In this document: one piece after another, positions 1 through 64,000 of the stretch | Layout: every line of letters starts with the position of its first letter | Position numbering within the stretch: position 1 is the first letter of the stretch | From: Trueperella pyogenes | Lineage (GTDB): Bacteria > Actinomycetota > Actinomycetes > Actinomycetales > Actinomycetaceae | Reading direction: 5' to 3' | Assembly: GCF_900460345.1 (NCBI RefSeq) | Contig: NZ_UHHW01000002.1 | Location: 2,108,001-2,172,000, forward strand | DNA: 64,000 nt | Position numbers and translations under genes: made by a program | Notes under the pieces: generated by a model | Seen by the model: the letters and a program-made list of their open reading frames with translations, nothing else | Told to the model about the DNA's origin: nothing | The model's database searches: none

Positions 1-2
1 GT

Positions 3-599
3 CATGGACGCGCACTGGTACGTTGTGATGTCGCAGCAGCTCTTCGCGCCTTACACGACCAACGTATATGTTCGCCACGACAGACTTTCCTACATGGCAT
101 GTCGCATGGAGCGCTTGTCGTTGCCTCTACTGCGATGCATTCTCCTGGTCTCGCAAATCATTATGTATGTCGCGTTCCTATAGCGACAACGCGGAATATT
201 CACCTTAACTCCCTCAGCCGTGAATGGATCAGTGAATACGGCGATCCAAGAACCTCTGACTGGGACGCATTTATGAAATATGAAGATCCTATTGCAACTC
301 CAGTTTATGGTTCACTGAAGGGAACGTCGTGGTTTGTTTCGGCCTATATAGACGACGAAGTGACTCCTGTGGCTCATGCGGATCTACTGGCTGAGAAGCT
401 CCGCGCAAATCAAGCTGAACTGACATACTACCGTTATTGCGCATCTGCAACGCACCAAGGGGCATCTTCAACCCAAGTTCGACAAGAGCATTCCGCTCAG
501 TTGTGGGCCTACCTCACCACACACGCACGCCACATGGACACCACTCATGCGACTACTCCCGCATATGGTGATGTGTTCCGAGAAGGCGAGGAACGGTGA
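3..599 (+). CDS. Alpha/beta hydrolase (S9-like esterase), 5' end outside window
   Basis: The reading frame is open from base 3, so the N-terminus lies outside the window. The visible part contains the nucleophile elbow GMSHG (Ser codon at 102-104), a DDEVTP segment fitting the acid residue, and THQG fitting the catalytic His near the C-terminus. This order is typical of prolyl-oligopeptidase-type esterases. It overlaps the FecCD-type permease by 4 bp (GTGA), so it is co-transcribed with an iron-siderophore importer. A role in releasing iron from an imported ferric siderophore is plausible, but this is inference from context; other substrates are possible. Confidence 0.7.
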   Translation, partial: HGRALVRCDVAAALRALHDQRICSPRQTFLHGMSHGALVVASTAMHSPGLANHYVCRVPIATTRNIHLNSLSREWISEYGDPRTSDWDAFMKYEDPIATPVYGSLKGTSWFVSAYIDDEVTPVAHADLLAEKLRANQAELTYYRYCASATHQGASSTQVRQEHSAQLWAYLTTHARHMDTTHATTPAYGDVFREGEER

Positions 600-1615
600 T
601 AAATGACCGTCGCGGGCGTGTTTTGCTCCTTATTGCGCTAGCTGTTCTACTTGGCATCTGCCTATTATTGGGCGTCGCACTGGGCGCCACCGACATCTCT
701 TTGTCCTCGATACTGCACGTTATTCGAGGTACATTGATTGGCGATGACGGCGGCGTAGAGCAGCAAGTTATTACAGATATTCGTTTGCCGCGCGTGTTGC
801 TAGGATTTGCGACGGGAGCTGGGCTGGCTATGTGCGGCCTGATCACCCAGTCGTTGTTAAGAAATCCGCTAGGTGATCCGTACATCCTTGGCATCTCTTC
901 CGGAGCGTCGACCGGAGCAGCGCTTGTCATTGTTATGGGCAGCTCTCACGCGATCCTCGCTTCGCTCGGAGTGACAGTAGGGGCATTCCTTGGAGCGCTC
1001 CTCGCTATGGTCTGCGTGGGGTTCCTCGCCAGTGCAGGAGGCCGCATCACTCCCGCACGAATCATTTTCGCGGGTATGGCCGTTAACTATTTCTTCTCAG
1101 CGCTCACAAGCCTAATCACAGTCATGGCTAAAAACGCTGCCGGTGCGAAATCTATTGTGTTCTGGATACTTGGCTCTCTCACCTCAGCATCATGGAAAGA
1201 CGTGTGGATAGCGACCGCTTGCACCGCCTTTGCTTTCGCGCTGTTCTTTCTTATGGGACGCCGCGTTGACGTACTCAATCTCGGCGACGATTGTGCAAGA
1301 TCTCTGGGCACTAATCCTCGCACTTACCGAGCAGCGCTCATTGCAATAGTAGCTTTCACCGTTGCCGTCCTCGTCTCGTTGACCGGAGCAATTGGGTTTA
1401 TTGGGCTGGTTATTCCCCATCTTGCCAGGCTGCTTGTCGGATCAACCACCCGCAATACGCTACCTGTGGCTATGGTCGCTGGCGGGATTCTGGTTGTCGC
1501 GGCAGATCTGTGCGCCCGTCTAATTATCCGTCCTGCCGAGCTTCCCATCGGAATCCTCACAGCCTTAGTGGGTACTCCCATGCTCATGGTTTTGATCAAG
1601 AAACATGCACACTAG
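596..1615 (+). CDS. FecCD-family iron-siderophore ABC transporter permease
   Basis: This 339-residue protein is built of about nine to ten hydrophobic helices and has the family length. Near residues 75-95 it carries the RNPLGDPYILGISSGAS stretch, a hallmark of BtuC/FecCD permeases, and near residue 260 the LTGAIGFIGLVIPHLAR stretch that contacts the ATPase. It would form the membrane channel for a ferric siderophore or haem-type ligand. The GTG start overlaps the stop of the upstream hydrolase. Only one permease gene is seen in the window; a second subunit may lie upstream, or this protein may act as a homodimer. Confidence 0.93.
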   Translation: MINDRRGRVLLLIALAVLLGICLLLGVALGATDISLSSILHVIRGTLIGDDGGVEQQVITDIRLPRVLLGFATGAGLAMCGLITQSLLRNPLGDPYILGISSGASTGAALVIVMGSSHAILASLGVTVGAFLGALLAMVCVGFLASAGGRITPARIIFAGMAVNYFFSALTSLITVMAKNAAGAKSIVFWILGSLTSASWKDVWIATACTAFAFALFFLMGRRVDVLNLGDDCARSLGTNPRTYRAALIAIVAFTVAVLVSLTGAIGFIGLVIPHLARLLVGSTTRNTLPVAMVAGGILVVAADLCARLIIRPAELPIGILTALVGTPMLMVLIKKHAH

Positions 1616-1628
1616 AAAAGGAGAGATA

Positions 1629-2615
1629 ATGCACAGCAGCAAAATGACAGCGTTGATCGCATCCTTTGCCATCCTGGCAACGGGTTTATCTGCTTGCTCA
1701 TCAACACCATCGAAACAGTCGGAATCTTCGCCTAGCCAGGCTGACAAGGTCACAGTCAAAAACTGTGGTAAAGAACAAACCTTCACAAATAAGCCATCGA
1801 AGGTTGTTTCCCTCGGCGTTACGGGACTTGCATATCTCGTTGCAGCTGGGGCAGAAGACAAAGTGATTCTGCGTGCAAATGAATGGGGCGAAGACCCCGC
1901 AGCGTGGATGGCTGGTAAAGCAGACAATATTGAAACGGTTCAAGAACCGATTTCCATGGAGGCCCTTGTGGCCAAACAACCAGATTTGGTCTATGGGGGA
2001 GGATTCCAATCTAATGGACTATCCCCAGATGCAGTAATCGAAAAGAAAATCCCTGCTATCGTTGACGCGCCAGAGTGCCACTACTTCTATCCTGACCAGA
2101 AAGAAAACGAGTCGTTCGATGCGATTTTAGGCGAGATCACGATGCTCGGAAACCTGCTGGGATCACAAGAAAAAGCCAAGAAGACCGTTGACGATCTCAA
2201 ATCCAAGATAGACCAGATAGCCAAAGAAAAGCCAGGGCAAGGCCGTAGCGTCTCCTACGCCTACTACTTCGGTGAAGACGAAGGGCTCTACAGCTACGGA
2301 ACAAAGGGCGTCATGGGAGAAATCTCCAAAACCCTAGGACTCACGAGTGCTATTGATCCGAACTACCACCCGCATCAGGGGCCCATCGCTGAAGAAGCCT
2401 TTGTTAAGTCAGATCCAGACATGATTATCGTCTTGCTAGGAATGGGCGGGGCAACTAAAGAATCAACTTTGGCACGTTTGGAAAAGATCCCAGGCTACGC
2501 GAATATGAAAGCCGTGAAGAACAACAAGATTATCTTCGCTGAATCTGCCATTGCATACGCCTCACCCACAGCACTATACGGAACCATCAACCTCGCAGAC
2601 CAGATCCGTCATTAG
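1629..2615 (+). CDS. Iron-siderophore ABC transporter substrate-binding lipoprotein
   Basis: The ATG at 1629 is chosen because AAAGGAGAG lies just upstream (1617-1625); an in-frame ATG at 1605 lies inside the end of the permease gene and lacks such a site. The product has a signal peptide ending in the lipobox LSAC (about residues 22-25), so it should be a lipid-anchored extracellular receptor. The body (SKVVSLGVTGLAYLVAAGAED, then KQPDLVYGGG) matches the PeriBP_2/FepB-type fold. It lies between the permease and ATPase genes and completes the importer. Confidence 0.92.
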   Translation: MHSSKMTALIASFAILATGLSACSSTPSKQSESSPSQADKVTVKNCGKEQTFTNKPSKVVSLGVTGLAYLVAAGAEDKVILRANEWGEDPAAWMAGKADNIETVQEPISMEALVAKQPDLVYGGGFQSNGLSPDAVIEKKIPAIVDAPECHYFYPDQKENESFDAILGEITMLGNLLGSQEKAKKTVDDLKSKIDQIAKEKPGQGRSVSYAYYFGEDEGLYSYGTKGVMGEISKTLGLTSAIDPNYHPHQGPIAEEAFVKSDPDMIIVLLGMGGATKESTLARLEKIPGYANMKAVKNNKIIFAESAIAYASPTALYGTINLADQIRH

Positions 2616-2623
2616 GACCAACA

Positions 2624-3385
2624 GTGAACGATCTTCCTTTGAATGTTGATCAAGCAACCGTGCGATTTGGCTCTTACACGGCCGTTAACCGGGTTTCCTT
2701 TCAGGTGAAACCCGGAAAGATCCTCGGTATAGCCGGCCCCAACGGTTCAGGAAAAACAACGCTTTTGCGCTCTCTGTTTGGGGCGCAAGCCCTCGCCGCT
2801 GGGACAATTACACTCGAAGGAAATCCACTGCACAAAATGCGGGCATCACAGATCAGCAAAAAAGTATCTGTGGTCTCTCAGTTCGAGCACGACACTGATC
2901 GGATGCGAGTAGAGGAGTTCGTCCTCTTGGGACGAGCTCCTCACCGCACCGATTTCCAAGGATATTCGGATACAGACCATGACATTGTCAGCCAAGCCCT
3001 CCACAGAGTCGGCATGTCTGGGGTTAAAGACCGGTATTTCACCACACTCTCAGGTGGAGAGCGCCAACGCGTTCTTATCGCTAGAGCTTTGACTCAGCAA
3101 TGCCCCTGTATGCTGCTGGACGAGCCGACTAATCACCTAGACGTGAAATATCAGCATCAAGTCCTTACTCTCGTACGTGAGGTTGCACCTACAGCAGTAA
3201 TCGTCTTACATGATCTGAATCTTGTCGCACGATATTGCGACGAAGTCATCGTCATGAACCATGGGGCAATCGCTTGCCAAGGCCATCCAACAACTACCCT
3301 CTCCAAGGAACTTATCGCCGACATCTACGGCGTGGAAGCCGTCGAAGTATACGACGGGGATATCAAACAATTCATCTTTCGATGA
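2624..3385 (+). CDS. FecE/FepC-type ABC transporter ATP-binding protein
   Basis: This 253-residue ATPase has Walker A GPNGSGKTT (about residues 39-47), signature LSGGERQR, Walker B CMLLDEPTNHLD and the H-loop VLHDLNLVARY, all in the expected order for siderophore/haem importers. It begins with GTG eight bases after the binding-protein stop. It would power the importer encoded by the three upstream genes. It ends only 11 bp from the convergent methyltransferase gene and I see no hairpin terminator in the gap, so the two transcripts probably run into each other. Confidence 0.94.
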   Translation: MNDLPLNVDQATVRFGSYTAVNRVSFQVKPGKILGIAGPNGSGKTTLLRSLFGAQALAAGTITLEGNPLHKMRASQISKKVSVVSQFEHDTDRMRVEEFVLLGRAPHRTDFQGYSDTDHDIVSQALHRVGMSGVKDRYFTTLSGGERQRVLIARALTQQCPCMLLDEPTNHLDVKYQHQVLTLVREVAPTAVIVLHDLNLVARYCDEVIVMNHGAIACQGHPTTTLSKELIADIYGVEAVEVYDGDIKQFIFR

Positions 3386-3396
3386 CTCTTCGTTCA

Positions 3397-4149
3397 CTAC
3401 TTGACAGCTAGAAATCCTTCAAAATTCATATATCTAATCACAGGAGTAACCTTCTCAAAACCAACGCAACGCAACGAATCAATCATAGATGCCGACGTTT
3501 CAGGTTTAATGACACCGTAAACACTCTCAGATTTCGTCACCACGTGTTCAGCGCTTAATCCGTTATATGTCTTAAACCGTGAATAAAGCAGTAATGCAAG
3601 TTCTTGAAAGAATGCGTCCTGCTGAAGAATTTTCGAATACGTAAAGAACGCCCCACCTTCGCGAAGACTTTCAAATATGTTCTTGAAAAGCTCGATTTTT
3701 TTGGAATGAGACAGGAACTGCGTCGTAAGAAAATCCACCACGAAATCGCACGTTTCAAAACTGAAGTTTTCCAGATTTGCTTCTATTAGCTCAACGTTCT
3801 TTAAGCCTGCACAATGTTCACGTGCCTTTGCGATCATCTCATTTTCACAATCGATACCTATCCAATTCACAGATTGAGTTCTGGCGTTATGGCAGGCAAG
3901 CTTGGCAATCAGCTCACCGGTAGAAACGCCCAGTTCATAAGCTGTTCCGTTCGGTAACGAGAAACAACTGGCCAACTCGGCTGCCATAAAATGACCATCG
4001 TCATACAAAGGTACAGATTTACGTACATGACTAACGAAGGAATTGGCGACTCCATGAGAAAACGTCCAGCAGCCGTTTTCCACAGTAATCTCGGTGTCGA
4101 CCTGTGCTATATCTGACCCCGACCTCGGCGGAAAAGATGAATCAGCCAT
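3397..4149 (-). CDS. CmoA-like SAM-dependent enzyme (carboxy-SAM synthase family?)
   Basis: Read from the ATG at 4149 (MADSSFPP), which overlaps the upstream gene by 8 bp; a longer start at 4170 is possible. The class I fold is shown by motif I YELGVSTGEL (about residues 71-80), the acidic loop IGIDCENEMI and DFLTTQFL. The order FSHGVANSF, SVPLYDD, LREGGAFF, FKTYNGLSAEHV, C-terminal RYMNFEGFLAVK resembles E. coli CmoA, which makes carboxy-SAM for tRNA wobble-uridine modification. That similarity is from memory. No CmoB partner is visible; the neighbour is a different methyltransferase, and the pair sits behind an iron box. The substrate is unknown. Confidence 0.65.
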   Translation of the reverse strand: MADSSFPPRSGSDIAQVDTEITVENGCWTFSHGVANSFVSHVRKSVPLYDDGHFMAAELASCFSLPNGTAYELGVSTGELIAKLACHNARTQSVNWIGIDCENEMIAKAREHCAGLKNVELIEANLENFSFETCDFVVDFLTTQFLSHSKKIELFKNIFESLREGGAFFTYSKILQQDAFFQELALLLYSRFKTYNGLSAEHVVTKSESVYGVIKPETSASMIDSLRCVGFEKVTPVIRYMNFEGFLAVK

Positions 4150-4909
4150 CGCAGCCCTTCCGATACACACGGATCATCGTAGGAGAGTCATCGACAATCG
4201 GTGAGCCATCCCATGTTTCATAAGCCTGATGCAGTTTCATTCCGCTATGACTAGCCATCTCGTCTAACTGCTCGGTAGAGCAATAATGGGAAGCAGAAGT
4301 ATGAATCCGTGGAGTTTCCCCGTCATTAAACATCAGATAGGCGTTGAGTAAAATACGCTGCTGCGGATCATGCATCTCTCCAGCCGCTATGACTGATCCC
4401 TTATCGATTTTAAGCACATTGAGCCCTGTACCACCAAAAGGGTAGCCTTCTGGGCGCATTAACTCGACGACAAAATAGCCTCCACATGCCAAATGAGCTG
4501 AAGCTCTGTCGAAACAGTTCTGTTGTGCTTCATCGGTTAACAGCATGTGAAGCCCCCACGAAATAAAATAAACAAGATCAAAGTTCTTACGGGGCAAGTT
4601 AAAACTTTGTGCATCATCCAATACTGCATCAATCGAGTGCTGAGTATCTTTTTCTTCAAGATATCGAAGCATATGAGCAGATGTATCGAGGCCAGTAACT
4701 TTTACACCACGTTCGGACAACGGAATAGCAACCCGCCCACTACCGACCCCTATCTCTAATGCTCGTCCATGAGGAATTAACGAAGCCAGAAAATCAGCAC
4801 TTGCTTGCGTAGTCGGTCGCTCAGAAAAATACCTCTGCCATAACTGCGACCACTCCTGCCCATAGATGTAATTATTCATCCCATCTAGGTCTACCTCAGG
4901 GTTTAACAT
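4142..4909 (-). CDS. Class I SAM-dependent methyltransferase, first gene of iron-box operon
   Basis: The ATG at 4909 is preferred because GGAGG (minus strand) lies at 4914-4918; a GTG one codon upstream is too close to it. Motif I is ALEIGVGSGR (about residues 50-59), followed by GLDTSAHML, a DDAQSF acidic loop and FDLVYFIS. A central ELMRPEGYPFGGTG segment and a beta-rich middle recall small-molecule methyltransferases. It is the first gene of a two-gene unit with the CmoA-like gene and lies 16 bp downstream of a DtxR-type operator, so it should be derepressed in iron starvation. The substrate is unknown. Confidence 0.8.
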   Translation of the reverse strand: MLNPEVDLDGMNNYIYGQEWSQLWQRYFSERPTTQASADFLASLIPHGRALEIGVGSGRVAIPLSERGVKVTGLDTSAHMLRYLEEKDTQHSIDAVLDDAQSFNLPRKNFDLVYFISWGLHMLLTDEAQQNCFDRASAHLACGGYFVVELMRPEGYPFGGTGLNVLKIDKGSVIAAGEMHDPQQRILLNAYLMFNDGETPRIHTSASHYCSTEQLDEMASHSGMKLHQAYETWDGSPIVDDSPTMIRVYRKGCDG

Positions 4910-4925
4910 CACACCTCCATAGATC

Positions 4926-4944
4926 TTAGGTTAGGCTACCCTAA
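4926..4944 (-). promoter_or_regulatory. DtxR/IdeR-type iron box
   Basis: The 19-mer TTAGGTTAGGCTACCCTAA differs from the DtxR/IdeR consensus TTAGGTTAGGCTAACCTAA at one position. It directly follows a minus-strand TATAAT (4944-4949), so repressor binding there would cover the transcription start of the methyltransferase/CmoA-like operon. No clear -35 box is visible at 17 bp. Confidence 0.9.
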
Positions 4945-4949
4945 TTATA
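4944..4949 (-). promoter_or_regulatory. -10 element of the iron-box operon
   Basis: A perfect TATAAT on the minus strand abuts the iron box, placing the start point inside the operator. The -35 region is not recognisable. Confidence 0.65.
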
Positions 4950-5298
4950 TAGGGGTGATGTTACTTCTACTACCCTTGAGTCATAAATCGGAGTACAACT
5001 TCTTGTAAGTTTATGACTGTTGTGCACCTATAGGTACGAGAAATCCTTACTCCCGCGCGAAGTTCTTTTCGTCATTTAGCATTCGACGACTGCGTCGAGA
5101 TTGAAGAACGTTCGGAGTACGGTCAACTCCCTACCTCGATTACAAACGATCTAGAATTTCACCATTCTATGATAAACCACACTGAATCTCGCGGCTTATG
5201 TAGGACTAGCGCGGGATAAATCAGTTATACCTCAACTTTGAGGGAAGACTAAGAATCGCACAGCGTGCATAGCCAGCTCGCGTATACGACACTAATCG
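4950..5298. other. Gene-free AT-richer stretch with short inverted repeats
   Basis: I see no convincing gene. The stretch holds an 8-bp inverted repeat (GTCATAAA at 4980-4987 with TTTATGAC at 5010-5017) and a palindrome ACCTATAGGT (5026-5035). It separates the AT-richer iron block from the GC-rich uronate operon and may be the junction of an acquired segment. Confidence 0.5.
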
Positions 5299-5337
5299 AC
5301 AGCCGTGACACTACTTTGAAGATAGTGTCACGGCTGT
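5299..5337 (-). terminator. Hairpin downstream of the uronate operon
   Basis: A perfect 15-bp inverted repeat (ACAGCCGTGACACTA with its complement) surrounds a 9-base loop. It lies about 60 bp beyond the stop of the last gene of the uronate operon. No T-rich tail follows on either strand, so termination is inferred from position and stem strength only. Confidence 0.6.
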
Positions 5338-5399
5338 TAGATTGTCATCGTGAAGATGAGAACTGCCTGGCTGCACGATCCCAGCCTGAGCACGCGGAG

Positions 5400-6503
5400 C
5401 TAGCGCTGGACGCGCGCACCCCCGCCGGCCACGAGGCGCTCTACTTCTTCAAGTGACGCCATCGTGGTGTCGCCCGGCGTAGTCATCGCGAGCGCGCCAT
5501 GGGCAGCGCCGTACTCGACGGCGTCTTGGATCGAGTCCTTCTCCATGATCCCGTAGATCAACCCGGAGGCGAAGGAATCGCCGCCACCCACGCGGTCGAG
5601 GATCTCCAGGCCGTCGCGCTGGGTAGCCTTGACGAAGCCTTCCTCTCGAGTCCACGCGACGGCGGACCAGTTGTTGATCGTCGCCGTCTTGACCTCGCGC
5701 ATCGTGGTGCCGATCGCCTGGAAGTTCGGGTAAGCCGCCGAGGCTGCTTCGATCATCTTACGGAAGGAATCGACCTCTAGGTTGTCGAGGTTCTCGTTCG
5801 CGCCCTCGATCTCGAATCCGAGGGAGGCTGTGAAGTCCTCCTCGTTGCCGATCATGACGTCAACGTACTGGGCCAGCTCTTTGTTGACTTCCTGGGCCTT
5901 AGCCTGTCCACCGATCGACTTCCACAGCGAGGGCCGGTAGTTGAGGTCGTAGGAGACGACCGTGCCGTATTTCTTCGCGGTCTTCATCGCGGCCTTAGCC
6001 ACCTCGGCGGTGGATTCTGACAGCGCGGTGAAGATACCACCGGTGTGCAACCAACGCACGCCCAGTTCGCCGAACAGGTACTCCCAGTCGATATCCTCGG
6101 GCTGCATCTGCGAGATGGCGGTGTTGCCACGGTCGGAGGTGCCCACCGCGCCGCGCACGCCGTAGCCGCGCTCGGTGAAATTCAGCCCGTTGCGCACGCT
6201 GCGCCCGATACCATCGGATTCGACCCACTTAATAAAACGGGTGTCGAGCCCGCCGGTGAGAATGCAGTCCTCGAGCAACCGGCCGACCTCGTCGCGCACG
6301 AGCGCGGTGACGATGGCTCCGCGCTTGCCGAAGCAACGCCGCAGGCCACGAGCCACGTTGTACTCCCCGCCACCCTCGGAAGCAGCGAAGGAGCGCGTGG
6401 TGCGAATACGCCCCTCGCCCGGATCTAGACGAAGCATGACCTCACCCAAAGAGACGATGTCAAAGGCGCATTCGGCCGCCGGACGCAACTTGATAACACT
6501 CAC
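5400..6503 (-). CDS. kdgK: 2-dehydro-3-deoxygluconate kinase (PfkB family)
   Basis: This 367-residue carbohydrate kinase has the N-terminal signature SLGEVMLRLDPGEGRIR and SEGGGEYNVARGL and the C-terminal PfkB signature VGGGDSFASGL, whose Asp is the catalytic base. It would phosphorylate 2-keto-3-deoxygluconate to KDPG. It is the last gene of a tightly packed operon (4-bp overlap with the aldolase gene), directly before the enzyme that cleaves its product. Family substrate specificity varies, but the context makes KDG the best choice. It is somewhat longer than the usual 310-340 residues. Confidence 0.88.
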   Translation of the reverse strand: MSVIKLRPAAECAFDIVSLGEVMLRLDPGEGRIRTTRSFAASEGGGEYNVARGLRRCFGKRGAIVTALVRDEVGRLLEDCILTGGLDTRFIKWVESDGIGRSVRNGLNFTERGYGVRGAVGTSDRGNTAISQMQPEDIDWEYLFGELGVRWLHTGGIFTALSESTAEVAKAAMKTAKKYGTVVSYDLNYRPSLWKSIGGQAKAQEVNKELAQYVDVMIGNEEDFTASLGFEIEGANENLDNLEVDSFRKMIEAASAAYPNFQAIGTTMREVKTATINNWSAVAWTREEGFVKATQRDGLEILDRVGGGDSFASGLIYGIMEKDSIQDAVEYGAAHGALAMTTPGDTTMASLEEVERLVAGGGARVQR

Positions 6504-7144
6504 TGGCGCAACTCCTTTACCTTCGCCGTCGCCTCAAACGAAAGCTCGGTGATCTTGGCGAATTCCTTATTGTTGATCAGATCGCGCTTAATCATCCACG
6601 ATCCCGATACGGCGGCGATGGCCGGATCGGCGAGCCACTCCCCCATATTCCCCAGGTTCACGCCGCCTGAGGGTACGAATGCCGTGGTCGGGAAGGGGCC
6701 ACGCAGCGCCTTGACCATCTTCAACCCGCCGGCCTCACCGCCGGGGAAGAACTTCACCGCCTTAGCGCCGACGTCGAGCGCCATCATGATCTCGGTCGCA
6801 GTCTGGACGCCGGGCAGGTAGGCGACGGAGCGCTCGTCGGCAACCTGGGCAACGCCCAGGCTGAAGCCCGGCGAGACGAAGAACTTCGCGCCGAGGTCGG
6901 CTGCGCGCTCGGCCTGCTCGCGGTTCAGCACGGTGCCTGCACCCACGCTCATGCCCTCCACATCCGACATAGCCGCAATGGCGTCTGCGCCGGCGGCGGT
7001 TCGGAAGGTCACTTCGGCGCAGTGAATGCCGCCAGCCACGAGGGCTTCCCCGACGGCGACGGCGTCGGCGGCGTCGTCAATAACGACGACGGGGATGATC
7101 GGGTTGTGTGCCAGGAACGGGAGCACATCTGGAATCTGAACCAT
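6500..7144 (-). CDS. eda: KDPG aldolase (2-dehydro-3-deoxy-phosphogluconate aldolase)
   Basis: This 214-residue class I aldolase has the KDPG/KHG pattern: IIPVVVIDDAADAVAVGEAL at the start, GGIHCAEVTFRT with the catalytic Glu, VGAGTVLN, and the Schiff-base lysine in KAVKFFPGG (about residue 135). FVPSGGVNLGN forms the phosphate site. It cleaves KDPG to pyruvate and glyceraldehyde-3-phosphate. It overlaps kdgK by 4 bp and the mannonate dehydratase stop by one base (TAATG), so translation is likely coupled through the operon. Confidence 0.93.
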   Translation of the reverse strand: MVQIPDVLPFLAHNPIIPVVVIDDAADAVAVGEALVAGGIHCAEVTFRTAAGADAIAAMSDVEGMSVGAGTVLNREQAERAADLGAKFFVSPGFSLGVAQVADERSVAYLPGVQTATEIMMALDVGAKAVKFFPGGEAGGLKMVKALRGPFPTTAFVPSGGVNLGNMGEWLADPAIAAVSGSWMIKRDLINNKEFAKITELSFEATAKVKELRQ

Positions 7145-8283
7145 TAGGCGTCACTCCCGGCGTTGGCCGCTTCTTCGGCCTTCTGGCGCTGTGCGACGGT
7201 GGCATCCCACAGCCCTAGGAGGTACTGGGCGCCGAGGGCGCGATCGTACAGCGGGTATCCGGGACGGCCCTGCTCACCCCAGATCATGCGGCCGTGATCG
7301 GGGCGAACATAAATGTCGAAGGACTCGCCTGCCTGCGCAGCTTCCTTTTCGACGTCGTAGAGCACTGCCATGCACTCTTCCATCGGGTTGTCGCCGTCGC
7401 GCGAGAGGTGCGCCGCTTCCTTGAAGGTGCGATCGGAGAAGTGCTTGACGTTGCGCATGTGCGCGGCGTGCAGGCGTCCGCGGCCGCCCACGTAGCGCAG
7501 GATTGCTGGCAGATCGTTCGTCGTCTCCGATCCGAGCGAGCCGATGCACACACACAGGCCGTGGTTCTTGGACTCGTGCAGATCGAGGATCTTGACGATG
7601 TCGTCCATGTTCTTGTACACACGCGGAATGCCAAACAGATCCCAGGCCGGATCGTCGGGGTGGCACGCCATCTTGATGCCCACGCGCTCACAGGTGGGCA
7701 TGATGGCCTCGAGGAAGTACTTCCAGTTTTCGCGCAGCTTGTCGCCGGTCATGCCCTGGTAGAGCGCCATGACTTCGTCCAGGCGAGCCAAACGCTCCGG
7801 CTCCCAGCCGGGCAGAGTGAGGCCGCCGGAGTCTTCTTCGGTATTGTTCACGATGTCCTGCGGGGTCATGCCCTGGATCTTGTCGTGGTCGTAGTAGAGG
7901 GAGGTCGACCCGTCCCGCGGGTCCTCATGGAACAGGTCGGTGCGCAGCCAGTCGAAGACCGGCATGAAGTTGTACACCACGACCTTCACGCCAAATTCGG
8001 CGAGGTTCTCGAGCGTGGTCTTGTAGTTCTCGATGTACTCATCACGGGTGTCGAGGCCAAGTTTGATGTCCTCGTGGACATTGACCGATTCGATGATCTC
8101 GCACTCGAGCCCGGCAGCGTGGACAGCGTCGATGAGCTCCTTGATTTCTTCCTTTTCCCAGTTCTCGCCAGCCTGCTTATAGGACAGCGTGCCCATGATG
8201 CCGGTGACACCGGGAATCTGCTTAATGTATTGCAGCGGGATGGGATCAAAACCTGCGCCATACCAGCGGAAAGTCATTTTCAT
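7144..8283 (-). CDS. uxuA: Mannonate dehydratase
   Basis: This 379-residue protein has the UxuA pattern: [20 protein letters not shown] at the N-terminus, [34 protein letters not shown] with metal ligands, [10 protein letters not shown], and [13 protein letters not shown] near the C-terminus. It dehydrates D-mannonate to 2-keto-3-deoxygluconate, the substrate of the kinase two genes downstream. Length fits the family. It overlaps the reductase gene by 4 bp (ATGA). Confidence 0.95.
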
Positions 8284-9881
8284 GAGAGCGTCTCCTTCAA
8301 AGTGTTACGGACGGCGCCAGGGCCGGCCACGAGTTGGGTGAAAAGTTCTTCGACGCGCGTCGCCAGCGGCGTCTCGTAGAGGTTGACCCCGAAGATTGCG
8401 GAGTTGGACAGGATGGGCTGCAGGGCTGCGTGGGCGTCGACGCCCTGCCCGAGCACGACGTCGTCGAGGTGGGCTTGCAACTCTGCAAGCAGCGGGTCCG
8501 ATGCGGGCTCGAAGGGCTGGCCCTCGTCGTCGACGGCAAGGAGGTAACGCATCCAGTTCGCGATGACCAGCGGGATAGCGGTGAGCTCGCCGAGATCACG
8601 GCCCTGCGCGATGTACTTCTTGATCGTCTCGCCGAAGCGGATGCCCACTTTCTGGGAGGTGTCCATGGCGATGCGGGCCGGGTCGTCGGGCAGGAAGCGG
8701 TTCGGGAAGCGCACTTCGAGGACCTCACGCAGGAAGTCCTCGGGCTTGACGATCCCCGGATCGACGACGACGGGCAGGCCCTCTTCCCAGCCGAGGCGCT
8801 CGACAAGAGCCTTCAGATCGGGGTCGCGCATCTCGGAGTCGATCGTCGGGAAGCCGAGTACGACGCCGACTGTGGCCAGCGCCGTGTGAAGCGGGTTTAA
8901 GCAGGTGGTGACTTTCATGTTCTCGAAGTCATCACAGACCTGGCGGGAGGTCAGGTGGACGCCGTGGGCGGCGAAGTCGGGCACCTCGCCGACGAGCACG
9001 TCTTCGATGATGAGGTATTCGGTGGGCTCCGCATTGACGAAGCCGGCCAGCGGGGTCCGCCCGAGAGTCTCGATGCCCATGTCGGAAAAACCGAGCTCGG
9101 CTAGGGACGCGGCAACGGATTCATTGGGGCGCGGCGTGATCTTGTCGATGACGGTGATGGGGAAAGCCACGCGGGTGGGGTCGGTGACGTATGCGACGGC
9201 GTCGTTGGAGATCTTGCCCGCATCGGCCCAGCCGCGCAGGATGGTCAGGACGGAGTCGCGGAGCTTGTCTCCGTTGTGGGAGAAGTTGTCGAAGGAGATG
9301 AGGTTGATGGGCGCGGCGTTTGCTTCGAAGCGGCGCACGAGCAGCCCGGCGAGGTTCGCCATGGTGTTGGCGTGGAAGGTATGGGGGCCGGCCGCGATGG
9401 CTGCGCGGGCCTGCTCGGAGAGGTTGCCTGCCGAGTCGTGGATACCGTAGCCCTTTTCCGTGATGGTCATCGTGACGAGGGTGACGTCCGGATCGGCGAC
9501 GATCTGGGTGAGGCGCTCGAAGTCTTCGGCACGCTGCCAGGCCAGACCCTCGCAAATGCCCGCGATGACGCGGTAGTCGCGAGTTCCGTCCGGGTTGAGC
9601 ATGACGGACAGCGTCATGAGGTCGTGCTTGCCCAGTTGCAGTTCAAGTTCGGCCGGATCCATCGGCACGACGGCGGTCACGGGCCAGTGCTCGCCTGCGG
9701 CCAGGAGGTCATGGGCGATGCGGGCCGGAAATACGCGGAAGATGTTGCCTGGTCCGAGGTGGATCCAGCGGGGATGTTCTTTGCCCTGGTTCTGCATGGC
9801 CGAGACGTCGAAAGGCGGCAGCTCGATGCCTGCCGCTTCGAAGCCTTCTCGACCTTCTAGTTGCGCGAGATTGAGTTTCAT
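8280..9881 (-). CDS. uxuB: Fructuronate reductase (mannitol dehydrogenase family)
   Basis: This 533-residue polyol dehydrogenase has the N-terminal nucleotide-binding segment [20 protein letters not shown] and the family catalytic region [11 protein letters not shown] and KITPRPNES, then the C-terminal helical domain ([26 protein letters not shown]). It reduces D-fructuronate to D-mannonate, which feeds the dehydratase encoded next. The family also holds mannitol and tagaturonate enzymes; the operon makes fructuronate most likely. It is the first gene of the operon, behind the promoter at 9910-9938. I see no uronate isomerase (uxaC) or uronate transporter in the window. Confidence 0.88.
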
Positions 9882-9909
9882 GCTTGGCTCTCCGTTGACC
9901 CTCGGCGTT

Positions 9910-9938
9910 TATTTATGGTAAACGCAAGTTTCTGACAA
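9910..9938 (-). promoter_or_regulatory. Promoter of the uronate operon
   Basis: On the minus strand TTGTCA (9933-9938) and TAAATA (9910-9915) are 17 bp apart, giving a leader of about 20 bases before the reductase start. The repeated motif CGTTTA around the -35 and spacer could be part of an IclR-family operator, but no clear palindrome is visible. Confidence 0.5.
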
Positions 9939-9952
9939 TTAAACGATACCTC

Positions 9953-9980
9953 TTGACGAGCAGATCGTCAGCACTATCAT
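9953..9980 (+). promoter_or_regulatory. Promoter of the IclR regulator gene
   Basis: TTGACG (9953-9958) and TATCAT (9975-9980) are 16 bp apart, about 100 bp before the regulator ATG. It diverges from the uronate operon promoter, leaving only 14 bp between the two -35 boxes, a layout suited to joint control by the encoded regulator. Confidence 0.5.
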
Positions 9981-10083
9981 CGTAGTGTGCCCAGCGCCAC
10001 ATGGGCAGCGGTTGCATATTCTTGCCATGTCAATCGCAAACATGCATTTACCATCGCCGAACAGGCAACGATAGGATGAAGCC

Positions 10084-10869
10084 ATGAGTACACCCAAGCC
10101 CCTCGCCAGCGTCAGCCGTGCACTCGCACTCGTGGAGTACCTCGCCACCCGCACCCCCGAGGGAACCGCCCTGGGTACCATCGCCGCCGACATGCACCTC
10201 AACAAGGCAACCGCCTACAACACGCTCGCTACTCTGCGCGAACGCAACTGGGTTGAACAGGACCCAGCCACCGGCTTCTACCGGCTAGGGGACGGCATCG
10301 CCCCCATCGCAGCCTATCGCACCTCCACCCGGCACACAGTGGAACAATTGCGCCCCTACCTGGAGAACATCGGCCGCCGCTTCAACGAGCTCGTCCACCT
10401 CGGCCAACTCATCGACACCGACGTCGTCTACCTGGACAAAGTCGAGCCAGACCGCCCGATCCGGGTCGTCTCCGCCGTCGGCAAACGAGTGACCGCGGTG
10501 ACCACCTCGCTCGGGCGCGCCCTCATCGGCGCATTCCCCGACCGTGACGCCCAGCTTGGCTGGTATCTGCAAGCACCAGAGATCACCGCCCGCACGAAGG
10601 CCGCCCAGAAAGAAATCCGGCGCAGCGTCCTGGAGAACTTCGTCAACCTCGACGAAGCGGGGTGGACTGAAGAGATCGAGGAAAACGAGCCCGGCATCGC
10701 ATGTGTGGGTGTGCCGCTCATTGGCCCCACGAAGAACTTCGCCATTTCAATCTCCGCACCAGCCGAGCGCATGCCCCCCGCCTACCGAGCCGAACTAGCC
10801 GCCGGCATCCGCGAGGAGCTCGACCGCCTGCCAGCCGACCTCCATTTACATACGCGGCCACTTTCCTAA
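10084..10869 (+). CDS. IclR-family transcriptional regulator of uronate genes
   Basis: This 261-residue protein starts with a winged helix-turn-helix (about residues 5-65: VSRALALVEYLATRTPEGT, AADMHLNKATAYNTLATL) followed by the IclR effector domain (LVHLGQLIDTDVVYLDKVEP, ISISAPAERMPPAYR). IclR proteins of the KdgR type sense KDG or related sugar acids. It is transcribed divergently from the uronate operon, so local control of that operon is the likely role. It ends 38 bp from the convergent ABC transporter gene. Confidence 0.9.
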   Translation: MSTPKPLASVSRALALVEYLATRTPEGTALGTIAADMHLNKATAYNTLATLRERNWVEQDPATGFYRLGDGIAPIAAYRTSTRHTVEQLRPYLENIGRRFNELVHLGQLIDTDVVYLDKVEPDRPIRVVSAVGKRVTAVTTSLGRALIGAFPDRDAQLGWYLQAPEITARTKAAQKEIRRSVLENFVNLDEAGWTEEIEENEPGIACVGVPLIGPTKNFAISISAPAERMPPAYRAELAAGIREELDRLPADLHLHTRPLS

Positions 10870-10907
10870 GTCAGTAATGCAGGCTGGCTGCACGTGAGCA
10901 CAGCTCG

Positions 10908-11579
10908 TTACGCTTGAATGGCCAGCTCCTGATCGCACTGGCTTACTATTTTGCCACTGTGAGTCGAGATAAGCACAAGCGCACCTAGCTGTGCCTGCCT
11001 GCGCAGAATGTCCATGACAAGCGCGCTGTTGTCCTCGTCGAGCGCGGAGGTGGGTTCGTCGGCCAGGATGATACTCGGCTTTTTGAGCATAAGCCTTGCC
11101 AGTGCCACGCGTTGCTGCTCGCCTCCGGAGAGCGTGAAGACTTTTGTGGACTCTTGACCTTTCAAGCCGACGCTGTCGAGGGCTTGCGACATCTGGCTGA
11201 TTCTATCGGCCTTGGACACTTTTGTAGCACCGTTAAACGCGACGTTGAGATTCTGTTTGACCGTCCAATTCTCCACTAATCCATAATTTTGGAAGAGAAA
11301 CCCGACAACGTCTCGGAAGAACAGATGATCCTTGTGCACCGCTTGAGCACCTTCGGGAAGACCGGGAAACACCACATTTCCGCTGTCGAAATGATCGAGG
11401 CGACCCAAACAATTGAGCAGCGTTGTCTTCCCGGATCCAGATGGTCCTGTCAAGGCCGTCATGCTGTGGGACGGGATCGAGAAAGACCAGTTCTCCCACA
11501 ATGTCTTTCCGGGGAACTTCTTGGTGATCTGCTGGGCTGATAATCCGAAATCCATCACGTTATGTGCCGTAGTTTCCAT
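10908..11579 (-). CDS. ABC transporter ATP-binding protein (LolD/MacB-like)
   Basis: This 223-residue ATPase has Walker A GPSGSGKTT, a Q-loop GFLFQNYGL, signature LSGGEQQR and Walker B ILADEPTSALDE, the pattern of ATPases paired with MacB/FtsX permeases. It lies 9 bp after the large permease gene, and the pair forms one transporter. In Gram-positive bacteria such pairs with a DUF1430-like permease are often found with bacteriocin genes and are proposed to give immunity or export. No bacteriocin precursor is visible here. AT content is higher than in the flanking genes. Confidence 0.9.
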   Translation of the reverse strand: METTAHNVMDFGLSAQQITKKFPGKTLWENWSFSIPSHSMTALTGPSGSGKTTLLNCLGRLDHFDSGNVVFPGLPEGAQAVHKDHLFFRDVVGFLFQNYGLVENWTVKQNLNVAFNGATKVSKADRISQMSQALDSVGLKGQESTKVFTLSGGEQQRVALARLMLKKPSIILADEPTSALDEDNSALVMDILRRQAQLGALVLISTHSGKIVSQCDQELAIQA

Positions 11580-11588
11580 ATAACTCTC

Positions 11589-13634
11589 CTAGTCGCGCTT
11601 GATGTAGTCAGCTTGCATACGCTTCTCATAGACGGTGAGCACGCCAAGTGCTATGCCTAAAGCGATGGCCGCTACTATGCCTGCTCGCATGGAATCCATC
11701 AGAAGGTTCGGATGGTAGATAGCAACCGCCGCGACGGCTGATAGCGCACAGAGCGCCGCGCACATGTGTATATATGCGCGATGCCGCGCGTAGTACCGGA
11801 AGCCGTGGATCTTGCGAACAAATATCATTTTCTTGCTGCGATCGCAATATACCATGGCCAAGATGAACGTCGATACCACAAAGGCGATAGACGCTAGGAT
11901 CATACTGAGAATATCCAGGCTTATTTGTTGGCGGGTTAACTGAACGGAACGTGCGACCGCGTCTGCAGCATTGTCTATCCCCTGGAAATGACTCAATATA
12001 TCTTTCTGGATAAGCCGCGCCTTGAGCGTGTTAACGTCTTCAAACAGTAGATTTTCGGTGGAGGAATATGACAGGTATCTCATCGGGTTAAGCAGTTCTG
12101 ACTTCGCGCTCACAACCGCCACTACCGGGTCTTCAACGAGGGCTGGGCGTTGATCATCAACGGGCATGTCCTTCGTTTTTCCATATGTGGGTAGGGTCTG
12201 CCCGGCTTTCGTCCTGATAATATTTACCCGAGGTGAGCACCCTAAAGATTTATCTTCCACATCAACACGGCAGCTGTGCGATAAATACTCGCTATACTCG
12301 TTACCCAGTTGCTCAACATCTCCAGGATAATTCTCGGGTATCAAGAGGAAGAAAGTATCTTTCTCTTCGGCCAGTTGGCTTAGCCGTTTCCCGGTGGCGT
12401 CTACAATGTTTTGACGGCCTAGATAGTTGTTATTCACTACGAGCGACTTTTCCGCACCGAAAAAATAAGGACTGGGCAGATCGGCAAATTGGTTATCTTG
12501 ATAAACTAGGAGAACTTTGCCGTCATTTTCGAGCGCACCCACCATATCTGCGAACAGTGGCGCCACTGCCAGGTCATCTTCACGAGTGCCGGTAAGAGAT
12601 AGATTTATTTTGTACAAGGGTTCGCCCTCATGCCACACGGCGTCCGCTTTGAGCGCGTCATTAAGGGCGGCGATTCGGGCAATCGACGAATTGAGAACCG
12701 CGGTTACGATGATGATAACCGCGACCTGAATAACAGCGGACAACACCCCAACTTTCACGACGTCTTTTTCACCCTTGATGGCTCGCGGCACGTTGACCGA
12801 GCCGAAAAGTATCACCGCGCAAACAGTTACCACCGTGATAAAAACGGCCAGGAACACCAGCCATGCACTGCAGATCAGCCAAAACCGGTCAAACTGGGCG
12901 AAACCGTTGCGGACATAGAGGTAACAGCTACCCCCGACGAAAATGACCAACACGGCTACAATAAAATCTCGCAATATCTGACTGAGGCTATAAAGGAGAT
13001 TCGAACGTTTGCTATGGCCGTGAATCTTTCGGACAGCATAGATCTTCTTTTGTTCTGAGACCACATAAGAGACCAGGAGCACAAGCGTTACCAAGACAAT
13101 AGCAATGACACCGGCTAAATGAGTTCTACCTATTGCCAGCAGTCCCAAATCAACTATGATCAAAGCGCTATAAATAGATTCAGCAACAAGGTGTGCCGCA
13201 TTGAGGTCGGAAACTATCTCATCGACTGATACATTTCCCCCCGATATCGCGTACTTTCCGCGAATATCTTCTGTCGTCAACTGGCTGGCGTCGCGTATCT
13301 CAACGCTTCCGGTGTCAGGAGAAAAAGTCGGATATCCGGCGCCGTATATCTCCTCATACGCATCTTCGTCACCCTTGAAGACGTACAGTATGCGCGAAAA
13401 AGCGGCATCTTCAAGCTTAGGCTGGATTTTGATTATGTTGACTTTATTCTTTTTCGCTATATTAGACACCGCTGAAATGGCGTCTGCCTTCGTTGCAGTA
13501 TCAACGCGGCTGATAGTGAAAATGCTTTTTGTGCCGTAGGGGAGGTCGCCATCTAATATCCTCAGCGCGTTCTGTGTGACAATGAAAAAAAGAAAAACAG
13601 ACAGCAGGATGAAAAACCGAGTGAGCCGATGCAT
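11589..13634 (-). CDS. Large ABC permease, bacteriocin-associated (DUF1430-like) type
   Basis: This 681-residue membrane protein has an N-terminal helix (residues 5-25), a long outer domain, a helix group (about 165-330) with DLGLLAIGRTHLAG and EQKKIYAVRKIHGHSKRSNL, a second outer domain, and a C-terminal three-helix group with FVRKIHGFRYYARHR. The two VRKIHG motifs mark an internal duplication typical of the bacteriocin-associated integral membrane family. It should work with the ATPase downstream. Its own ribosome site is weak (GATGGG), while a strong site precedes a 16-codon leader ORF ending 13 bases upstream, so coupled translation is plausible. Confidence 0.75.
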   Translation of the reverse strand: MHRLTRFFILLSVFLFFIVTQNALRILDGDLPYGTKSIFTISRVDTATKADAISAVSNIAKKNKVNIIKIQPKLEDAAFSRILYVFKGDEDAYEEIYGAGYPTFSPDTGSVEIRDASQLTTEDIRGKYAISGGNVSVDEIVSDLNAAHLVAESIYSALIIVDLGLLAIGRTHLAGVIAIVLVTLVLLVSYVVSEQKKIYAVRKIHGHSKRSNLLYSLSQILRDFIVAVLVIFVGGSCYLYVRNGFAQFDRFWLICSAWLVFLAVFITVVTVCAVILFGSVNVPRAIKGEKDVVKVGVLSAVIQVAVIIIVTAVLNSSIARIAALNDALKADAVWHEGEPLYKINLSLTGTREDDLAVAPLFADMVGALENDGKVLLVYQDNQFADLPSPYFFGAEKSLVVNNNYLGRQNIVDATGKRLSQLAEEKDTFFLLIPENYPGDVEQLGNEYSEYLSHSCRVDVEDKSLGCSPRVNIIRTKAGQTLPTYGKTKDMPVDDQRPALVEDPVVAVVSAKSELLNPMRYLSYSSTENLLFEDVNTLKARLIQKDILSHFQGIDNAADAVARSVQLTRQQISLDILSMILASIAFVVSTFILAMVYCDRSKKMIFVRKIHGFRYYARHRAYIHMCAALCALSAVAAVAIYHPNLLMDSMRAGIVAAIALGIALGVLTVYEKRMQADYIKRD

Positions 13635-13647
13635 ATATTTGTACCCA

Positions 13648-13698
13648 TCAGATGAGGTGGAAGCTAACTATCACTTGCTTACACTTCGCCGCACTCAT
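13648..13698 (-). CDS. Putative 16-residue leader peptide before the permease
   Basis: ATG at 13698 follows AAAGGAG (minus strand, 13704-13710) by 5 bases, the best ribosome site of this operon. The product would be MSAAKCKQVIVSFHLI, stopping 13 bases before the permease start. It may couple or attenuate translation of the permease, or be a random short frame. No hallmark of a bacteriocin leader is present. Confidence 0.4.
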   Translation of the reverse strand: MSAAKCKQVIVSFHLI

Positions 13699-13732
13699 CT
13701 TGACTCCTTTGTCATTCTGTCAGGTCACGCCA

Positions 13733-13785
13733 TCACACGTGTGACGGTAAGTACAATGCTAGAGCCGCCCACAAAAAGGGGTCAA
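13733..13785 (-). promoter_or_regulatory. Promoter and palindromic operator of the DUF1430-type ABC operon
   Basis: On the minus strand TTGACC (13780-13785) and TAGCAT (13756-13761) are 18 bp apart. A perfect 12-bp palindrome TCACACGTGTGA (13733-13744) lies just downstream of the expected start, a position suited to a repressor. No regulator gene is adjacent. Confidence 0.5.
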
Positions 13786-13852
13786 GGGAAAAGTTCGGAT
13801 ACCCTAAAAGTGGGGTAGGCATTGTGGCAGCGCGCTATCGGCAGCCTCGGCG

Positions 13853-13961
13853 TCGACACAAAACATGAATCTGAGCATCACCAGGCCCGTATACGAACCG
13901 GTGGCCGGTATTTTCAAAAGAACTGTCGGCAGGTAGGCCAAATTCTCAAAAGAACTGTCGG
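13853..13961 (-). repeat. 109-bp CCGACA element, copy D
   Basis: A full-length minus-strand copy: CCGACAGTTCTTTTGA at 13961 downward, the same motif repeated 32 bp further in, and the conserved ATTCATGTTTTGTGTCG end, whose last base is changed. It lies in the gap between the divergent permease operon and the acyltransferase gene. Confidence 0.85.
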
Positions 13962-14181
13962 TCTGCCGGTTACACGAATCCTGCGGGTTAGACAAAGCCC
14001 GCCCCTCAACCCTCACGCGGCCGTAACCGCACAGCGTGCCGAGCTAAGCACATCCGAATCCACGAAGAGTAACCGACGACACGCCTGCCGACCCCAGCAA
14101 CACGCTATCTGACCTGCGGAAATAATAACTTGTCCGGTTCTCAATAGGCGCGCGAAATTGAGCGTGCCTACGATAGTGACC
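13962..14181. other. Gene-free stretch upstream of the acyltransferase
   Basis: No gene is seen. At its right end TACGAT (14169-14174) sits 7 bases before the ATG at 14182, the spacing of a leaderless actinobacterial transcript. Confidence 0.4.
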
Positions 14182-16011
14182 ATGCCACGCATCCCCACTG
14201 TGGAATCTACACCCGGCTCGACCCGAATTCGTGGACTGGACGGTCTACGAGCGGTCGGCGCACTGTTCGTCATCGTCTTCCACCTCATACCTGCGATTGG
14301 CGGGGCAGGTTTCATCGGCGTGGACATGTTTTTCGTCATCTCCGGATTCCTCATCACAGCCCTGCTTCTCAAAGAGCACGCCACCACCGGAAGAATCGAC
14401 CTGCGCGCCTTCCTCCGCCGCCGCTACCGCCGACTCGTGCCTGCGGTAGTTGTGATGGTCGTAGTGAGCGTCGCACTTGCGCGAGCAATATCCGACGACG
14501 CCGTCGTCCAAACTCGCTGGCAAGCCCTCGGGGCACTAACCGGCACCTATAACTGGTTCCAGATCGCCAATGGCTCAAGCTATTTCGAATCCCAAGAGCC
14601 ACTGTTATTGACGAACATGTGGTCCCTGGCGGTCGAGCAACAGTTCTACCTCGTCTGGCCCCTGGTGGTGATCGGGCTGCTGAAGACCCGGCGTCTTTGG
14701 CACATAGTTCTAGCCGTCATCGGACTTACATCGCTGGGCTTACACGCCTGGTTCGCCACCGGCGACGTCACCCGCGCCTACGTCGGCACCGACTCCCACA
14801 TCTTTGGCCTCATGATCGGCGCGGCTATCGCCTTCGCGCTCCCCGGAATTATGACGGGACGCACGCGCACAGCTTCCGCGCTCTGGGGAGTGGCCGGCTG
14901 GCTCGGCCTCGTCGGGCTCACTGTCGTCACCTTCGCCGTTCCCGACGCCGCCTGGTTCTACCCGTGGGGCCTGCTACTTGCCTCAGCTCTGGCGGGGCTG
15001 GTGGTGCGCGCAATGCTACCCGACGTCGTCGGCTCTCCAGCCCACAGCCTCGCCAACGTCATGGATTCAGCGCCCATGGTGTGGATCGGGCAGCGTTCCT
15101 ACGGAATCTACCTGTGGCATTGGCCCTTGTGGGTGCTCGCCACCTACCACCTGAAGCTGGCGGCACTTCCCGCTTTCCTCATCGTCTTCTCTGCCAGTCT
15201 GCTCGCCGCGCACCTGTCATTTGCCTACGTCGAAACCCCCATCCGCCGCCTGGGCGTGCTCCCCTGGCTGCGCCGCCTGCGCACGCTGTCCCCGATCGCC
15301 GTCACGTGGATTTCGGTGGCAACCCTGGTCATCACCACCACCTTCACCGTCGCGCTCGTGGCCTCCAAGGACATGACCGAGGCGCAGGCCGCCGTCGCCG
15401 CCGGCGCCAAAGCCCTTGCCACGCACAAACCCGATCAGGCCCCCTCCACCACGCCGCCCCCGCCAACGGATCAGCCCACAGCTCAGCCCGAACCTGCGCC
15501 CAGCACCCCCGCTCCCGCCACAAAACAGCCGGTCACCGGCGAACACGTCACCGTCATCGGGGACTCCGTCACCCTGGCCGCCGCCCCCGCGCTTATCGAG
15601 CTTTACCCAGGAGCGGTCGTCGACGGCGAAATATCCCGATCCGTGAAAGCCTTCAAGAGCGTCGCGCAGGTCTATGCGGCCAAAGGGCAGCTTCGCGACG
15701 TCGTCGTCATCTCCCTAGGCACGAACGGCGCCATCTCGATGGAACTCGCGCGCGACATCATGGGTTACCTCGGGCCAGACAGAAAGGTCATCTGGGTGAC
15801 GGCGCAAGCGCCGCGCGCCCGCTGGGTGCCCCGCTCGAACGCGACTATCGCCGAAATCGCGAAAGAATACCCCGCCCAGATACGGATCGCCGACTGGGCG
15901 GCCATCGCCCAGGCCCACCCCGAGTTCCTGGCCAACGACGGAATCCACCCCGGCACCGAGGGGCGCAAACACTACGCCGCCGAAATCAAGCGCGCCATCG
16001 ATTCTTTCTAA
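14182..16011 (+). CDS. OafA/YrhL-type acyltransferase with C-terminal SGNH domain
   Basis: This 609-residue protein begins with the acyltransferase-3 signature RGLDGLRAVGALFVIVFHL and has about ten helices (residues 15-395) including VDMFFVISGFLITALLL and SLAVEQQFYLVWPL. A Pro/Thr-rich linker (about 415-455) leads to a hydrolase-like SGNH domain with HVTVIGDSV, ISLGTNGA and NDGIHPG supplying the Ser, Asn, Asp and His. It probably O-acetylates a cell-surface polymer. The ATG at 14182 is preferred over a TTG at 14158 because of the leaderless -10 box. It converges with nrdG, overlapping its end by 4 bp. Confidence 0.88.
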   Translation: MPRIPTVESTPGSTRIRGLDGLRAVGALFVIVFHLIPAIGGAGFIGVDMFFVISGFLITALLLKEHATTGRIDLRAFLRRRYRRLVPAVVVMVVVSVALARAISDDAVVQTRWQALGALTGTYNWFQIANGSSYFESQEPLLLTNMWSLAVEQQFYLVWPLVVIGLLKTRRLWHIVLAVIGLTSLGLHAWFATGDVTRAYVGTDSHIFGLMIGAAIAFALPGIMTGRTRTASALWGVAGWLGLVGLTVVTFAVPDAAWFYPWGLLLASALAGLVVRAMLPDVVGSPAHSLANVMDSAPMVWIGQRSYGIYLWHWPLWVLATYHLKLAALPAFLIVFSASLLAAHLSFAYVETPIRRLGVLPWLRRLRTLSPIAVTWISVATLVITTTFTVALVASKDMTEAQAAVAAGAKALATHKPDQAPSTTPPPPTDQPTAQPEPAPSTPAPATKQPVTGEHVTVIGDSVTLAAAPALIELYPGAVVDGEISRSVKAFKSVAQVYAAKGQLRDVVVISLGTNGAISMELARDIMGYLGPDRKVIWVTAQAPRARWVPRSNATIAEIAKEYPAQIRIADWAAIAQAHPEFLANDGIHPGTEGRKHYAAEIKRAIDSF

Positions 16012-16652
16012 ACGTATTCTCCACCGCGCCACGGTGCCGGCGCGGCGTCGTAGATATAGCCCGACGCCGCAAGACGCCGGGAAGCGCTAAGGTCGATGAT
16101 GCGCTGGTTACTGGAGCCCCGAAAGGCCAAGTCATTGCGATAGAGCCTGCGGATAAAGGGGCCATCTACCAGCACGTCCACCAGGTCGAGCAGCTCACGC
16201 TTATCGGGGGTATCCGCCAAAATCTGCTCGTACGTGTAGCCCGACCACAGCCACACATCCCTGGTGGCCGCCTCGCCCGCGCCGAAGCGCTCGCGAAAGG
16301 ATCGCAGCAGCGGCAAAAGAACCGGCGTCGCCAACATCGGCTCCCCACCCACGAGCGAGAGCCCAGCCACGTATGGCTGGGCCAGATCCGCCAGAATCCG
16401 CTCCTCCAGCTCCGCCGTATACGGCCGGCCATACCGAAAAGACTGGGCGGCTCGGTTATAGCACTCCGGGCACTTGAACGGGCAACCCGACACGTACAGC
16501 GAACACCGCACGCCCTCACCGTCCACAAAATTGAACGGCTTATAGTCGGCATAATTTCCGGCAAACAGGACGCGCCCATCCCACTCGCAAGGAGCGGGGA
16601 TAGCGACGCCGTCGCCGTTGCGAACCGCCATTGACCTAGGCCAACGGGCCAT
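16008..16652 (-). CDS. nrdG: Anaerobic ribonucleoside-triphosphate reductase activating protein
   Basis: This 214-residue radical-SAM protein has the cluster-binding motif SGCPFKCPECYN (CxxxCxxC) about residues 55-66, preceded by FNFVDGEGVRCSLYVSGC. GLSLVGGEPML fits the GGE motif of the family. It activates NrdD by making its glycyl radical. It overlaps the nrdD 3' end by 17 bp and is therefore co-transcribed. Confidence 0.93.
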   Translation of the reverse strand: MARWPRSMAVRNGDGVAIPAPCEWDGRVLFAGNYADYKPFNFVDGEGVRCSLYVSGCPFKCPECYNRAAQSFRYGRPYTAELEERILADLAQPYVAGLSLVGGEPMLATPVLLPLLRSFRERFGAGEAATRDVWLWSGYTYEQILADTPDKRELLDLVDVLVDGPFIRRLYRNDLAFRGSSNQRIIDLSASRRLAASGYIYDAAPAPWRGGEYV

Positions 16653-18792
16653 CCATGTGCTTCACGCGCGTGGAAATCTCCACGTGCCGCCCGCGGACCA
16701 TCGGACGCTTGACGGGGTTGCCGAGATAGCCGCACGTGCGCTTGACGACGTCGCACGAATCCGGATCGTCGTTGCCGCACTCAGGGCACGCAAAACCCTC
16801 CGGGGTAGGCGTAAACTCACCCGCAAACCCGCACTCGTAGCACTTGTCAATCGGCGTGTTCGTCCCCAGGTAGGCCACCCGATCGTAGGCGTAGTCCCAC
16901 ACGGCCTCCAGGGCCTTCGTGTTGTGCGTGAGCTTGGGGTACTCGCAGTAGTGAATGAAGCCGCCCTTGGTCAGCTCCGCGTACTCCGCCTCAAAATCGA
17001 GCTTCTCAAACGGGGTGATCTTCTTTCGCACGTCGTAGTGGAAGGAATTCGTGTAGTACTCCTTATCCGTGACGTGCTCAATCGCGCCGAACTTCTCCCG
17101 ATCCAGGCGGCAGAAACGATCCGTGAGCGACTCCGACGGGGTGGCGTAGATAGAGAACCAATACGGGTACTCCTCCCGCCACGCCTCGGCGTACCGGTTC
17201 ATCGCGCGCAGGATCTCCAGCGTAAAGTCCTTCGCCTCGGCGTCGTGCTCCCAGTCTGGCCCATAGAAAAGGGTGGCCGCCTCGTACAAGCCGATGTAGC
17301 CAATCGAGACGGTCGCGCGCTGGGCGCGGAAGAACTTCTTCACGTCCGTCTCTCCCTCCTCGGCGCGCTTACCGAAAGCGCCGTAGCGATAGAGAATCGG
17401 CGCGTTGGCCGGCGTGGCGTCCTCGCAACGGTTGATACGGAAGACGAGGGCGTCCTTGACGATCTGCATGCGCTCGTCGAACAGCTCCCAGAAACGCTCC
17501 TTGCTCCCACGCGCCTCAATCGCGATGCGTGGGATATTCAACGTCACGACGCCGAGGTTGTTGCGACCCGCATTGACCGCCTCACCGGTCTGCGGATCCA
17601 CCCACTTCGGGAGAAACGAACGGCAGCCCATCGGCGCCTTGTAATCGCCCTCAATCTCGACCAGCCGGTCATACGAGAGAACATCCGGGTACATGCGCTT
17701 CGCCGAGCACTCCAGGGCGAGCTGCTTGATGTCGTAATTCGGATCTTCCGGATCGAGATTGACGCCGCGGCGCAGGCCCATGACCAGCTTCGGGAAAATC
17801 GCTGTGTGCTTATCCTTGCCGATGCCGCCGATGCGAACCTGAAGGATCGCCTTCTGAATCTCCCGCTCGAACAGGCCCTCGCCGAGTCCAAATCCGAGGG
17901 TCACGAAGGGGGTCTGGCCGTTGGAGGTGTAGAGCGTGTTGATCTCGTACTCCAGCGACTGCATCGCGTCGTAAATATCCTTCTTCGTCTTCGCCAGCGC
18001 GTACTCTTCGCGACGCTCGGGCGCCACCCACTCCTCGGCGTCGCGCATGTGCTTATCGAAGTTGATCTGCGCGTACGGGGCGAGAACCTCATCGATACGA
18101 TCCACAGACGTGCCCCCGTACTGGGAGGAGGCGACATTCGCAATGATCTGGGCGATCTGGGCAGTGGCCGTGTTGATCGACTTGGGCGACTCGACGCGGG
18201 CGTTACCAATCTGGAAACCGTTGGTCAACATCCCTGGAATGTCAATCAGGCAGCAGTTCGTCATCGGCTGGAAGGGGTTGTAGTCGAGATCGTGGAAGTG
18301 GATCTCGCCCTTGATATGCGCGTTGGCGACCGGCCGGGGCAGTAAATGGCCCAAGGCATAGGCTTTGGCCACGGACCCAGCGGTGAGGTCGCGCTGCGTG
18401 TTGAAGACGGCGGCGTCCTTGTTGGCATTCTCGTTGACCACCGACTTGTCCCTGCTCAGGAGCTTGCCCACTGAGTGCTGGATATCCATGGTCTGCTTGC
18501 GCTCGAGGTCACGGTCGTGGCGGTACTCAATGTAGGCGCGGGCAACCTCGGGATAGCGGGAGGCCATGAGATAATCTTCCACCGCGGACTGAATCGTGGG
18601 GATATCGAGATTGTCTGCGGGCAACGAGTCGATGACCGCGTTGGTGGCCTGCGAGACGAAAGCATGATCCTCTAGGCCGCGGTCGTTCATCGCGGCCTCG
18701 ATGGCGCGATAAATCTTAGAGGCGTCAAAACGAACGGAGCGACCATCACGCTTGAGGACTGTCGTGGTGACGTCGGTGTCGAGAAGTGACAT
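16636..18792 (-). CDS. nrdD: Anaerobic ribonucleoside-triphosphate reductase (class III)
   Basis: The ATG at 18792 (MSLLDTD) is chosen because a purine-rich AGGAAAAGGGGAAAAG stretch precedes it; an upstream in-frame ATG at 18837 lacks such a site and lies in the operator region. The 718-residue protein has an N-terminal ATP-cone (about 8-100), the ten-stranded barrel, a zinc site formed by CYEC and CPEC near the C-terminus, and the glycyl-radical motif RTCGYLG. It reduces NTPs to dNTPs without oxygen. Two NrdR-like boxes lie upstream. Confidence 0.97.
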   Translation of the reverse strand: MSLLDTDVTTTVLKRDGRSVRFDASKIYRAIEAAMNDRGLEDHAFVSQATNAVIDSLPADNLDIPTIQSAVEDYLMASRYPEVARAYIEYRHDRDLERKQTMDIQHSVGKLLSRDKSVVNENANKDAAVFNTQRDLTAGSVAKAYALGHLLPRPVANAHIKGEIHFHDLDYNPFQPMTNCCLIDIPGMLTNGFQIGNARVESPKSINTATAQIAQIIANVASSQYGGTSVDRIDEVLAPYAQINFDKHMRDAEEWVAPERREEYALAKTKKDIYDAMQSLEYEINTLYTSNGQTPFVTLGFGLGEGLFEREIQKAILQVRIGGIGKDKHTAIFPKLVMGLRRGVNLDPEDPNYDIKQLALECSAKRMYPDVLSYDRLVEIEGDYKAPMGCRSFLPKWVDPQTGEAVNAGRNNLGVVTLNIPRIAIEARGSKERFWELFDERMQIVKDALVFRINRCEDATPANAPILYRYGAFGKRAEEGETDVKKFFRAQRATVSIGYIGLYEAATLFYGPDWEHDAEAKDFTLEILRAMNRYAEAWREEYPYWFSIYATPSESLTDRFCRLDREKFGAIEHVTDKEYYTNSFHYDVRKKITPFEKLDFEAEYAELTKGGFIHYCEYPKLTHNTKALEAVWDYAYDRVAYLGTNTPIDKCYECGFAGEFTPTPEGFACPECGNDDPDSCDVVKRTCGYLGNPVKRPMVRGRHVEISTRVKHMDGPLA

Positions 18793-18831
18793 GCTTTTCC
18801 CCTTTTCCTCTTGTTGCCCACGCGCTGGAAC

Positions 18832-18878
18832 GCACAAGATATGCGGCCTAGAAAAATTGCGAACACAACATATAGTAG
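18832..18878 (-). promoter_or_regulatory. Tandem NrdR boxes upstream of nrdDG
   Basis: On the minus strand CTACTATATGTTGTGT (18863-18878) matches the NrdR consensus acaCwAtATaTwGtgt at 13 of 16 positions, and a weaker box GCCGCATATCTTGTGC (18832-18847) at 10 of 16. Their starts are 31 bp apart, the three-helical-turn spacing typical of NrdR operators. A TATCTT -10 candidate overlaps the inner box. Confidence 0.75.
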
Positions 18879-19017
18879 TCCTTTTTCGCTAGAGCGCACG
18901 TTTTTCGGGGCGTGATTTTTCTGCGAATTTCTCTCACGCCGACTTTTCGGGAGCCACACAGGCCAATCGCCAGTCAGTGAGATAGGAAGAATTTTTCTTC
19001 GGGCGTGTCGCGCGCCC

Positions 19018-19854
19018 TCACGCCAGCACCCGCACGCGGTACAGCAAAGTATGTACGGCTCCCGGCTCCAACTCGATCGCGTTCTCCAACGTGTTCGCCG
19101 CCTCGATGCAGACCATCTTGACCCACTCGTCGTCGGCAAAGTCAGCCATCTCGGCAGTGCCGCCCGCCCACGGATTCCACACCACCGTGTTGGCCGCGCC
19201 CTCGCTTACGATCTCGAGCGTGCGGCCCCCGGCCGCGCCGTGCAAGACCATCGCGCCACCGCGCGCGTAGACCCGGTCCGTCTGGCCAGTGAAGACGACG
19301 TCGCCGTCCTGGGTCTTGGCCTGCTTCCCATCAGCGTGATCGACGTAATCCACGCCATCGAGGCCGGTAATTCGCGCGCCACGGATGTCGTCCACCGCGA
19401 AGTACGTGTGCAGCGCCTCTTCGTACGACGCCGCCTCGTCGCCCTCGTTCGTCACAGTCAGCCGCATCTGGAGTTCTGCTCCGAACGTGACCTCAAAACG
19501 AAGCGCTAACCCGAAAGCCTGGCCGGGGAAGGTGCTGGCAGGCAGGGAGTAGGTGGCGGTGACGGCGTCGTCGCACGCAGTAGACCCCTCGAAATTCCAG
19601 TGCGTGAGCCGAGCCGTGCCGTGCTTGGGGCGAGCCGCGCCTGTGCGCCCGAGGCCAAACCACGGAAAACAGATCGGGACGCCGCCGCGCACCCCCTGCC
19701 CCTCCTCGAAGCGGGCACAGCTCGAGACCCACAGGGCGTCCTGCCCTTCCACCACCCAGGACGTGACCTGCGCGCCCTGGTCGACGACGGTTCCGGCGAC
19801 GGCGGCGTCGGCCGTAGCAAACGTGCGCTGATTGAGTGGACGTAGTGCAGACAT
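19018..19854 (-). CDS. D-hexose-6-phosphate mutarotase (YeaD/GalM-like)
   Basis: This 278-residue protein has the aldose-1-epimerase-like beta fold: GGVPICFPWFG (about residues 58-68) with the substrate-binding Pro-Trp-Phe stretch, RLTHWNFEG, EEALHTYFAVDDIRGARITGL with a catalytic His, TDRVYARGG, and NTVVWNPWAGG with WVKMVCIEAANT at the end carrying the catalytic Glu. This order is that of glucose-6-phosphate 1-epimerases. It stands alone between nrdD and a two-component system; its start lies 49 bp from the palindromic repeat at 19903. Confidence 0.88.
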   Translation of the reverse strand: MSALRPLNQRTFATADAAVAGTVVDQGAQVTSWVVEGQDALWVSSCARFEEGQGVRGGVPICFPWFGLGRTGAARPKHGTARLTHWNFEGSTACDDAVTATYSLPASTFPGQAFGLALRFEVTFGAELQMRLTVTNEGDEAASYEEALHTYFAVDDIRGARITGLDGVDYVDHADGKQAKTQDGDVVFTGQTDRVYARGGAMVLHGAAGGRTLEIVSEGAANTVVWNPWAGGTAEMADFADDEWVKMVCIEAANTLENAIELEPGAVHTLLYRVRVLA

Positions 19855-19902
19855 GAGACCTCCTTATGCGTCATCCACAGCGTACTCCAGCGCCCACCCC
19901 GG

Positions 19903-19996
19903 TTGTCAGTACCTTCCGCCGAAGCTCGTCCCTGTAAACGCCGTTTAGCGTACCGACGAACGTCGCAAAGTACTGACAAAGAAAAGGTACTGACAA
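19903..19996. repeat. TCAGTAC palindromic repeat, copy 1
   Basis: TTGTCAGTAC (19903-19912) and its complement GTACTGACAA (19970-19979) enclose a 57-bp centre containing TTCCGCCG and CGTCGCAAA. A third half-site GTACTGACAA follows at 19987-19996. It shares the outer motif with the copies at 23691 and 27282. It lies between the mutarotase gene start and the regulator gene end. Confidence 0.8.
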
Positions 19997-20010
19997 GGAA
20001 GCTAAAACTA

Positions 20011-20703
20011 CTACACAGCACCCTTCGCCGTCAGATACGTCAATACCGCCCGCACGCGGCGATTTTCCTCACCAGCGGGCAGGCCCAGCTTCATGAAAAC
20101 ATTCGCCACGTGTTTGGACACCGCCGCGCCCGACAGGAACAGGGCCTGCGCGATCTCCGCATTCGACTTCCCCTGCGCCATGAGCTCCAGCACCTCCGAC
20201 TCGCGCGGCGTGAGCGCATCCAGTGTGCTGCCCTTCCCCCGCACGAGCCCCACCGCCACCTCGGGGTCGACGACGATGCCGCCACCGGCCACGATCGACA
20301 GCGAATGGACGAAGTCGGTCACTCGCGAGACCCGCTCCTTGAGCAGATAGCCCAGGCCGCCGCGATCCGTCCCCAGCCGAGCCATCGCCGTCGGGGCAAA
20401 AAGAGCCGACGCGTAGGCCGGTGCCACGTATTGACTGAGCACCATGACGGACAGGTCGGGGAAATCCGCCCGCAGATCGACGGCTACGCGCAGCCCATCG
20501 TCCGTCATGGTTGGCGGCATGCGCACGTCGGTGACCAGCACGTCTACCGCGTTGGGATCGGCGGATAGGAGCGCGTGGACAGCCGCATGCGTGGCGGGGG
20601 CATCCTCGGTTTGGCCAACGACCTCATGCCCTACCCGCTCAAGGATCCCGGCGAGCCCCTCGCGAACCAAGGTCGCATCATCGGCAAGGAAAACTTTCAT
20701 CAT
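20011..20703 (-). CDS. LuxR/NarL-family response regulator
   Basis: This 230-residue protein has a receiver domain (KVFLADDATLVREGL with the acidic pair, VTDVRMPP with the phosphorylatable Asp near residue 56, YLLKERVS) and a C-terminal helix-turn-helix LTPRESEVLELMAQGKSNAEIAQALFLS. It overlaps the sensor kinase gene by 4 bp and is its partner. The divergent ABC transporter next door is the likely target, as is common for this arrangement in Actinobacteria. Confidence 0.93.
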   Translation of the reverse strand: MMKVFLADDATLVREGLAGILERVGHEVVGQTEDAPATHAAVHALLSADPNAVDVLVTDVRMPPTMTDDGLRVAVDLRADFPDLSVMVLSQYVAPAYASALFAPTAMARLGTDRGGLGYLLKERVSRVTDFVHSLSIVAGGGIVVDPEVAVGLVRGKGSTLDALTPRESEVLELMAQGKSNAEIAQALFLSGAAVSKHVANVFMKLGLPAGEENRRVRAVLTYLTAKGAV

Positions 20704-21419
20704 TGACCCTCCACAATTGCCGTTTCCCCGCGGCGAAGCAGTAGTGGGATCGTGCCCACCACAGATGTCGGCCCTCCCAGCGGAGAGTTCACAGTCAGGC
20801 GCCCGCCGAATGTGGCCAGTCGCTCGCGCAGACCCGCCAGGCCATGACCCGGCCTGATCGACGCCCCGCCGGGGCCGTCGTCAACGATCGAGACCTTCAG
20901 CTCGGCGTCGGCGGCCAAGAGCAGCGTAGCCCGAGCGCCCGGAGCATACTTTGCCACGTTCGTCAGCGCCTCGGTCACCAGGAAATAAGCCGCGGCCATC
21001 ACACCTTCGGGCATATTGGGCAGCGGGTGCGGCACGACCACGCGCACCGCCACCGGGCTGCGCTCCGCCGCGCTGCGCACTGCACGCTCCAAGCCGAGGT
21101 CGGACAGGACCTTGGGGTGAATCTCGTTGACGGTCTCACGCAAGGCCTTGAGCGCGGCCTCGTTCGTGCCGAGCGCACGAGCCAGCACCCCCGACAAGTC
21201 CGCGAGCGCCGCAGGCAAATCCCCCGCCCGGGCCGCCGTGTCCACAAGGAACTGCGCCTCCCCGATCGCCATCCCAGAGGCCACCAGGTGCTGTTGGGCT
21301 CCATCGTGCAGATCGCGCTCGATGCGGCGTCGTTCGATCTCGAACGCGGAGACGATTTCGCGGCGCGAATCGTTCAATTCCTCGATCTCGCGGGCGATAT
21401 CCTTCCTGAACCTCAACAT
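20700..21419 (-). CDS. Cytosolic sensor histidine kinase without sensor domain
   Basis: This 239-residue HisKA_3 kinase has the phospho-acceptor region RRRIERDLHDGAQQHLVASG (His about residue 38) and the ATPase domain with FLVTEALTNVAKYAPG, VSIVDDGPGG and GLAGLRERLATFGG. No membrane helix or sensor domain precedes the H-box. The minus-strand frame is closed by TAA four codons upstream of the ATG and GGAGAC precedes it, so the short form is real. It may sense its signal through the neighbouring ABC permease, or within the cell. It pairs with the LuxR-type regulator encoded downstream. Confidence 0.9.
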   Translation of the reverse strand: MLRFRKDIAREIEELNDSRREIVSAFEIERRRIERDLHDGAQQHLVASGMAIGEAQFLVDTAARAGDLPAALADLSGVLARALGTNEAALKALRETVNEIHPKVLSDLGLERAVRSAAERSPVAVRVVVPHPLPNMPEGVMAAAYFLVTEALTNVAKYAPGARATLLLAADAELKVSIVDDGPGGASIRPGHGLAGLRERLATFGGRLTVNSPLGGPTSVVGTIPLLLRRGETAIVEGQ

Positions 21420-21534
21420 GTCTCCAGCTTATCGGCTCTGCTGTCCACTCCGCGAGCACGGTAGAGCCAGCTATACCTTAAAATTGGAACTTGGCACCCT
21501 CGTCAACACTTGGTTGGACTTGTTGAATAGAACC

Positions 21535-22257
21535 ATGAACACAAGTACTCTTACCGCACAGAATTTGATCAAGACCTACGGTTCCGTTCACGCTCTCGCT
21601 GGCGTGGACGTGACGATTGATGCAGGCGAGCTCGTCGCCATCATGGGCCCGTCCGGCTCAGGCAAGTCCACCCTTTTACACGTACTATCTGGCATCCTCG
21701 TTCCCGACGACGGCGAAGTTCGCCTCGGCACGACGTCGATCACCTCGCTTGGCGACGCCGCCCGCTCGCGTCTGCGCCGAGAGCGCTTCGGCTTCGTGTT
21801 CCAAGACGGACAGTTGGTGCCGGAACTCACGGCACGGGAGAACGTGGCGTTGCCGCTATTTGCCGCCGGATTCAAGCGCGGCGACGGGCTGCGTCGGGCT
21901 GCCGAGTGGCTCCACCGCCTTGGCGTCAGCGAGCAGGCCAAAAAGCGCCCCGGCGAAATGTCTGGTGGCCAGGCGCAGCGCGTGGCGATCGCCCGCGCCA
22001 TGGTGTCCAACCCTGCGGTGATTTTTGCTGATGAGCCGACTGGTGCGCTCGACCAGGCCACCGGCCACGAGGTCATGCAGCTGCTTTCCACCACGGCGCG
22101 GATGAATGGAACGACGCTCGTCGTCGTCACTCACGACCTCAAAGTTGCCTCCTGGTGCGATCGCCTCGTGGAGATCCGCGACGGCCTGATCCACACCGAC
22201 CGCCCAATGGCCCAGGTACAGGGCGAGCAGACGACGGGCGCGGAGGTGAACCGATGA
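21535..22257 (+). CDS. ABC transporter ATP-binding protein (MacB/LolD-like)
   Basis: Read from ATG 21535 (MNTSTLTAQNLIKTYG); the frame runs further upstream but only across the divergent kinase gene. The 240-residue ATPase has GPSGSGKST, GFVFQDGQLVPELTA, MSGGQAQR and IFADEPTGALDQ. It overlaps the permease gene by 4 bp (ATGA). It is divergent from the kinase/regulator genes with 115 bp between, so it is likely their target. Substrate unknown; related pairs give resistance to cell-wall-active peptides. Confidence 0.92.
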   Translation: MNTSTLTAQNLIKTYGSVHALAGVDVTIDAGELVAIMGPSGSGKSTLLHVLSGILVPDDGEVRLGTTSITSLGDAARSRLRRERFGFVFQDGQLVPELTARENVALPLFAAGFKRGDGLRRAAEWLHRLGVSEQAKKRPGEMSGGQAQRVAIARAMVSNPAVIFADEPTGALDQATGHEVMQLLSTTARMNGTTLVVVTHDLKVASWCDRLVEIRDGLIHTDRPMAQVQGEQTTGAEVNR

Positions 22258-23657
22258 ACACTCTCCAGATGGCTGGACACCTGGCGATATCGCGCATACG
22301 CAACGCGCGCGGTCATGCCCTGCTCGACACGCTGGCGGTGGTCGCCTTTTCCGTGTCGTCATGGCTGCTGCTCACGACGATGGGCGGGGTGTGGATGTTC
22401 TATGGGCGCCTCGGGCAGCTGAGCGCCCGGCTTGAGCACCTCTATGGCATCCCGGCTCACTACACCGAGAACATGGATCGCGCCTACATGGCGCTGGCAC
22501 TGTTGGCGCTCGGCCTGCTCATTATTCCGCTGCTGTCCTTGGGCGCTTCCGCGGCTCGTCTCGGCACCAACGGTAGGGCTCGGCGGTTGGCCTCACTGCG
22601 CCTCATCGGCCTCAGCGCGGGGCAAGTCAATCTGATGACGCTGGTAGAGACCCTTATTCAAGCGTTCGTCGGTTTTGGAATTGGCCTGTCGCTGTATTTC
22701 GCCAGCCTGCCGGCCTGGTCGCATGTGACGTTCACAAAACTGAATATCGGCACAGACGAAATGCTCCTGCCCTGGTGGGGTTTCCTCCTTTCTGCCGTGC
22801 TCATCGCGCTCATTACCGTGGGTTCGACCCTCGTGGGTCTGCGTCGAGTCGCCATCTCTCCGTTGGGCGTTTCCCGCCGCGAGACGCCCAAGGCACTCAA
22901 GTACTGGCGTGTTCTCGGGCTTGTCGTCACCCTGCCGGTCCTGATCTCCACGATGCGCAGGCTTGACGGGACGACGGCGATCGGCAACGTCGTTATTTCT
23001 GCGCTGGTCTTTATGACCTTCTTCCTCACCGTGTCCATTGTGGGTGCGCTCTTCATCCAAATGTCGGCCAAGCCCGCTGTGCGCACCGCTAACCCGGCCA
23101 AGCTCATTGGCGCCAGCCGCGTCCTCGACGACCCGCGCGGTGCCTGGAGAAACATCTCGGCGGTGTCCCTCATGGCGCTGATCGCCTCGATTGTGGTCTT
23201 CGGCATCTCCATCGCGTTCGACACCGGATACGCGGACACCGACCCCGATACCACCAACCTGCGCCTTGTACTCATCTCTGATATCACGAAGGGTGTAAGC
23301 ATCGCGCTGGGCTTCTCGCTCATCCTCGGGGCTACCTCTACCCTGATTCACCAAGCCTCCGACGTCTTCGATCGCGCAGACGAATCCATCTCGCTCATGA
23401 AGATCGGACTGCCCCAGAGCGTACTGCTCAAGGCCCGCTTCTGGCAGGTCATTCCTCCGCTCCTGCTCATGCTGGCCGTGACCACTGGCCTCGGCGGACT
23501 GCTGGGCATCGCCTCTGGTAACACGCCGAGGGCGGAGAACCTCTACCTGCTCGTGTGGGTGGTGGCGTTGGGAATTACGCTCACGATCGCGGCGGTGATG
23601 GCCACCGTGCCGATCCAGGCGCGGATCCTGTCGCATCACTCGCGCAAGAACGACTAG
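22254..23657 (+). CDS. FtsX/MacB-like ABC transporter permease
   Basis: The start at 22254 overlaps the ATPase stop as ATGA. The 467-residue product has about eight to ten helices in two FtsX-like groups. A short RLGTNGRARRLASLRLIGLS segment (about residues 100-120) resembles the coupling region of peptide-efflux permeases, and the second half has DDPRGAWRNISAVSLMALIAS and SISLMKIGLPQSVL. With the upstream ATPase it forms an exporter or extruder, probably for a peptide or lipid. The substrate cannot be told from sequence. Confidence 0.85.
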   Translation: MNTLQMAGHLAISRIRNARGHALLDTLAVVAFSVSSWLLLTTMGGVWMFYGRLGQLSARLEHLYGIPAHYTENMDRAYMALALLALGLLIIPLLSLGASAARLGTNGRARRLASLRLIGLSAGQVNLMTLVETLIQAFVGFGIGLSLYFASLPAWSHVTFTKLNIGTDEMLLPWWGFLLSAVLIALITVGSTLVGLRRVAISPLGVSRRETPKALKYWRVLGLVVTLPVLISTMRRLDGTTAIGNVVISALVFMTFFLTVSIVGALFIQMSAKPAVRTANPAKLIGASRVLDDPRGAWRNISAVSLMALIASIVVFGISIAFDTGYADTDPDTTNLRLVLISDITKGVSIALGFSLILGATSTLIHQASDVFDRADESISLMKIGLPQSVLLKARFWQVIPPLLLMLAVTTGLGGLLGIASGNTPRAENLYLLVWVVALGITLTIAAVMATVPIQARILSHHSRKND

Positions 23658-23690
23658 GGTCTAGGGCTCTTTCCCCTTTATTTTCCCTTT

Positions 23691-23763
23691 CTCAGTACTT
23701 TCCGACGTTCCTCGGCACGAAAACCACGGGTTTCAGTGCCGAGGAACGTCGTTAGGTACTGAG
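23691..23763. repeat. TCAGTAC palindromic repeat, copy 2
   Basis: A 73-bp near-perfect palindrome: 28-base arms beginning CTCAGTAC and ending GACGTTCCTCGGCAC with only a few mismatches in the middle, and a 17-base loop that can itself pair (GAAAACC with GGGTTTC). A partial third half-site AAGGTACCGAG follows at about 23774. It lies between the two ABC modules and could also act as a transcription terminator. Confidence 0.85.
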
Positions 23764-23890
23764 AATTGGGTTTAAGGTACCGAGCTGACTAGGGCCGGCC
23801 ATTGCAAGCCAACGGCCCATGACACCTGTCACGCCCAGATCCGGGCAAACGGCACTTCCGCTCCCGCCCCCACCGCAGCAGACTGGTGGC

Positions 23891-24793
23891 ATGAACGCAA
23901 TAGCAGCCCGCGGGCTCACGAAAAGATTCGGCCAGCTCAGCGCTGTGGCTGGCATTGATCTCACGATCGACGTCGGCGAGGTGGTCGCCCTCCTCGGGCC
24001 CAACGGAGCCGGGAAGACCACCGCGCTGGACATGATCCTCGGTCTGACCACGCCGACCTCCGGGGAACTCAGCGTCCTCGGCACTACACCCACCCAGGCG
24101 ATCCGCGCCGGCCGCATCAGCGCATTGCTCCAAACAGGCGGCCTCCTCGCCGACATGACCGTCCGCGAAACAGTCACCTACATCGCGGCCACCTACCCGA
24201 ACCCCCAGCCGGTCGAGGAGGTCCTCGCCCGCACCGGCCTCACTCCGATCGCGGGCCGCCGGGTAAGCAAGTGTTCTGGTGGCGAGCAACAACGTCTGAA
24301 GTTCGCCCTCGCGCTCCTCCCCGAACCCGACATCCTCATCCTCGATGAACCCACCACCGGCATGGACGTCGCCGCCCGCCGCGAATTCTGGGCCACGATG
24401 CGTGAAGAGGCTGGCCGCGGCCGCACGATCGTCTTCGCCACCCACTACCTCGCCGAGGCCGAGGAGTTCGCCCAGCGCACGATCCTCATGAACGCCGGGC
24501 ACGTCGTCGCCGACGGCCCCACCAGCGAGGTTCGCTCCCTGGCCGGCTTGCGCCACGTGCAGGCCACGCTCACCGACGCCGCGGGCGCCCCGGAAATCGC
24601 CGACGCCGTCACCCGCCTCGCCCCCAACACGTCCGCCTCGCAGGATGGGCGCACGCTCCTGGTGCAGACCCCGGACTCCGACGTCGTGGCCCGCCACCTC
24701 CTGAGTTTGCCAGACGTGAGCGACCTCCTCATCACCCAGTCCTCCCTCGAAGACGCATTCGTGGCCCTGACCAGCCAAAAGATTGGAGACTAG
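23891..24793 (+). CDS. ABC-2 type exporter ATP-binding protein (DrrA-like)
   Basis: The ATG at 23891 (MNAIAARGLTKRFGQ) begins the conserved domain; an in-frame ATG at 23819 would add 24 Pro/Gln-rich residues before it. The 300-residue protein has GPNGAGKTTALDMILGL, signature CSGGEQQRLKFALAL (Cys in place of the usual Leu), and ILILDEPTTGMDVAARREFW, followed by a DrrA-type C-terminal domain. It starts a four-gene unit with an ABC-2 permease, histidine kinase and LuxR regulator, each overlapping or nearly touching. It probably exports a drug or lipid. Confidence 0.9.
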   Translation: MNAIAARGLTKRFGQLSAVAGIDLTIDVGEVVALLGPNGAGKTTALDMILGLTTPTSGELSVLGTTPTQAIRAGRISALLQTGGLLADMTVRETVTYIAATYPNPQPVEEVLARTGLTPIAGRRVSKCSGGEQQRLKFALALLPEPDILILDEPTTGMDVAARREFWATMREEAGRGRTIVFATHYLAEAEEFAQRTILMNAGHVVADGPTSEVRSLAGLRHVQATLTDAAGAPEIADAVTRLAPNTSASQDGRTLLVQTPDSDVVARHLLSLPDVSDLLITQSSLEDAFVALTSQKIGD

Positions 24794-24795
24794 CG

Positions 24796-25539
24796 ATGTT
24801 TATCATTGATGTGAAGCGGATGTTTCGCGATCCGGGAGTCATCTTCGTTATCGGCATCCCGGTGCTGATGTACCTCATCTTTGGCGCGGCCCAATCTTAT
24901 GGCCAGCAACCCATCGGGAACGGAAATGTCGCCATGGCGATCATGGTGGGCATGGCCGCCTACGGTGCCACGTCTGCCACGGTCTCCTTAGCTTCTTCAG
25001 CAGGTGTGGAGCGGTTGCAGGGTTGGGGCCGCCAGTTGGCCCTGACACCTTTGACGGCGGGCAGGTTCGCCCTCAACAAGTCCCTCGTCGCCACCGCCTT
25101 CGCCGTCATTACCGCCGCGATCATCTACGCCGTGGCCGCACCGACCGGGGCGAGTGGGACGTGGCTGGCGTGGACGGCGTCGTTCCTCATCATCGTGCTC
25201 GGCGCGCTACCCTTCGCCCTCTACGGACTCGCGCTCAGTTACCTGTTCCGGTCGGAGGTTGCCACGTCGGTAGCCACCGGCCTGCTCATCCTCTTCGGAT
25301 TCGCCGGCAACCTTTTCGTACCGCTGTCGGGCACGCTCCTTGAGATCTCCCGTTTCACCCCCATGTGGGGCTACATCACGCTCGCCCGCTGGCCGGTCAC
25401 GGAGGGCGCGTGGACGACGTCGACCGGCGGGCTCTACTCCGACAAGCTTTGGCAGGCGGCACTATCGTTAGGTATATGGACGCTCATCTTCGCCCTGCTC
25501 GCCGCCGTCGCGTTGCGCCGCCGGGGAGCGCGCCCGTGA
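24796..25539 (+). CDS. ABC-2 type transporter permease
   Basis: This 247-residue protein has about six helices, with the ABC-2 features RMFRDPGVIFVIGIPVLMYLIF at the N-terminus and RLQGWGRQLALTPLTAGRFALNKSL before the third helix. It starts two bases after the ATPase stop and overlaps the kinase start by 4 bp (GTGA). It is the membrane half of the exporter. Confidence 0.88.
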   Translation: MFIIDVKRMFRDPGVIFVIGIPVLMYLIFGAAQSYGQQPIGNGNVAMAIMVGMAAYGATSATVSLASSAGVERLQGWGRQLALTPLTAGRFALNKSLVATAFAVITAAIIYAVAAPTGASGTWLAWTASFLIIVLGALPFALYGLALSYLFRSEVATSVATGLLILFGFAGNLFVPLSGTLLEISRFTPMWGYITLARWPVTEGAWTTSTGGLYSDKLWQAALSLGIWTLIFALLAAVALRRRGARP

Positions 25540-26636
25540 ACACTGAGGCCGCGGCCTCCGCGCGCGAGGACCGGATCAGTCAACTCATCGGCCTATTCAT
25601 GGCTGTCATCTGGCTGGCCTTCCTTGCCTTCCCCATCGTGGAGATCCTCCGGTCGGAGGGCAGCGGCCTGTGGAAGGCACTCAACCTCGGACTACTCGGG
25701 TTGTTTGCCGCGGCCTACGTGTGGGGCATGGTTTTCGCGCTCACGCGCCCGATTCCCTTTTCGGATACGCTCTACCGAACCTCGGCGATCCTTGCGGCGC
25801 TCACCGCCGCGATCTTTGTGGTCTTCAGCTACCTGAATCCGGGAAGCTTGGCGCTGGGCATTTTCGTCGTCGCGATCGTTGTCATCACGCTGCCGCCGCG
25901 CATCGGTTATACGCTCGGCGGAATGCTCACGGTCTTTATTACATTACACATGGCCTGGACGGGCGTTGCGGGCGCGTTATTTAACGCGATCATTACCTTC
26001 AGCGTATACATCTACACGCTCGGCTCGAGTTACTTCACCCGGCAGGGCGAGCGCGAAACCCAAACTGCACGCCGCGAGGCCGCTCTCGACGAGCGCGAGC
26101 GCGTGGCCCGCGACGTTCACGACGTCCTCGGCCACACCCTCACCGTCATCTCGCTCAAATCGGAGCTCGCGGCCAAACTCATCGACCGCGACCCCGCCCG
26201 TGCCCGCACCGAACTCCTCGCGGTCAATGAGCTCAGCCGCCAGGCCATCGGCGAGGTGCGCGCCACCGTCGCCGGGCTCACCAACCGCAGCCTGGCCACC
26301 GAGCTCGCCACGATCCGCACGCTCACCAGCGACGTCGGACTCAACCTGACCATCACCGGCAGCGCCGACGACGCCGATCCCCGCCACCGCATCCTCTTCG
26401 GCTGGGTGGCCCGCGAGGCCATGACGAACGTCGTCCGGCACGCCAAGGCAAGTGCCGTGCGTATCGAGATCGGGGAGAGTTGGCTATCCGTGATCGACGA
26501 CGGCGTCGGGCTGGGCTCCGACGCCGAAGGCAACGGTTTGCGCGGCCTGCGTCATCGCGTCGAGGATGTGGGCGGTAAACTGACTATCAGCCCCGGACCG
26601 GCGGGGCAGGGAACGAAAGTCGAGGTGAGAATGTGA
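25536..26636 (+). CDS. Membrane sensor histidine kinase (HisKA_3, DesK-like)
   Basis: Translation starts at the GTG that overlaps the permease stop. The 366-residue protein has five or six N-terminal helices (about residues 15-165), a coiled linker TARREAALDERERVARD, the H-box VHDVLGHTLTVISLKSELAAKLI, and the ATPase domain with REAMTNVVRHAKASAV, VIDDGVGLGSD and GNGLRGLRHRVEDVGG. The helical sensor resembles DesK-type kinases that read membrane state. It is encoded with the ABC-2 exporter and the LuxR regulator, so it probably controls that exporter. Confidence 0.93.
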   Translation: MNTEAAASAREDRISQLIGLFMAVIWLAFLAFPIVEILRSEGSGLWKALNLGLLGLFAAAYVWGMVFALTRPIPFSDTLYRTSAILAALTAAIFVVFSYLNPGSLALGIFVVAIVVITLPPRIGYTLGGMLTVFITLHMAWTGVAGALFNAIITFSVYIYTLGSSYFTRQGERETQTARREAALDERERVARDVHDVLGHTLTVISLKSELAAKLIDRDPARARTELLAVNELSRQAIGEVRATVAGLTNRSLATELATIRTLTSDVGLNLTITGSADDADPRHRILFGWVAREAMTNVVRHAKASAVRIEIGESWLSVIDDGVGLGSDAEGNGLRGLRHRVEDVGGKLTISPGPAGQGTKVEVRM

Positions 26637-27241
26637 CCATTCGAGTCGTTCTCGCCGACGATCAGGCCCTCGTCCGGGGCGCGCTGGCCGCACTACTGTC
26701 CTTGGAGGAGGGGATCGACGTCGTCGGGCAGACGGGACGCGGTGAGGAACTTGTGCGCCTCGTCGAGGAGCTGCACCCCGACGTCGCACTTGTGGACATC
26801 GAGATGCCGGGGATGGATGGGATCGAGGCGACCCGGCAGATCGCGGCCGCGCTTCCACAGGTCGCGTGCCTGATCGTCACGACATTCGGGCGGCCGGGCT
26901 ACCTGCAGCGGGCGCTCGATGCGGGGGCGCGCGGGTTCGTCGTCAAGGAGACGCCGGCGGAGCAGCTGGCGGACATGGTGCGAGCCGTTCATGCTGGTCA
27001 ACGCGTTATTGACCCGGCGCTTGCCACCGAGGCCCTCTTTTCTGGGGCAAACCCGCTCACCGAGCGCGAACGGGAGATCCTGCGGCTGGCCCTCAACGGC
27101 GGCACGGTCGCCGATATCGCCGCACGGGTCTACCTATCGGAGGGGACCGTGCGCAACCACCTGTCGGCGGCAATTGGGAAGATGGGCGTGCGGACTCGCG
27201 CCGAGGCGGCACGCGCCGCCCGCGACCTCGGGTGGCTCTAG
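26633..27241 (+). CDS. LuxR/NarL-family response regulator
   Basis: This 202-residue regulator starts with GTG overlapping the kinase stop. The receiver has VVLADDQALVRGAL and ALVDIEMPGMDGIEA (Asp about residue 54), with KETPAEQ in the output face. The C-terminal HTH is LTEREREILRLALNGGTVADIAARVYLSEGTVRNHL (split by eye into two helices). It is the last gene of the exporter/kinase unit and its likely activator. Confidence 0.93.
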   Translation: MTIRVVLADDQALVRGALAALLSLEEGIDVVGQTGRGEELVRLVEELHPDVALVDIEMPGMDGIEATRQIAAALPQVACLIVTTFGRPGYLQRALDAGARGFVVKETPAEQLADMVRAVHAGQRVIDPALATEALFSGANPLTEREREILRLALNGGTVADIAARVYLSEGTVRNHLSAAIGKMGVRTRAEAARAARDLGWL

Positions 27242-27281
27242 CCCGGTCGTGGGTTTCCCAGTCCGGGATTTTTCCCCGATC

Positions 27282-27354
27282 CTCAGTACCTTCCGACACT
27301 TGTCGGCACTGAAATCCCTGGTTATAGGGGCGAGAAACGTCGTTAAGTACTGAC
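27282..27354. repeat. TCAGTAC palindromic repeat, copy 3
   Basis: Outer TCAGTAC (27283-27289) and GTACTGA (27347-27353) enclose a centre with TTCCGACACTTGTCGGCAC and CGAGAAACGTCGTTAA, related to but more diverged than copy 2. A partial half-site TCAAGTACTAG follows at about 27383. It lies after the second signalling module and before the helicase gene. Confidence 0.75.
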
Positions 27355-27467
27355 GAATAATGTTGGCCGTAAATTTCGGTCTCAAGTACTAGCCTTAAGC
27401 ATCGGCCATGCGGGCATAGAGAACGCTGACAGCCCAAGACCTAGCACGCGTGGCACAATGGTAGGCG

Positions 27468-30400
27468 ATGACGACGAACGAAAACCCGGCCAAACACACC
27501 AAACGCACGCCCGGCACCAGGCGCACCAAGCGCACCCCGCGCGGCCCGCGACCCTTCACCCCCGCCGAACTCCAGGCCCGCCGCGACGCCGTACCCACCA
27601 TCACCTACCCCGCCCAGCTGCCCGTATCGGCGCGCAAAGCTGACATCGCCGCGGCAATCGAGCACAACCAGGTCGTGATTCTCGCCGGCGAAACCGGCTC
27701 CGGAAAGACCACCCAGTTACCCAAGATCTGCCTCGAACTTGGCCGCGGAATCACCGGCATGATCGGCCACACCCAGCCGCGCCGTATCGCGGCGCGCTCG
27801 GTGGCGGACCGCATCTGTGAAGAACTCGGCGTGCAACTCGGAGAGGCGATCGGCTACCAGGTGCGCTTCACCGAGCGGGTCTCGCGCACCACCCTCGTCA
27901 AGCTGATGACCGACGGCATCCTCCTCGCCGAAACCCAATCCGACCCCGAGCTGCGCAAATACGACACGATCATCATCGACGAAGCTCACGAGCGCTCCCT
28001 CAACATCGACTTCCTCCTCGGCTACCTCGCCAACCTCCTCCCCCGCCGCCCCGACCTCAAAGTCATCATCACCTCCGCCACCATCGACTCCCAACGCTTC
28101 GCCGAACACTTCGGGCGTCACATGTACGGCGGCTTCCCCGGCAACGAAGCCCCGATCATCGAGGTCTCCGGTCGCACCTTCCCCGTCGAGATCCGCTACC
28201 GCCCGCTCTACGACGACGGCGCGGCCGACTTGTCTTCCCTCGACGAGGGCCGCGAACGACTCTCCCGCGAGGAGTCGCGCGACCAGATCACCGGCATTCT
28301 CGACGCCGCCCACGAGCTCATGGCCGAGGGTCCGGGCGACATCCTCGTCTTCCTCTCCGGCGAAGGCGAAATCCGCGACACGGCGAAGGCTTTCGCCGAA
28401 GAACTCGGCAACCGGTACATCGAGCCGGGCGGACGTTCCTCTGTGCCCGACGCCGTGGAGGTGCTTCCCCTGTTTGCTCGGCTCTCGGGCGCCGAACAGC
28501 AGCGCATATTCCAGTCCCGCCGCCATCGCCGCATCATCTTGGCCACGAATATCGCCGAAACCTCGCTCACCGTGCCAGGCATTCGCTACGTCATCGACCC
28601 CGGCACCGCCCGCATCTCACGCTATTCCAACAAGACGAAGGTGCAGCGCCTCCCGATCGAGGCGATCTCGCAGGCCTCTGCCAACCAGCGCTCGGGCCGC
28701 TCGGGCCGCGTCCAGGACGGTATCGCCATCCGCTTGTACTCGGAAGAAGACTTCGCCGCCCGCCCCGAGTTCACCGAGCCGGAGATCCAACGAACCTCCC
28801 TCGCTGCGGTCATCCTCCAAATGGCGTCCATGAACTTGGGCTCGGTCGAGGATTTCCCCTTCATCGATCCGCCGGACATGCGGGCCGTGCGCGCAGGTAT
28901 CCAACTCCTCGAGGAGATCGGAGCGCTCGCTCCAATGTCGGCGAAAGCCAAAGGCACGGCCATCGGCTCTGGCACCCACCTGCTCACCGACGTCGGCCGC
29001 ACGCTCGCGCGCCTACCCATCGACCCCCGCCTCGGGCGCATGCTGCTCTCCGCCTCCGAGCAGGGCTGTGCCGGGGAAGTCCTCGTGCTGGTGGCTGCCA
29101 TGTCCGTCCAGGACGTCCGCGAGCGCCCCGCCGAATTCAAAGCCCAGGCAGACCAGCTGCACGCCCGCTTCACGGACCGCACCTCGGACTTCCTCGCCTA
29201 CCTCAACCTCTGGCGTTACCTGCGCACCCAGCAGCGCGAACTGTCAGGTTCTGCTTTTCGGCGCATGTGCCGGGCGGAATACCTCAACTGGCTACGGTTC
29301 CGCGAGTGGCAGGACGTCGTCGCACAGTTGCGGGATATGGCGCGCCCGCTGGGCATGGACATCACGCCCATCGCACTCCCCACCCGCGCCGCGCTCGCCC
29401 GGTCGGCGTCGGAAGATAAGGACAACTCGCACAACCAAGACGTCGTCCGCGCGGTCAAGGAACTCGGCCAGTCTGCCGACACCCCCGCGGCCGACCAGAT
29501 CCACCGCTCCCTGCTCGTGGGCCTGCTGTCGAACCTCGGCTCGTGGGACGAGCGCACGAAGGACTACCTCGGGGCGCGCGGCACCCGCTTCGTCATCTGG
29601 CCCGGCTCGGGTCTACACCGGCGCAACCCCAGCTGGGTGATGGCCGCCGAACTCGTGGAAACTGCCCGGCTCTTCGCCCGCACGGTCGCCCAGATCAAAC
29701 CCGAGTGGGTGGAGGACGTGGGCAACCATCTGGTGCGCAAGCAACACTCTGAACCGTTCTGGTCCACCCGCCAGGGCGCGGCGATGGTTCACGAGAAGGT
29801 CACCCTCTACGGGCTGACTCTCATCGCGGACCGCAAGGTTCTCCTGTCCAAAGTCGGCATGCCGGCCGCCCGCGAACTGGCCCGCGAGATGTTCATCCGC
29901 CACGGGCTCGTGGACAATCAGTGGCGCGCCCATCACGCGTTCATCAAGCACAACAAGGACGCGCTCGACCAGGCCCGCGAGGTCGAGCAGCGCCTGCGCC
30001 AGGTGGGGCTTGTCGCCGACGACGACGCCCAGTTCGTCTTCTTCGACGAACGCATCCCGGCGAACATCGTCTCCGGGCGCCACTTCGATACGTGGTGGAA
30101 GCGTGAGCGGCACAAGAATCCCGAACTGCTGAACTTCACGCAGGAATTCCTGCTGGGCCAAAACTCCGCCGACGACGACGCCTTCCCTGACACCTGGATC
30201 CAGCGCGACATCGCGCTGCCCATCGAGTATGTCTACACGCCCGGCTCGCACGCCGACGGCCTGAGCATCGACGTGCCCGTCACCCTTCTTCCCCAGCTGA
30301 CCGACGACGGCTTCGACTGGCTGGTTCCCGGCATGCTGGACGAGCTCGTCGTCGCCACGATCCGTGCCCTGCCCAAGCCGGTGCGCCGCCACCTCGTGCC

Positions 30401-31670
30401 CGCCCCGGACACCGCGCGCGAGATCCTCGCCCGGCTGCCGCAGTGGGACGACGTCGCCCACGGCCAACTCGGCGCGCCCAGCTTCCGCCAGGCATTCAAC
30501 GACGCCGTCGCCGCGCTTCGCGGCGTCGAGATCACGCCCGAGCAGTGGGCCGAGGCGACGCTGCCCCCGCACTTGGAGATCACCTTCCGGGTTCGCTCCG
30601 AGCGCGGTGCCGTGCTCGACGAGTCCACCTCGATCACTGACCTACAGCGCCGCCTCGCACCCCAGACCCGGACGGCCGTCGAGTCGGTAGTCAAGGGCGC
30701 GGTGGCGCAGGCCCTGGAGGAGGCGCGGGCCCAGCTACTCGCGCAGCCGACCCCCGCCGCCCAGCCCAACCTCGAAGATAATCTTCACGCCTGGCCCGAC
30801 ACCGACGAACTGCCCGCCCTGGTGGAGACGAGCGGCCCGCATGGCATGGCGGTGCGGGGTTATCCGGCGCTCGTGGAGGTGGCCGGATCGCGGTCGGTAT
30901 CCCTGAAAGTTCTGGCTGAACCCGCCGAGCAAGTGCGCGACCACCGCCTCGGCGTCATCCGCCTGCTCGCCACCGAGCTGGCCCTGCCCGAGGGTCGAGT
31001 CACGTCGCGCTGGACGGGAGAGGAATCCTTGACCATGGCGGCGGCGCCGTATCGCAGCACGGCCGACGTCGTCGACGACCTGCACAAGGCCGCCGCCCGC
31101 AACATCGCCGACCAGTGGGCAAAGGCGAACGACAAGCCGCTCGGGCGCTTGCGCACCCGTGCCGACTATACGGCACTGCGCGACCACGTCCGTAACCTCC
31201 TCGAAGATGAAATATATGCGCTGGTCAAGGTGGCCGTGCGGGTGTTGCGTGCCTACGGCGAGGCGGACGCGAAGGTGCGAGCAGGCAGCTCGCTCGCCCT
31301 CATCAACACGGTCGCGGACGTGCGCGAGCAGATCGACGCGCTGGTTTACGACGGTTTTCTCGCCGCCACCGAATCAGACCGCCTCGTCCACCTCGTGCGC
31401 TACTTGCAGGCTGCCGCACTGCGCGTCGACAAGGCGGCTCGCGGGCCGGCGGCAGACGACGCGGCAGCCTGGCAGGTTCACGAGATGGAAGACCTGCTCG
31501 CCGATCAGGTCGAGGCCGCCGGTAGGCGCGCATACGATCCTCGCCGGGCCGCCACGTTGCGCCAGGCCCGCTGGATGATTGAGGAACTGCGGGTCTCGCT
31601 GTTTGCCCAGCAACTGGGCACGGCCGGGAAGGTTTCGCCGCAGCGCATCAGGAAGTTGCTGGCGAGCTAG
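27468..31670 (+). CDS. hrpA: ATP-dependent RNA helicase, DEAH family
   Basis: This 1400-residue protein has a basic N-terminus, then helicase motif I GETGSGKTTQLPKI (about residues 74-87), motif II DEAH in IIIDEAHERSLN, motif III SATID, motif V ILATNIAETSLTVPGIRYV and motif VI QRSGRSGR. The HA2, OB-fold and long HrpA C-terminal domains follow. HrpA-type helicases act on RNA and help resolve stalled ribosomes in other bacteria. Length matches the family. It is a single gene, ending one base before the convergent membrane-protein gene. Confidence 0.96.
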   Translation: MTTNENPAKHTKRTPGTRRTKRTPRGPRPFTPAELQARRDAVPTITYPAQLPVSARKADIAAAIEHNQVVILAGETGSGKTTQLPKICLELGRGITGMIGHTQPRRIAARSVADRICEELGVQLGEAIGYQVRFTERVSRTTLVKLMTDGILLAETQSDPELRKYDTIIIDEAHERSLNIDFLLGYLANLLPRRPDLKVIITSATIDSQRFAEHFGRHMYGGFPGNEAPIIEVSGRTFPVEIRYRPLYDDGAADLSSLDEGRERLSREESRDQITGILDAAHELMAEGPGDILVFLSGEGEIRDTAKAFAEELGNRYIEPGGRSSVPDAVEVLPLFARLSGAEQQRIFQSRRHRRIILATNIAETSLTVPGIRYVIDPGTARISRYSNKTKVQRLPIEAISQASANQRSGRSGRVQDGIAIRLYSEEDFAARPEFTEPEIQRTSLAAVILQMASMNLGSVEDFPFIDPPDMRAVRAGIQLLEEIGALAPMSAKAKGTAIGSGTHLLTDVGRTLARLPIDPRLGRMLLSASEQGCAGEVLVLVAAMSVQDVRERPAEFKAQADQLHARFTDRTSDFLAYLNLWRYLRTQQRELSGSAFRRMCRAEYLNWLRFREWQDVVAQLRDMARPLGMDITPIALPTRAALARSASEDKDNSHNQDVVRAVKELGQSADTPAADQIHRSLLVGLLSNLGSWDERTKDYLGARGTRFVIWPGSGLHRRNPSWVMAAELVETARLFARTVAQIKPEWVEDVGNHLVRKQHSEPFWSTRQGAAMVHEKVTLYGLTLIADRKVLLSKVGMPAARELAREMFIRHGLVDNQWRAHHAFIKHNKDALDQAREVEQRLRQVGLVADDDAQFVFFDERIPANIVSGRHFDTWWKRERHKNPELLNFTQEFLLGQNSADDDAFPDTWIQRDIALPIEYVYTPGSHADGLSIDVPVTLLPQLTDDGFDWLVPGMLDELVVATIRALPKPVRRHLVPAPDTAREILARLPQWDDVAHGQLGAPSFRQAFNDAVAALRGVEITPEQWAEATLPPHLEITFRVRSERGAVLDESTSITDLQRRLAPQTRTAVESVVKGAVAQALEEARAQLLAQPTPAAQPNLEDNLHAWPDTDELPALVETSGPHGMAVRGYPALVEVAGSRSVSLKVLAEPAEQVRDHRLGVIRLLATELALPEGRVTSRWTGEESLTMAAAPYRSTADVVDDLHKAAARNIADQWAKANDKPLGRLRTRADYTALRDHVRNLLEDEIYALVKVAVRVLRAYGEADAKVRAGSSLALINTVADVREQIDALVYDGFLAATESDRLVHLVRYLQAAALRVDKAARGPAADDAAAWQVHEMEDLLADQVEAAGRRAYDPRRAATLRQARWMIEELRVSLFAQQLGTAGKVSPQRIRKLLAS

Positions 31671-31671
31671 A

Positions 31672-32355
31672 TCAGGCAAAAAGAATCACGAGGCCAGCGC
31701 CCGCCGCAACGGATAACCACCACTCGAGCGCGGCCGAGGCCGGCTTGCGCTCGAGGGAACCGCGTCGCATGGGTAGCGCCGGGGCGCGGTTAGAAAGCTG
31801 GCGGGGGTGACGGGCGAGCCGCTCGCGCAGCGCCTCCTGCTCGGGCGTGACCTGCGCTATGTTGGCTAGCTCGCCCATGCCACGCTCGACTTGCTGGAGC
31901 ATCAGCAGAGTGCCGACCGCGGGTTCGCGAACCTGATAGCTGCCGGTCTGGCGGAGGAGGATTACCGAGCGGAACGGGTCAGAACCATCCACTGGCTGCA
32001 CGACCACCGGCACGAGGAGGCCCTTATTAGAACCGGTCTTAATGTAGCGGGAGTAGGGGCTCTCCGACGTCGCCAATGTGCGCGCGACGACGGGCACCGA
32101 CTCCGCTGAGCGCTCCTCCTTTATCACCTTCCACACCACCACGAACGCCGCCAGCAGTACTAGTGACGGGATCAGCAACATCACCGTCTTTGCGATCGAG
32201 ACACGTCCCACCAGCCAGAAAAGGGCGACCAGCGTGCCGAAGAACGCGCCGATGGTTCCGCCCGTCGTGATGCGGCGGGCGTGATCAATGGGGCGATTCG
32301 CGGGCAGCGCGCCCGCCTCGCCGATGCGAGCAACAAGGTCAGTATGTGAAGGCAT
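31672..32355 (-). CDS. Uncharacterised membrane protein
   Basis: This 227-residue protein is not recognised. It has two adjacent helices (about residues 34-50 and 58-76), a soluble basic region (about 80-205) with a GSNKGLLVPVVVQPVDGSDPF stretch split across strands, and a C-terminal helix (WWLSVAAGAGLVILFA). AAAGAGAA precedes the ATG. It lies 18 bp after the monooxygenase gene on the same strand, so the two may be co-transcribed. Confidence 0.75.
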   Translation of the reverse strand: MPSHTDLVARIGEAGALPANRPIDHARRITTGGTIGAFFGTLVALFWLVGRVSIAKTVMLLIPSLVLLAAFVVVWKVIKEERSAESVPVVARTLATSESPYSRYIKTGSNKGLLVPVVVQPVDGSDPFRSVILLRQTGSYQVREPAVGTLLMLQQVERGMGELANIAQVTPEQEALRERLARHPRQLSNRAPALPMRRGSLERKPASAALEWWLSVAAGAGLVILFA

Positions 32356-32373
32356 GATTCTCTTTCTTTGGCG

Positions 32374-33489
32374 TTAGAGTTGGCGGATGATCTCCCGGAT
32401 CGCGATACGCGCGTCACGCCGGGCACCTACTGTGGAGGCTGAAGTGCCGTAGCCGAGCAAATACACGTTGGGCTGCTTAGCCACGCGTATACCGTCCATC
32501 ACAATTCCGCCACCGCGATCGTGCAGATGCAGCGGAGCCAAATGGCGCAGATTCGCCCGAAAACCGGTGGCCCAAATGATGGCGTCAAGCTCAAGAGAGT
32601 CCTGCGCCCACCACACCCCGTGACCATCCATCCGATCAAACATCGGGCGGCGCTTAAGCAACCCCCGCTCCTCCATCCGGGTCACGCGCTCGCTGCGCGG
32701 CAAGCCCGTTTCCGCCACCACCGGGCGTAGTCGCAACCCTGCCTGAGTGCGCGCGCGAACCTGGGCCTCGATCTTGCGCCCAGCCTCCACGGTCAAACCC
32801 CCGGCCGCCTGACCGACCGTAAAGTCATCCTTACTACGCCATCGCGGGGGCGTGCGGGTTGCCCAGAAGAGTTCTTTCGTCACCCGCGAGACTTCATCGA
32901 TATGATCGATCGCCGAGATCCCGCCACCGACGACGAGTGTGCGTTTGCGCCAAAACAAATCCGACCCCTTATAGTCTCGGGTGTGGATTTGTATTCCACT
33001 GAAACGATCCCGGCCCGGATACCACGGGATGAAAGGAGCGTCCCACGTGCCCGTACAATTGACCACAAAACGGGCGCGGTAGTTACCAGCTGAGGTTACA
33101 AGGAAGAGGCGGTCTCCGCCGTCGTGAACGCTATCGACCCTGACCGGGCGGAGAATCGGCAAATCAAAGGCGTCCTCGTAGCGTGCAAAGTAATCGGTGA
33201 TAAACGTGGAGGCGCGCTCCGTGCCATCGGCAGGCGGGGCGGAAAGGCCGGGCAGGTCGGCGATGTGATTGACGGTTTTCATCGTGAGTCCATCCCACCG
33301 GTGACGCCACGCACCGCCTGGACCCAGCTCGGCGTCGAGCACCACGAAGGATGCCTTCGCCCGATGCGCCGGCGGTGAGGCGGGGGCATAACCCGCCACG
33401 CCGCGATGCTGAAGTTCATGGGCTGCGACCAAACCGGCCTGCCCGGCGCCGATCACGACGACGTCGACGTCGTGGATGGAGGAATTCAT
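32374..33489 (-). CDS. Flavin-containing monooxygenase / NAD(P)-binding oxidoreductase
   Basis: This 371-residue protein has two dinucleotide-binding motifs: VVVIGAGQAGLVAAHEL at residues 10-26 for FAD and TLVVGGGISAIDHI near residue 190 for NAD(P)H. ARFVVNCTGTWDAPFIPWYPGRD fits the FMO-type linker and IIWATGFRANL the C-terminal ATG motif. This is the pattern of YceI-unrelated CzcO-like/FMO monooxygenases. The substrate is unknown. It diverges from the SprT-like gene. Confidence 0.85.
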   Translation of the reverse strand: MNSSIHDVDVVVIGAGQAGLVAAHELQHRGVAGYAPASPPAHRAKASFVVLDAELGPGGAWRHRWDGLTMKTVNHIADLPGLSAPPADGTERASTFITDYFARYEDAFDLPILRPVRVDSVHDGGDRLFLVTSAGNYRARFVVNCTGTWDAPFIPWYPGRDRFSGIQIHTRDYKGSDLFWRKRTLVVGGGISAIDHIDEVSRVTKELFWATRTPPRWRSKDDFTVGQAAGGLTVEAGRKIEAQVRARTQAGLRLRPVVAETGLPRSERVTRMEERGLLKRRPMFDRMDGHGVWWAQDSLELDAIIWATGFRANLRHLAPLHLHDRGGGIVMDGIRVAKQPNVYLLGYGTSASTVGARRDARIAIREIIRQL

Positions 33490-33538
33490 ACGTCAAACGT
33501 ATCCCACCCAGCACACAGGTGACGGTTAGGATCGTGGT

Positions 33539-34003
33539 ATGAATCTGACCGAGGCTCATCTACTCGCCCGCGCTCTCATGGACGATCACGGACTGGCAGG
33601 GTGGACGTTGGTGATGGATCGAGCCAAACGCCGCGCCGGTTTCACCAGCCATGCCCGGAAGACGATCTCTTTCTCTCGCCCGCTGCTCGAGCTGTATACG
33701 CCCGAGCAAGTCCGACTACTCGTGCTGCACGAGGTAGCGCACGCGTTGGTGGGAGAGGGGCACGGCCACGACGCCGTGTGGCGGTCTATGTGCCTGACGA
33801 TTGGCGGGGACGGGCGCGCCAGCGTGGATCCAGGCTGGCCTGAGCCGACGGCGCTGTGGGTGGGATTATGTCCGAATGGGCACCGGATTGAGCGCCAGCG
33901 GCTCGTGCGCCGACGGTCGACGTGCCGATGTTGCTCGGCTAATTATGACGAACGTTACCTCATCACCTGGACGAATCAACGCACGGGTGAGGTCTTTCGG
34001 TAG
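33539..34003 (+). CDS. SprT-like zinc metalloprotease domain protein
   Basis: This 154-residue protein has the metalloprotease motif VLHEVAHALVGEGHGHDAVW (HExxH about residues 61-65, third ligand His in GHGHD) and a C-terminal zinc-ribbon-like part with CPNGH and CRCC. SprT/Spartan-type proteins bind zinc and DNA-associated substrates; the bacterial role is little known. It is the last GC-typical gene before the repeat-bounded island. Confidence 0.82.
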   Translation: MNLTEAHLLARALMDDHGLAGWTLVMDRAKRRAGFTSHARKTISFSRPLLELYTPEQVRLLVLHEVAHALVGEGHGHDAVWRSMCLTIGGDGRASVDPGWPEPTALWVGLCPNGHRIERQRLVRRRSTCRCCSANYDERYLITWTNQRTGEVFR

Positions 34004-34024
34004 TTTACTCGCACGTCCTGTGAT

Positions 34025-34133
34025 CCGACAGTTCTTTTGAGGATTTGGCCCACCTCGCGACAGTTCTTTTGAATATACCGGCTGCCGGTTCATATATGGA
34101 CCTGGTTCCGCTGAGATTCATGTTTTGTGTCGG
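34025..34133 (+). repeat. 109-bp CCGACA element, copy A
   Basis: Full-length plus-strand copy with CCGACAGTTCTTTTGA at the start, the inner repeat CGACAGTTCTTTTGA at 34058, a pairing centre CCGGCTGCCGG and the terminal TGTCGG. Its last 83 bases (34051-34133) are identical to 35276-35358 in copy B. Confidence 0.92.
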
Positions 34134-34139
34134 CTGCCA

Positions 34140-34345
34140 GCCTAATCTTGCAACGGCGCAACTATCACTATCGGCCGGATCTATTACGGGAAGCAGTCAA
34201 GCACGTTAAGATCGTTAATGATGAGCTAAAAATGCGCAAGAGTGACACCGAAAACCTCTTTACTGTTACTCGTGTCACAGATAACATAGACGCGCTGCTA
34301 GTTTCGTGTTGTCAGTTTCGGTCATTCGAGATGGATGTCGATTGA
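34140..34345 (+). pseudogene. Possible remnant of a DUF559-type gene 3' end
   Basis: The frame here encodes LILQRRNYHYRPDLLREA near its start, resembling RRRNYRHWPEPLWEE at the C-terminus of the DUF559-like protein encoded 1.2 kb away. Over about 53 bases I count 37 identities between 34141-34193 and the minus strand of the region ending near 35411. No ribosome site or full domain is visible, and the frame would begin inside copy A. The rest (to 34345) is not recognised. Confidence 0.4.
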
Positions 34346-34362
34346 CTAGAGGTGAGATTGGT

Positions 34363-35241
34363 ATGGCATCTTCTTTACAATTCAGATTTGACCCGTATTA
34401 TGACCAACAAGTGGCAGCCACAATACTGAGCATTACCCATGTTTCAACGACGGGAATGCACAAGCATGCATGCTCGGTGCTTTTGCATGACGAAGTATCT
34501 CTCATGTCGGCCACTATCACCTCTTGGTTACAAAGAATTCACGATGTTCACCCTCAGCAGCCATCACAAGAGCCGGACAACAACCACCATTGCACGTCCC
34601 TGCAGGATTTGGACGTTTTAAATATCTGGGACGTGAACGTTAACCTACGCCTCAGTGTGTGCCCCGAATGCGGCAAACTCTACCTCTTTGTTACTTTCTT
34701 GGGCGATCAACGTGAAACTATCGAGGACAGCAGTGGCCTACTGGTTGATCGTGCGCAACTCCAACGCCTGGCCGAGATCATTAATGAATCAACGGATTGT
34801 GCTGGCTACTGCACCTTCGGCGCTCAAGATTTCAGTTTCACATACTCTATTCGCCCTGCGGTCACCATCACACGTGATCAGCTAGTTGTGCACACTCCAA
34901 TAGAACAGCAGTATCCGGTGACGATTCACGATGCGCAATGGCATGAGTTGCTAGCTTTCGCTGAACAGCTGAACGACGACGAAGTCGACCTTGCATGTAC
35001 GACGACCCGGAACGCAGGCTCTTGTTATGTCACCTTATCAGCAACTCAACAACGAGATGACCTATTCTTTGACGATCACTTTATTTCTACAGTAAATATC
35101 CGCGTGTTCGGCCCAGGCGGAGGTGCTGGCCAGGGTTATTCCTTCATGAGTGCGAATAGCCGTTACGGCACGCAGGCCGTCACTATGGATGGCACCCGCG
35201 CGATGGTTTTCAACGGCCTCTCCTTTCACTTCGTTCCGTAG
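34363..35241 (+). CDS. Unknown protein bracketed by repeat copies A and B
   Basis: The ATG at 34363 (MASSLQFRFDPYY) follows AGGTGAG by a suitable gap; the frame continues upstream to 34306 without a ribosome site. The 292-residue product is not recognised. It has no signal peptide or membrane helix, a single CPECGKLYLFVTF segment (about residues 98-110) like half of a zinc knuckle, many Asp/His residues and two or more beta-rich parts, and ends RAMVFNGLSFHFVP. Composition is clearly AT-richer than the neighbours. Copies A and B of the 109-bp element stand on both sides in the same orientation, suggesting acquisition as a cassette. Confidence 0.7.
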   Translation: MASSLQFRFDPYYDQQVAATILSITHVSTTGMHKHACSVLLHDEVSLMSATITSWLQRIHDVHPQQPSQEPDNNHHCTSLQDLDVLNIWDVNVNLRLSVCPECGKLYLFVTFLGDQRETIEDSSGLLVDRAQLQRLAEIINESTDCAGYCTFGAQDFSFTYSIRPAVTITRDQLVVHTPIEQQYPVTIHDAQWHELLAFAEQLNDDEVDLACTTTRNAGSCYVTLSATQQRDDLFFDDHFISTVNIRVFGPGGGAGQGYSFMSANSRYGTQAVTMDGTRAMVFNGLSFHFVP

Positions 35242-35250
35242 TGGACAGCT

Positions 35251-35358
35251 CCGTCAGTTCTTCGAGGATCCTGTACACCTCGCGACAGTTCTTTTGAATA
35301 TACCGGCTGCCGGTTCATATATGGACCTGGTTCCGCTGAGATTCATGTTTTGTGTCGG
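35251..35358 (+). repeat. 109-bp CCGACA element, copy B
   Basis: Plus-strand copy whose inner 83 bases (35276-35358) are identical to copy A, while the first 25 bases are diverged (CCGTCAGTTCTTCGAGGAT). It starts 9 bp after the stop of the unknown gene. Confidence 0.9.
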
Positions 35359-35387
35359 GTGACGGGGGGAAGAGGAGATCAGGTACT

Positions 35388-36266
35388 TTAACCTGCTTGG
35401 CTCGGTTCTTCCCACAGCGGTTCTGGCCAGTGGCGATAGTTTCGCCGTCGCAGGATTCTGGTCAGCGCATTCTTCGTATTCTCCCAGTCCTCCCATATCT
35501 GCCAGTAACTGAGGCGAGTAACGTCAAAGCCCATTTCTTTCAGGAGGAGATCTCGTTGCCTGTCTCTGGCAAAGGCCTCTTTGCCTGCATGATGCGCTGC
35601 TGAGTCGCATTCAAGTATCCACGAATTGCCCACAAGCATATCTACAAACCAGCCAGGTATCGGCGAAAACTGCTGAACAACCTTGAGACCGCGGCCACGC
35701 AGAAAATGCGCCACGCGGGTTTCGCTACCCGACTGGGAGGTGGTCTGAAATTTCCGCAGACAGCGCGCCCGGCTCTTCGGAATCGTTTTCAACATGCACT
35801 CGACATCAGAAACAGACATCTTCCCTAAGTTCAACGCAGATTCGATCACGACCAGAGCCTCCTCAGGACTGTGAAATCGGGCCACCTGTTCGACAGCCCG
35901 CTTGACGTCCACAACAAGCTCAGTCTTAATCCCATATTCGCGGTGAATTACCGGCTGGATCCGACCATTCGTAACATTGTGGATTTTTCCGGCAATCTTG
36001 CCTGCAGACTCCCAGCTATTCGCTACAAGGTGGATTGTTCTATCTTTCTCAGGTGGCACCCATAGGTCATGAAACTGACACGCGGAAAGACAGCCCAGCC
36101 GAGTGTGGCACATAGCGACCAACTTAATCAACGGGCTCGCGTCTTTCTGGGCGTACCAACCTCGGCTAACATGTACGAGTTCGCCCTTAGCCTGCAGCCC
36201 GGCGATGCGATGCCCGTTCAGGCCAGCCTGCTCCAACTCCGCACGGGAGATCACTCCATTCCACAT
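35388..36266 (-). CDS. DUF559-type nuclease-like protein with AbiEi-like N-terminus
   Basis: Read from ATG 36266 (MWNGVISRAELEQAG); starts up to 36338 are possible and no clear ribosome site decides. The first 60 residues look like a winged-helix antitoxin/regulator domain (SRAELEQAGLNGHRIAGL, VSRGWYA). The C-terminal part has GSETRVAHFLRGRGL, IPGWFVDMLVGNSWILECDS, FARDRQRDLLLKEMGFDVTR and QIWEDW, matching the DUF559/Vsr-like nuclease fold with E, D and E residues at the expected places. The same domain pairing is known from small defence-linked or orphan proteins; function is unproven. AT-richer than neighbours. Confidence 0.72.
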   Translation of the reverse strand: MWNGVISRAELEQAGLNGHRIAGLQAKGELVHVSRGWYAQKDASPLIKLVAMCHTRLGCLSACQFHDLWVPPEKDRTIHLVANSWESAGKIAGKIHNVTNGRIQPVIHREYGIKTELVVDVKRAVEQVARFHSPEEALVVIESALNLGKMSVSDVECMLKTIPKSRARCLRKFQTTSQSGSETRVAHFLRGRGLKVVQQFSPIPGWFVDMLVGNSWILECDSAAHHAGKEAFARDRQRDLLLKEMGFDVTRLSYWQIWEDWENTKNALTRILRRRNYRHWPEPLWEEPSQAG

Positions 36267-36457
36267 ATATCTACAATGACAAAGTGTTCTGCGGCCTGTT
36301 TTTAGAAAGTGGTCAACCGTGGATAACCGACACATCAAGCAGCATGTGGATAACTAAAACTCAGCTATTAAGGCAGTTTGAGGCTCTTTCCTGCGCTGCT
36401 ATCCTCACTCTCCGGCTATATACGCGCTCAAGCTGTTCTGCCTCCACCTACTCGCGT
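36267..36457. other. Gene-free stretch before repeat copy C
   Basis: AT-richer DNA upstream of the DUF559-type gene. It holds GTGGATAAC and GTGGATAACTAAAA motifs (about 36318 and 36348) that resemble DnaA-box variants, too few to argue function. Confidence 0.3.
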
Positions 36458-36566
36458 CCGACATAAAACAGGAATATGAGCTCGGTCAGGCCCATATACG
36501 GATCGGCAGCCGGTATATTCAAAAGAACTGTCGCGAGGTGGGCCAAATCCTCAAAAGAACTGTCGG
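36458..36566 (-). repeat. 109-bp CCGACA element, copy C
   Basis: Full-length minus-strand copy with both CCGACAGTTCTTTTGA-type motifs (36566 downward and 36532 downward) and terminal TGTCGG at 36458. Its first 61 bases equal copy A; the other end is more diverged. It closes the island on the right. Confidence 0.9.
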
Positions 36567-36582
36567 CAAGCAACTAGACAGA

Positions 36583-36705
36583 GGGCGAGTAGGCAGAAAA
36601 CAAGCTGGCAGGCGGGCGAGCAGGCAGAAAACGAGTAGGCAAAAGACAAGTGGGCGGGCGAGCGCTCAGTGCTCTAGCCTATAAGTCAGTGCCCTAGCCT
36701 ACGAG
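36583..36705 (+). repeat. Imperfect tandem repeats upstream of the sugar importer
   Basis: GGGCGAGTAGGCAGAAAAC (36583) recurs as GGGCGAGCAGGCAGAAAAC (36614) and as shorter pieces to 36661. It is followed by a two-unit repeat of TCAGTGCNCTAGCCTA (36666 and 36686). GGAGG before the permease ATG follows directly. Confidence 0.7.
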
Positions 36706-36719
36706 CAGGAGGTGGTCCC

Positions 36720-37703
36720 ATGTCAGCACAAAAAGCCGGCGCTCAGGCCGATAGCCGACCCGGCGCCCAGGCCAGTTGTGCGAGCACGCCCAGTCCGACC
36801 CTCGACGCCGGGCCCCGACCACGCCAAACCGCCCGCAAGCGCAAGGAAATAGCCACCGCATACACCATGCTCATCCCCTCCCTTATCGGGGTGGGCTTCT
36901 TCCTCATGGTGCCCATCGCGTTGGTGATTGCCATCTCCTTCGTCAACTGGAACCTCATCTCCGCACCCACCTTCGTCGGGCTGGACAATTACGAAGCGAT
37001 GTTCGTCTCGCCCGGGTTTTGGAACTCGGTGAAGGTCACCATCATCTTCTCCCTCATCGCGATCCCGGCCGCGATTATGATCGGCCTGCTCATCGCGGTG
37101 GGCCTGAACCGCAAACTCCCCGGCTCTGGGATCTTGCAGATCCTGTACGTCATCCCGTGGGTGGCCGCGCCGCTTTCATTAGGCATTGTGTGGAGCTGGC
37201 TGCTCGCGCCGTCGGGACTGATTAACGAGCTCCTCGGCACGCGCGTGAGCTGGCTGGCCAGTGAGTCCACGGCGCTGCCGGTGGTCGCGTTCGTCTACGT
37301 GTGGCAGAACGTCGGCTATATCTCGCTGTTCTTCCTCGCCGCCCTCCAGTCCATCCCCCGCGACATCTACGAGGCCGCCTCCCTGGACGGTGCCGGACCT
37401 GTCCGCACGCTGTGGTCGATCACGCTGCCGCTGGTTCGCCCCACCACCTTTTTCGTCACGGTCACGTCCTTCATCGCGTCGTTTCAGATTTTCGATCTGG
37501 TCTACGGCCTCACAGACGGTAACCCCGGCTACCCCGGCGGCACGACGGACGTGATCGCGGCTCGCATCTACAACGCAGCTTTCGCTTCGCCCCGGATCGG
37601 CGAGGCGGCGGCCATGGCCGTGTTCTTGATGGTTCTCATCGTGGCGGTCACGGTGATTCAGCAGCGCTACTTCGCCAAGCGCATGACGTACGAAATGAGC
37701 TGA
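36720..37703 (+). CDS. Sugar ABC transporter permease (MalF/UgpA type)
   Basis: This 327-residue protein has a Pro/Thr-rich cytosolic N-terminus (about 40 residues) and six helices. The permease signature EAASLDGAGPVRTLWSITLPLVRP (about residues 220-243, split EAASLDGAGP then LWSITLPLVRP) is the EAA loop that contacts the ATPase. It is the first gene of a permease-permease-binding protein operon; the ATPase is probably shared from elsewhere, as no MsiK-like gene is present here. AGGAGGTGG precedes the ATG. Confidence 0.93.
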   Translation: MSAQKAGAQADSRPGAQASCASTPSPTLDAGPRPRQTARKRKEIATAYTMLIPSLIGVGFFLMVPIALVIAISFVNWNLISAPTFVGLDNYEAMFVSPGFWNSVKVTIIFSLIAIPAAIMIGLLIAVGLNRKLPGSGILQILYVIPWVAAPLSLGIVWSWLLAPSGLINELLGTRVSWLASESTALPVVAFVYVWQNVGYISLFFLAALQSIPRDIYEAASLDGAGPVRTLWSITLPLVRPTTFFVTVTSFIASFQIFDLVYGLTDGNPGYPGGTTDVIAARIYNAAFASPRIGEAAAMAVFLMVLIVAVTVIQQRYFAKRMTYEMS

Positions 37704-37704
37704 C

Positions 37705-38565
37705 ATGACGACGCCGATCAGCAACCGCCCGCGCTACCGCAAGAAGAACTCACTTGCATCGATCCTGCTCACCTACGCCCTGCTCATTTCCGGTGCGCTC
37801 CTGACGGTGCTGCCCCTCGTCTTCTCGATCGCCACCTCTTTGCGCACCGAGCGTGACCTCCTCCAACGCGGCGCGCTCTCCTGGCCTGGAGAGGTGACTC
37901 TGGGGAACTATCTCCGGCTCTTCACCGAGCACGATTTCATCGTCCCGCTCGCGGTCACCATTCAGGTGGTGTTGGTGATGGTTGCCGGCCAGTTTTTCTC
38001 TTCGATCCTCGCGGCCTACGCTTTCGCCCGCCTCGATTTTCCTGGTCGCCAGTTCCTTTTCTGGGCCTACATTTCGACCATGATGATCCCCGCGATTGTC
38101 ACGATGATTCCGCTGTTTACCATGATGAGCCAGTGGGGCCTGCGCAATACGTTTGCGGGCATCGTCGTGCCTTTCATGCTTGGCTCGCCATACGCGATTT
38201 TCTTGCTACGGCAAAGCTTTATGGCCCTCCCGCAAGAAATTCTCGACGCCGCCGAGCTCGACGGGGCAGGCTTTTGGCGGCAGCTGTTCTCGATCGTGTT
38301 ACCCATGAATCGGCCCATCCTCGTGACCCTCTTGCTGGTCACGGTGGTCTCGCAGTGGAACAATTTCCTGTGGCCGTCGATTGTTGCCCCGCGCAGGCAG
38401 TGGAATGTTCTTACGGTTGCGACGGCGGGGCTCCAGTCTCAATACGCCGCGAATTGGACGCTCGTCATGGCCGCCACCACGCTGTCTATCTTGCCGTTAT
38501 TGCTCCTTTTCGTTGCGTTCAATAAGCAGATTGTTCGATCGATTGGGATCTCCTCGTTCAAGTAG
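37705..38565 (+). CDS. Sugar ABC transporter permease (MalG/UgpE type)
   Basis: This 286-residue protein begins one base after the upstream stop. It has six helices and the EAA loop ILDAAELDGAGFWRQLFSIVLPMNRP. FVPLAVTIQVVLVM-type membrane segments and the C-terminal NKQIVRSIGISSFK are usual for MalG-like subunits. It forms the channel with the preceding permease. Confidence 0.93.
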   Translation: MTTPISNRPRYRKKNSLASILLTYALLISGALLTVLPLVFSIATSLRTERDLLQRGALSWPGEVTLGNYLRLFTEHDFIVPLAVTIQVVLVMVAGQFFSSILAAYAFARLDFPGRQFLFWAYISTMMIPAIVTMIPLFTMMSQWGLRNTFAGIVVPFMLGSPYAIFLLRQSFMALPQEILDAAELDGAGFWRQLFSIVLPMNRPILVTLLLVTVVSQWNNFLWPSIVAPRRQWNVLTVATAGLQSQYAANWTLVMAATTLSILPLLLLFVAFNKQIVRSIGISSFK

Positions 38566-38667
38566 CGCAGTTCACTGGTCGAGATATCTCCACCCCCATC
38601 ACAGATGTTTACTTTTCAACTGATAGGGTGTGGCTTGGCGCGCGTGCGCCCCGACCCTAGGAGAGAC

Positions 38668-39993
38668 ATGAAGCGTTCATTCATCACCGCTGCGGCGGCC
38701 TTCGGAACACTCGGGCTACTGCTGAGCGCCTGCTCACCGAGCACCGGCAAGAACACCGCGGCAACCACCGAGTCCGGCGACAAGACTACCGTCACGTTCC
38801 GGCTGTGGGACGACGTCGCCGCCCCGGCTTACCAGGCCTCCTTCAAGGAATTCACGGCAAAGAATCCCAACATCGAGGTCAAGGTCGAGGTTGTGCCCTG
38901 GGGTGATTACTGGACCCAACTACCGCTCGATATTTCCTCCGGCGAGATGGCCGATATCTTCTGGGTCAATTCCTCAAATTTTGCCCTGTATGCGGACAAC
39001 GGCAACCTCATGAACATCACCAAGGAGATTGGGGAGGATCACGAGGAGTGGCAGCAATCGGTCGTTGATCTTTATACCCGTAACAATTCTCTGTGGGGTG
39101 TTCCGCAGATTTGGGATTCGATTGCCCTGTTCTACAACAAGGACATGGTGGAAGCAGCCGGCGTCGACGTCTCGCATCTGAAGTGGGGCGAGGACGACAC
39201 GCTCCTTCCGGCGCTGCAGAAGCTGACGAAAGACGAGCATGGGAACACCGCCGATTCGGCCAACTTCGACGCGCACAATATCAAGATCTACGGCATGAAT
39301 GCGCAGGCCGACCTGCAGGCCATTTACTTGCCGTTCCTCGCCCAAGCAGGAGGCCAATTCCAAAAGGATAACGGCGCCTTCGATTTTGCCTCCGCTGCGG
39401 GCGTGAAGGCCTTTACCTACATTACCGACCTGATCAACAAGTACCACGTAGCCCCCTCGGCCGCCGAGACGAACACCAACGGCGACCTCTCCCGCGAGAA
39501 ATTCATCCGTGGGGAGATGGCGCTCTTCCAATCTGGCCCTTATTCGCTCAAGACCATCGCGGAGAATACGAAGGTCAACTGGGCGCTCGCTAAGCTGATC
39601 GCCGGACCGGAGGGCGCGGTTTCGACCTCGCACGGCGTCGTGGCTGTGGGCAATGAGCAGACGAAGCACCGTGAGGCCACGGTCAAAGTCCTCAAGTGGC
39701 TCGGCACGTCTGAGGGCCAGGCCCCACTCGGGAAGATGGGCGTGTCCTTCCCCGGCGCGGTCGGCGCGCAAGATCACTTCGTGAACTACTGGGCTGAAAA
39801 GGGCGTGGACGTGTCTGTTTTCATCGAATCGGCCACAGGCAAGACCACTCGTTCTCCGTTCGGCCCGGACGTCAATGCCGGCTCGGAGGCCTTGAATCCG
39901 CGTCTTTTGGACGTCTTCTTAGGATCGGTTTCTGTCGAGCAAGGCTTGAAGGAGGCCCAGGCGGCCGGCAATGCTGCGATGAAGCTCGAGTGA
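38668..39993 (+). CDS. Sugar ABC transporter substrate-binding lipoprotein
   Basis: Read from ATG 38668 after GGAGAGAC. The 441-residue product has a lipoprotein signal ending LLLSAC (Cys about residue 23) and the SBP_bac_1 fold: VTFRLWDDVAAPAYQASFKEF, DIFWVNSSNF, WGVPQIWDSIALFYNKDMV, EKFIRGEMALFQSGPYSL. It should capture an oligosaccharide outside the cell for the two permeases. The ligand is not determinable; no glycosidase gene is adjacent. Confidence 0.93.
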   Translation: MKRSFITAAAAFGTLGLLLSACSPSTGKNTAATTESGDKTTVTFRLWDDVAAPAYQASFKEFTAKNPNIEVKVEVVPWGDYWTQLPLDISSGEMADIFWVNSSNFALYADNGNLMNITKEIGEDHEEWQQSVVDLYTRNNSLWGVPQIWDSIALFYNKDMVEAAGVDVSHLKWGEDDTLLPALQKLTKDEHGNTADSANFDAHNIKIYGMNAQADLQAIYLPFLAQAGGQFQKDNGAFDFASAAGVKAFTYITDLINKYHVAPSAAETNTNGDLSREKFIRGEMALFQSGPYSLKTIAENTKVNWALAKLIAGPEGAVSTSHGVVAVGNEQTKHREATVKVLKWLGTSEGQAPLGKMGVSFPGAVGAQDHFVNYWAEKGVDVSVFIESATGKTTRSPFGPDVNAGSEALNPRLLDVFLGSVSVEQGLKEAQAAGNAAMKLE

Positions 39994-40126
39994 CACGGGC
40001 TGTGTGTGACCCCTTTGGCGTTCGCCAGGCCTTTCCCAGCAAATTCCCAGATCCGTCGATTTTTCTCCAGGAATCATTCAGGATCTGATGGGTAAGGTAA
40101 ACCTATCACTGGAAGGACTGGCAAAC

Positions 40127-40879
40127 ATGAGGAGTCGCATCGTCGCGAGCATCAGCGCAATTGCGCTGATGCTCCTTGCTGCGTGTGGGGGCGACGCCGC
40201 CCCGGCGTCGCCGGAAAGCAGCGAGGAAGCGGCGGTGGACCACTGTAGTGACCCGCTGAAGACCAACTCGGCATCCATCAATGCTCGTGAGCTGGCCTTT
40301 TGCCAGGCTGAGGCGTTGGGCAGGCTCGCCGGCTATGTGCAGGAAGAAACTGTGGATGGCCACCTGGTGAAGCGCTCACGGGCGAACATACGCCCGCTTG
40401 CGCTAGAGATCGAATCTTTTTCAACGAAAGGGGCGCCGGCCGGACGCGTCATCCTCATCAAAGGCAACACCTTCGTGCAACGCGAGGATAGCTGGGTGCA
40501 GGCCACAGCAGACTCTTCCGATGAGACGCTCGCCTACCAAGCCACGCTTCCCGCGCGCTACGAAGCGCTCCTCAATCCGCACATGCGGGCTGCCCGAACG
40601 GATCCCACCTTCGAGTACACGGTCACGGGCACAACCGTTATCAATAACATGCCCGTCAAAGTCCTCACACTCACGGTTGCGGATGACTCCGACTCCTTCG
40701 TCTCCACGCTTTTCATTCGCGAGGACTACGTGGTGCTTCGCTCAGAGTCTGTCTACACGGTAGCTGGCAAAAAGAGCACACGGGCGGCTGTACTCACCGC
40801 GGTCAACGAGCCGCAAGACATCATCAATCCGCGTTTTGAAGACGACGAACACCGCTCGGACATCTCACAGCTGAGCTAG
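40127..40879 (+). CDS. Putative lipoprotein (LppX/LprG-like fold possible)
   Basis: Read from ATG 40127 with GGAAGGA upstream. The 250-residue product has a signal peptide with lipobox LLAAC (Cys about residue 20). The mature part has HCSDPLKTNS, a Cys pair and a long alternating beta pattern (GRVILIKGNTFVQREDSWVQA, FEYTVTGTTVINNMPVKVLTL), which recalls the LppX/LprG lipid-carrier fold, but I cannot confirm it. A weak iron-box-like sequence lies just upstream (listed under rejected items). Confidence 0.7.
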   Translation: MRSRIVASISAIALMLLAACGGDAAPASPESSEEAAVDHCSDPLKTNSASINARELAFCQAEALGRLAGYVQEETVDGHLVKRSRANIRPLALEIESFSTKGAPAGRVILIKGNTFVQREDSWVQATADSSDETLAYQATLPARYEALLNPHMRAARTDPTFEYTVTGTTVINNMPVKVLTLTVADDSDSFVSTLFIREDYVVLRSESVYTVAGKKSTRAAVLTAVNEPQDIINPRFEDDEHRSDISQLS

Positions 40880-40901
40880 CCAACCGCACAGCCGCTATGC
40901 G

Positions 40902-41468
40902 CTAGCGGGCGGCTTTAAGAAAAGCGACGAGGCCGCGAGCGCCGCGGTCCACCACATCATAGGTTTCGTGAAAGTCCTCTTCCGAGCCGTACCAGGGATC
41001 GGGAACATCGTAGCTGCCGCCAGACTGGTAAAGGTTGGCAGACTGTGAGCGTCTAGCCGAGTCCTCCTCGAGCACACCCCCTGGGCCAAAAACACCGCCG
41101 GAGGCCACGTCCGTGGTGCCATCGAACTCCCGCCACAGGTGGACTTTTTCCAGCGGCTGACCGAGACGAGCGAGCATCGGGCGAAGCGCGCGGGCATGCC
41201 CGGTCGTCATGACGAGGATGAGGTCGGCTACGCGCAGCTCGTCGTCGGTAGCGCGGTGCGCGTCGTGCCGGGGCAGCTCGTGCCCGTGCTCGCACAGCAC
41301 CCGCGCGGCGCGTCGGTCTATGGGGTTGCCGCTCTCCTCCGCGGAAACACCAGCCGAGCTAACGACGACGTCGTCAATCCCCTCCTGCGCGAGCCGATCG
41401 CGCAGCACAATCTCGCCCATGGGGGAACGGCAGATGTTTCCCGTGCACACTACCAGTACGTGATACAT
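40902..41468 (-). CDS. Low-molecular-weight protein-tyrosine phosphatase
   Basis: This 188-residue protein has the N-terminal phosphate loop VCTGNICRSP (Cys about residue 8, Arg 14) and the DPW segment (YDVPDPWYGSEEDF) giving the general-acid Asp, as in secreted-type PtpA phosphatases. It is somewhat longer than usual (about 155). It lies 120 bp beyond nrdF on the same strand. Confidence 0.92.
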   Translation of the reverse strand: MYHVLVVCTGNICRSPMGEIVLRDRLAQEGIDDVVVSSAGVSAEESGNPIDRRAARVLCEHGHELPRHDAHRATDDELRVADLILVMTTGHARALRPMLARLGQPLEKVHLWREFDGTTDVASGGVFGPGGVLEEDSARRSQSANLYQSGGSYDVPDPWYGSEEDFHETYDVVDRGARGLVAFLKAAR

Positions 41469-41588
41469 GCCTTTAGCCTACATGGGAAGCCCTGCTGCAC
41501 GGCACCCGCCACGTTGGCGAGCTGTGCGTCATATGGTCTTGAGTGTTCATCGTCCCCAAGAGCATTTCACACCGGGTAAAACTCCCGC

Positions 41589-43865
<2,277 letters not shown>

Positions 43866-43870
43866 AGGAC

Positions 43871-44338
43871 ATGTATACCACCTATCTTTCACCCATAGGC
43901 CGCTTGATTATCCACGACGACGGCGTCCTGCGCGGCCTGTGGACGGAAGACAACGCGCCGAGCGTCGTCAGCACGCGCCCGGCCACCGGCCCGGTCGCTG
44001 CCTGGCTTGACGCCTATTTCGCCGGGGAGAACCCGCAGGTGACTTTTCCCGTCGAGCCGGAGGGCACCGAGTTCCAGCAGGCCGTGTGGGAGGCCCTGCG
44101 CGACATCCCATACGGGCAGACCCGCACGTACGGGCAGCTGGCCACCGCCGTCGGCAAGAGTCTGGCCCGCTCCACGTCAGCCCGCGCGATTGGCGCGGCA
44201 TTGAGCAAAAATCCAATCCTGATCGTCGTGCCGTGCCACCGCGTCGTCGGGGCAGACGGGACGCTGACCGGATACGCAGGCGGGCTCGAGCGCAAGAGAG
44301 CGCTGCTCACCCTCGAAAACGCCCCCTTACGCTCGTAG
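43871..44338 (+). CDS. ogt: Methylated-DNA--protein-cysteine methyltransferase
   Basis: Read from ATG 43871, with AGAGGAC just upstream. The 155-residue protein has the DNA-binding helix segment FQQAVWEALRDIPYGQTRTYGQLA, ARSTSARAIGAALSKNP, and the active-site IVVPCHRVVG with the alkyl-accepting Cys near residue 120. It repairs O6-alkylguanine. It shares an operon with the upstream membrane protein and converges with nrdE. Confidence 0.95.
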   Translation: MYTTYLSPIGRLIIHDDGVLRGLWTEDNAPSVVSTRPATGPVAAWLDAYFAGENPQVTFPVEPEGTEFQQAVWEALRDIPYGQTRTYGQLATAVGKSLARSTSARAIGAALSKNPILIVVPCHRVVGADGTLTGYAGGLERKRALLTLENAPLRS

Positions 44339-44348
44339 CCCGCTACGC

Positions 44349-46496
44349 TTAGAGCATGCAGGACACGCAGCCCTCGACTTCCGTGCCCTCCAGAGCCGCC
44401 TGGCGAATGCGCATGTAGTAGAGGGTCTTGATGCCCTTGCGCCAGGCGTATATGTAATTGCGGTTCACATCCCGAGTAGTGACGGTGTCCGGGTAGAACA
44501 GCGTCAGCGACAGGCCCTGATCCACGTGCTGGGTGGCCACGGCGTAGGTGTCGATAATCTTCTCCGGCCCAATCTCGTAGGCGTCCTGGAAGTATTCGAG
44601 ATTGTCGTTATCCATGTACGCAGCCGGATAGTAGACGCGGCCAAGCTTGCCTTCTTTGCGGATCTCGATCTTCGACACGATCGGGTGGATCGACGACGTC
44701 GAGTTGTTGATGTAGGAGATCGATCCGGTCGGCGGAATAGCCTGCAGGTTCTGGTTGTACATGCCGTACTTGGCGACGTCGTCCTTGAGCTGCTTCCAAT
44801 CCTCCTGTGTGGGGATAGGTGTGTTGGCGAAGAGCTCCCTGACCCTATCGTGCTGTGGTACCCACTCCTGGTCGATGTACTTGTCGAAATAGGTGCCGTT
44901 GGCGTAGTCGGAGTTTTCGAAGTTGTGGAAGGAGCTGCCGCGCTCCCTGGCGAGTTCCATAGAAGCCCGAATGGCGTGGTAGGTCACGGTATAGAAATAG
45001 ATGTTCGTGAAATCCAACGCCTCGGGTGAACCGTAATAGATGCGTTCGCGGCCGAGGTAGCCGTGCAGGTTCATCTGACCCAGCCCAATCGCATGCGACA
45101 TATCATTGCCGCGCTTGACGGAGGGGACTGACTCGATATTCGTCTGATCCGAGACCGCAGTCAACGCGCGGATCGCGGTGCGAATTGTGTGCCCAAAGTC
45201 TGGAGAATCCATCGTCTTGGCGATGTTGAGCGAACCGAGGTTGCACGAAATATCCTTGCCCACATGCGCATAGGAGAGATCCATGTTGTAGGTGGAAGGC
45301 TCCGACACCTGCAAAATCTCCGAGCACAGGTTCGACATCGTGATGCGCCCCTCAATCGGGTTGGCGCGATTGACCGTGTCCTCAAAGACGATGTACGGAT
45401 AGCCGGACTCGAACTGGATCTCCGCCAACGTCTGGAAGAACGTGCGCGCGTTGATCTTCGTCTTGCGGATCCGCTTGTCGTCAACCATCTCGTGGTACTT
45501 CTCAGTCACCGAGATGTCGGAGAACGGCACGCCGTAGACGCGCTCGACGTCGTAGGGAGAGAACAGGTACATGTCCTGGTTGTGCTTGGCCAACTCGAAG
45601 GTGATGTCCGGGATGACGACGCCGAGGGAGAGGGTCTTGATGCGGATCTTTTCGTCAGCGTTTTCGCGCTTGGTGTCGAGGAAGCGCATGATGTCGGGAT
45701 GGTGGGCGTGCAGATAGGCGGCACCGGCGCCCTGGCGCGCGCCCAACTGGTTGGCATACGAGAAAGAGTCCTCCAGCAGCTTCATCACCGGGTTCACGCC
45801 AGAAGACTGATTCTGGATCTTCTTGATCGGGGCACCCAGTTCGCGCAAGTTCGTCAAGTTCAAGGCGACACCGCCACCCCGCTTGGAGAGCTGAAGGGCA
45901 GAGTTGATAGCGCGGGCAATGGACTCCATGTTGTCTTCCACGCGCAGGAGGAAACAGGAGACAAGTTCGCCACGGGCCACCTTGCCGGCGTTGAGGAAGG
46001 TGGGGGTAGCCGGTTGGAAACGGCCGGTGATGATCTCCTCCATGAGGTCCATCGCCATCTGCTCATCGCCCTGGGCGAGGAAGAGGGAGACCATGCAGAC
46101 GCGGTCTTCAAAACGCTCAAGATAGCGAGTGCCGTCGAAGGTCTTCAGCGTGTAGGAGGTGTAGTACTTGAATGCACCGAGGAAGGTGGGGAAGCGGAAC
46201 TTGTGGGCGTAGCACGCCTTGAACAGGGCCTTAATGAAGTCAAAATCGTACTGTTTGAGGACGGCGTCGTCGTAATAGCCCTCGTCCACGAGGTACTTGA
46301 GTTTCTCTTCCAGGTCGTGGAAGTAGACCGTGTTCTTGTTGACATGCTGGAGGAAGTACTGGAGTGCAGCCTGCCTGTCGGCGTCGAACTGAATCTTGCC
46401 GTCGGCGTCGTAAAGATTGAGCTGAGCGTTGAGGGCATGGTAGTCCAGCGCCGGGTCGAGGTTCTCCTCGCCCGTGTCCGTCAAAGTTGTTTCCAA
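44349..46496 (-). CDS. nrdE: Class Ib ribonucleotide reductase alpha subunit
   Basis: This 715-residue protein has the class Ib features: no ATP-cone, [18 protein letters not shown] at the start, [26 protein letters not shown] with the active-site Cys, the finger-loop Cys region, and the C-terminal [10 protein letters not shown] that is re-reduced by NrdH. It overlaps nrdI by 16 bp. It converts NDPs to dNDPs in air. It belongs to the nrdHIE operon. Confidence 0.97.
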
Positions 46497-46882
46497 AATT
46501 TTTCCAATCCTTCGCGAACGACCTCGACATCTCTGGGAGTGCCGAGCAGTTCAAACCGGTACATATGAGGAACTTTCGTTTTCGCGGAAATGATGTCTCC
46601 CGCGAGGCAGTAGGCCTTGCCAAAGTTCGTGTTGCCCGAGGAGATGACTCCCCGAATGAGTGCGCGGTTACCCTCATCGTTGAGAAATCTGATGACTTGC
46701 TTGGGAACCGCACCTTTCGTGTTACCGCCGCCGTAGGTGGGGGTAATGAGGACGTACTCCTGATTCACGCGGAGGAATTCGTCTGTGCCTCGCAACGGAA
46801 TGCGTTCGGCGGAAAAGCCGAGCTTGTCCACAAAACGCTTCGTGTTATTTGTCGCGGAGGAAAAGTAGACGATGTGAACCAT
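46481..46882 (-). CDS. nrdI: Flavodoxin-like NrdI protein
   Basis: Read from ATG 46882 ([18 protein letters not shown]), 29 bp after nrdH. The 133-residue protein has the FMN-binding [10 protein letters not shown] loop, LITPTYGGG and ISSGNTNFG of NrdI. It supplies the oxidant for metal-radical assembly in NrdF. It overlaps nrdE. Confidence 0.95.
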
Positions 46883-46911
46883 CGGATATCCCTGGGTGCG
46901 CACCCGGAAAG

Positions 46912-47160
46912 CTAGGCCGAGATCTCTACCGCTAGATCGGCAGCGAGAGCCTTGATCTTGTCCGGACGGTAGCCCGACCAGTGCTCGCCGTCGACGAAAA
47001 TGACGGGCGCCTGCTGGTAGCCCAAGGCCTTCACGGTCGCCAGGGCATCAGCGTCCTCAAGGAGGTCGACTTCGGTGAATTCCAGGCCGTGCTTTTTCAA
47101 GGCGCGCTTCGTGGCGGTGCACTGCACACACGAGGGCTTCGTATAGACGGTAATCGCCAT
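46912..47160 (-). CDS. nrdH: Glutaredoxin-like NrdH protein
   Basis: Read from ATG 47160 (MAITVYTKP) after AGGAG. The 82-residue protein has the redox motif CVQC (about residues 11-14), the [10 protein letters not shown] stretch of NrdH and [11 protein letters not shown]. It reduces NrdE. It is the first gene of nrdHIE, behind a promoter flanked by NrdR boxes. Confidence 0.95.
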
Positions 47161-47198
47161 CGTTTTAACTCCTAGCTGGTTTTCGGATACGGGATCTA

Positions 47199-47245
47199 AC
47201 ACTACACCTAGTGGCCAAGTTTGTAATGACCACTAGATCATGTGT
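47199..47245 (-). promoter_or_regulatory. nrdHIE promoter with tandem NrdR boxes
   Basis: On the minus strand ACACATGATCTAGTGG (47230-47245) and CCACTAGGTGTAGTGT (47199-47214) each match the NrdR consensus at 12 of 16 positions, with starts 31 bp apart, exactly as upstream of nrdD. A -35 TTACAA (47221-47226) and -10 TAGTGT (47199-47204), 16 bp apart, are embedded in the operator. Confidence 0.8.
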
Positions 47246-47397
47246 TTTCGGCGTGTCGAGTCGGGTGCCGCGCCGTCATGCGGATATCCCCGTGTGGAGC
47301 GTTCACACGATGTCTCACTACGCGAAATATCACACCAAAGTTACCCACCTAAGAGTCCACCGACGACGCCGGCCGCTCGCCCCTGCGAGCCGCGAAA

Positions 47398-47499
47398 TTG
47401 TCCCCACTTCCAAGACTTTTCCACATATCCACAGCATTGTGGATATGATTTGTCCACTTTTCCACCGCCGGGGATAACTTTTTCCACAGCGGTGGAAAA
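47398..47499. promoter_or_regulatory. Cluster of DnaA-box-like 9-mers
   Basis: About eight sequences one or two mismatches from TTRTCCACA lie in 102 bp: TTGTCCCCA 47398, TTTTCCACA 47417, ATATCCACA 47425, TGTGGATAT 47438, TTGTCCACT 47450, TTTTCCACC 47458, CGGGGATAA 47469, TTTTCCACA 47480, GGTGGAAAA 47491. Two pairs form palindromes (CATATCCACA with TGTGGATATG; TTTTCCAC with GTGGAAAA). It lies between nrdH and fur, with no dnaA or dnaN nearby. Confidence 0.6.
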
Positions 47500-47625
47500 G
47501 CCGGCTGCCGGACTACTCCGCACTCCCGCTACCCGAGACGGCGCGCCTCGGCGCGTCGCCCCTCCCTTCCCGCGTGTCTTACCGCGTGTCACCTCTCGCT
47601 TTAGTCCCACCTAGGGCTGATGTCC

Positions 47626-47638
47626 TTGAACTGTTCAA
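47626..47638 (+). promoter_or_regulatory. Palindrome upstream of the Fur-family gene
   Basis: TTGAACTGTTCAA is a perfect 6-1-6 palindrome 23 bp before the ATG, a good place for an autoregulatory operator. The matching regulator is not proven; it also resembles part of an actinobacterial LexA site (GAAC...GTTC). Confidence 0.4.
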
Positions 47639-47661
47639 ATCTGCCAGGGAAAATAGGCCGT

Positions 47662-48108
47662 ATGGACACATCATTTGAAGAGCTTTTGCGCACGACCGGG
47701 CTACGCGTCACTCGCCCACGCCTAGCGGTGCTCGAAGAGCTTCAGGCCCGTCCACACTCCACCGCTGACGCCGTGCGTCAAGGCGTCACCGCCCGCCTCG
47801 GCTCCGTATCCACGCAGGCTATCTACGATGTCCTCCACGTGCTGACGGAAAAGCAGCTCCTGCGCGAGATCGAACCACACGGTTCGGTTCCCCTGTACGA
47901 GCTCGCCCGCCACGATAACCACCATCATCTCGTGTGCCGCGCGTGCCGAACTATTGTTGATATTCCTTGCGTAGTTGGCTCCGCTCCCTGCCTTGAACCT
48001 TGCGATTCCCACGGTTTCCTCATAGACGAAGCCGAAGTCACATTCTGGGGCTTGTGCCCCCAATGTCAGGAAAACGTACTTATCACCCCTGCTGACTCGC
48101 CGCAATAG
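47662..48108 (+). CDS. Fur-family metal-dependent regulator
   Basis: Read from ATG 47662 (MDTSFEELLRTTGLRVTRPR). The 148-residue protein has the winged helix (RVTRPRLAVLEELQ, STQAIYDVLHVL), the metal-site HDNHHHLVCRACRTIVDI and a second Cys pair CPQC near the end, the structural zinc site. It could be FurA/PerR-like (peroxide) or Zur-like; sequence alone does not settle this. It lies 30 bp upstream of luxS and may be co-transcribed with luxS and mtnN. Confidence 0.9.
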   Translation: MDTSFEELLRTTGLRVTRPRLAVLEELQARPHSTADAVRQGVTARLGSVSTQAIYDVLHVLTEKQLLREIEPHGSVPLYELARHDNHHHLVCRACRTIVDIPCVVGSAPCLEPCDSHGFLIDEAEVTFWGLCPQCQENVLITPADSPQ

Positions 48109-48138
48109 GCTATAATGGGCTTAGTCGAAGGGAAGCCC

Positions 48139-48600
48139 ATGAAGAAAATGAATGTCGAGTCCTTTAACCTCGACCACACGTTGGTGTCCGCACCATTCGT
48201 GCGCATCGCGGACGTCAAGCGCCTCGCTCTCGGAGACGTCCTCACCAAGTACGATGTGCGTTTCTGCCAGCCCAACATCGAACATCTCGAGATGGACGCC
48301 GTCCACTCGATCGAGCATTCGTTCGCGGAATATGCACGCAACCACGCCGATAACGTCGTCGATTTCTCGCCAATGGGTTGCCAGACGGGCTTTTATCTTA
48401 TTCTCGCCGGTGAGCCGGACGTGACCGCCACAATGGAACTGATCGAGGTCACCTTGCGCGACATCCTGGCCGCCACCGCCGTCCCTGCCGCAAACGAGGT
48501 TCAGTGCGGGTGGGGTTCCCATCATTCGCTCGCCGCCGCCCAGGAGGCCGCGAGCGCCATGCTCGCTAAACGCTCCGAATGGGGAGAGGTGTACTCATGA
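48139..48600 (+). CDS. luxS: S-ribosylhomocysteine lyase (AI-2 synthase)
   Basis: Read from ATG 48139 ([14 protein letters not shown]). The 153-residue protein has the zinc motif [10 protein letters not shown] (two His about residues 54 and 58) and QCGWGSHHS with the Cys ligand, plus [12 protein letters not shown] carrying the catalytic Cys. It splits S-ribosylhomocysteine into homocysteine and DPD, the precursor of AI-2. It overlaps mtnN by 4 bp, so both steps of S-adenosylhomocysteine recycling are coupled. Confidence 0.97.
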
Positions 48601-49958
48601 CAAGCATTAATGCCATTATTACCGCGGCGATGGTCGAGGAGATGACGCCGTTCAACACGCTCCTTCCCGACTTCACCACTACCCCTGTCGACACGCCCTT
48701 CGGCTCTGCTTTTCTCGCCCACAAAGGCCGCTCTTCCATCCTCTTCCTGACCACCGGCATCGGCACGGCCGCCTCGGCTGGCCTACTGTCCTGGGCGCTG
48801 GCCAAATATGAGCCGCGGGCGATCGTGTCGGTCGGCTCTGCTGGCGGGCTGGACTCCTCGGTCGCGATCGGAGACATCGTCGTCGGGATGCGTTACGTCC
48901 ACGGTTCAGCCGACGCCACCGCGTTCGGCTACGCCCGCGGGCAGATTCCCGGCCAGCCGGAGTACTTTGAGGCGACGCCGGATCTCGTCCAAGCGGCCAA
49001 GGCCGCGAGTCAGGCCAGCCAGCGCACGCACGCCGGCCTGGTCGTGTCGTCGGATTCCTTCGTCACCGAAGCTAACGTGGCTGACACCCGGACCGCGTTC
49101 CCCGGCGTCCTGTCGGCTGATATGGAATCCCATGCGCTCGCGCAGATCGCCCACGCGTTTAATATCCCGTTTGCCTCCGTGCGTTCGATTTCCGACGTCG
49201 TGGGTGCAACTGACGCCAAGAAGCAGGCCGAAACGTTCAACGACGAGATCGGCAGCGTTGCTCTCACTGCAGCGCGGACTGTGCTTGACCTCCTTTCTCG
49301 CACCTCCGCCCTCGATATTGAACGTTCTGGTCACGGCCCGGCTCAGCATTTCTCGAAGGCCTCGCTACAGTGCGCGCTCTACCTCATGCTCGCCCAGGCC
49401 CACCACCTTCAGCCCAGCAATGCGGCGCCGCCCGAGCCTTTGGAGGAGGTCTTGAGCGAGGGCGATGAGCATCTGAGCGCGCTCAGTGCTGCGATGCGTG
49501 AGAAAGTGCGTGGCCTTGTGGTGGCCGGATATGAGTTTGCTACCTCGCAGCCCTCGGCCACGCTCACTGCGAAGGACTACGACACCCAGCGGGCTGAGTT
49601 TGTCACCCATTACGACCACGAGCGTTCGGGTTTTCTGTGGCCGCCCACATCCCAGACTGTCATTAAGCGATTCAACGGTTACTGGAACGAGGCGCTAATT
49701 TCCATCGGGCTGACCCCACGGCGAGGGCGCAATCGGGGCGGGCTGAAGTTCTCCACGGATGACTACCTGTTCGCCATCCGCTCCTACCTCATCGACGCCC
49801 GGCACGCCCGCCGCCAGCCCTCGTTCAACGCGTACACGACGTGGCTCAACGATTCTGGTAACGCCGGAAAACTCCCCTCGGGCGCGGCGATCCGGCAAAG
49901 GTACGGCTCCTGGAAGGAAGCGCTCAACGCCGCCGTGATCGACAACAATCCGATGTAG
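48597..49958 (+). CDS. mtnN: MTA/SAH nucleosidase fused to a two-repeat C-terminal domain
   Basis: The start at 48597 overlaps luxS as ATGA. Residues 1-235 are an MTA/SAH nucleosidase: AAMVEEM with the catalytic Glu, [16 protein letters not shown] (Glu 177) and SDVVG (Asp 200). It converts S-adenosylhomocysteine to S-ribosylhomocysteine for LuxS. Residues about 241-453 are extra: a helical linker and two related units (about 322-371 ending [15 protein letters not shown], about 385-447 ending [14 protein letters not shown]) that look like the HNH/homing-endonuclease-associated repeats. Usual family length is about 230. Function of the added domain is unknown; DNA or RNA binding is a guess. Confidence 0.9.
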
Positions 49959-50020
49959 ATCTCCGGGGCTGTGGCTGTCCACTACTGCGGCTGTCTACGG
50001 GCGCGGAATTTCGCCGGCGC

Positions 50021-50097
50021 CCGACACAAAACATGAATATAGGCTCCACCAGGCCCATATATGAATCGGTGGCTGGTATGTTCAAAAGAACTGTCGG
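50021..50097 (-). repeat. 77-bp CCGACA element, copy E (short form)
   Basis: Short minus-strand copy with only one CCGACAGTTCTTTTGAA motif (50097 downward) and terminal TGTCGG at 50021. It lacks the outer 32 bp of the 109-bp form. It lies between the convergent mtnN and macrodomain genes. Confidence 0.88.
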
Positions 50098-50181
50098 GAT
50101 GCGGGACGCGAGCACCGGCCTGCGGGTTAAACGAAGCCCGCTCCTGAGCCCACCTCAACCCCGCAGCTCAAGAACCCCGAA

Positions 50182-51090
50182 TTAGTCGTCAATCCAGGTA
50201 TTGAGTACCTCGGCGTAGGTGAGGGCGTCTGCCTCGGAGTGTACAGAGAAGACGATGAGGTCGAGATCCTGGCTGTGGTGATCCATCCAGGTGTTGACGG
50301 CGTCGAGCGCGATGGAAGCAGCCTCTTTGATGGGGAAAGCGTTGTATCCGGTAGCGATCGCAGGGAAGGCGATGGAGCGGATGCCGTCCATTTGGCGAGC
50401 TGTCTCGAGGCAGTTCCAGTAGCAGTTGTAGAGGATCTCCCTGTCGGCGTCGGTAACTAGGCGGTCTTTGACCTGCGGCCCGACGGTATGGATGACGTAT
50501 TTGGCGGGCAGCCGGTAGCCGCGAGTGACCTTCGCCTGCCCCGGTTCCTCAGTCTCGGTGCCCTGCAATTCCATAATGGTGGCGCAGTCGTTGCGCATCC
50601 AGGGCCCGGCCTGGGCATGCAGGACGGAGTCGAGGCAGCCGTGCAGCGGGATGCGGCACCCGGTAAGTGTGGGTAGCGCGGTATTGACGACGGCGTCGAT
50701 CACCAGTTGGCGCATATCGCCACGGAAAAGGACGGTTTCGGCGGAGGCGTCGAAGTCGTTTTCCGGCAGGAGATCGTGGATCCGGCGGAGATTCTTCGCC
50801 TCCACGCGCCCGTGCTCGCCTACTTGACGGTAAAGAAGCGTGTTGATTGCGCGCGTGACAACCGGGTTGAGCGGCTCCGGATCGCGCAGGGCCAATTCGG
50901 CTTGTAGCCAACGCAAGAGGCCGTCGTCGGTAGACAGGTGAGCGATGGAGCCTGTTCCGGTGTAGTGCTTGTTGTTGAGCCCGCCGAGTGCGGTCATGAG
51001 GAGGTCGTAGGTCGAGCGGGTGTCGTCTTTCGGCTCAGGGAATGGCTCTGAGAGTTTGATGGCGTTCTGATAATCATCCAGTTGGAGCAT
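50182..51090 (-). CDS. Zinc-type macrodomain ADP-ribose hydrolase
   Basis: Read from ATG 51090 (MLQLDDYQNAIKLSEPFP) after GGAAGG; earlier in-frame starts lack a good site. The 302-residue protein has a helical N-terminal part (about 1-125) and a macrodomain with DAVVNTALPTLTGCRIPLHG, the loop with Cys/His/Cys zinc ligands (GCRIPLHGCLD), then YVIHTVGPQV and AFPAIATGYNAFP. This subtype removes ADP-ribose from proteins and in other Gram-positives sits with a sirtuin; no sirtuin or lipoylation gene is present here. It diverges from the RNase HI gene. Confidence 0.85.
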   Translation of the reverse strand: MLQLDDYQNAIKLSEPFPEPKDDTRSTYDLLMTALGGLNNKHYTGTGSIAHLSTDDGLLRWLQAELALRDPEPLNPVVTRAINTLLYRQVGEHGRVEAKNLRRIHDLLPENDFDASAETVLFRGDMRQLVIDAVVNTALPTLTGCRIPLHGCLDSVLHAQAGPWMRNDCATIMELQGTETEEPGQAKVTRGYRLPAKYVIHTVGPQVKDRLVTDADREILYNCYWNCLETARQMDGIRSIAFPAIATGYNAFPIKEAASIALDAVNTWMDHHSQDLDLIVFSVHSEADALTYAEVLNTWIDD

Positions 51091-51186
51091 GCTTACCTTC
51101 CTCATGTTGCTACGGTCAAGGTTACCCGAGTTGGGGCGCGTCAGGAACATGGCGACGTCGATGCACTGTGCGCGTATGCTGGAGTT

Positions 51187-51651
51187 ATGACTCAAATTGG
51201 ACAGCCCAAGGCGGGCTATGACTTGGTGATCGCGACCGACGGTTCTTGTTCTGGCAACCCCGGCCCCGGCGGTTGGGCGTGGGTGGAACAGTATTCGGGC
51301 AGGTCAGCGGCCGGCGGATCACCACAAACGACGAACAACATCATGGAGCTAACCGCCATGATTTCTGCCCTCGAGTTTGCCGGCCCGGAGGCCGACATTC
51401 TGCTTCGGTCGGATTCGTCGTACGTCATTAAGTCGATGACGCAGTGGGCGCCAGGCTGGCGGCGTCGTGGGTGGAAGAAGGCCGACGGCAAGCCGGTGCT
51501 GAACCGAGATCTGATTGAGCGGATGGTCAACCTGTACGAGGCGCGCACGGGCCGGACGGACATCGAGTGGGTGCGCGGACACTCCGGAGATGCGGCTAAC
51601 GAATTGGCCGATCGCCTCGCCGTCGAGCAGACATCGCTGCACGCGCGGTAG
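51187..51651 (+). CDS. rnhA: Ribonuclease HI
   Basis: Read from ATG 51187 with GGAG upstream. The 154-residue protein has the four catalytic acids in the usual order: DGSCSGNPGPGGWAWV, LTAMISALEFAG, SDSSYVIKSM and HSGDAANELADRLA. WAPGWRRRGWKKADGKPVLN is the basic protrusion. It removes RNA from RNA/DNA hybrids. Confidence 0.96.
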   Translation: MTQIGQPKAGYDLVIATDGSCSGNPGPGGWAWVEQYSGRSAAGGSPQTTNNIMELTAMISALEFAGPEADILLRSDSSYVIKSMTQWAPGWRRRGWKKADGKPVLNRDLIERMVNLYEARTGRTDIEWVRGHSGDAANELADRLAVEQTSLHAR

Positions 51652-51702
51652 GCGGCGGCGCACGCGCAGCAGTTTCACACCGCCTAGCCTCCCAGCAAGT
51701 AA

Positions 51703-52395
51703 CTATTGGGCGACGGGTATTTCTTTTGCCTGTTCGACCTGCAGCTCGGCCACAGCACGCGTGATGGCGTCGGCATAGACTTGCGGTGATTGGACTCCGG
51801 AGATGCCGAACTTGCCGCCGATCACATAAAACGGCACGCCGGTGATTCCGAGCGTGTGGGCGTCGCGGATGTCGGAGCGGACGGCGTCGGCGTGTTCACC
51901 AGATTCGAGCTCGTCGGCGACTTCATCGCCGTCCAGGCCGAGTTCGCTGGCCAGCGCCACGAGCGTATCGGTGTCGGATAGATTGCGACACTCGGTGAAG
52001 TGGGCGACGAAGAGGCGTTCGACGGCGTCGGCCCCCAGGCGGGCTGCCTCTTCGGGCGTCCTGCCGCGGCTTTTTGCGGCGTAGACGAGTTGGTGGGCGA
52101 GAAACGTGTTGACTTCCGCGACGGATGCCCAATTCAAGGTCAGGCCTTCGGCACAGGCCAGGTCGCTGGTCTTGTCCAGTACCTGGGCCTCATCGCAGGA
52201 CGAGGCCTTGTGGGAGAGAAGTTCGGCGTAGGGGAGCGCGGTGCCGACGGCGTCGGGCTGCAGCTGGTAGGAGTGATACTCCACGGCGACTTTCTGGCCA
52301 GATTGCGCGATGCCTTTTTGGAGGCGCTGTTTGCCGATCCAGCACCAGGGGCAGGCGATGTCGAACCAGACGTGAACCACGATGTCATGTTCCAT
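51703..52395 (-). CDS. DsbA-family oxidoreductase (FrnE-like)
   Basis: This 230-residue cytosolic protein has the thioredoxin-fold motif FDIACPWCWIGKQRL (CPWC about residues 15-18), a helical insert, and GVPFYVIGGKFGISGVQSP with the cis-Pro near residue 190. It fits the FrnE/DsbA-like thiol oxidoreductase group. No signal peptide is visible. Convergent with rnhA, divergent from the peptidase gene. Confidence 0.9.
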   Translation of the reverse strand: MEHDIVVHVWFDIACPWCWIGKQRLQKGIAQSGQKVAVEYHSYQLQPDAVGTALPYAELLSHKASSCDEAQVLDKTSDLACAEGLTLNWASVAEVNTFLAHQLVYAAKSRGRTPEEAARLGADAVERLFVAHFTECRNLSDTDTLVALASELGLDGDEVADELESGEHADAVRSDIRDAHTLGITGVPFYVIGGKFGISGVQSPQVYADAITRAVAELQVEQAKEIPVAQ

Positions 52396-52470
52396 GCCCC
52401 CACCCTACCGAGAGCGGGCGCAAAGTGCTTCTTGGGCGGACGGGCGGCGGCGAGCCACTATAGTTGAGCC

Positions 52471-54585
52471 ATGACGAATATCAACGAGGGCGCCCCTCGC
52501 GCCGACCGCATCCCGCTCGAGCGCACCTTCCACGGGCACACTTTTACGGACTATTACGAGTGGCTTCGCGACGACGAGGCGAAGGTTCTCGAGCTGATCG
52601 ACGCCGAGAACGCGTGGTTTGACGAGCACACCGCCGACCAGAAGGAGCTCCAGGAGCGGATTGTGGCGGAGATCGCAGCGCGGACGAGGGAGACGGACGT
52701 GTCCGTGCCGGTTCGCCACGGCGGGTATTGGTATTGGACGCGCACGTGGGAAGGGCGCCCCTATGAGGGTCTGTTCCGTGTTCCACTCAACGGCGGGGGT
52801 AAGCAGACGGAGAAAATGACGGCCGAGCGCCCCAAACCGGGCGAGACAGGCGCGTGCGAGACCTGCGTCTACGACGGCAATCAGCTTGGTGCCAACGAGG
52901 AGTATTTTGCGGCCGGCTCCGCGGACGTGTCCCCGGATGGGCGCTATTTCGCGCTGGCAACCGATACGCGTGGGGACGAGCACTTCCGCCTGCGTATCCA
53001 CGAGATTGACACGAATACCGTCATCGACGACGCCGTGGAGGGGCTCGGCTACGGACTCGCGTGGCTGGCGGATTCCAGCGGCGTCTTTTACACCAGAGTT
53101 GATGATGCTTGGCGAGCCAACGAGGTGTGGCTCCACCGGGTGGGGACGATGCCCAAGGAGGATGTCCTGATCCTGCGCGAGGACGACGAGGCTTTTGGCC
53201 TGTGGTTTAGTGCCTCGCGCGATGGGAAGTGGCTGGTTATCACGGCAGAGTCTCCAGATACGAGCGAGGTTCACCTGGTGTCGACCATCGATCCTGAAGA
53301 TCGGTTCGTGGTGTGCCAGAGGCATAACGGTGTGTCGTACACGGTTGAGCCTGCCGGTGCGGAGCTGCTCATTATTCACAATGCGCACGAGCCGGGCTTT
53401 GAGCTGGCCAGCGCGCCGGTCAGGCCGAGCCGGATCGACGAGTGGATCAGCCTGGCCAAACCCGCAGCGGGCGAACGCTTCTTCGACGTCGCCGCCTTTA
53501 AGACCTTTGCGGCGTTTGAGACGCGCGCCAAGGGTGGCACCGAGATCCGCGTGATCGAACGTACCACTGCGGGGTGGAACACACCCTACGCGCTCCCGCT
53601 ACCCGAGACGGCGACCGTCGAGATCGGGCAAAACTACGAGTGGGAGGCGTCTACGCTCGACGTCGTCGCCGAATCGCTCATTCAACCGCGAACCTGGCTG
53701 AGCTGGGACGTGACGAACAAAAAGCTCGAAACGCTCAAGACGCTCGAGGTGCCGGGCTACGATCCGAGTAACTACGTGGAGTACCGCGAGTGGGCAGTTG
53801 CCGACGACGGGGTGAAGATTCCCATCACGGTCGCCCACCGGGCTGACCTCGACCGCACGGGGTCCAATCCGGGCTTCATCTACGGGTATGGCTCCTACGA
53901 AGTCTGCAACGACCCCTATTTCAACGCCATGCGCCTGCCGATCATTGATCGCGGGATCGTCTACGCCATCGCGCACATCCGCGGCGGCGGCGAGATGGGA
54001 CGCGAGTGGTATGAGGCGGGCCGCCTGCTCAGCAAGAAGAACACATTCACTGATTTTGTGGCCGCATCGCGCCACCTCATCGACACGGGCCTCGTCGACG
54101 AGAAGCGCCTTGCCGCCGAGGGCGGTTCCGCGGGCGGATTGCTCATGGGGGCAGTAGCCAACCTCGCCCCTGAGCTGTACCGCGTCATCCTCGCCGGAGT
54201 GCCGTTCGTCGATGCGCTGACCACGATCCTCAAACCTGAACTCCCGCTGACTGTGGGAGAGTGGGAAGAGTGGGGCAATCCGATTGAATCGGAGGAGGTC
54301 TATTCCTATATGGCCTCCTACTCGCCATACGAGAACGTCCGCCCGGTGCGCTATCCTGCAATCTTGGCAACGACGTCGCTCAACGACGTCCGGGTCTCCT
54401 TCCTCGAACCGACCAAGTGGATCCAGGAATTGCGTCACCAGGTTGCCCCCGATTCGGGCATCATCCTCCAGCACACCGAGAAGGTGGCCGGTCACGCCGG
54501 CGGCTCTGGGCGCTACGCGCGTTGGGAGAAGCGCGCTCGTCAGATCGCATTCGTGCTGCGTCAACTTGAGGTTGACAGGCAATAG
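52471..54585 (+). CDS. ptrB: Prolyl oligopeptidase family serine peptidase (S9, PtrB-like)
   Basis: This 704-residue protein has a beta-propeller (about residues 60-410) and a C-terminal hydrolase domain with YGYGSYEVCNDPYF, IAHIRGGGEMGREWYEAGR, the nucleophile EGGSAGGLLMGA (Ser about 545), the Asp in TSLNDVRVSFLEP and the His in EKVAGHAGGSGRY. This is the oligopeptidase B/prolyl oligopeptidase pattern. No signal peptide is seen, so it should be cytosolic. It ends 28 bp before the tRNA-Leu gene on the other strand. Confidence 0.94.
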   Translation: MTNINEGAPRADRIPLERTFHGHTFTDYYEWLRDDEAKVLELIDAENAWFDEHTADQKELQERIVAEIAARTRETDVSVPVRHGGYWYWTRTWEGRPYEGLFRVPLNGGGKQTEKMTAERPKPGETGACETCVYDGNQLGANEEYFAAGSADVSPDGRYFALATDTRGDEHFRLRIHEIDTNTVIDDAVEGLGYGLAWLADSSGVFYTRVDDAWRANEVWLHRVGTMPKEDVLILREDDEAFGLWFSASRDGKWLVITAESPDTSEVHLVSTIDPEDRFVVCQRHNGVSYTVEPAGAELLIIHNAHEPGFELASAPVRPSRIDEWISLAKPAAGERFFDVAAFKTFAAFETRAKGGTEIRVIERTTAGWNTPYALPLPETATVEIGQNYEWEASTLDVVAESLIQPRTWLSWDVTNKKLETLKTLEVPGYDPSNYVEYREWAVADDGVKIPITVAHRADLDRTGSNPGFIYGYGSYEVCNDPYFNAMRLPIIDRGIVYAIAHIRGGGEMGREWYEAGRLLSKKNTFTDFVAASRHLIDTGLVDEKRLAAEGGSAGGLLMGAVANLAPELYRVILAGVPFVDALTTILKPELPLTVGEWEEWGNPIESEEVYSYMASYSPYENVRPVRYPAILATTSLNDVRVSFLEPTKWIQELRHQVAPDSGIILQHTEKVAGHAGGSGRYARWEKRARQIAFVLRQLEVDRQ

Positions 54586-54613
54586 CGGCAGTGGCGCGGT
54601 GTGCAGATGTGAG

Positions 54614-54697
54614 TGCTCGAGGGGGGAGTTGAACCCCCACGCCCTTGCGGGCACACGGACCTGAACCGTGCGCGTCTGCCTATTCCGCCACTCGAGC
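54614..54697 (-). tRNA. tRNA-Leu (anticodon CAG)
   Basis: Minus-strand cloverleaf: acceptor arms GCTCGAG (54691-54697) and CTCGAGC (54615-54621), anticodon stem CACGG/CCGTG with loop TTCAGGT (CAG), a long variable arm GCCCGCAAGGGC and T arm GGGGG-TTCAACT-CCCCC. CCA is not encoded. The position beside fhaA matches leuT in mycobacteria. Confidence 0.95.
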
Positions 54698-54912
54698 ATG
54701 TGCATTAGCAGCGAAGTACAGCCTACACGCACAAGCGCGCTGCCTCCAACTCGAAGTGGTCACTATGCCGAGGTTCTCACTCCCACCGTCGTCGCCGTTA
54801 TCGAAAATGGCACGCAGCCGGTGACAAACCCTAGCTTGATATGCCAAAGTTACAAGAACGAGTAGCCTAGAGGAGACGGCAGTTTGACTTAACGGCGTGC
54901 GAAAGGATCACG

Positions 54913-55611
54913 ATGAGCGCATTCGATAAAATTGAGCGTGGCATGGAAAATGCCTTCGAAAGCGTGTTTTCGCGTGCTTTCCGTTCTGATCTGAAGCCGG
55001 TTGAGCTCGCGTCAGGTCTGAAGAAGTCGATGGATGATCGCGCGGCGGCCGTGAGCCGCGATCGCGTGGTGGTTCCGAACGAGTTTGAGATCGTGTTAGC
55101 TGAGCCCGATTTTCATAAGCTTGAAGAGTGGGGCGAGGAGGCGATGCGTGATGAGCTTGCGGATATCGCTACCGAGCATGCCCGCCAGGAGCGTTATACC
55201 TTCCTTGGCCCGGTGAAAATCACGTTCAGTTTCACTGAGGATCTTTCGCGCGGCAAGCTCCTCGTGCGGGGTCGTTCGAAGCGCGGTGCAGCCGCTCCGG
55301 CGACCACCTCTGATGCGACGCCGGAAAACCCCATCATTGAGGTCGATGGTGAACGATATTTACTCACGGGCGCGGTCACAGTTATCGGCCGTGGTTCCAC
55401 GGCCGATATCACGGTTGACGACGCCGGCGTCTCGCGCCGCCACCTGGAACTGCGCGTCACGCCCGGGGGAGTCATCGCCACGGATCTGAATACCACCAAT
55501 GGCAGCTATGTGGAAGGCCACCGCATCACGGCAGCTACCCTCCTGGACGGTAATACAATCACGATTGGCCGCACGCGCATTATGTTTTGGACGAGCCCGG
55601 AGATGCTATGA
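54913..55611 (+). CDS. fhaA: FHA-domain protein FhaA (DUF3662 plus FHA)
   Basis: This 232-residue protein has the N-terminal DUF3662 domain (FDKIERGMENAFESVFSRAF, LKPVELASGLKKSMDD) about residues 1-115, a short linker, and a C-terminal FHA domain with TVIGRGSTADITVDDAGVSRRHLEL and DLNTTNGSYVEG holding the phosphothreonine-binding Arg, Ser and Asn. In mycobacteria it binds phosphorylated MviN and regulates cell-wall synthesis. First gene of a run of overlapping genes ending with pbpA. Confidence 0.95.
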   Translation: MSAFDKIERGMENAFESVFSRAFRSDLKPVELASGLKKSMDDRAAAVSRDRVVVPNEFEIVLAEPDFHKLEEWGEEAMRDELADIATEHARQERYTFLGPVKITFSFTEDLSRGKLLVRGRSKRGAAAPATTSDATPENPIIEVDGERYLLTGAVTVIGRGSTADITVDDAGVSRRHLELRVTPGGVIATDLNTTNGSYVEGHRITAATLLDGNTITIGRTRIMFWTSPEML

Positions 55612-56093
55612 GCGCTCTTGTTATCACGCTTTTTCGCCTCGGCTTCCTCGTGTTGCTGTGGTTGTTCATCTTCTTCATTCTCCTGACGATCAAGAACGAC
55701 GTCTACGGCACCCGCGTCACGCAGCGTGGCTCAGCTCGCCCGGTGGCCAAGCAGTCCAAGCGTTCTCTCACCCCCACGCGAAAGCCTCAGCTGGCTTCGG
55801 CGTCGCGCCCGTACATCGTGGTCAGTGGCGGATCACTGACCGGCAGCACGATTCCGCTGGGCACTGACTCGGTGACGGTGGGGCGTTCGCCGGACTCAGC
55901 TCTCGTTCTCGACGACGGTTACACCTCCGCCCGCCATGCTCGTTTCTTCAACCAGGGTGGGCAGTGGTTCGTAGAAGATTTGGATTCGACGAATGGCACG
56001 TGGGTAGGCACTGAGCGTATCTATGAGCCGACGCGTCTGGGATTCGGTGTGCCCGTCACTATTGGTAAGACGACCCTGGAGCTACGCCAGTGA
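55608..56093 (+). CDS. fhaB: FHA-domain protein FhaB/FipA
   Basis: Read from ATG 55608, which overlaps the fhaA stop. The 161-residue protein has an N-terminal helix (LVITLFRLGFLVLLWLFIFF, residues 3-22), a basic linker and an FHA domain with VTVGRSPDSALVLDDGYTSARHARF and DLDSTNGTWVG. In mycobacteria it is a PknB-phosphorylated scaffold of the divisome. It overlaps pstP by 4 bp. Confidence 0.94.
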   Translation: MSALVITLFRLGFLVLLWLFIFFILLTIKNDVYGTRVTQRGSARPVAKQSKRSLTPTRKPQLASASRPYIVVSGGSLTGSTIPLGTDSVTVGRSPDSALVLDDGYTSARHARFFNQGGQWFVEDLDSTNGTWVGTERIYEPTRLGFGVPVTIGKTTLELRQ

Positions 56094-57400
56094 CTATCTC
56101 TTTTCACTATGCAGCGGCCTCTGACGTCGGCCTGATTCGGAAGTCGAATCAGGATGCCGGTTATGCTTCTACAAATCTCCTCGTGCTTGCTGACGGCATG
56201 GGCGGGGCCGCCGGTGGAGATATTGCCTCGTCAGTGGTGGTTGCTCATTTGGCTGAGATCGACGACGTCCCCGCCGCCGAGGAGCTCCTTCCCCTGCTGA
56301 CTGCCACTTTGGAGGACGCGCACGCAGACCTCATCGCGCGTTCAGCGCAGAAAACTTCTCTCGCCGGCCTTGGCACCACATGCATTGCGATCCTTCGCTC
56401 CTCGAACAAGCTCGGCATGGTCCATATTGGCGATTCGCGCGCCTACTTGTTGCGCTCTGGCACGCTCACCCAGATCACCCACGATCACACGCTGGTCCAG
56501 TACCTCGTGGACAAGGGCGAGATTACGCCGGAGGAGGCCGAGCACCATCCCAAGCGCAATGTCATCATGCGCAATATCGGTGATACCCCGGAGCCACTCG
56601 AGATTGATAAGTCGATCCGCGAGGCGATCGTCGGTGATCGGTGGCTTTTGTGCTCGGATGGCTTGTTCGGCGTCGTGTCCAAGGAACGCATTGAACAGAC
56701 GCTGCGGGAGTACGTGGATCTGAACGCGTGTGCGGGGCGCCTCGTCGATCTCGCGCTGGCTGCGGGGGCGCCAGACAACGTGACGGTGGTGCTGGCAGAC
56801 GTCGTCGTCAATGATGTGTCCCCGGCTCCTCCCATCATCGTCGGCTCCGCCGCGGTCGATGCTCATAAGCCCACTCGTGGCACGACGTCGGCGGCGGGTA
56901 AGCTCGCGGCGTGGCGTCCGCGTTCGGAGGATTATGATGACGACGTCGTGGAGCGGCGCAGCCCGTGGGCGCGGATTGCGGCTGCTTTGGCGATGTTCGC
57001 CGTTGTGGGCGGCGGCCTCGGCGGTGGCTATGCGTGGAGCCAGACCCAGTACTACGTGACGCACGCCGGCGGGAAGGTGGCTATCTTCCAGGGCGTGCCG
57101 CAGACGGTTGGCCCGCTGCACCTCTCGCATCTGTATGAGACCACTGACGTCGAGGTATCCTCGCTAAAGGCTGTCGCACAAGCGCGCATCTCCGAGCCCA
57201 TCACCCGCAGCTCGCTTGCTGAAGCGCGGCAGGTAGTTGCGGATCTTGCGGCCCAGGTTCGCCCGCCTGCACCCGAGCATGAGCCGCCTACCCCAGACCA
57301 GACGCCGTCCGTCTTCCCGACGACGGGCCCAAGGCCCACGGACGCGCCTTCTGAAGTCCCTATTCCGCAGCCCTCCGCAGCGAGTGAGGAGGCCAATTGA
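56090..57400 (+). CDS. pstP: PP2C-type Ser/Thr protein phosphatase PstP
   Basis: This 436-residue protein starts with GTG overlapping fhaB. The phosphatase domain (about 1-240) has SDVGLIRKSNQDAGYAS, VLADGMGGAAGGDIAS, HIGDSRAYLL, LLCSDGLFGVV and APDNVTVVLADV, the metal-binding motifs of PPM enzymes. A basic linker, one membrane helix (about 299-318) and an outer Pro-rich part follow. It reverses PknB phosphorylation at the membrane. Confidence 0.96.
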   Translation: MTISFHYAAASDVGLIRKSNQDAGYASTNLLVLADGMGGAAGGDIASSVVVAHLAEIDDVPAAEELLPLLTATLEDAHADLIARSAQKTSLAGLGTTCIAILRSSNKLGMVHIGDSRAYLLRSGTLTQITHDHTLVQYLVDKGEITPEEAEHHPKRNVIMRNIGDTPEPLEIDKSIREAIVGDRWLLCSDGLFGVVSKERIEQTLREYVDLNACAGRLVDLALAAGAPDNVTVVLADVVVNDVSPAPPIIVGSAAVDAHKPTRGTTSAAGKLAAWRPRSEDYDDDVVERRSPWARIAAALAMFAVVGGGLGGGYAWSQTQYYVTHAGGKVAIFQGVPQTVGPLHLSHLYETTDVEVSSLKAVAQARISEPITRSSLAEARQVVADLAAQVRPPAPEHEPPTPDQTPSVFPTTGPRPTDAPSEVPIPQPSAASEEAN

Positions 57401-58893
57401 GCGTTGTGACGCAAAAAGTAGCCCGCACGGGTCGGCTACCTGAGCTTGTCCTCCTCGTTCTCGCGCTGGGCGCCTGCCTTCTTGCGTGGATCACCGTTCA
57501 CCACAGCGTGAGCGTGGATGATGCCTCCCCGCTTCCGCAGAATTTCTGGATGGTCACGGCGGTAGCTGGCGTGCTCATCCTCGTCGCCCACCTCGTCATC
57601 CGTTGGCAGGTGCCGTGGGCGGATCCCGTCTTCTTCCCCGTTGCCGTGTTGCTCACCGGTCTCGGTTTGGTGATGATTCACCGCATCGATTATGTGTTGA
57701 TCGCAAAAGGTCGCACTGCCCAAGTCGATGGGCAGTTGAAGCTGGCGGCCGTCGGCGTCGTTTTAATGGTGGTGACCGTGCTCATCTTGCGCAACCACCG
57801 GGCACTGCGCCGCGTGACCTACATTTCTCTCGCGTGTGGCACAATCCTCCTGCTCCTGCCGATGGTTCCTGGGCTTGGGGTCGCTTTTCATGGCGCCCGG
57901 ATTTGGATCCGCGTCTTTGGTTTTTCCTATCAGCCTGCGGAGCTGGCGAAAATCTTCTTCGCCATCTTCTTTGCTGGCTACCTCGTCAGCCAAAGAGACA
58001 ACCTCGCCCTGGCCGGCAAAAAGGTGCTTGGTATTCAGCTGCCGCGCGCGCGCCACTTCGGCCCGCTGCTCGTGGGCTGGGTGGGGTGCATGGGCATTCT
58101 CGCCCTCGAAAAAGATTTCGGAACCGCACTCCTTTTCTTCGGCTTGTTCGTGGCGATGCTGTGGGTTGCCACTGAGCGCGTGTCGTGGCTGATTATCGGC
58201 GGTATCCTGACGACGGCGGGGGTCTACGTCCTCGTCCAACTCATGCCACACATCCAGGCACGCTTCCATATTTGGCTTCACGCGCTCGACCCCGACGTCT
58301 ACTCGGCGAAATACGGCTCGGGGCAGATCGTCCAGGGCTGGTTTGGCATGGCCTCCGGCGGCCTGCTGGGAACCGGCCTCGGCCGTGGCTATTCAGGCAA
58401 CACGTTCGCCGCAAATTCTGACCTCATCATCGCCTCCTTTGGTGAAGAAATCGGTCTCATTGGCCTACTGGCCATCTATTGCATCTACCTTCTACTTGTG
58501 CAGCGCGCCTTAAAAACCGCACTCGATCTGCGCGACGGTTTCGGCAAACTTCTCGCCTCTGGTCTGGGTTTCGCGATCGGCCTGCAGTGCTTCATCGTCG
58601 CGGGCGGCGTCACGGGCGTGATCCCATTGACTGGACTGGCCACCCCGTTCCTCGCCCTGGGCGGATCGGCACTGCTGACCAACTGGATTATCATCGGCCT
58701 GCTCATCCGCATGTCCGACGCCGCCCGCAGGCCCGCCGTCCCCGCCTCCACACCGCTGCCCACCATAGAATCGCCTGAAGAATCAGATTGGTCTGCTGGT
58801 GATGTCGCGCCCGGCGCTGACGACACGGCAAACACCGAGCCGCAGCCGGTCGCGAGCGCAGCCGACCGCTACCCCACGGAGGTGGTGCGATGA
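57397..58893 (+). CDS. rodA: SEDS-family peptidoglycan polymerase (RodA/FtsW)
   Basis: This 498-residue protein has about twelve helices and the SEDS features HGARIWIRVFGFSYQPAELAKI, LEKDFGTALLFFGLFVAMLW, SGGLLGTGLGRGY, SDLIIASFGEEIGLIG and PLTGLATPFLALGGSAL. It polymerises glycan strands with the PBP encoded next. The TTG start overlaps the pstP stop (TTGA). A Glu/Asp-rich tail of about 60 residues follows the last helix. The position matches rodA in mycobacteria. Confidence 0.95.
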   Translation: MSVVTQKVARTGRLPELVLLVLALGACLLAWITVHHSVSVDDASPLPQNFWMVTAVAGVLILVAHLVIRWQVPWADPVFFPVAVLLTGLGLVMIHRIDYVLIAKGRTAQVDGQLKLAAVGVVLMVVTVLILRNHRALRRVTYISLACGTILLLLPMVPGLGVAFHGARIWIRVFGFSYQPAELAKIFFAIFFAGYLVSQRDNLALAGKKVLGIQLPRARHFGPLLVGWVGCMGILALEKDFGTALLFFGLFVAMLWVATERVSWLIIGGILTTAGVYVLVQLMPHIQARFHIWLHALDPDVYSAKYGSGQIVQGWFGMASGGLLGTGLGRGYSGNTFAANSDLIIASFGEEIGLIGLLAIYCIYLLLVQRALKTALDLRDGFGKLLASGLGFAIGLQCFIVAGGVTGVIPLTGLATPFLALGGSALLTNWIIIGLLIRMSDAARRPAVPASTPLPTIESPEESDWSAGDVAPGADDTANTEPQPVASAADRYPTEVVR

Positions 58894-60329
58894 ATCCGCC
58901 ACTACGCAAACTCACAGTCGTCGTCATCATCATGTTCCTCGCCCTCATGGTGGCTGCGACGTCGCTGCAGTATGTCCGCGCCCCCGCTCTGAATGCCGAC
59001 GCGCGCAACGTCCGCACGCTCTACCGCGAGTATGGAGTCAACCGTGGCCCGATCATCGTGGCAGGCGAGCCAATTACCGGGTCCGAGCCGATTGACTCCC
59101 CCTTCAAATACCTGCGCACCTATCTCAAGCACGAGCTCTACGCCCCGGTGACGGGCTATTTCTCCGTCATCCACAATTCGATCACGGGTATAGAGCGGGC
59201 GGAAAATGGCGTGCTTGGCGGCAGTGCCGACCAGCTGGCCACTCAGCGGCTGCAGGAGATACTGACCAACGCCGATCCTAAGGGCGGCGGTGTTTCTCTT
59301 ACCATCCATCCAGCTGCACAGCAGGCTGCGTGGGATGCGCTCGGCGATCGCCAGGGCGCCGTCGTCGCCATCGAGCCGGCCACCGGTAAGATCCTTGCCC
59401 TGGTCTCCAAGCCTTCGTACGATCCCAACGCAATCGCCGCTCACATCCGGGCGGACGCTACTGCAGCGTGGGAGCGCTACAACGCCGATCCGGGCAAACC
59501 CCTGCTCAACCGCGCCGTAGGGGACGATCTGTACGCCCCCGGCTCCGTGTTCAAGCTGATCACGGCCGCGGCGATGATCGAAAACGGTTCGACGGCAGAC
59601 ACAGTGGTCGAAGCACCGCGCACGTTCTCACCACCGGGCACCAGCCACGAAATCTTCAACCCGCTGCGTCGCCAATGCGGCGACGGCTCCGGGCAGGTGC
59701 CTTTGCGCGTGGCCTTCACTCAGTCGTGTAACACGGCCTTCGCGATAGGCGGCATTAAGCTCGGCGCCGACAAGATGCGCCAAACCGCGCAAGCCTTCGG
59801 GTTTGACCGCGAACTCTCCGTGCCACTTCGCGTGCGCCCCTCGCGCTTCCCTAAGCCGCAAGACGACGCCGCACTCGCCATGGATTCCTTCGGCCAACGC
59901 GATATCCTCGCCTCACCCATGCAGATGGCCATGGTCGTCTCCGCGATCGCCAATAACGGCCGACTCATGACGCCCTACCTCGTCGACCAGACCTTCACCG
60001 CCGACCTCGGCGTTCTCTCCACCACCAAGCCCAGCGAGTTTTCCACACCCATCTCGGCTAACACTGCCGCCGAAATGCGAAAGATGATGATCGACGTCGT
60101 CAATAAGGGAACCGGCGCCTACGCCGCACTCAGTCACGTGCAGGTGGCAGGCAAATCCGGCTCGGCCGAAGTGGCAGCCAACGTCGAACCACACGCCTGG
60201 TTCGCCGCTTTTGACGCGACAGATAAGCCGCGAGTCGCCGTCGCAGCCCTCGTCATCAACGGCGGCGACGGCGGCCAACAAGCTGGACCCGTAGCCCGAG
60301 CTGTCATCAACGCGGTGGTCGGACAATGA
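58890..60329 (+). CDS. pbpA: Class B penicillin-binding protein PbpA
   Basis: This 479-residue protein has one N-terminal helix (residues 5-27), a short pedestal, and the transpeptidase domain with APGSVFKLITAAAMIE (SxxK), FTQSCNTAF (SxN) and AGKSGSAEV (KSG in place of the more usual KTG). It cross-links peptidoglycan and partners the SEDS protein encoded upstream, which it overlaps by 4 bp. KSG-type motifs are known in actinobacterial PbpA. Confidence 0.95.
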   Translation: MNPPLRKLTVVVIIMFLALMVAATSLQYVRAPALNADARNVRTLYREYGVNRGPIIVAGEPITGSEPIDSPFKYLRTYLKHELYAPVTGYFSVIHNSITGIERAENGVLGGSADQLATQRLQEILTNADPKGGGVSLTIHPAAQQAAWDALGDRQGAVVAIEPATGKILALVSKPSYDPNAIAAHIRADATAAWERYNADPGKPLLNRAVGDDLYAPGSVFKLITAAAMIENGSTADTVVEAPRTFSPPGTSHEIFNPLRRQCGDGSGQVPLRVAFTQSCNTAFAIGGIKLGADKMRQTAQAFGFDRELSVPLRVRPSRFPKPQDDAALAMDSFGQRDILASPMQMAMVVSAIANNGRLMTPYLVDQTFTADLGVLSTTKPSEFSTPISANTAAEMRKMMIDVVNKGTGAYAALSHVQVAGKSGSAEVAANVEPHAWFAAFDATDKPRVAVAALVINGGDGGQQAGPVARAVINAVVGQ

Positions 60330-60331
60330 AC

Positions 60332-60378
60332 TGTAACCGGATTGTAACCTTGAAAGTTGGCGGTCACTCGCCTATTTG
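60332..60378 (+). promoter_or_regulatory. Promoter with TGTAACC direct repeat upstream of pknB
   Basis: TGTAACC occurs at 60332-60338 and again at 60343-60349, 11 bp apart, next to a -35 TTGAAA (60350-60355) and -10 TATTTG (60373-60378, 17-bp gap). An 11-bp direct repeat beside -35 suits an OmpR-family activator such as MtrA; the regulator is not proven. Confidence 0.5.
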
Positions 60379-60419
60379 GGGCAATATGTTGGAAGGTGTA
60401 AGGGAAAGGAAAGTTCGGC

Positions 60420-62234
60420 ATGGCTGACGTACCCCGAATCCTAGGCGACCGCTACGAGGTTGGAGATCTCATCGGTCGCGGAGGTATGGCTCAGGTACAT
60501 CTGGGTTACGACACGCGTCTTTCGCGGACGGTTGCCGTCAAAGTACTTCGTACCGATCACGCACAAGATCCCACATTCATCGCCCGCTTCCGCCGCGAGG
60601 CACAGTCCGCCGCCGCGCTCAACCACCCCTCGATCGTGGCCGTGTATGACACGGGCGAGGAGACCGTCACTTCTGAGGCCGGGCGCACCCTTTCGCTGCC
60701 CTACATCGTCATGGAATACGTCAAGGGTCGCACCGTCTCGCAACTGTTGAGCAACGGCGACGCCCTGCCGATCGAGGAAGCCGTGCAGATCGTCGTCGGC
60801 ATCCTGTCCGCCCTCGAATACTCACACCGAGAAGGCATTGTCCATAGAGACATCAAGCCGGGCAACATCATGCTGACCCCAGACGGCAAGGTCAAAGTCA
60901 TGGATTTTGGCATTGCCCGGGCAATCGCGGACTCCTCAGCCACAATGACGCAGACAAACTCCGTGGTCGGCACCGCGCAGTACCTATCTCCTGAGCAGGC
61001 GCGCGGCGAAGTGGTCGATGCCCGCTCTGACCTGTACTCCACAGGATGCGTGCTCTTCGAGCTCCTGACCGGCCAGCCGCCCTTCCGCGGCGATTCAGCC
61101 GTGGCGGTCGCCTATCAACACGTTTCGCAACTGCCCCCTGCGCCGACGTCGATCGCCCCGGATATCCCCGAGGCGCTAGATCGCGTCGTCACGAAGTCGC
61201 TGGCCAAACGCCGCGAGGATCGCTATCAGAGCGCTGCACAGATGCGCGCCGACCTGCTCGCCGCCATTCGCGGCGGCGAGGTCAACGCCCCCGCCGTGGG
61301 CTCTTGGCAAACGCAGATCATTTCGTCCAGCACACAGATTGCACCGGCTCCGACGCCGGGGCCGCGCGTTGCGGCGTCGCCCACGACCACCCAGACCTCT
61401 CTGCCCGCAGTTGAAGAGAACAAACACAATCGACTCTTCATCATCCTCGGCTCTATTCTGATCCTTCTCGCCGCCCTCGGCATCGGATATGCCTTCTTCA
61501 TGGCCAACAGCTCTCCTGGCGAGGAAAAAACGACGATCGCCAAAACCACTGTCCCGGACCTGACCGGAATGGATGAAGCTCGGGTACGGGCGGCGCTCGA
61601 AGAACGAAACCTCGTTCTCAACATTGGCGACCCGGTAGAAGATAACAAGATTCCCGCCGGCATCTACGTCTCATCCAGCCCTTCCATTGCCTCGAGTGTA
61701 GATGAAGGCTCCACCGTCACGGTTCATTTCTCCTCCGGCGTCGGGACAATTCAGATTCCTAATGTCGCTAACGGTGTGTACACCCAGGAGCAGGCCAAGA
61801 AAGTGCTCGAAGAAGCCGGCCTCAAAGTCGGTCGCGTTGACACGACGGACGCTCCCGGCCTGGCAAAGGACATCGTCTCCTCCACCACACCAAAAGCCGG
61901 CACATCCGTTAACCGCGGCAGTACAGTCAATCTGGTGGTAGCCACTGGAGATGTCATCCTGAAGGACGTGCGGGGAATGAATATCAAGGAAGCCGAGCGA
62001 GTACTCACTGAGGAGTTGCGCATTCAGTCGATTTCTATCACCGAGATGGAAACATCTCAGGAGGCAGCAGGAACCGTCCTGTCGATGAATCCAGTGGCCG
62101 GTAAGGTTCCCTATAACCAGCGCGTAGAGCTCGTTATCGCAAAGGCACCGACTCCCGTGTTCACCCCCGAACCACCGCCGGAGCCGACGCCCGCACCAAC
62201 AACTCCGTCTCCTACGCCATCCGTTCGGCCGTAA
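60420..62234 (+). CDS. pknB: Ser/Thr protein kinase PknB with PASTA domains
   Basis: This 604-residue protein has the kinase domain (about 11-270) with the glycine loop LIGRGGMAQVHLG, catalytic VHRDIKPGNIML and DFGIA. A Pro/Thr linker and one membrane helix (about 340-362, LFIILGSILILLAALGIGYAF) follow. Outside are three PASTA domains (about 375-440, 441-510, 511-570) and a Pro-rich tail. It reads peptidoglycan fragments and controls wall synthesis and division through FhaA/FhaB and others. Mycobacterial PknB has four PASTA domains. Confidence 0.96.
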   Translation: MADVPRILGDRYEVGDLIGRGGMAQVHLGYDTRLSRTVAVKVLRTDHAQDPTFIARFRREAQSAAALNHPSIVAVYDTGEETVTSEAGRTLSLPYIVMEYVKGRTVSQLLSNGDALPIEEAVQIVVGILSALEYSHREGIVHRDIKPGNIMLTPDGKVKVMDFGIARAIADSSATMTQTNSVVGTAQYLSPEQARGEVVDARSDLYSTGCVLFELLTGQPPFRGDSAVAVAYQHVSQLPPAPTSIAPDIPEALDRVVTKSLAKRREDRYQSAAQMRADLLAAIRGGEVNAPAVGSWQTQIISSSTQIAPAPTPGPRVAASPTTTQTSLPAVEENKHNRLFIILGSILILLAALGIGYAFFMANSSPGEEKTTIAKTTVPDLTGMDEARVRAALEERNLVLNIGDPVEDNKIPAGIYVSSSPSIASSVDEGSTVTVHFSSGVGTIQIPNVANGVYTQEQAKKVLEEAGLKVGRVDTTDAPGLAKDIVSSTTPKAGTSVNRGSTVNLVVATGDVILKDVRGMNIKEAERVLTEELRIQSISITEMETSQEAAGTVLSMNPVAGKVPYNQRVELVIAKAPTPVFTPEPPPEPTPAPTTPSPTPSVRP

Positions 62235-62249
62235 AGACCACAAAATAGT

Positions 62250-62277
62250 TTGAGGGGCAGTCCAGACTGCCCCTCAA
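62250..62277. terminator. Bidirectional hairpin between pknB and the sortase operon
   Basis: A perfect 12-bp stem (TTGAGGGGCAGT and its complement) with a 4-base loop lies 16 bp after the pknB stop and 17 bp before the end of the minus-strand operon. On the minus strand it is followed by ACTATTTTG, a short T-run. Confidence 0.8.
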
Positions 62278-62293
62278 GTCGCTCTTCCCGAGT

Positions 62294-62452
62294 CTATTCA
62301 CCAATCGTGTTATCCACGATCTTCGTGTTCGCCATGATCCATGGGAAGACGAACTCGAACAGCAGATAGACCACGCCAAGAATGAGAATGAGGGCCTCAA
62401 TTACCTTTAGCCAGGTCGGTCCGGGCAGTAGGCGCCAAAGTGCTCCATACAT
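62294..62452 (-). CDS. Small conserved-looking membrane protein (52 residues)
   Basis: ATG at 62450-62452 directly abuts the sortase stop (TAAATG), so translation is probably coupled. The product MYGALWRLLPGPTWLKVIEA continues with one hydrophobic helix (LILILGVVYLLFEFVFPWIM) and a short polar tail. I recall similar small proteins beside class E sortases in Actinobacteria, but this is not verified. Function unknown. Confidence 0.75.
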   Translation of the reverse strand: MYGALWRLLPGPTWLKVIEALILILGVVYLLFEFVFPWIMANTKIVDNTIGE

Positions 62453-63286
62453 TTAGTTCTTTCCTTCCGCTGGTGCTGGCGAAGTTGCTTGTGGTGTGGC
62501 TTTGGTGGCCTGGTCCAATTTAGCCGGATCCACGAGCTCTTTAGGCAGGCCATCTTCACGCTTGGTCCAGTAATCGAACTCTGCATGGACGACCCACCGC
62601 TCGTTCGACACAAAAGGCGGGTGACAGGTGGTAATCGTCAGCAGACGCCGTGTCGGCTCCGTGATCGGGGTTCCGTTGGTCAGAGAATCGTGTGCCATGA
62701 AGGGATCGGGTGCGATCGTCCAAATGGCATTGGGACGCACGATCTCATCGGCCACGATCTTGTAGACCAGGAAGGTTTCCGGCGTCTCGACGACGATCGC
62801 GTCGCCTTCCTTCAAATCTGGCACGTTGAGCATGGGGGCGCCGTAGGTCTGCCGGTGGGCCGCGGTGGAGAAGTTACCCACCTGGCCGGGGAAGGCGGTG
62901 TCGACGTATCGTCCAAACGAGCCCTTATCGAGAATCTTTGTGAGGCTCGTTCCGTTTTTGATCGTGTAGGCGTATTCGTAGCCGAAGGCTGGGATACGCA
63001 TAATACCGATCGTTTCATTTTCTCCTGTAGGTCCTGTCCATTCCGGAGGCGGGCCCGGCTGCGGCTGGGCAATACCGTCATCGGGTTTGACGTATTCCTC
63101 CCGGAGGACGGCGATCTGTGCGGACTGCTCACGATTCGCCTCGATGTCCGTCCACCACACCTGCCACACAATAAACAGACCGATAAACAAGCCTGCGGTA
63201 ATCATCAGTTCCCCAATGACTCCGATAATGCGAGCAAAAATGGAGGGTTTCTGCCGCCTATGTGTAGCGCTCTTGACTTGCGACAT
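62453..63286 (-). CDS. srtE: Class E sortase
   Basis: This 277-residue protein has a basic cytosolic start, one helix (about residues 19-42) and a sortase domain with FSTAAHRQTYG (catalytic His), LTITTCHPPFVSNERWVVHAEF (catalytic Cys in TxTC, Arg following). Such sortases anchor or join surface proteins at LAxTG-type signals. No substrate gene is visible in the window. It is divergent from crgA. Confidence 0.93.
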   Translation of the reverse strand: MSQVKSATHRRQKPSIFARIIGVIGELMITAGLFIGLFIVWQVWWTDIEANREQSAQIAVLREEYVKPDDGIAQPQPGPPPEWTGPTGENETIGIMRIPAFGYEYAYTIKNGTSLTKILDKGSFGRYVDTAFPGQVGNFSTAAHRQTYGAPMLNVPDLKEGDAIVVETPETFLVYKIVADEIVRPNAIWTIAPDPFMAHDSLTNGTPITEPTRRLLTITTCHPPFVSNERWVVHAEFDYWTKREDGLPKELVDPAKLDQATKATPQATSPAPAEGKN

Positions 63287-63439
63287 TCTTGCTCCTCAAT
63301 TTGTTTAACTTCTCCGTAGCCTAGTGTACTGGTCGCACAATCCCCACTCAGTGTGGAAAAATCACCCTGAAGCTGATTCCCGTTTTTCAGGCAGAACGTA
63401 TAGGATTTGTGGGTACAGTTCACACAAAAAGGATGAGCC

Positions 63440-63718
63440 ATGCCCGAATCTAAGAAGCGCAAGAAGGTCGTTGAGCGTAGGATTGCCCAGCAGCATGCTG
63501 AGGAGAACCGATACATGACTGAGCCTGAAAAGCGCTCACCCAAGTGGTGGGTTCCGGTCATGATTGGTTTTGCCCTCATCGGTCTTGTGGTCATTGTCGT
63601 GGCCTACATTACCGGCGGCCGTTTCCCGATTCCGGGTCTTCCCAACGGAAATATCAACCTGTTCGTTGGTATCGGCCTGATGCTTGTTGGCTTCCTTATG
63701 ACGATGGGCTGGAAGTAG
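63440..63718 (+). CDS. crgA: Cell division protein CrgA
   Basis: This 92-residue protein has the basic N-terminus PESKKRKKVVERR and two membrane helices (about 38-58, VPVMIGFALIGLVVIVVAYI; about 72-90) joined by GLPNGNINLF, as in CrgA, which recruits PBPs and FtsI to the septum. AAAAAGGATG precedes the ATG. Its location next to the pknB cluster matches mycobacteria. Confidence 0.95.
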   Translation: MPESKKRKKVVERRIAQQHAEENRYMTEPEKRSPKWWVPVMIGFALIGLVVIVVAYITGGRFPIPGLPNGNINLFVGIGLMLVGFLMTMGWK

Positions 63719-64000
63719 GTCAGCTACTCAAACGCCTCAGCTTTCGCAAGGAGCTGTATAAAAAGGTTCCGCATCTGTGGGGAGTGGATCTCGTTTTCTC
63801 GGGATCTGCTCCCTCTGTTGTACTTGCCGCTGTCTGCCGGGGTTCTCCGCCCGATGCTCGCTTTCCGCCTGCCGACAGTTCTTTTGAATATTTGGTCTAC
63901 CTGGCCCGTATTTGAATCGGTGGCCGGTATTTTCAAAAGAACTGTCGGCTTGCGGGGCGCGTCGGCCTGCAAGCTAAACAAAGCACCCTAATCCGCGTAA
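63719..64000. other. Gene-free right end with repeat copy F
   Basis: No gene is seen. It contains the palindromic form of the CCGACA element (63872-63948). Nothing else is recognised before the window edge. Confidence 0.5.
63872..63948. repeat. 77-bp CCGACA element, copy F (both ends alike)
   Basis: CCGACAGTTCTTTTGAATA on the left and its near-complement TATTTTCAAAAGAACTGTCGG on the right (last 17 bases complementary to the left end) enclose GTGGCCGG and TCTACCTGGCCC. Unlike the other copies, both ends carry the same motif. Confidence 0.88.

Follow-up and report, generated by a model that had tools for sequence, protein, structure and literature searches.

We analysed a stretch of 64,000 nucleotides from Trueperella pyogenes (the window), and for 20 kb around the locus of interest (L009) the DNA to the left of the window was read as well. 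The left end of the window contains an importer operon that converges on two methyltransferase genes, with the following features:

1..599, plus strand: 3' part of a gene for an S9-family hydrolase, the first gene of the importer operon (Peptidase_S9, E 1.1e-20)
596..1615, plus strand: FecCD-family permease of a siderophore-type ABC importer (PF01032, E 1.7e-87)
1629..2615, plus strand: substrate-binding lipoprotein of the Peripla_BP_2 family (PF01497, E 5.4e-25)
2624..3385, plus strand: ATPase of the importer (ABC_tran, E 7.6e-36)
3397..4149, minus strand: CmoA-like class I methyltransferase, closest to CmoA; candidate optional tailoring gene
4142..4912, minus strand: class I methyltransferase, kin of peptide and amine N-methyltransferases (CcbJ, YunM and daptide matches)
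4926..4944, minus strand: DtxR-type box before the methyltransferase operon, one mismatch to the palindromic consensus
4944..4949, minus strand: TATAAT, a -10-like hexamer read from the sequence, which abuts the box

A first-pass annotation, made from the letters alone, had described the methyltransferase pair as converging on a siderophore importer and an esterase. The importer part stood: FecCD, Peripla_BP_2 and ATPase genes lie together, and by these families and their co-location the importer is of the siderophore type, its substrate being a prediction. The supposed esterase turned out to be a Peptidase_S9/oligopeptidase-B-like hydrolase, the gene of which starts about 0.66 kb to the left of the window (full gene L009:8337-9599). 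For the substrate-binding protein six solved matches were obtained, the best being 4mlz (E 1.6e-16), and siderophore-binding proteins were among them at weaker E-values. The best NCBIfam matches of the ATPase were importers of F420-0, corrinoids, heme and siderophores, all below cut-off. Further into the window (5400-9881), a sugar kinase, a KDPG aldolase, a mannonate dehydratase and an oxidoreductase were recognised by eye; these genes read as hexuronate catabolism and are apparently unrelated to the metal cluster.

To the left of the window, and divergent from the importer operon, lie in this order a second box, a 34-codon peptide gene, a gene for a fused YcaO cyclodehydratase and genes for two ABC half-transporters. 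The peptide gene (MENLVIVEISEESTAQITVPHCHHARTTGTFAWA) starts at L009:8237 on the minus strand, between the second box and the YcaO gene. The C-terminal part of the precursor reads ..ITVPHCHHARTTGTFAWA, and the predicted core is ..VPHCHHARTTGTFAW. The YcaO protein comprises 739 residues and belongs to the SagD family (TIGR03604, 233.7 bits with a cut-off of 219.25; PF02624, E 3.2e-50). Azoline-forming YcaO enzymes end in PxPxP, and the C-terminus found here is FPxPHA. Because of this C-terminus, and because Cys or Ser at the third core position is not invariant across the family (PNANN and PHNH occur), the modification may not be an azoline. The half-transporters are CydDC-like and score below the CydC and CydD cut-offs; the best 60 of their 153 and 208 solved matches were mainly P-glycoprotein-like, MRP-like and CydDC chains, which do not separate export from import of the IrtAB/YbtPQ kind. 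In a PADLOC search, both methyltransferases matched only a generic methyltransferase (mad2), and the YcaO protein had no match.

With a SagD-family YcaO above the cut-off and a short conserved precursor gene beside the cyclodehydratase, the cluster is of the TOMM/SagD type. Judged by its genes, the locus is a RiPP cluster, and the gene content left of the window led us to reject a stand-alone operon without biosynthetic context. We regard this peptide cluster as a more interesting object than the methyltransferase pair beside it. In addition, a profile search of the same genome found neither IucA/IucC nor an NRPS condensation domain; the models used matched 2 and 4 of 14 control genomes.

The promoter region of the methyltransferase operon had been described as a TATAAT box followed by a 19-mer with a single off-consensus base, and this was confirmed. 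On the minus strand, positions 4926-4944 read TTAGGGTAGCCTAACCTAA, which differs from TTAGGTTAGCCTAACCTAA at one base, and 100 shuffles of the window yielded not a single box match with up to three mismatches. A scan of the genome with TTAGGNTARSCTADCCTAA found three places with at most two mismatches, two of which flank this cluster. The second of these boxes (G000:C2:2107293, 0.7 kb left of the window) is situated between the importer operon and the peptide gene. With up to three mismatches, 5 and 7 matches were found on the two strands versus 4 and 3 for the reversed control; as these counts are little above the control, only the closest matches are meaningful. The third place (G000:C2:1137946-1137964, L010:4947-4965, two mismatches) lies outside the window, about 20 bp upstream of a gene for a surface protein of 1088 residues and adjoining an aconitase gene. 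By eye, this protein has FG-GAP-like repeats and an LPxTG-like end, and from the position of the box its iron regulation is possible. Boxes of the DtxR type can equally be used by manganese-sensing homologues, and two DtxR-family proteins are encoded in the genome; the repressor acting at these boxes can thus be conceived as iron-sensing or as manganese-sensing.

The two genes behind the box overlap, as had been noted; the overlap measures 8 bp. For the upstream gene, the Shine-Dalgarno motif and the start of the orthologue in G019, a genome that groups in one genus with Varibaculum genomes, point to the ATG at 4909 as the better start. The product of the downstream gene (3397-4149) had been called CmoA-like. 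Its best solved match was indeed CmoA (4gek, E 2.7e-19), and both the solved-structure and the profile matches placed it with CmoA and not with UbiE-type enzymes. However, its score against TIGR00740 (E 7e-32, 111 bits; 110.6 in the genome search) stays below the cut-off of 193.3, which leaves it outside this family as defined by the model. The partner protein (4142-4912) had CcbJ (E 6.3e-21) and YunM (E 5.5e-19) among its best solved matches, the cypemycin N-terminal methyltransferase also being among its best solved or profile matches, and reached 62 of the required 175 bits (E 5.4e-17) against NF041820, the equivalog model for methyltransferases of daptide-type RiPPs. We take these relatives to be N-methyltransferases of RiPPs and antibiotics. 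The earlier view that CmoB, the usual partner of CmoA, is replaced here by a different methyltransferase agrees with the profile searches of the partner protein, in which no CmoB model matched, and CmoB was rejected as its identity.

The chemistry originally suggested for the pair fared less well. In CmoA, the carboxylate of carboxy-SAM (Cx-SAM) forms a salt bridge with Arg199, which is described as crucial for its stabilisation (Byrne 2013, PMC3663124). In our alignment to CmoA, the protein encoded in the window retains Tyr39, Ser66 and Asp89 of CmoA, but has Ser at position 199, as do the proteins of G019 and Mobiluncus. Three genomes of the family f107, one of them Phytoactinopolyspora, have Lys at this position, two others (G353 and G544) have Ala, and the proteins of G330, E. 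coli and H. influenzae retain Arg. In all eight proteins without Arg199, Asn132 is replaced by Phe, Tyr or Val (Phe in the window protein), and position 164 holds Ser or Thr instead of Glu in the three proteins from Actinomycetaceae (Ser in that of the window), with Asp or Glu in the other five. Because Arg199, the holder of carboxy-SAM, is missing from the window protein, neither the use of Cx-SAM nor the carboxymethyl chemistry proposed at first is supported. These substitutions make ordinary methyl transfer from SAM the more probable activity, and in the one branch with Lys at position 199 a carboxylated donor is conceivable.

Next, we determined how the methyltransferase pair is distributed. 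Five genomes, which come from two distant groups of actinobacteria, have it within a YcaO cluster or next to one. Three of these are among 15 Actinomycetaceae clusters of the close type described below (our genome, G019 and Mobiluncus mulieris), and in two genomes of the Phytoactinopolyspora group (L097/L105 and L106) the pair directly follows the YcaO gene. The latter two have a Zur-type box (see below) with at most two mismatches before the exporter genes. The pair has a DtxR-type box of its own in our genome and in G019 and a weaker one, with three mismatches, in Mobiluncus, where it forms one operon with a FecCD permease behind that box. In a sixth genome (G739), the CmoA-like gene lies at a contig end. 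Whole-genome searches, the thresholds of which differed and each of which counts our own genome, found a CmoA-like gene in 2 of 59 relatives, 3 of 396 genomes of the phylum, 4 of 394 of the class and 4 of 213 of the family. More distant CmoA-like proteins are encoded in G544 and G353, with no YcaO in the DNA examined around the genes. In G353 (L007/L109), the gene for the protein with Ala at position 199 overlaps that of a class I methyltransferase, which matches the DUF1698/CmoB family above cut-off with 31 bits, though another hit is better. CmoA-like enzymes without Arg199 thus appear to pair with a second methyltransferase outside the YcaO setting, too.

In two other Trueperella clusters (G006 and G008), the predicted core is identical to that of the window's cluster from ITVPHCHH onward. 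In both, no CmoA-like gene was found in the genome and no match to the second methyltransferase in the cluster DNA examined. Because the pair was not found with these clusters of identical core, it would be a tailoring module that is dispensable for the scaffold, and the two methyltransferases are best read as optional tailoring enzymes of the peptide cluster.

The remainder of the cluster is far more widespread. YcaO relatives were present in 24 of 213 genomes of the family at E values of at most 1e-20, with 25 loci in total. The neighbourhoods of 22 of them were examined (three weak ones, G452, G464 and G498, were left out), and 20 contained FecCD importer genes (all except L058 and L059). 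All 15 clusters of the close type (L009, L014 and L040-L052) have a YcaO gene, a FecCD-type importer, a 34-codon precursor gene encoding PHCHH and a DtxR-type box with at most two mismatches, 43-59 bp before the peptide ATG; in 14 of the 15 the S9 hydrolase gene lies beside the importer. In a second subtype (L055-L057, ..PNSNHHPGVHASTAFQL..), the boxes are weaker, with 3, 4 and 4 mismatches at 53, 51 and 62 bp upstream of the precursor. The DtxR-type box is absent from two further loci of the same family (L053 and L054, 7 and 8 mismatches), which were counted in the Zur-type set. Across 12 distinct DNA blocks, pN/pS of the precursor was 0.28 overall, with a core pN of 0.041 versus a pS of 0.573, values that indicate purifying selection on the precursor. 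Actinomyces gerencseriae (G458) has two clusters, one with a weak Zur-type match (L053, three mismatches) and the other with a weak DtxR-type match (L057, four mismatches); from these boxes, an iron/zinc pair of peptides is possible.

A wider scan, with one genome per species and two peptide patterns, yielded 37 named loci, 10 of which are shared with the family set. They include Trueperella sp. SUG403, Arcanobacterium, Varibaculum, Mobiluncus mulieris and Actinomyces gerencseriae, but also Brachybacterium, Cellulomonas, Microbacterium, Isoptericola, Streptomyces and others. One locus (L069, FQLW01000006), labelled Tissierella sp. Marseille-P2918, appears to be a Varibaculum-type cluster, and the label is probably wrong; Mobilicoccus massiliensis (NZ_LN651329; L075 and L081) has two YcaO family copies on one contig, one of them at its end. 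A FecCD match was found in 28 of the 37 loci and was missing from the DNA examined in nine (L075, L083, L086, L087, L089, L090, L091, L093 and L094), three of which (L075, L083 and L090) start within 0.4 kb of a contig end. By pattern and eye, a precursor was found in 27 loci and not in the remaining 10 (L075, L083, L085, L087, L088, L090, L091, L094, L095 and L096). The distant precursors (..LAPNSNHHGHVATSFSW, ..LAPNANNHGHVSTAFAW, ..IAPHNHAVTAASFHW and similar ones) share Pro, a His/Asn-rich stretch and F-x-W; Cys or Ser is common, not invariant.

A DtxR-type box was not found in 16 distant importer/exporter regions, in which the best match to TTAGGTTAGGCTAACCTAA had at least seven mismatches. 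This absence led us to a different palindrome, AATGANAANNNTTNTCATT, which occurred with at most two mismatches in 7 of the 16 regions and with at most three in 12 (not in L074, L080, L081 and L092). Letter shuffles of the regions gave means of 0.00 and 0.01 matches, respectively; as the pattern was chosen after inspection of the regions and the control is a plain letter shuffle, these statistics are partly circular. In three whole genomes, the palindrome with at most one mismatch was found only at these clusters, with no control matches. Its exact 15-base core also occurred where ZnuA genes begin in three of the genomes with distant clusters, and in one genome upstream of a gene for an ABC-3 permease, and because of the association with ZnuA we infer that the palindrome is of the Zur type. 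Nine exact-core loci were looked at: four led to ZnuA or ABC-3 genes, one to an ABC half-transporter on a Brachybacterium contig, and the other four (L114, L119, L120 and L123) showed no clear zinc link by Pfam or eye, although L114 contains a His-rich reading frame. Core matches numbered 14, 19, 8, 4 and 17 in G461, G975, G976, G977 and G978, versus 0, 14, 1, 0 and 6 for the reversed control. The ZnuA sites are an independent test of the pattern, though not a unanimous one. On the contig of the Brachybacterium cluster (L070), five exact cores lie within 25 kb (G978:C34:10364-35147), at 12 to 37 kb from the site of the cluster itself, which suggests a larger zinc island. Taken together, the boxes suggest zinc control of homologous clusters in many actinobacteria, and in most members from the Actinomycetaceae the cluster follows a box of the DtxR type.

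We consider it likely, with a probability of roughly 0.74, that the methyltransferase genes belong to this cluster and serve, under DtxR-type boxes, the formation of a RiPP metallophore. The sequence supplies the gene content, the conservation, the boxes, the purifying selection on the peptide and the lack of IucA/IucC and condensation domains. Of the initial interpretation, the iron-type box, the methyltransferase pair beside a siderophore-type importer and, in direction, the idea of a metallophore that is recovered by the importer were supported; the carboxymethylated small compound was not. Instead, the compound is most likely the ribosomal peptide of the adjoining YcaO cluster, which the first-pass annotation had missed.

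The chemistry, the direction of the half-transporters, the metal bound and the function are deduced as follows. When metal is short, a DtxR-type repressor would come off both boxes, that before the methyltransferases and that separating the peptide gene from the importer operon. The 34-residue precursor would be bound and modified by the fused SagD-family YcaO enzyme, with backbone heterocyclisation at Cys, Ser or Thr as the default guess. Where present, the CcbJ/YunM-like and the CmoA-like methyltransferases would methylate the peptide, most likely at amine or imidazole nitrogens. The S9 hydrolase might trim the leader or open the returned complex. The half-transporters would export the peptide, and the FecCD permease, binding protein and ATPase would return the metal complex. 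On the other side, ligands rich in imidazole are better matched to Zn, Fe(II), Mn or Cu than to Fe(III).

Antimicrobial or cytolytic activity is common among characterised TOMMs, and the YcaO enzyme is of the SagD family, so that the peptide might be an antimicrobial or cytolysin-type TOMM that is induced by metal starvation, with the importer merely nearby. This is unlikely, as FecCD importer genes accompany YcaO across many actinobacterial genera (in the 20 and 28 loci given above), the clusters lie behind DtxR- or Zur-type boxes, and the cores are short, His/Asn-rich and poor in Cys, Ser and Thr. It is also improbable, and somewhat more so, that in members bearing the methyltransferases a carboxy-substituted SAM is still formed by the CmoA-like enzyme, with its Ser or Lys at position 199, and that the second methyltransferase uses this donor to add a carboxymethyl chelating arm to the peptide; these members would then belong to a widespread actinobacterial family of ribosomal metallophores, the one scaffold of which is controlled by a zinc repressor in many lineages and by a repressor of the iron type in most members from the Actinomycetaceae.

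The same donor could alternatively feed a separate small metallophore, carboxymethylated by the pair from Cx-SAM and independent of the YcaO peptide. The closeness to CmoA, the pairing with a second methyltransferase as in CmoA/CmoB and the Lys, which could still hold a carboxylate in one branch, are compatible with such a product. We judge it a shade less probable again, because Arg199, Asn132 and Glu164 are all changed in the window protein and because the five genomes with the pair, from two distant groups, all have it together with a YcaO cluster of this kind. Least probable of all is an importer for haem, corrinoids or a foreign siderophore, with the peptide as a hemophore-like or regulatory partner: the peptide is His-rich, and models for haem, corrinoids and F420-0 are among those matched by the ATPase and the permease, albeit always below cut-off, but the solved relatives of the binding protein include siderophore or iron binders, and Zur-type boxes, which distant clusters carry, are not what a haem system would be expected to have.

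NRPS, NIS or opine-type enzymes are the usual makers of siderophores and zincophores, and all ribosomal metallophores known to us are copper binders and products of MNIO enzymes. If the RiPP metallophore reading is true, the product would be the equivalent of a siderophore, unusual in being made ribosomally. With a YcaO-made peptide that has a dedicated exporter, importer and metal repressor, chelators for iron and zinc would become programmable at the level of the gene, and an orphan TOMM family would gain a function. The cluster could also help to account for iron acquisition by Actinomycetaceae that live in association with animals and humans; in at least one of these, the genome studied here, neither IucA/IucC nor an NRPS condensation domain was found. 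As the type of box differs between clusters, the choice of metal could be tested by comparing homologous peptides.

Among the open-access papers listed by our searches, covered mostly at the level of titles and the beginnings of abstracts, none was seen to link a YcaO or mobilisin cluster to iron or zinc uptake. As a point against the peptide reading, a genome paper on T. pyogenes credits this species with a 'siderophore biosynthesis system' (ciuA-D homologues). For its part, the phocae paper (PMC8235330) describes siderophore-dependent uptake; in the text available, neither of the two names a peptide cluster. The cluster probably belongs to the uncharacterised mobilisin TOMMs, to which it is likened by their published description and not by sequence (Cox et al. 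2015, PMC4603692, in the part available). They likewise have a fused cyclodehydratase, occur in Mobiluncus and other Actinobacteria and have a short peptide poor in Cys, Ser and Thr. However, their list includes a B (dehydrogenase) protein, and no gene for one was seen among those annotated in the window's cluster; the words 'iron' and 'siderophore' do not occur in the main text of that paper. As proposed here, methanobactins, bufferins and bulbicupramide are gene-encoded peptides in which modification creates the metal ligands (PMC12538549, available in part). Those systems use MNIO enzymes and bind copper, whereas in the present family a YcaO enzyme goes together with a FecCD importer and with boxes of the DtxR or Zur type.
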